In this document: positions 1-11,145 of the stretch, in pieces
Layout of the letters: the number at the start of each line of letters is the position of its first letter
Numbering within the stretch: position 1 is the stretch's first letter
NCBI GenBank assembly: GCA_017652545.1
Contig: JAGCAV010000527.1
Location: 1-11,145, forward strand
Length of the DNA: 11,145 bases
Direction: 5' to 3'
Source of the DNA: Lachnospiraceae bacterium
GTDB taxonomy: Bacteria > Bacillota_A > Clostridia > Lachnospirales > Lachnospiraceae
Notes under the pieces: generated by a model
The model's database searches: none
What the model was told of the DNA's origin: nothing
The model's input: the letters and a program-made list of their open reading frames with translations, nothing else
Made by a program: the position numbers and the translations under genes

Positions 1-1056
1 GACCGGAGCCGGATCCAGTTTGACTTCCTGGCCAACAAACCGGTGCCCGGGGAATATGACGGGGAAATACGCGAGATGGGAGGGAGGGTCTTTGTCAGTC
101 CCGGTCTCAACCCGCTGCACTTTCCCGGATACAAACGGTTCGTGGCGGATCTGGTGCACGGCAGTTCAGAAATAAGGATCGTCCACGCGCATAACGAAGC
201 GATGGGGTACTATGCCCTCAAAAGCGCAAAAGACGCCGGAATCCGCGTCAGGATCGCGCATGCGCACAATACGCAGATCATCCGGGATTACAAGTATCCG
301 CTGAAAATGGTCTGCAAGCAGCTCCTTCCCGGTGCAGCAACGGATTACTGGAGCTGCGGCAGGGACGCGGGAATCTACTACTATGGAGAAAAGCGCTGGA
401 ACGCGTCCGGATTCATCCTGCACAACGCGATCGATCTGTCGAGATTCGGGTTCCGGCAGGAAGAACGTGAACGCCTGAGGCAGCTTTATGGTCTGGAAAA
501 AAACTTTGTGATCGGCCATGTCGGAAGGTTCAATGTCCAGAAAAACCACAGCCGTCTGCTGGATATTTTTGCGGAAATCGCAAAGGCAGCTCCCGATGCC
601 CGCCTTGCGCTAATCGGTACAGGTGAGCTGGAGCAGGATGTGAAGGAAAAAGCCAGGACCATGGGAATTCTGGATAAGACGCTCTTCCTGGGGCAGATGG
701 CGAACGTCAACGAATGGTATCAGGCGATGGACTGCTTCGTGCTGCCTTCACTGTTTGAGGGGCTTCCTGTGGTCGGAATCGAGGCCCAGGCGGCCGGTCT
801 GCCTTGCTTCTTCTCTGACCGCGTCACGGATGAGGTGCTGCTCTCGGGGGAGGCGCGCAGAATATCCCTTGAGGCGGAAGATGCGCAGTGGGCGCAAGAG
901 ATCCTGGCTGTAAGGCAGTCGAAAACGGATCGGGCGCAGGGGATGGATATTGTCCGCCAGGCAGGTTATGACATTCATACGGAAGCACGGAAGCTGCAGG
1001 AGATCTATCTGGAGATGGCAGAGCGCGCATATTCCCCAAAGCAGCAGCGGCGCTGA
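1..1056 (+). CDS. Glycosyltransferase family 4 (GT-B fold), 5' end missing
   Basis: The reading frame is open from the first base (codon 1 = base 1) to TGA at 1054-1056, giving 351 visible residues. The true start lies upstream of the window: a GTG at base 43 is only an internal valine, because the preceding codons (DRSRIQFDFLANKP) continue naturally into the family's N-terminal domain. Counted from base 1, the C-terminal nucleotide-sugar-binding half is clear: HVGRFNVQKNH at about 173-183 is the usual start of the second Rossmann domain. PSLFEGLPVVGIEAQAAG carries the EX7E motif of retaining family-4 enzymes, with E253 and E261. It should transfer a sugar from an activated donor onto a lipid-linked repeat unit at the inner membrane face. 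The sugar and linkage cannot be read from sequence. It resembles EpsF/capsule-type transferases and is followed at 59 bases by a second family-4 enzyme. Confidence 0.93.
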   Translation, partial: DRSRIQFDFLANKPVPGEYDGEIREMGGRVFVSPGLNPLHFPGYKRFVADLVHGSSEIRIVHAHNEAMGYYALKSAKDAGIRVRIAHAHNTQIIRDYKYPLKMVCKQLLPGAATDYWSCGRDAGIYYYGEKRWNASGFILHNAIDLSRFGFRQEERERLRQLYGLEKNFVIGHVGRFNVQKNHSRLLDIFAEIAKAAPDARLALIGTGELEQDVKEKARTMGILDKTLFLGQMANVNEWYQAMDCFVLPSLFEGLPVVGIEAQAAGLPCFFSDRVTDEVLLSGEARRISLEAEDAQWAQEILAVRQSKTDRAQGMDIVRQAGYDIHTEARKLQEIYLEMAERAYSPKQQRR

Positions 1057-1114
1057 GTGAAGGGGACCGGGCAGTTAAGACAGCCCGGTCATTGTGAAAG
1101 GATGGAATGAAAAC

Positions 1115-2257
1115 GTGCAGAAAAAACCGAAACGGATCGCAATGATCGGACATAAATTTATTCCATCCCGGGACGGCGGGGTGGAAGTGGTTGTCAGCAA
1201 CCTCGCGCCGCATCTTGTGAAAAACGGATATGATGTGACCTGTTATAACCGGACGAACAAACAGTTCAAAAAGCTTCGGAAAGAGAAGAGCCTTCCGCGG
1301 GAATACCGGGGCGTTCACCTGATCTGGACGCCGACCGTTGACCGCCGTGGGCTGGCAGCCATGTCATCTTCGATCATCGCAACGGTAATGGCTTCCTTCC
1401 GCCCCTTTGATCTGGTGCATTTTCACACGGAGGGACCGTGCGTCCTTTGCTGGCTCCCCAGGCTGCTGGGCAAGAAGGTCGTGGTGACGGTCCACGGACT
1501 GGATCACAGGCGTCAGAAATGGGGCAGGTTCGCTTCAGCGTACATCATGCAGGGCGAGAAAGCGGCTGTCCGCCATGCCAGCAGCATTATTGTGCTGAGT
1601 GAGGGGGTCCGGACATATTTCCGTGAGAAATACGGAAGGGAAACGGTGCTGATCCCCAACGGTATCGATCCGGCTGAGATCCGGCCCGCCTGTGAGATCA
1701 CAAAACAGTTTGGTCTCGCTCCACGGGAGTACATCCTGTTTCTGGGACGCCTGGTGCCGGAGAAAGGCATCCATTACCTGATCAAAGCCTATAAGAAGCT
1801 GCAAACGGACAAAAAACTGGTGATCGTCGGCGGCACGTCGGATACGAATGAGTATGTGCGTCAGCTGTATGACATGGCAGGGGATGACCCCTCCATCATT
1901 TTCACCGGCTTCCAGCAGGGGCTCATCATGGAGGAATTATACAGCAACGCGTATCTGTATGTGCTGCCCAGCGATCTGGAAGGCATGCCGCTTACCCTTC
2001 TGGAGGCCATGAATTACGGATGCTGCTGTGTGACCTCTGATATTGGCGAATGCGCGGACGTTATGGACGGCTCCGGCTTTACTTTCCCCCGCGGGAATGT
2101 GGAAGCTCTGCGGGATACGCTGCAGGATCTGTGCGATCATCCGGAAAAGGCGGAGACGCAGCGGGGAGAAGCCCGGAAAGTCGTTTCATCCAAATACACG
2201 TGGGAGGATATTACGGCACAGACCGACAGGCTGTACAGAAAGCTTCTGGACAGGTGA
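1115..2257 (+). CDS. Glycosyltransferase family 4, rhamnosyltransferase-like
   Basis: Second GT-B glycosyltransferase of the operon. The frame also contains an upstream GTG at 1094, but that codon has no ribosome site. GTG 1115 has AAAGGA at 1097-1102 with a 12-base spacer, so I prefer it (380 residues); ATG 1142 is a further option. Near the N terminus, IGHKFIPSRDGGVEVVV is the glycine-rich acceptor-side loop seen in many polysaccharide rhamnosyl/galactosyl-type transferases, some of which carry a DUF1972-like N-terminal domain. FLGRLVPEKG begins the donor-binding domain at about residue 209. SDLEGMPLTLLEAM carries the EX7E pair E289 and E297. There is no signal peptide or clear membrane helix, so it should act at the cytoplasmic membrane surface. 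Its position between another transferase and the flippase supports a role in repeat-unit extension. The donor sugar is unknown. Confidence 0.92.
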   Translation: MQKKPKRIAMIGHKFIPSRDGGVEVVVSNLAPHLVKNGYDVTCYNRTNKQFKKLRKEKSLPREYRGVHLIWTPTVDRRGLAAMSSSIIATVMASFRPFDLVHFHTEGPCVLCWLPRLLGKKVVVTVHGLDHRRQKWGRFASAYIMQGEKAAVRHASSIIVLSEGVRTYFREKYGRETVLIPNGIDPAEIRPACEITKQFGLAPREYILFLGRLVPEKGIHYLIKAYKKLQTDKKLVIVGGTSDTNEYVRQLYDMAGDDPSIIFTGFQQGLIMEELYSNAYLYVLPSDLEGMPLTLLEAMNYGCCCVTSDIGECADVMDGSGFTFPRGNVEALRDTLQDLCDHPEKAETQRGEARKVVSSKYTWEDITAQTDRLYRKLLDR

Positions 2258-2332
2258 TCCCGGGCATGTGATCAGCATCATCCCGCCGGAAATCTCCTGA
2301 GACTCAATTGAGAAAGGATCACAGAAAAGGTC

Positions 2333-3883
2333 ATGAAACTTGAGCGCACCAGGAATGCTGCCAGGAATATCGTGTTTGACGGAACACTGGAAATGGTCAA
2401 CATGCTTTTTCCCTTCGTCATCCGCTCTGTCATGCTGCATTTTCTGGGAACTGAATATCTGGGGCTGAATGGTCTGTTCAAGTCGCTTCTTACTTTTCTG
2501 AACCTGGCGGAGCTTGGCGTGGGCAGTGCCATGGTGTTCAGCATGTACAAGCCGATTGCCGAGGATGATACCCCGACCATCTGCGCATTGCTGCGCCTGT
2601 ATCGCACTTTCTACCGGATCATCGGTCTGGTCGTCGCGGCGACGGGACTTGTTCTGATGCCTGTCCTGCCGAACCTCATCAAGGGCGACCTTCCTGCCGA
2701 CATGAACCTGTACGTTCTTTACCTGATGAATCTGGGAAACACGGTGATGACGTACTGGCTGTTTGCATATAAAGGCAGCCTGCTGATGGCGCATCAGCGC
2801 AGGGACGTGATCAGCAAGGTCACCCTGCTCGTGCGGATGACGGAATATACCCTGAAAATTCTGATTCTTGTATTAACTCGGAATTATTATCTGTATCTGT
2901 CGGTTCAGCTGCTGTGCCAGCTCGCCGTAAACCTGCTGATCGCAGTGTGCGCAACAAAAATGTACCCGGGGTACGTGACTGTCGGGAAACTGCCGAAGAA
3001 GAAAACCCTGGATATCTTCAGAAGAGTGCGGGATCTGTTCACCTCCAAGCTTTCCGCAACGGTCTTTGATGCCGCGGATACGCTGGTCATTTCCGCCTTC
3101 ATGGGACTGACTGTCCTGGCGCTTTATCAGAATTATTATTTTATCATCACGGCGCTGCGCATGATGCTGATCGTGTTTCTCAATGCCTGTATGGCCGGTG
3201 TCGGCAATAAGCTGGTCATGGAGAGCAAAGAAGCAAATTACCGGGATCTGGAAAAGATCAGCCTTCTTTTCCTCTGGATCCTGGGCGTGACCAGTTCCAT
3301 GCTGCTGTGTATGTATCAGCCGTTCATTCATGTATGGATGGGCGAAGACAATATGCTTGCCGTCGGACTGGTGTTCTGCTTTGTCGTCTATTACTATTCA
3401 ATGGGCGCCAATAAGCTGATCAATATGTTCAAGGACGCGGCAGGCATCTGGAGGGTGGATCGCTGGAGGCCTCTGACTGCTGCTCTGGCCAATCTGAGCC
3501 TGAACCTGATAACCGTGCGCTTCATGGGGCTGTATGGGGTTCTTCTTTCCTCGGTTGTCTCCATTGTCTTCATCCAGATTCCCTGGCTGTTCCACAACCT
3601 TTTCCAGGAGGTCTTCCCCCGTCAGTGCATGGGGAAGTATGCCAGGCTCTTTGGCGGGCTGACGGCGGTTGCCCTGATCTCCTGCGGAGCATCGTGGTTT
3701 GTCTGCGGACTGTTTAAGCTGAATGTATGGTCCACCCTCGTATTGAACGCCGCCCTGAGCTTCCTGGTGCCGAATCTTTTCTTCTTTGCTGTGTATGGGC
3801 GAAATCCTGTTTTCAGGGAAAGTCTTTCGCAATTGAAACGGATCCTCCGATCCGGGGGCCGGACATCGGGCACACCGGATTAG
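2333..3883 (+). CDS. Wzx-like polysaccharide repeat-unit flippase (MOP/MATE-like superfamily)
   Basis: A 516-residue, strongly hydrophobic protein with about 12-14 likely membrane segments, the usual size for Wzx/RfbX translocases (about 420-520 residues). ATG 2333 is preceded by AAAAGG with a short spacer. The N-terminal stretch TEYLGLNGLFKSLLTFLNLA followed by ELGVGSAMVFSMYKPIAEDD (about residues 40-80) is typical of clostridial O-antigen/capsule flippases annotated as lipopolysaccharide biosynthesis proteins. Basic cytoplasmic loops separate hydrophobic blocks, for example KLPKKKTLDIFRRVRD near 220-235. It should move undecaprenyl-diphosphate-linked oligosaccharide from the inner to the outer membrane face. 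The gene lies between transferase genes, which fits a Wzx/Wzy pathway. No Wzy polymerase is visible here, and a polymerase role for this protein is less likely given its family-specific N terminus. Confidence 0.9.
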   Translation: MKLERTRNAARNIVFDGTLEMVNMLFPFVIRSVMLHFLGTEYLGLNGLFKSLLTFLNLAELGVGSAMVFSMYKPIAEDDTPTICALLRLYRTFYRIIGLVVAATGLVLMPVLPNLIKGDLPADMNLYVLYLMNLGNTVMTYWLFAYKGSLLMAHQRRDVISKVTLLVRMTEYTLKILILVLTRNYYLYLSVQLLCQLAVNLLIAVCATKMYPGYVTVGKLPKKKTLDIFRRVRDLFTSKLSATVFDAADTLVISAFMGLTVLALYQNYYFIITALRMMLIVFLNACMAGVGNKLVMESKEANYRDLEKISLLFLWILGVTSSMLLCMYQPFIHVWMGEDNMLAVGLVFCFVVYYYSMGANKLINMFKDAAGIWRVDRWRPLTAALANLSLNLITVRFMGLYGVLLSSVVSIVFIQIPWLFHNLFQEVFPRQCMGKYARLFGGLTAVALISCGASWFVCGLFKLNVWSTLVLNAALSFLVPNLFFFAVYGRNPVFRESLSQLKRILRSGGRTSGTPD

Positions 3884-3926
3884 TTATTGTCCCGGATACC
3901 GACGAAAGAAAGGGGAACAAGAGAGA

Positions 3927-4949
3927 ATGATCAGCGTAATCGTGCCGGTTTATAAGGTGGAGAAATATCTGAGGCGGTGTGTGGACAGTATCCTTGCCCA
4001 GACCTTCCCTGATTTTGAACTGCTGCTGATTGATGACGGCTCGCCGGACGGGTGCCCGCAGATCTGTGACGAATATGCCGGACGTGACCCCCGTGTGAGA
4101 GTCATTCACAAGCCCAACGGCGGACTGATCTCAGCCCGGAACGAAGGGATCCGTGCAGCCGGGGGAGAGTATGTCTGTATTGTGGATGGGGATGACTGGG
4201 CCTGTGAAAACATGCTGCAGTTTATCCATGATACGGTTGAACACTCCCCGGTACCCCTCGATATGGTGCTTTTCGCGGCACACAACGTATATGAGGATCA
4301 TCTGGAAGAAACGGTCAACGAAGTTCCGGAAGGGTTTTATGACAGGGAACGGCTGGAAAAAGAGATCTTCCCGTATTTACTGATCGATTCGCGCAGCGGA
4401 CTTCAGGGAGGTGTGATCCAGGCGCACACCTGGGATAAGGCGTTTAAGCGGGAACTGCTGGCTCAGCATTATACCCGTGAGGAAAGAATCCGCGTCTTTA
4501 CCGATGTGCCCATGACCTATGAATGCCTTCTGTACTCCCGGAATGTACATATATGCAATGAACATCTGTATATGTACAATAAAACGAACGAAGGGTCTAT
4601 CCGCGCAAAGAGCCGCGAGAATCTTCTTACAGAAAGCTTCAGATATCTGATCATGTATATGCGGGAGCATCTTGGCGGTCTGGGACCGTCCACAGACCGT
4701 CAGCTCAACCAGTATGCAGCCATGCTGATCATTCGTACGGGAAAGTGGCGCGCCAGGACGGATCCCTCGCTGCTCGTAGCTGCGCGGCATATGAAGGAAG
4801 GGCTGCGTGAGTCGGATATGCTGTCATTTGTGTCCGTAAAGGGTTTGCCCCGAAAGGTGGGCGCGGTTATATTGTTGTTTAAGATGCGTCTGTATGTACC
4901 GGCCATGCTTCTTTGTGCAGCCAGGGTCAGACAGGAGAAAAGCAGGTGA
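3927..4949 (+). CDS. Glycosyltransferase family 2 (GT-A fold)
   Basis: A 340-residue inverting-type transferase. It begins at ATG 3927 after a purine-rich leader (AAAGGGGAACAAGAGAGA). The GT-A core is complete: SVIVPVYKVEKYLRRCVDSI at the N terminus, the nucleotide-binding DDGS at residues 36-39, SARNEGI at about 69-75, and the metal-binding DxD-type VDGDDW at about 86-91 (D87, D89, D90). HTWDKAFKREL near 166-176 and FTDVPMTYE near 190-200 match the acceptor/base region of WcaA/EpsJ-like capsule transferases. The C-terminal tail is basic with a hydrophobic patch (VGAVILLFKMRLYVPAMLLC) that may anchor it to the membrane. It probably adds a sugar to the lipid-linked repeat unit. Sugar specificity is not readable. 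Confidence 0.93.
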   Translation: MISVIVPVYKVEKYLRRCVDSILAQTFPDFELLLIDDGSPDGCPQICDEYAGRDPRVRVIHKPNGGLISARNEGIRAAGGEYVCIVDGDDWACENMLQFIHDTVEHSPVPLDMVLFAAHNVYEDHLEETVNEVPEGFYDRERLEKEIFPYLLIDSRSGLQGGVIQAHTWDKAFKRELLAQHYTREERIRVFTDVPMTYECLLYSRNVHICNEHLYMYNKTNEGSIRAKSRENLLTESFRYLIMYMREHLGGLGPSTDRQLNQYAAMLIIRTGKWRARTDPSLLVAARHMKEGLRESDMLSFVSVKGLPRKVGAVILLFKMRLYVPAMLLCAARVRQEKSR

Positions 4950-4958
4950 AACAGCCGT

Positions 4959-4978
4959 GATGACACACTGAAGTCATC
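4959..4978. repeat. Short inverted repeat between GT2 and the phosphoglycosyltransferase gene
   Basis: GATGAC (4959-4964) and GTCATC (4973-4978) could form a 6-bp stem with an 8-base loop in the 76-base gap. There is no following T-run, so it is not a convincing intrinsic terminator. It could be a weak mRNA processing or stability structure, or chance. A second small dyad, ATGTTC-AG-GAACAT, follows at about 4989-5002, too tight to form an RNA hairpin. Confidence 0.3.
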
Positions 4979-5025
4979 CGGCAGGGATATGTTCAGGAAC
5001 ATCCGGACAATGGAGGGCAGGTAAA

Positions 5026-6516
5026 ATGTATAAAAGAAGAATACGTGGCTGGTCTCAGCATATTGATTTTATGGTTCTTGACAATCTATGCCTTTTTGTC
5101 AGCCTTCTGATCGGGTTCTTTCTCGTTGAAAAAGAAGGGGTGCTCGTTTCCCGTTTTTTCTGGAGGATGGTTCTGGAAGCCACTCTGGTAAATCTGGTCG
5201 TGATCATTGTCCTGGATACGTATCACAGCGTGCTGCATCATACGCCCTGGGATGAGATGATCAGGCTTCTTGCACAGACAGGATATGTAATCCTCATCCT
5301 TCTGGTCTTCCGGCTGCTGAGCCAGACACCTGAAACCGACCTGGCAAAAATCGCGGTTTATTCCATCCCTCTTTATGTCCTGACCTGCTATATCATGAGA
5401 CAGACATATAAGAGCTTTCTGAGGAAAAAGCATCACATACTCAACCGGCATTCCCTCCTCATCGCGCTTGAAACCTCCCAGATTCCCACGGTTATTCCGC
5501 GCATTCTCAGGTCGAATTACGGAATATACCGGTTCAGCGGCATTGCGCTTATGGGAGATGATCCTTCCGAAACGAAGGCACGGGAGTATCTGCGTTCACT
5601 CAGAGGACAGTTTCCGGAGATCGAAACGATCCCCATCGTAGCCACAGCCGATACACTGGAGCAGTATCTGACCAATAACTGGGTGGATGAGGTATATCTG
5701 GATGTGCCGCCCAAAGACGACCTGCCTGTGGACCTGATCAACAGCCTTATGCTTATGGGCATTACCATACATACCGCCCTCACAAACCTGGACGAGATCG
5801 AATCAAGACATAAAAACGTGGAATGGATCTGTGGTCACCTGACCATCACGACATCCCTTGGCTATATCACGGGTCGAGATGTCCTGCTCAAGCGGCTCAT
5901 GGATATCGCCGGAGGACTGGTCGGTTCCCTGATCACCGTGATTCTCACGATTCCCGTGGGACTGGCCATTTTCGTGTCCGACCCGGGACCCATCTTTTTC
6001 TCACAGATCCGGATCGGCGAGAACGGGAAAAAGTTCAAGATGTACAAGTTCCGCAGCATGTATAAGGATGCGGAAGCACGCAAGAAGCAGCTTGCGCAGA
6101 AGAGCGGTCAGGAGGACCAGCTCATGTTCAAGATGGAACATGATCCGAGGATCATCGGACAGAAGGAGCTTCCCGACGGGAGATGGAAAAAGGGAGTCGG
6201 CGGATGGATTCGGGACCTGTCTGTGGATGAGTTTCCCCAGTTCTTCAATGTGCTGAAGGGAGATATGTCCCTGGTCGGCACCCGGCCTCCGACGGTGGAT
6301 GAATGGGACCGGTACGAACCTTTCCACCGTGCCAGAATGTCTACGCGGCCGGGGATCACCGGCCTCTGGCAGGTGAGCGGCCGCAGCAAGATCCGTGACT
6401 TTGACACGGTGGTCCGCCTGGACCGGGAATACATCGAAAACTGGTCCCTCAAGCAGGACATTCATATTTTATTCAAGACCGTAGGAGTCGTGCTTACCCG
6501 TAAGGGGGCTATGTAG
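5026..6516 (+). CDS. Polyprenyl-phosphate phosphoglycosyltransferase starting repeat-unit synthesis (WbaP/WcaJ type)
   Basis: A 496-residue initiating transferase: it moves a sugar-1-phosphate from a nucleotide sugar to undecaprenyl phosphate at the inner membrane face, the first step of exopolysaccharide or capsule assembly. ATG 5026 follows GGAGGGCAGGTAAA. Residues about 15-125 contain four likely membrane helices. About 140-265 is a Rossmann/CoA-binding-like regulatory domain. The catalytic bacterial sugar transferase domain starts near 285 with LLKRLMDIAGG, a re-entrant hydrophobic helix at about 295-318, and SDPGPIFFSQIRIGENGKKF. The catalytic Asp-Glu pair is D401-E402 in LSVDEFPQFFNVLKGDMSLV, followed by GTRPP and RPGITGLWQVSGRS (441-454). 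Length and architecture match long polyprenyl glycosylphosphotransferases. It is the last gene of the visible operon, although it acts first in the pathway. The sugar (Glc, Gal or an acetamido sugar) is not determinable. Confidence 0.94.
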   Translation: MYKRRIRGWSQHIDFMVLDNLCLFVSLLIGFFLVEKEGVLVSRFFWRMVLEATLVNLVVIIVLDTYHSVLHHTPWDEMIRLLAQTGYVILILLVFRLLSQTPETDLAKIAVYSIPLYVLTCYIMRQTYKSFLRKKHHILNRHSLLIALETSQIPTVIPRILRSNYGIYRFSGIALMGDDPSETKAREYLRSLRGQFPEIETIPIVATADTLEQYLTNNWVDEVYLDVPPKDDLPVDLINSLMLMGITIHTALTNLDEIESRHKNVEWICGHLTITTSLGYITGRDVLLKRLMDIAGGLVGSLITVILTIPVGLAIFVSDPGPIFFSQIRIGENGKKFKMYKFRSMYKDAEARKKQLAQKSGQEDQLMFKMEHDPRIIGQKELPDGRWKKGVGGWIRDLSVDEFPQFFNVLKGDMSLVGTRPPTVDEWDRYEPFHRARMSTRPGITGLWQVSGRSKIRDFDTVVRLDREYIENWSLKQDIHILFKTVGVVLTRKGAM

Positions 6517-6559
6517 ACGATCTTTATCTTCAGGTCACATGTTCCGCCGGCATCCCGCC

Positions 6560-7690
6560 TCAGGAGAGTTCCTCCCAGGCCTTTTTCAGTGACTCAATAA
6601 TGGGCAGATGCTGCGGACAGGCCTCTTCGCAGGCACCGCATTCCACACAGTTGTCAGGCGTACTTCCGTTTTTGATGATACTCTTAAGACCGTCGTCCTC
6701 CTTCGGATCAATGCCGTAGAGCGACACCTTGTTCCAGGTGGAAAACAGCCCGGGGATGTTCACCCCGTTCGGGCATGGCATGCAGTAGCGGCAGTTAGTG
6801 CATCCGATCTTCGTGCGGCTGTTGTAGGCATCGCGTACATCATCGATCAGCTTCAGTTCCTCCTGCGTCATGATCCCGGGCTCCACTGTGTCGAAAATGC
6901 GGAGGTTATCGTCGACCTGCTCCGCTTCATTGCAGCCGGAGAGAACCGTAGCGACCTCAGGATGATTGCACAGCCAGCGAAAAGCCCATTCCACGGGAGA
7001 GCGCTTTACAGGGAAGGCATCGTAGAGGGCCTGTACATTGTCCGGCGCCTTCGCCAGGCGGCCGCCCAGAAGACCTTCCATAATGACCACAGGAATGCCC
7101 ATGCTTCCGGCAAGCTCAAGCCCTTTTGTGCCTGCCTGGTTGCAGACGTCCATGAAATTGTACTGGATCTGGACCATGTCCCAGTCATAGTCCTTCAGGA
7201 TATACTCAAACTCATCGTAAGGTCCGTGGAAGGAGAAGCATTTGAAGCGGATCTTCCCGCTTTTTTTCAGTTCATCAAAAAACGCCGGCGCACCGATCGA
7301 TTTGAAATAATCCCAACGCTCCCGGTTGATCGCGTGCATGAGATAAAAGTCGATATGGTCCGTCTGCAGCTTCTCAAGTTCGCTCTCGAACACTCTTTCC
7401 ATGTCTTCACGGCTTTTTACATGCTCCACCGGAACCTTGGTCGCGATGGTCACTCTTTCGCGATAACCGTCTCTGAGTGCCTTCCCCAGAACGATCTCTG
7501 AAGTCTGATCCAGATAGACATAGGCGGTATCGATGTAGGTCACGCCGCCGTCGATCGCTCTTCGAATCAGGGAGATGGCTTTGCCCTCATCGATGATACT
7601 GTCACCTGATGCTTTCCCGTTAAAACGCATGCAGCCCAGCCCGAAGGCGGAGCCTTTGATTCCAAGTTTCCCGAATTCGCGGTATTTCAT
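6560..7690 (-). CDS. Aldo/keto reductase with C-terminal 4Fe-4S dicluster domain
   Basis: A 376-residue protein starting at ATG 7690 (complement) behind GAGGTG. Residues 1-290 form an aldo/keto reductase (alpha/beta)8 barrel with the full catalytic tetrad: D54 and Y59 in YIDTAYVY, K85 in ATKVP, H119 in LMHAI. The tail carries two cysteine clusters: C297-C300-C303-C306P, then C348-C351-C354-C358P, each suited to one [4Fe-4S] centre. This fused layout is common in anaerobic Firmicutes. The Fe-S tail suggests electron exchange with a ferredoxin or a partner flavoprotein rather than simple NADPH chemistry, but the substrate is unknown. The gene converges on the polysaccharide operon with 43 bases between stops and shows no functional link to it. 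Its promoter is visible at 7785-7813. Confidence 0.95.
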   Translation of the reverse strand: MKYREFGKLGIKGSAFGLGCMRFNGKASGDSIIDEGKAISLIRRAIDGGVTYIDTAYVYLDQTSEIVLGKALRDGYRERVTIATKVPVEHVKSREDMERVFESELEKLQTDHIDFYLMHAINRERWDYFKSIGAPAFFDELKKSGKIRFKCFSFHGPYDEFEYILKDYDWDMVQIQYNFMDVCNQAGTKGLELAGSMGIPVVIMEGLLGGRLAKAPDNVQALYDAFPVKRSPVEWAFRWLCNHPEVATVLSGCNEAEQVDDNLRIFDTVEPGIMTQEELKLIDDVRDAYNSRTKIGCTNCRYCMPCPNGVNIPGLFSTWNKVSLYGIDPKEDDGLKSIIKNGSTPDNCVECGACEEACPQHLPIIESLKKAWEELS

Positions 7691-7784
7691 TTCTTACACC
7701 TCAGTCCGCAGCCTTTCAGGCAGCGGATACCACCTTTCTCCCGGATATACCGGACATGTATCGACTGTGTTTTCTGTGTAAACT

Positions 7785-7813
7785 ATTATGCCAGTTTTTA
7801 TCCCTGATGACAA
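7785..7813 (-). promoter_or_regulatory. Sigma-A-type promoter of the aldo/keto reductase
   Basis: On the minus strand, TTGTCA (7808-7813) and CATAAT (7785-7790) are separated by exactly 17 bases, with TG at the extended position just before the -10. The predicted transcript start is near 7778, leaving a leader of about 88 bases before ATG 7690. No terminator-like or riboswitch structure was recognised in that leader. Confidence 0.6.
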
Positions 7814-7950
7814 GATGCCGGGAAACATGGGCTTGTGGTGTTCAATCCGTTCACACGCACAGCATACTGAATGGCCGATTCCGTATTGGTTTAATGGGCG
7901 GACGACGCAGGCCGGCGTGCATATTTTATGTGGTTTAATAGATTATACTG

Positions 7951-7959
7951 TGCTAAAAT
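7951..7959 (+). promoter_or_regulatory. Possible extended -10 promoter for the HD gene
   Basis: TGCTAAAAT is a TGn extended -10 (TAAAAT at 7954-7959) in an AT-rich stretch. The -35 region 17 bases upstream (TGGTTT) is weak. TATACT at 7944-7949 is an overlapping alternative. A start near 7966 would give a leader of about 80 bases to ATG 8049. Confidence 0.35.
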
Positions 7960-8048
7960 ATTGTCTGAATGGAATGTATGTGGACGGATGCGAACGGAAC
8001 AGATTATCAGAACAACGGAGAGAAAGTGAGCTTCCGGGGAGAAAAAGT

Positions 8049-8519
8049 ATGGAACATGGGTGGAGATGGGGGAATCCGATCATCGAACGGGAAGGCAGGG
8101 ATATCCTCGAATCCGAGCGTTTCAGGCGGGCCTGGGATACCGGACATCACATGAAAACAAACATAGCCCGTCACTCTCTGGCAGTGACGGAGTATGCGCT
8201 TTATCTGTATAAAAAGGGACACTATCCGCATACGGATATCCGGGATCTCGTCCGTGCCTGCCTGCTTCATGATATCGGCATGACAGATGAGATCATTCAT
8301 GAGAGTGTCTCTTTTATGAAAGCCTATTCGCATCCCAGACGAAGCGCGGAGATTGCCGTGAAGGAGTATGGAGCAAACAGGATACAGGCAGATGCCATCC
8401 TCCATCACATGTGGCCGATCTGCATTTTTCCTCCGCGCACAAGCGTGGGATGGCTTCTGCTGCGGGCGGATAAGAAATGCTCGAGGAAAGATATCGTCAG
8501 GTTCCTCAAAAGGAGATGA
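8049..8519 (+). CDS. Small HD-domain phosphohydrolase
   Basis: A 156-residue protein. I chose ATG 8049 because GGGGAG at 8036-8041 lies 7 bases upstream and the HD fold begins soon after; the open frame further upstream looks non-coding. The HD metal-site pattern is present: H42 in ARHSLAV, the HD pair H74-D75 in CLLHDIGM, H95 in YSHPRRSA, H119-H120 in ILHHMW, and a late aspartate D141 in RADKKCS. Proteins of this size and pattern are metal-dependent phosphohydrolases that may act on nucleotides or other phosphate esters; the substrate cannot be inferred. The late tryptophan- and cysteine-containing segment is typical of short uncharacterised clostridial HD proteins. It is followed at 93 bases by a VOC gene on the same strand, possibly separately transcribed. 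No sensor or cyclic-di-nucleotide domain is attached. Confidence 0.85.
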   Translation: MEHGWRWGNPIIEREGRDILESERFRRAWDTGHHMKTNIARHSLAVTEYALYLYKKGHYPHTDIRDLVRACLLHDIGMTDEIIHESVSFMKAYSHPRRSAEIAVKEYGANRIQADAILHHMWPICIFPPRTSVGWLLLRADKKCSRKDIVRFLKRR

Positions 8520-8567
8520 CCCGGATGGTTCTGTGTCCGCCTGCGTCTTTTTGCTTCGCTGATGTGA

Positions 8568-8573
8568 TTATAT
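8568..8573 (+). promoter_or_regulatory. Weak candidate -10 for the VOC gene
   Basis: TTATAT is preceded by TGA, a TGn extended -10 form, about 40 bases before the VOC start. No good -35 lies 16-18 bases upstream (GTCTTT/TCTTTT). Read-through from the HD gene is equally possible. Confidence 0.22.
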
Positions 8574-8612
8574 TACCGGATTCCTCACGGGATTTACGGG
8601 ATGGAGGGGTAT

Positions 8613-9089
8613 ATGATTGAGAAGATCGGAAGCAACTATATCATTAAAGTCGGTATTGTTGTAAAGGATATCCATGAAGCGGCACAGTACTATGAAAAGC
8701 TGTTCTCTCTGGAAGATCGGATCGTGATCAAGAGACAGCGTCCAAAGAAGGATTACTATCCCAAAAGCTATCAGGAATACGGTGGGACCAGGGTCAACGC
8801 GGATCTTACCTGGTTCATTGTGGATCTGAATCCGATCTATCTCCAGATCGTTCAGCCATGCGACGAACGGCCCAGTCCGTGGCTGTCATATCTGAAAGAG
8901 CACGGTCCCGGCGTCTGCTTTATCTCATTCTGTGTCAATGATTTCAAGGACCATGTCGAATTCCTTGAGAGCAACGGACTGGCGATGACTTTTCTTGAGG
9001 AAAAGGGTTTTGAACGCTATGCGTACTTTGATACGCAGGAAAAGCTGGGTTTCACTCTGGAACTGAAGGAGCGCAAGGCCATCGATTAG
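8613..9089 (+). CDS. VOC-fold (glyoxalase/methylmalonyl-CoA epimerase-like) protein with altered metal site
   Basis: A 158-residue protein of the vicinal oxygen chelate superfamily, near the size of methylmalonyl-CoA epimerases. ATG 8613 has GGAGG at 8603-8607 ahead of it; an in-frame ATG at 8601 has no ribosome site and itself overlaps that GGAGG. Two beta-alpha-beta modules are visible: IIKVGIVVKDIHEAAQYYEK (10-29) to YLQIVQP (76-82), and GVCFISFCVNDFKDHVEFLE (100-119) to FTLELKE (147-153). The usual metal ligands are largely replaced: K12 stands where His is expected, Q78 where Glu or Gln occurs, F103 where the second His is expected; only E150 is retained. It may therefore bind a ligand without metal catalysis. 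The stop overlaps the stop of the convergent regulator gene (TTAG at 9086-9089). Confidence 0.82.
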   Translation: MIEKIGSNYIIKVGIVVKDIHEAAQYYEKLFSLEDRIVIKRQRPKKDYYPKSYQEYGGTRVNADLTWFIVDLNPIYLQIVQPCDERPSPWLSYLKEHGPGVCFISFCVNDFKDHVEFLESNGLAMTFLEEKGFERYAYFDTQEKLGFTLELKERKAID

Positions 9090-10873
9090 ATGCGCAGCTT
9101 TCTCCACAATGTGCTCCGGCTGATCCCGAGACGTTTTGCGCAGGCGGATTGATTCATATGTTCCTCGGCCAGTACGCTGCTGATGATCTCTGCCTCGATC
9201 TCATCCAGAGTTCCCGACAGATGAACAGCGTGTTCCGCATCTGAAGATGCGGCAGGAAGGATGGGAGAGAAGCTTTCCTGTATCTCTCCGGCGGTAATGT
9301 ACGAACCGCTGGCATCAGCGACAAGCTGGTGGATCACTTTCTGGAGCTGCTCGAAATTCAGTGTCCAGGGCAGCTGCCTGAGAAGCCGCAGCGCATCTTC
9401 GTCAAACCCGATCACCTGGCGGGACAGCCTTTCATTAAAGTGATTCAGTATGATCCCGCAGAAAGAGGGGAGTTCATTCATCCGGTCGTTCAGGGTCGGT
9501 ATACGGATCGTATATGAGCCTGTGATCAGGTAGAGCTTCTGAAGAAAATGCTCAGAGGCGACGCTCTCCGCCAGATTCCTTGTGGTCGAGGAGATGATCC
9601 GGCAGCGCTGCGGGAGGTGGGTATCTTCTATGAAATCTGTGATCATATTCTGGACGGGAAGGGAAAGCGTATGGATATCGTGAAAATACAGGGTATAGCT
9701 GTTCCCGTATAACGGAGAATTCGGATCGGCGATCATGTTCTCCCAGAGCTTTTCCGTGAGCGTATTACACTTGACAAAGACAAAAGGATCATTCTTTTCG
9801 CTCCCCTGCAGATGGAGCTGTCTGGCCACATATTGACGTCCGGTACCTGGCTGCCCGTAGATCAGTACGGGCAGTTTTGTTTTATTGGTGCTCTCGATCT
9901 GCTTCCGTATGGGCTGCAGGTAAGCTGCGGTGTTAAAAAAGTAATGACGGCGGGCAGGAATCTCATCATAATTCTCTATGGAAATAACACTCTGCCGGGG
10001 AAGATATTTTCCCGCCTCCCGATAATAGAAAACCGCGTAGCTGCTCTCCTGGATCTCCATGGCCTTTCCCCAGATCTCGAAAGTTGTTTCAGACAGCTTT
10101 TTGGTGATATGTATGTAACGGCGTTCGAAGACCTGCGGAGCTGACCGTCTTAAAAATGACTGCAGGGGAGAAGGCGTCTGCGTGCTCAGATCAGAATGGA
10201 GTCTGGTATTGGTATAGAAAAAAGTGCCGGCGCTGTCAAGAATGGCGAGAGAAAAAGGGCTCTGGTCTGCCATAAGCCTGAAAAGATAAAGCCTGTCCCT
10301 GTTTGCTGCAGAGATCATGCAGGCTGCCTGCGCCTGCTGAAATGATTTCCGGATGTCGTCCTCACCCGGAGTGAGAATAACACTGTTGATGCCCGCCTTG
10401 CTCGCAGCCTGCGCGATATCCGCTTCCCCGATCAGCATTTCAACACCTTCATCATACAGGCTGTTCATCAGCTGCCTGGTTTCTTTCTGTGTGCTGACAG
10501 TAAAGATCCGGTAGTCATACTGCATGATCTCGCAGACCTGCCGGACAAGGCGGGCGTGCAGCGCATGCACAACGATGGCGATCTCGCTGCAGTACTGCTG
10601 TGTCTGACGGATCACGCGCAGGACGTCCAGTACTGTCAGTTCCGTTTCGATGACAGGCAGATCGGTCACACCGGTCAGCCTTTCTATGGAACCGGCAGGG
10701 ATGATGACAGCATCCAGGGAGGCTGAACCGTGCATTTCAAGGAAGGAAGCAGCCTGCTGCGCCCCGCCGACGATGATCTGAGTATGATGAGAAGCAAATT
10801 CCGCGGCGATCTTCCTGTAAGTCTGGACCAGCTCCGGAGAAGGCGCGCAGGCGAGAAGATGTAAATGTTTCAT
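9086..10873 (-). CDS. PrpR-type transcriptional regulator with degenerate sigma-54 AAA+ domain
   Basis: A 595-residue regulator. Residues about 5-190 resemble the PrpR N-terminal sensor domain (HLLACAPSPELVQTYRKIA; VIIPAGSIERL). About 200-285 is PAS-like (SPFSLAILDSAGTFFYTN). About 315-540 is an AAA+ sigma-54-activator domain. The C terminus (556-595, SACAKRLGISRSTLWRKLRI) is a Fis-type helix-turn-helix. The AAA+ core is decayed. Walker A reads GQPGTGRQ, with R346 for the catalytic Lys. Walker B reads TLYFHDI, with H398-D399 for Asp-Glu. The segment between them is shortened and lacks GAFTGA, the loop that contacts sigma-54. It probably controls a sigma-A promoter as repressor or activator. 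ATG 10873 lies inside a perfect palindrome and has only a weak Shine-Dalgarno, which suggests low, autoregulated synthesis. A small metabolite ligand is likely, as in PrpR, but unidentified. It is divergent from a secreted-protein gene, its probable target. Confidence 0.88.
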   Translation of the reverse strand: MKHLHLLACAPSPELVQTYRKIAAEFASHHTQIIVGGAQQAASFLEMHGSASLDAVIIPAGSIERLTGVTDLPVIETELTVLDVLRVIRQTQQYCSEIAIVVHALHARLVRQVCEIMQYDYRIFTVSTQKETRQLMNSLYDEGVEMLIGEADIAQAASKAGINSVILTPGEDDIRKSFQQAQAACMISAANRDRLYLFRLMADQSPFSLAILDSAGTFFYTNTRLHSDLSTQTPSPLQSFLRRSAPQVFERRYIHITKKLSETTFEIWGKAMEIQESSYAVFYYREAGKYLPRQSVISIENYDEIPARRHYFFNTAAYLQPIRKQIESTNKTKLPVLIYGQPGTGRQYVARQLHLQGSEKNDPFVFVKCNTLTEKLWENMIADPNSPLYGNSYTLYFHDIHTLSLPVQNMITDFIEDTHLPQRCRIISSTTRNLAESVASEHFLQKLYLITGSYTIRIPTLNDRMNELPSFCGIILNHFNERLSRQVIGFDEDALRLLRQLPWTLNFEQLQKVIHQLVADASGSYITAGEIQESFSPILPAASSDAEHAVHLSGTLDEIEAEIISSVLAEEHMNQSACAKRLGISRSTLWRKLRI

Positions 10874-10882
10874 AATGAAACA
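10866..10882. promoter_or_regulatory. Perfect palindromic operator overlapping the regulator start codon
   Basis: TGTTTCA-TAA-TGAAACA, 7-bp arms and a 3-base spacer, spanning bases -9 to +8 around the regulator's ATG. It differs from the second copy at 10987-11003 by one spacer base. It leaves no room for a strong ribosome site and lies downstream of the predicted regulator promoter, a roadblock-type autorepression position. Assignment to the adjacent Fis-type regulator is inference from proximity and symmetry. Confidence 0.68.
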
Positions 10883-10935
10883 CTCATGATATCAAAAAAA
10901 CGGACAAATCGTTTTGAAAAAGTGAACTATCATTT

Positions 10936-10964
10936 TGTATAACATGATTCTTCACTTGTTTCAA
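10936..10964 (-). promoter_or_regulatory. Sigma-A-type promoter of the regulator gene
   Basis: On the minus strand, TTGAAA (10959-10964), 17 bases, then TATACA (10936-10941), with TGT just before the -10 as an extended element. The start would be near 10929, giving a leader of about 56 bases. The -35 overlaps a TGTTTCA half-site. Confidence 0.6.
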
Positions 10965-10973
10965 GGATAATCA
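10957..10973. promoter_or_regulatory. Degenerate third operator copy on the regulator -35
   Basis: TGTTTCA (10957-10963) is a perfect half-site; after AGG, the partner half ATAATCA matches TGAAACA at 4 of 7 positions. Its centre lies 30 bases from the centre of the 10987-11003 site. A weak site here would directly compete with RNA polymerase at the regulator promoter. Confidence 0.4.
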
Positions 10974-10982
10974 GGGGTTTTC

Positions 10983-11007
10983 AAAATGTTTCAAAATGAA
11001 ACATTTT
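10983..11007. promoter_or_regulatory. Perfect extended palindromic operator upstream of the secreted-protein gene
   Basis: The core TGTTTCA-AAA-TGAAACA sits at 10987-11003. The symmetry extends by AAAA/TTTT on either side, giving 11-bp arms. It lies about 66 bases upstream of the predicted regulator start and about 76 upstream of the tentative start of the rightward gene, an activator-like distance. It is probably bound by the adjacent Fis-type regulator. An intrinsic terminator is unlikely, since neither flanking gene ends here and the stem is AT-rich. Confidence 0.7.
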
Positions 11008-11020
11008 TGAAGCGCTTTCA
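11007..11020. promoter_or_regulatory. Cre-like catabolite response element
   Basis: TTGAAGCGCTTTCA matches the optimal cre TGAAAGCGCTTTCA at 12 of 14 positions. It fits the looser CcpA consensus WTGNAANCGNWNNCW, aligned at 11006-11020, with one mismatch (T for G at position 3). It touches the right arm of the preceding palindrome. It suggests CcpA control of the rightward gene, as expected for a carbon-source uptake gene. Confidence 0.5.
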
Positions 11021-11024
11021 ATTG

Positions 11025-11042
11025 GAAGACGAATCTGTCTTC
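11025..11042. repeat. Inverted repeat GAAGAC-N6-GTCTTC
   Basis: Six-bp perfect arms around GAATCT, located between the cre-like box and the rightward gene's tentative -10. It could be another operator or part of the promoter geometry; no T-run follows. Confidence 0.35.
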
Positions 11043-11058
11043 GCGTAGGATGCATTTG

Positions 11059-11064
11059 TATGAT
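11059..11064 (+). promoter_or_regulatory. Tentative -10 box of the secreted-protein gene
   Basis: TATGAT, 33 bases before the start codon. The hexamer 17 bases upstream (TGTCTT) is a poor -35, so the promoter may need an activator. An alternative is TTGGAA (11022-11027), 18 bases, TAGGAT (11046-11051). No -24/-12 sigma-54 element with correct spacing was found. Confidence 0.3.
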
Positions 11065-11082
11065 AACAATTCATTCTACACG

Positions 11083-11090
11083 AAGGAGGT
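11083..11090 (+). promoter_or_regulatory. Strong ribosome binding site of the right-edge gene
   Basis: AAGGAGGT, close to full anti-Shine-Dalgarno complementarity, with a 7-base spacer to ATG 11098. It fixes the start of the truncated gene and implies high translation. Confidence 0.85.
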
Positions 11091-11097
11091 TATTCTT

Positions 11098-11145
11098 ATG
11101 AGAAAGGCATGGAAAAAAGTTCTCACCGTGATGGCGGCCGTTGCA
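11098..11145 (+). CDS. Exported protein, 3' end missing (signal peptide only)
   Basis: Only 16 codons are visible: MRKAWKKVLTVMAAVA. The basic n-region (RKAWKK) followed by a hydrophobic, alanine-rich run is a typical signal peptide start. The very strong ribosome site and the cre-like box fit an abundant extracellular or lipid-anchored solute-binding protein of a sugar or organic-acid transporter. That function is inference from context; no lipobox or mature sequence is in view. It is divergent from the PrpR-type regulator and is probably its main target. Confidence 0.75.
   Translation, partial: MRKAWKKVLTVMAAVA

Follow-up and report, generated by a model that had tools for sequence, protein, structure and literature searches.

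A candidate operator of a Lachnospiraceae family of PrpR_N-type regulators and its position relative to predicted σA promoters

An 11,145-nt stretch of a Lachnospiraceae contig (referred to here as the window) carries two near-identical palindromes beside a gene for a PrpR_N-type regulator, raising the question of which protein recognizes them and which of the neighbouring genes they control. The features of the window that bear on this question are as follows.

8601..9089, plus strand: glyoxalase-fold (VOC) gene, convergent with the regulator gene (domain search)
9086..10873, minus strand: regulator with PrpR_N, degenerate Sigma54_activ AAA+, AAA lid and HTH_8 domains (domain search and ORF call)
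10866..10882, no strand: site C, TGTTTCATAATGAAACA, over the regulator start codon; proposed autoregulatory site
10936..10964, minus strand: candidate promoter of the regulator gene, TTGAAA-N17-TATACA, TG-extended (by eye; prediction only)
10957..10973, no strand: site B, degenerate copy (three mismatches) over a candidate regulator promoter element
10987..11003, no strand: site A, TGTTTCAAAATGAAACA; proposed site of activation for the divergent operon, centred at -63 from the predicted start
11022..11051, plus strand: weak σA promoter predicted for the divergent gene, TTGGAA-N18-TAGGAT (prediction only)
11100..11145, plus strand: first 16 codons of the divergent gene, resembling a signal peptide

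The palindromes and their surroundings

A motif search of the whole window with TGTTTCA-N3-TGAAACA returned exact matches at 10866-10882 and 10987-11003, in agreement with the initial annotation, which had described two near-identical 17-bp palindromes. These have a 3-bp A/T spacer, differ from each other at one base of that spacer and lie 121 bp apart from centre to centre. The view that such a pair is very unlikely to have arisen by chance also held, as five matches with up to three mismatches were found in the window compared to a mean of 0.41 in shuffled sequence, with none of 200 shuffles reaching five. Other inverted repeats with 7-bp arms are present in the window, with identical arms found only in these two, and site A extends into a 23-bp inverted repeat (10984-11006). 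The placing of both palindromes in the intergenic region was correct for site A; site C, however, is partly coding: its bases 10866-10873 are the first eight of the regulator reading frame (ORF 9086-10873), so that the start codon is covered by the palindrome.

The promoters listed above have alternatives. For the divergent gene, another -10 element (TATGAT) would place site A at -76, and for the regulator the program-predicted candidate was instead TTGAAA (10994-10989) with GATTAT (10972-10967). No intrinsic terminator was found in 10800-11145, and the reading of the palindromes as terminators was dropped. Next to site A, on the side of the predicted divergent promoter and ahead of it, lies a near-palindrome, TTGAAGCGCTTTCAA (11008-11022), which we take to resemble a CcpA cre site and which may add catabolite control. 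At the far end of the window, positions 1-6516 hold glycosyltransferase-like ORFs (identified by reading) and a bacterial sugar transferase at 5026-6516 (domain search); this is probably a polysaccharide cluster unrelated to the palindromes.

The motif, the regulator and its relatives

A pattern-based contig scan, which reaches close relatives only, identified two orthologues of the regulator, L001 (42%) and L002 (46%), both from uncultured Lachnospiraceae. In both, the regulator is divergent from genes for a solute-binding protein and two ABC permeases (those of L001 being identified by reading, and the first of them also by domain scan), with genes for glyoxalase-fold, Gfo/Idh and SDR (L001) or FMN-dehydrogenase (L002) proteins nearby. 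The glyoxalase-fold gene of the window shares 72% identity with its positional counterpart in L002. From this synteny, the divergent gene of the window probably encodes a sugar-ABC solute-binding protein.

A wider family, approximately 23-29% identical to the window regulator (tblastn), was collected in overlapping draws of 397, 392 and 397 genomes, of which 23, 21 and 29 were positive at strict thresholds, with only the best three candidates per genome scored in most genomes. Protein searches at the thresholds used returned the window's own protein as the only match among the candidates scored, while genus-level searches (13 and 4 genomes) revealed no further close orthologue and viral contigs yielded no relative. 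In a phylogenetic tree, the window regulator, L001 and L002 group together with full support, with their deeper placing being less sure (93/59).

With the motif defined beforehand on the window, we searched the 250 bp upstream of 45 non-redundant loci, among them L001 and L002. These remained from 53 distinct loci after removal of the window itself, L006 and L007 (outside the family), three short upstream regions and two near-duplicates. With up to two mismatches, 41 sites were found in 25 of the 45 regions (mean of 0.3 and maximum of 2 in 30 shuffles), and with up to three mismatches there were 72 sites in 38 regions (mean of 2.2, maximum of 7), leaving seven regions without a site even at this threshold. 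In the consensus built from these 72 sites, position six may be C, T or A, and the spacer is A/T. The spacer length appears fixed, in that spacers of 0, 1, 2, 5 and 6 bp gave no site with up to two mismatches in the same 45 regions, a spacer of 4 bp gave three, and spacers of 7 and 8 bp gave one each; within the coding DNA of the 45 regulator genes themselves (no more than 1200 nt per gene), the 3-bp spacer gave none and spacers of 2 and 4 bp one each.

The shuffles used for the family motif, for the canonical control and for the promoter register (both described below) were drawn by first-order resampling, and genomes that are related do not count as independent cases; protein clustering, which addresses this relatedness in part, left a site with up to three mismatches in 27 of 33 representatives at 60% and in approximately 11.2 of 14 clusters at 45% (approximately 3.5 of 14 with up to two mismatches). 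The initial annotation had expected the motif to recur upstream of orthologues. This was not so for the two closest, as the regulator upstream regions of L001 and L002 lack it at up to two mismatches, their degenerate sites having three and four mismatches respectively (shuffle P of 0.037 and 0.333 taken alone), but it was so for the wider family in the 25 of 45 regions noted above. A separate family clade (L033, L038, L042, L045, L046 and L062) has weaker or altered sites, such as TGTTTATTTTTCAAACA, and this drift of the operator could be matched to changes in the HTH.

Canonical EBPs provided a control, with 17 loci remaining from 20 after exclusion of two without the loop pattern and one with 4 bp of upstream sequence. 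None of the 17 upstream regions had a site with up to three mismatches, 0.46 regions being expected from shuffles, in a set that comes from 6 of the 16 genomes searched, is not all of the Fis-type HTH, includes one locus (L154) that is cut and is less A/T-rich than the family (GC 0.37 vs 0.30). The window sites, being TGT-N11-ACA, also fall within the EBP operator class TGT-N10-12-ACA (PMC6615313, as far as the accessible part of that paper goes). Taken with the 25 of 45 family regions against 0 of 17 canonical ones, this favours the proposal of the initial annotation that the palindromes are the operator of the adjacent regulator, and by sequence comparison they are very probably its binding sites.

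As regards the protein itself, the PrpR_N domain was clearly detected (7.9e-25), and the score of 133.2 bits against TIGR02329 (PrpR equivalog) lies below the curated cut-off of 499.2. Alignment of 51 family proteins (the window regulator among them) with 18 canonical rows revealed the GAFTGA loop to be missing from all 51; its presence in the canonical rows is not a result, as most of these were picked by the loop pattern. The Walker-B Asp-Glu was found in none of the 51 family proteins (HD takes its place in the window regulator) and in all 18 canonical rows, and 48 of the 51 retain the Walker-A lysine, which is Arg in the window regulator. Of the features of a σ54-dependent EBP, an AAA+ domain with HTH_8 was found, and the GAFTGA loop, the Walker-B Asp-Glu and a -24/-12 promoter were not. 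This EBP architecture with lost σ54 contact is that of the σ54-independent EBP paralogues (TyrR, DhaR and HupR).

A σ54 promoter at the target was rejected, as no -24/-12 element with up to two mismatches was found in the intergenic region of the window and the 45 family upstream regions resembled shuffled sequence in this respect (5 of 45 at two mismatches). Sigma54_DBD (PF04552, RpoN) was not found in 29 of the 48 host genomes of family regulators, many of which are draft assemblies, and was missing from G048, G646, G722 and G298 although their regulator contig is approximately as long as the whole genome. The genome of L002 has none and that of L001 has one.

Position of the sites relative to promoters and alternative readings

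Promoters resembling those of σA were predicted in the direction of the divergent gene with simple custom weights, the transcription starts being predictions. In a scan of all offsets, a 3-nt window at -62 scored 27, while 60 flank shuffles reached at most 15 anywhere upstream of -45. Counted per locus, over a range chosen after the register had been noticed and the all-offset scan seen, 25 of the 38 site-bearing loci have a site centred at -64 to -61 (mean of 6.9 and maximum of 11 in 100 shuffles), compared to at most 13 of 38 at other offsets; the remaining 13 loci have no predicted promoter in this register. A stricter promoter score gave 16 loci (mean of 2.0, maximum of 6; other offsets at most 7), and the -10 element alone 27 (mean of 12.6, maximum of 19). 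When sites were restricted to up to two mismatches, the loose score gave 15 of 25 loci (mean of 4.2, maximum of 11), a weaker result, and the strict score 9 (mean of 0.9, maximum of 3). The site centre lies at -63 in the window, -62 in L001 and -64 in L002, the last being a site with four mismatches that is outside the 25. No common helical phase between paired sites was apparent, as judged by eye.

Sequence comparison supports the motif with its fixed spacer and family association, together with the promoter register and the loss of σ54 contact. From these we infer binding, activation rather than repression, a ligand, autoregulation and the identity of the window operon. In this reading, the adjacent regulator (PrpR_N/AAA+/Fis-HTH, with its σ54-contacting loop lost) would bind the palindromes as a dimer. 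Its N-terminal domain would respond to a metabolite inside the cell, for which a sugar acid or related intermediate is a guess from the neighbouring genes. In its effector-bound form, the regulator would bind site A, approximately 63 bp upstream of the start of the divergent operon, and recruit ordinary σA RNA polymerase there in a manner similar to CRP at class I promoters; activation of this kind from site A is likely. Binding at sites B and C, in the promoter region and over the start codon of the regulator gene, would limit the regulator's own expression, and such autoregulation has a moderate probability. Activation of the divergent operon is the better-supported role of site A, with control of the regulator itself being secondary. 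As a whole, we consider it quite likely that the protein is a σ54-independent, class-I-like activator of the divergent, probably sugar-ABC, operon that also regulates itself.

The same regulator could bind the same sites mainly as a repressor that is relieved by its effector. Site C covers the regulator start codon, and in the direction of the regulator, 20 of the 38 loci have a site centred at +1 to +3 (mean of 8.6 and maximum of 16 in shuffles), or 15 with the strict score (mean of 2.3, maximum of 6). The same position is more weakly represented in the direction of the target, at 15 of 38 (mean of 10.1, maximum of 15) and 9 with the strict score (mean of 3.1, maximum of 8). This enrichment in the regulator direction suggests autorepression in part of the family. 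However, the dominant register for the divergent gene is at -64 to -61, clear of the promoter, and positions such as these are usually occupied by activators rather than repressors. The predicted target promoter of the window is moreover weak, as expected if an activator is needed, and a mainly repressing role is considered unlikely.

Alternatively, site C may act as an RNA hairpin that hides the regulator start codon and exerts translational control, with site A being unrelated. An 11-bp stem is indeed predicted at the start codon (10850-10900, minus strand; -9.3 kcal/mol, z of -2.9, matched by 3 of 200 shuffles), and the start codon has no clear Shine-Dalgarno sequence by eye. Nevertheless, site A has the same arms, the family motif occurs at many distances from the start codon, and the hairpin is absent in L001 and L002; it was rejected on this lack of conservation, leaving a very small probability. 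Slightly less probable still is another, distantly encoded factor for which the position beside PrpR_N-type regulators would be coincidental. This would accord with binding by the regulator being proposed from comparison, but the sites are enriched upstream of the family and absent upstream of the 17 canonical EBPs, and their form fits operators of Fis-type EBPs (PMC6615313, within its accessible part).

Lastly, degenerate parS sites bound by ParB/Noc would share identical 7-bp arms with the window palindromes (those of what we take to be the parS consensus, TGTTTCACGTGAAACA) and parS-like copies with a CG core are present in relatives, yet this identity was rejected as extremely improbable on the spacer, which is 2 bp with a CG core in parS and 3 bp of A/T here, the 2-bp form being absent from the 45 regulator upstream regions (up to two mismatches) and the CACGTG copies of relatives clustering elsewhere, such as the 18 of 18 G300 matches on one contig. 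Those of G300 (C125, 21288-23236) form a dense array of 18 parS-like copies with up to one mismatch, many of them approximately 60 bp apart.

Neighbouring operons and comparison with known systems

Binding and activation by the adjacent regulator being the preferred reading, the genes next to the sites indicate what may be controlled. At 33 loci, the closest minus-strand ORF upstream was identified with a simple script and scanned for domains; those found were SBD_N/NBD_C of acid-sugar-kinases at 15 loci, Fe-ADH at six, PCC at three and a solute-binding protein at two (the L001 and L002 loci), with the rest being various or none. Among three loci scanned for several genes, a set of kinase, Fe-ADH, DHDPS-like and PdxA-like genes is present at both L104 and L105, and PCC with a 3-hydroxyisobutyrate-dehydrogenase-like gene at L109. 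Since kinase, Fe-ADH or PCC genes are found in the wider family and a solute-binding protein in L001 and L002, the operator appears to be shared across the family while the adjacent operon differs between the window clade and the rest.

Searched genome-wide with up to one mismatch, the motif was found at 34 places in 16 genomes compared to 12 for a reversed control pattern, so that most distal matches may be due to chance. Sixteen of the 34, counted by coordinates, adjoin a family regulator, a count that is biased, since a strong site beside the regulator was the reason for choosing 14 of the 16 genomes. Eight of the remaining 18 were examined, of which six were intergenic and two lay inside ORFs. 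Five distal sites were checked for register, with L129 and L130 fitting before plausible targets and L125, L126 and L132 not clearly doing so. A copy at -62 precedes an acid-sugar-kinase/Fe-ADH operon in G112 (C50; L129, 6329), and another at -63 precedes tctB-tctA in G001 (C14). The family regulator of G112 adjoins an AraC-type gene, with the acid-sugar-kinase/Fe-ADH operon lying elsewhere in the genome. A copy in G258 (C148; L125, 3014) lies between divergent genes for a Na:sulfate/citrate-type symporter and a CoA-transferase, outside the -62 register, and is a possible further target. In L132 the copy follows a Cas2-like gene rather than preceding it, and chance probably accounts for this match.

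Extended to the family, the proposal would be that a broad group of Lachnospiraceae/Lachnospirales regulators, built on the σ54 EBP architecture, came to activate σA promoters in the class I manner of CRP, having lost the σ54 loop and Walker-B and kept the AAA+ body, with TGTTTYANNNTGAAACA at -62/-63 controlling sugar-acid and sugar-ABC operons even where RpoN has been lost; the chances for and against this are about evenly balanced. The retained AAA+ body may serve as a dimer scaffold that senses a nucleotide or the effector. For a family whose members match σ54-activator models, an operator and a predicted promoter geometry would thereby become available, from which the regulons are predictable from sequence. 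The family could also be used as a natural experiment on the way in which an ATP-driven remodeller of σ54-polymerase becomes an ordinary recruiter of housekeeping RNA polymerase.

Among the papers listed in the literature searched, which leaves out many subscription papers, none was on a TGTTTCA-N3-TGAAACA operator or its promoter register. In the accessible part of PMC6615313, the UAS of fifteen Clostridiales EBP groups are described as inverted TGT/ACA separated by 10-12 bp, and the EBPs concerned resemble the window regulator in their Fis-type HTH and in PrpR_N being among the N-terminal domains listed. They differ in being GAFTGA-checked and tied to σ54 promoters, whereas the window family has no GAFTGA and no σ54 promoter was found; that part of the text makes no mention of 'acid sugar', 'threonate', 'erythronate' or 'pdxA'. 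TyrR, DhaR and HupR are described in the accessible part of PMC3162934 as EBP paralogues without σ54 contact that were shown to be σ70-dependent, with VpsR judged as probably not σ54-dependent, and they share with the window regulator the EBP architecture and a changed GAFTGA. Unlike these, the window family is also without the Walker-B Asp-Glu (51 of 51) and has the -62/-63 register across a broad family. The N-terminal domains of TyrR, DhaR and HupR differ from that of the window regulator as well.

PrpR, the activator of propionate catabolism, has the same arrangement of PrpR_N, AAA+ and HTH_8, from which the window regulator departs in its score (133 bits against a cut-off of 499) and its lack of GAFTGA; no propionate genes were seen beside the regulator in the window, L001 or L002. 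At CRP class I promoters, a palindromic dimer site is centred near -61.5 of a σ70/σA promoter. The palindromic site of the window, predicted at -63, is similarly placed, although CRP itself is unrelated to the window regulator.
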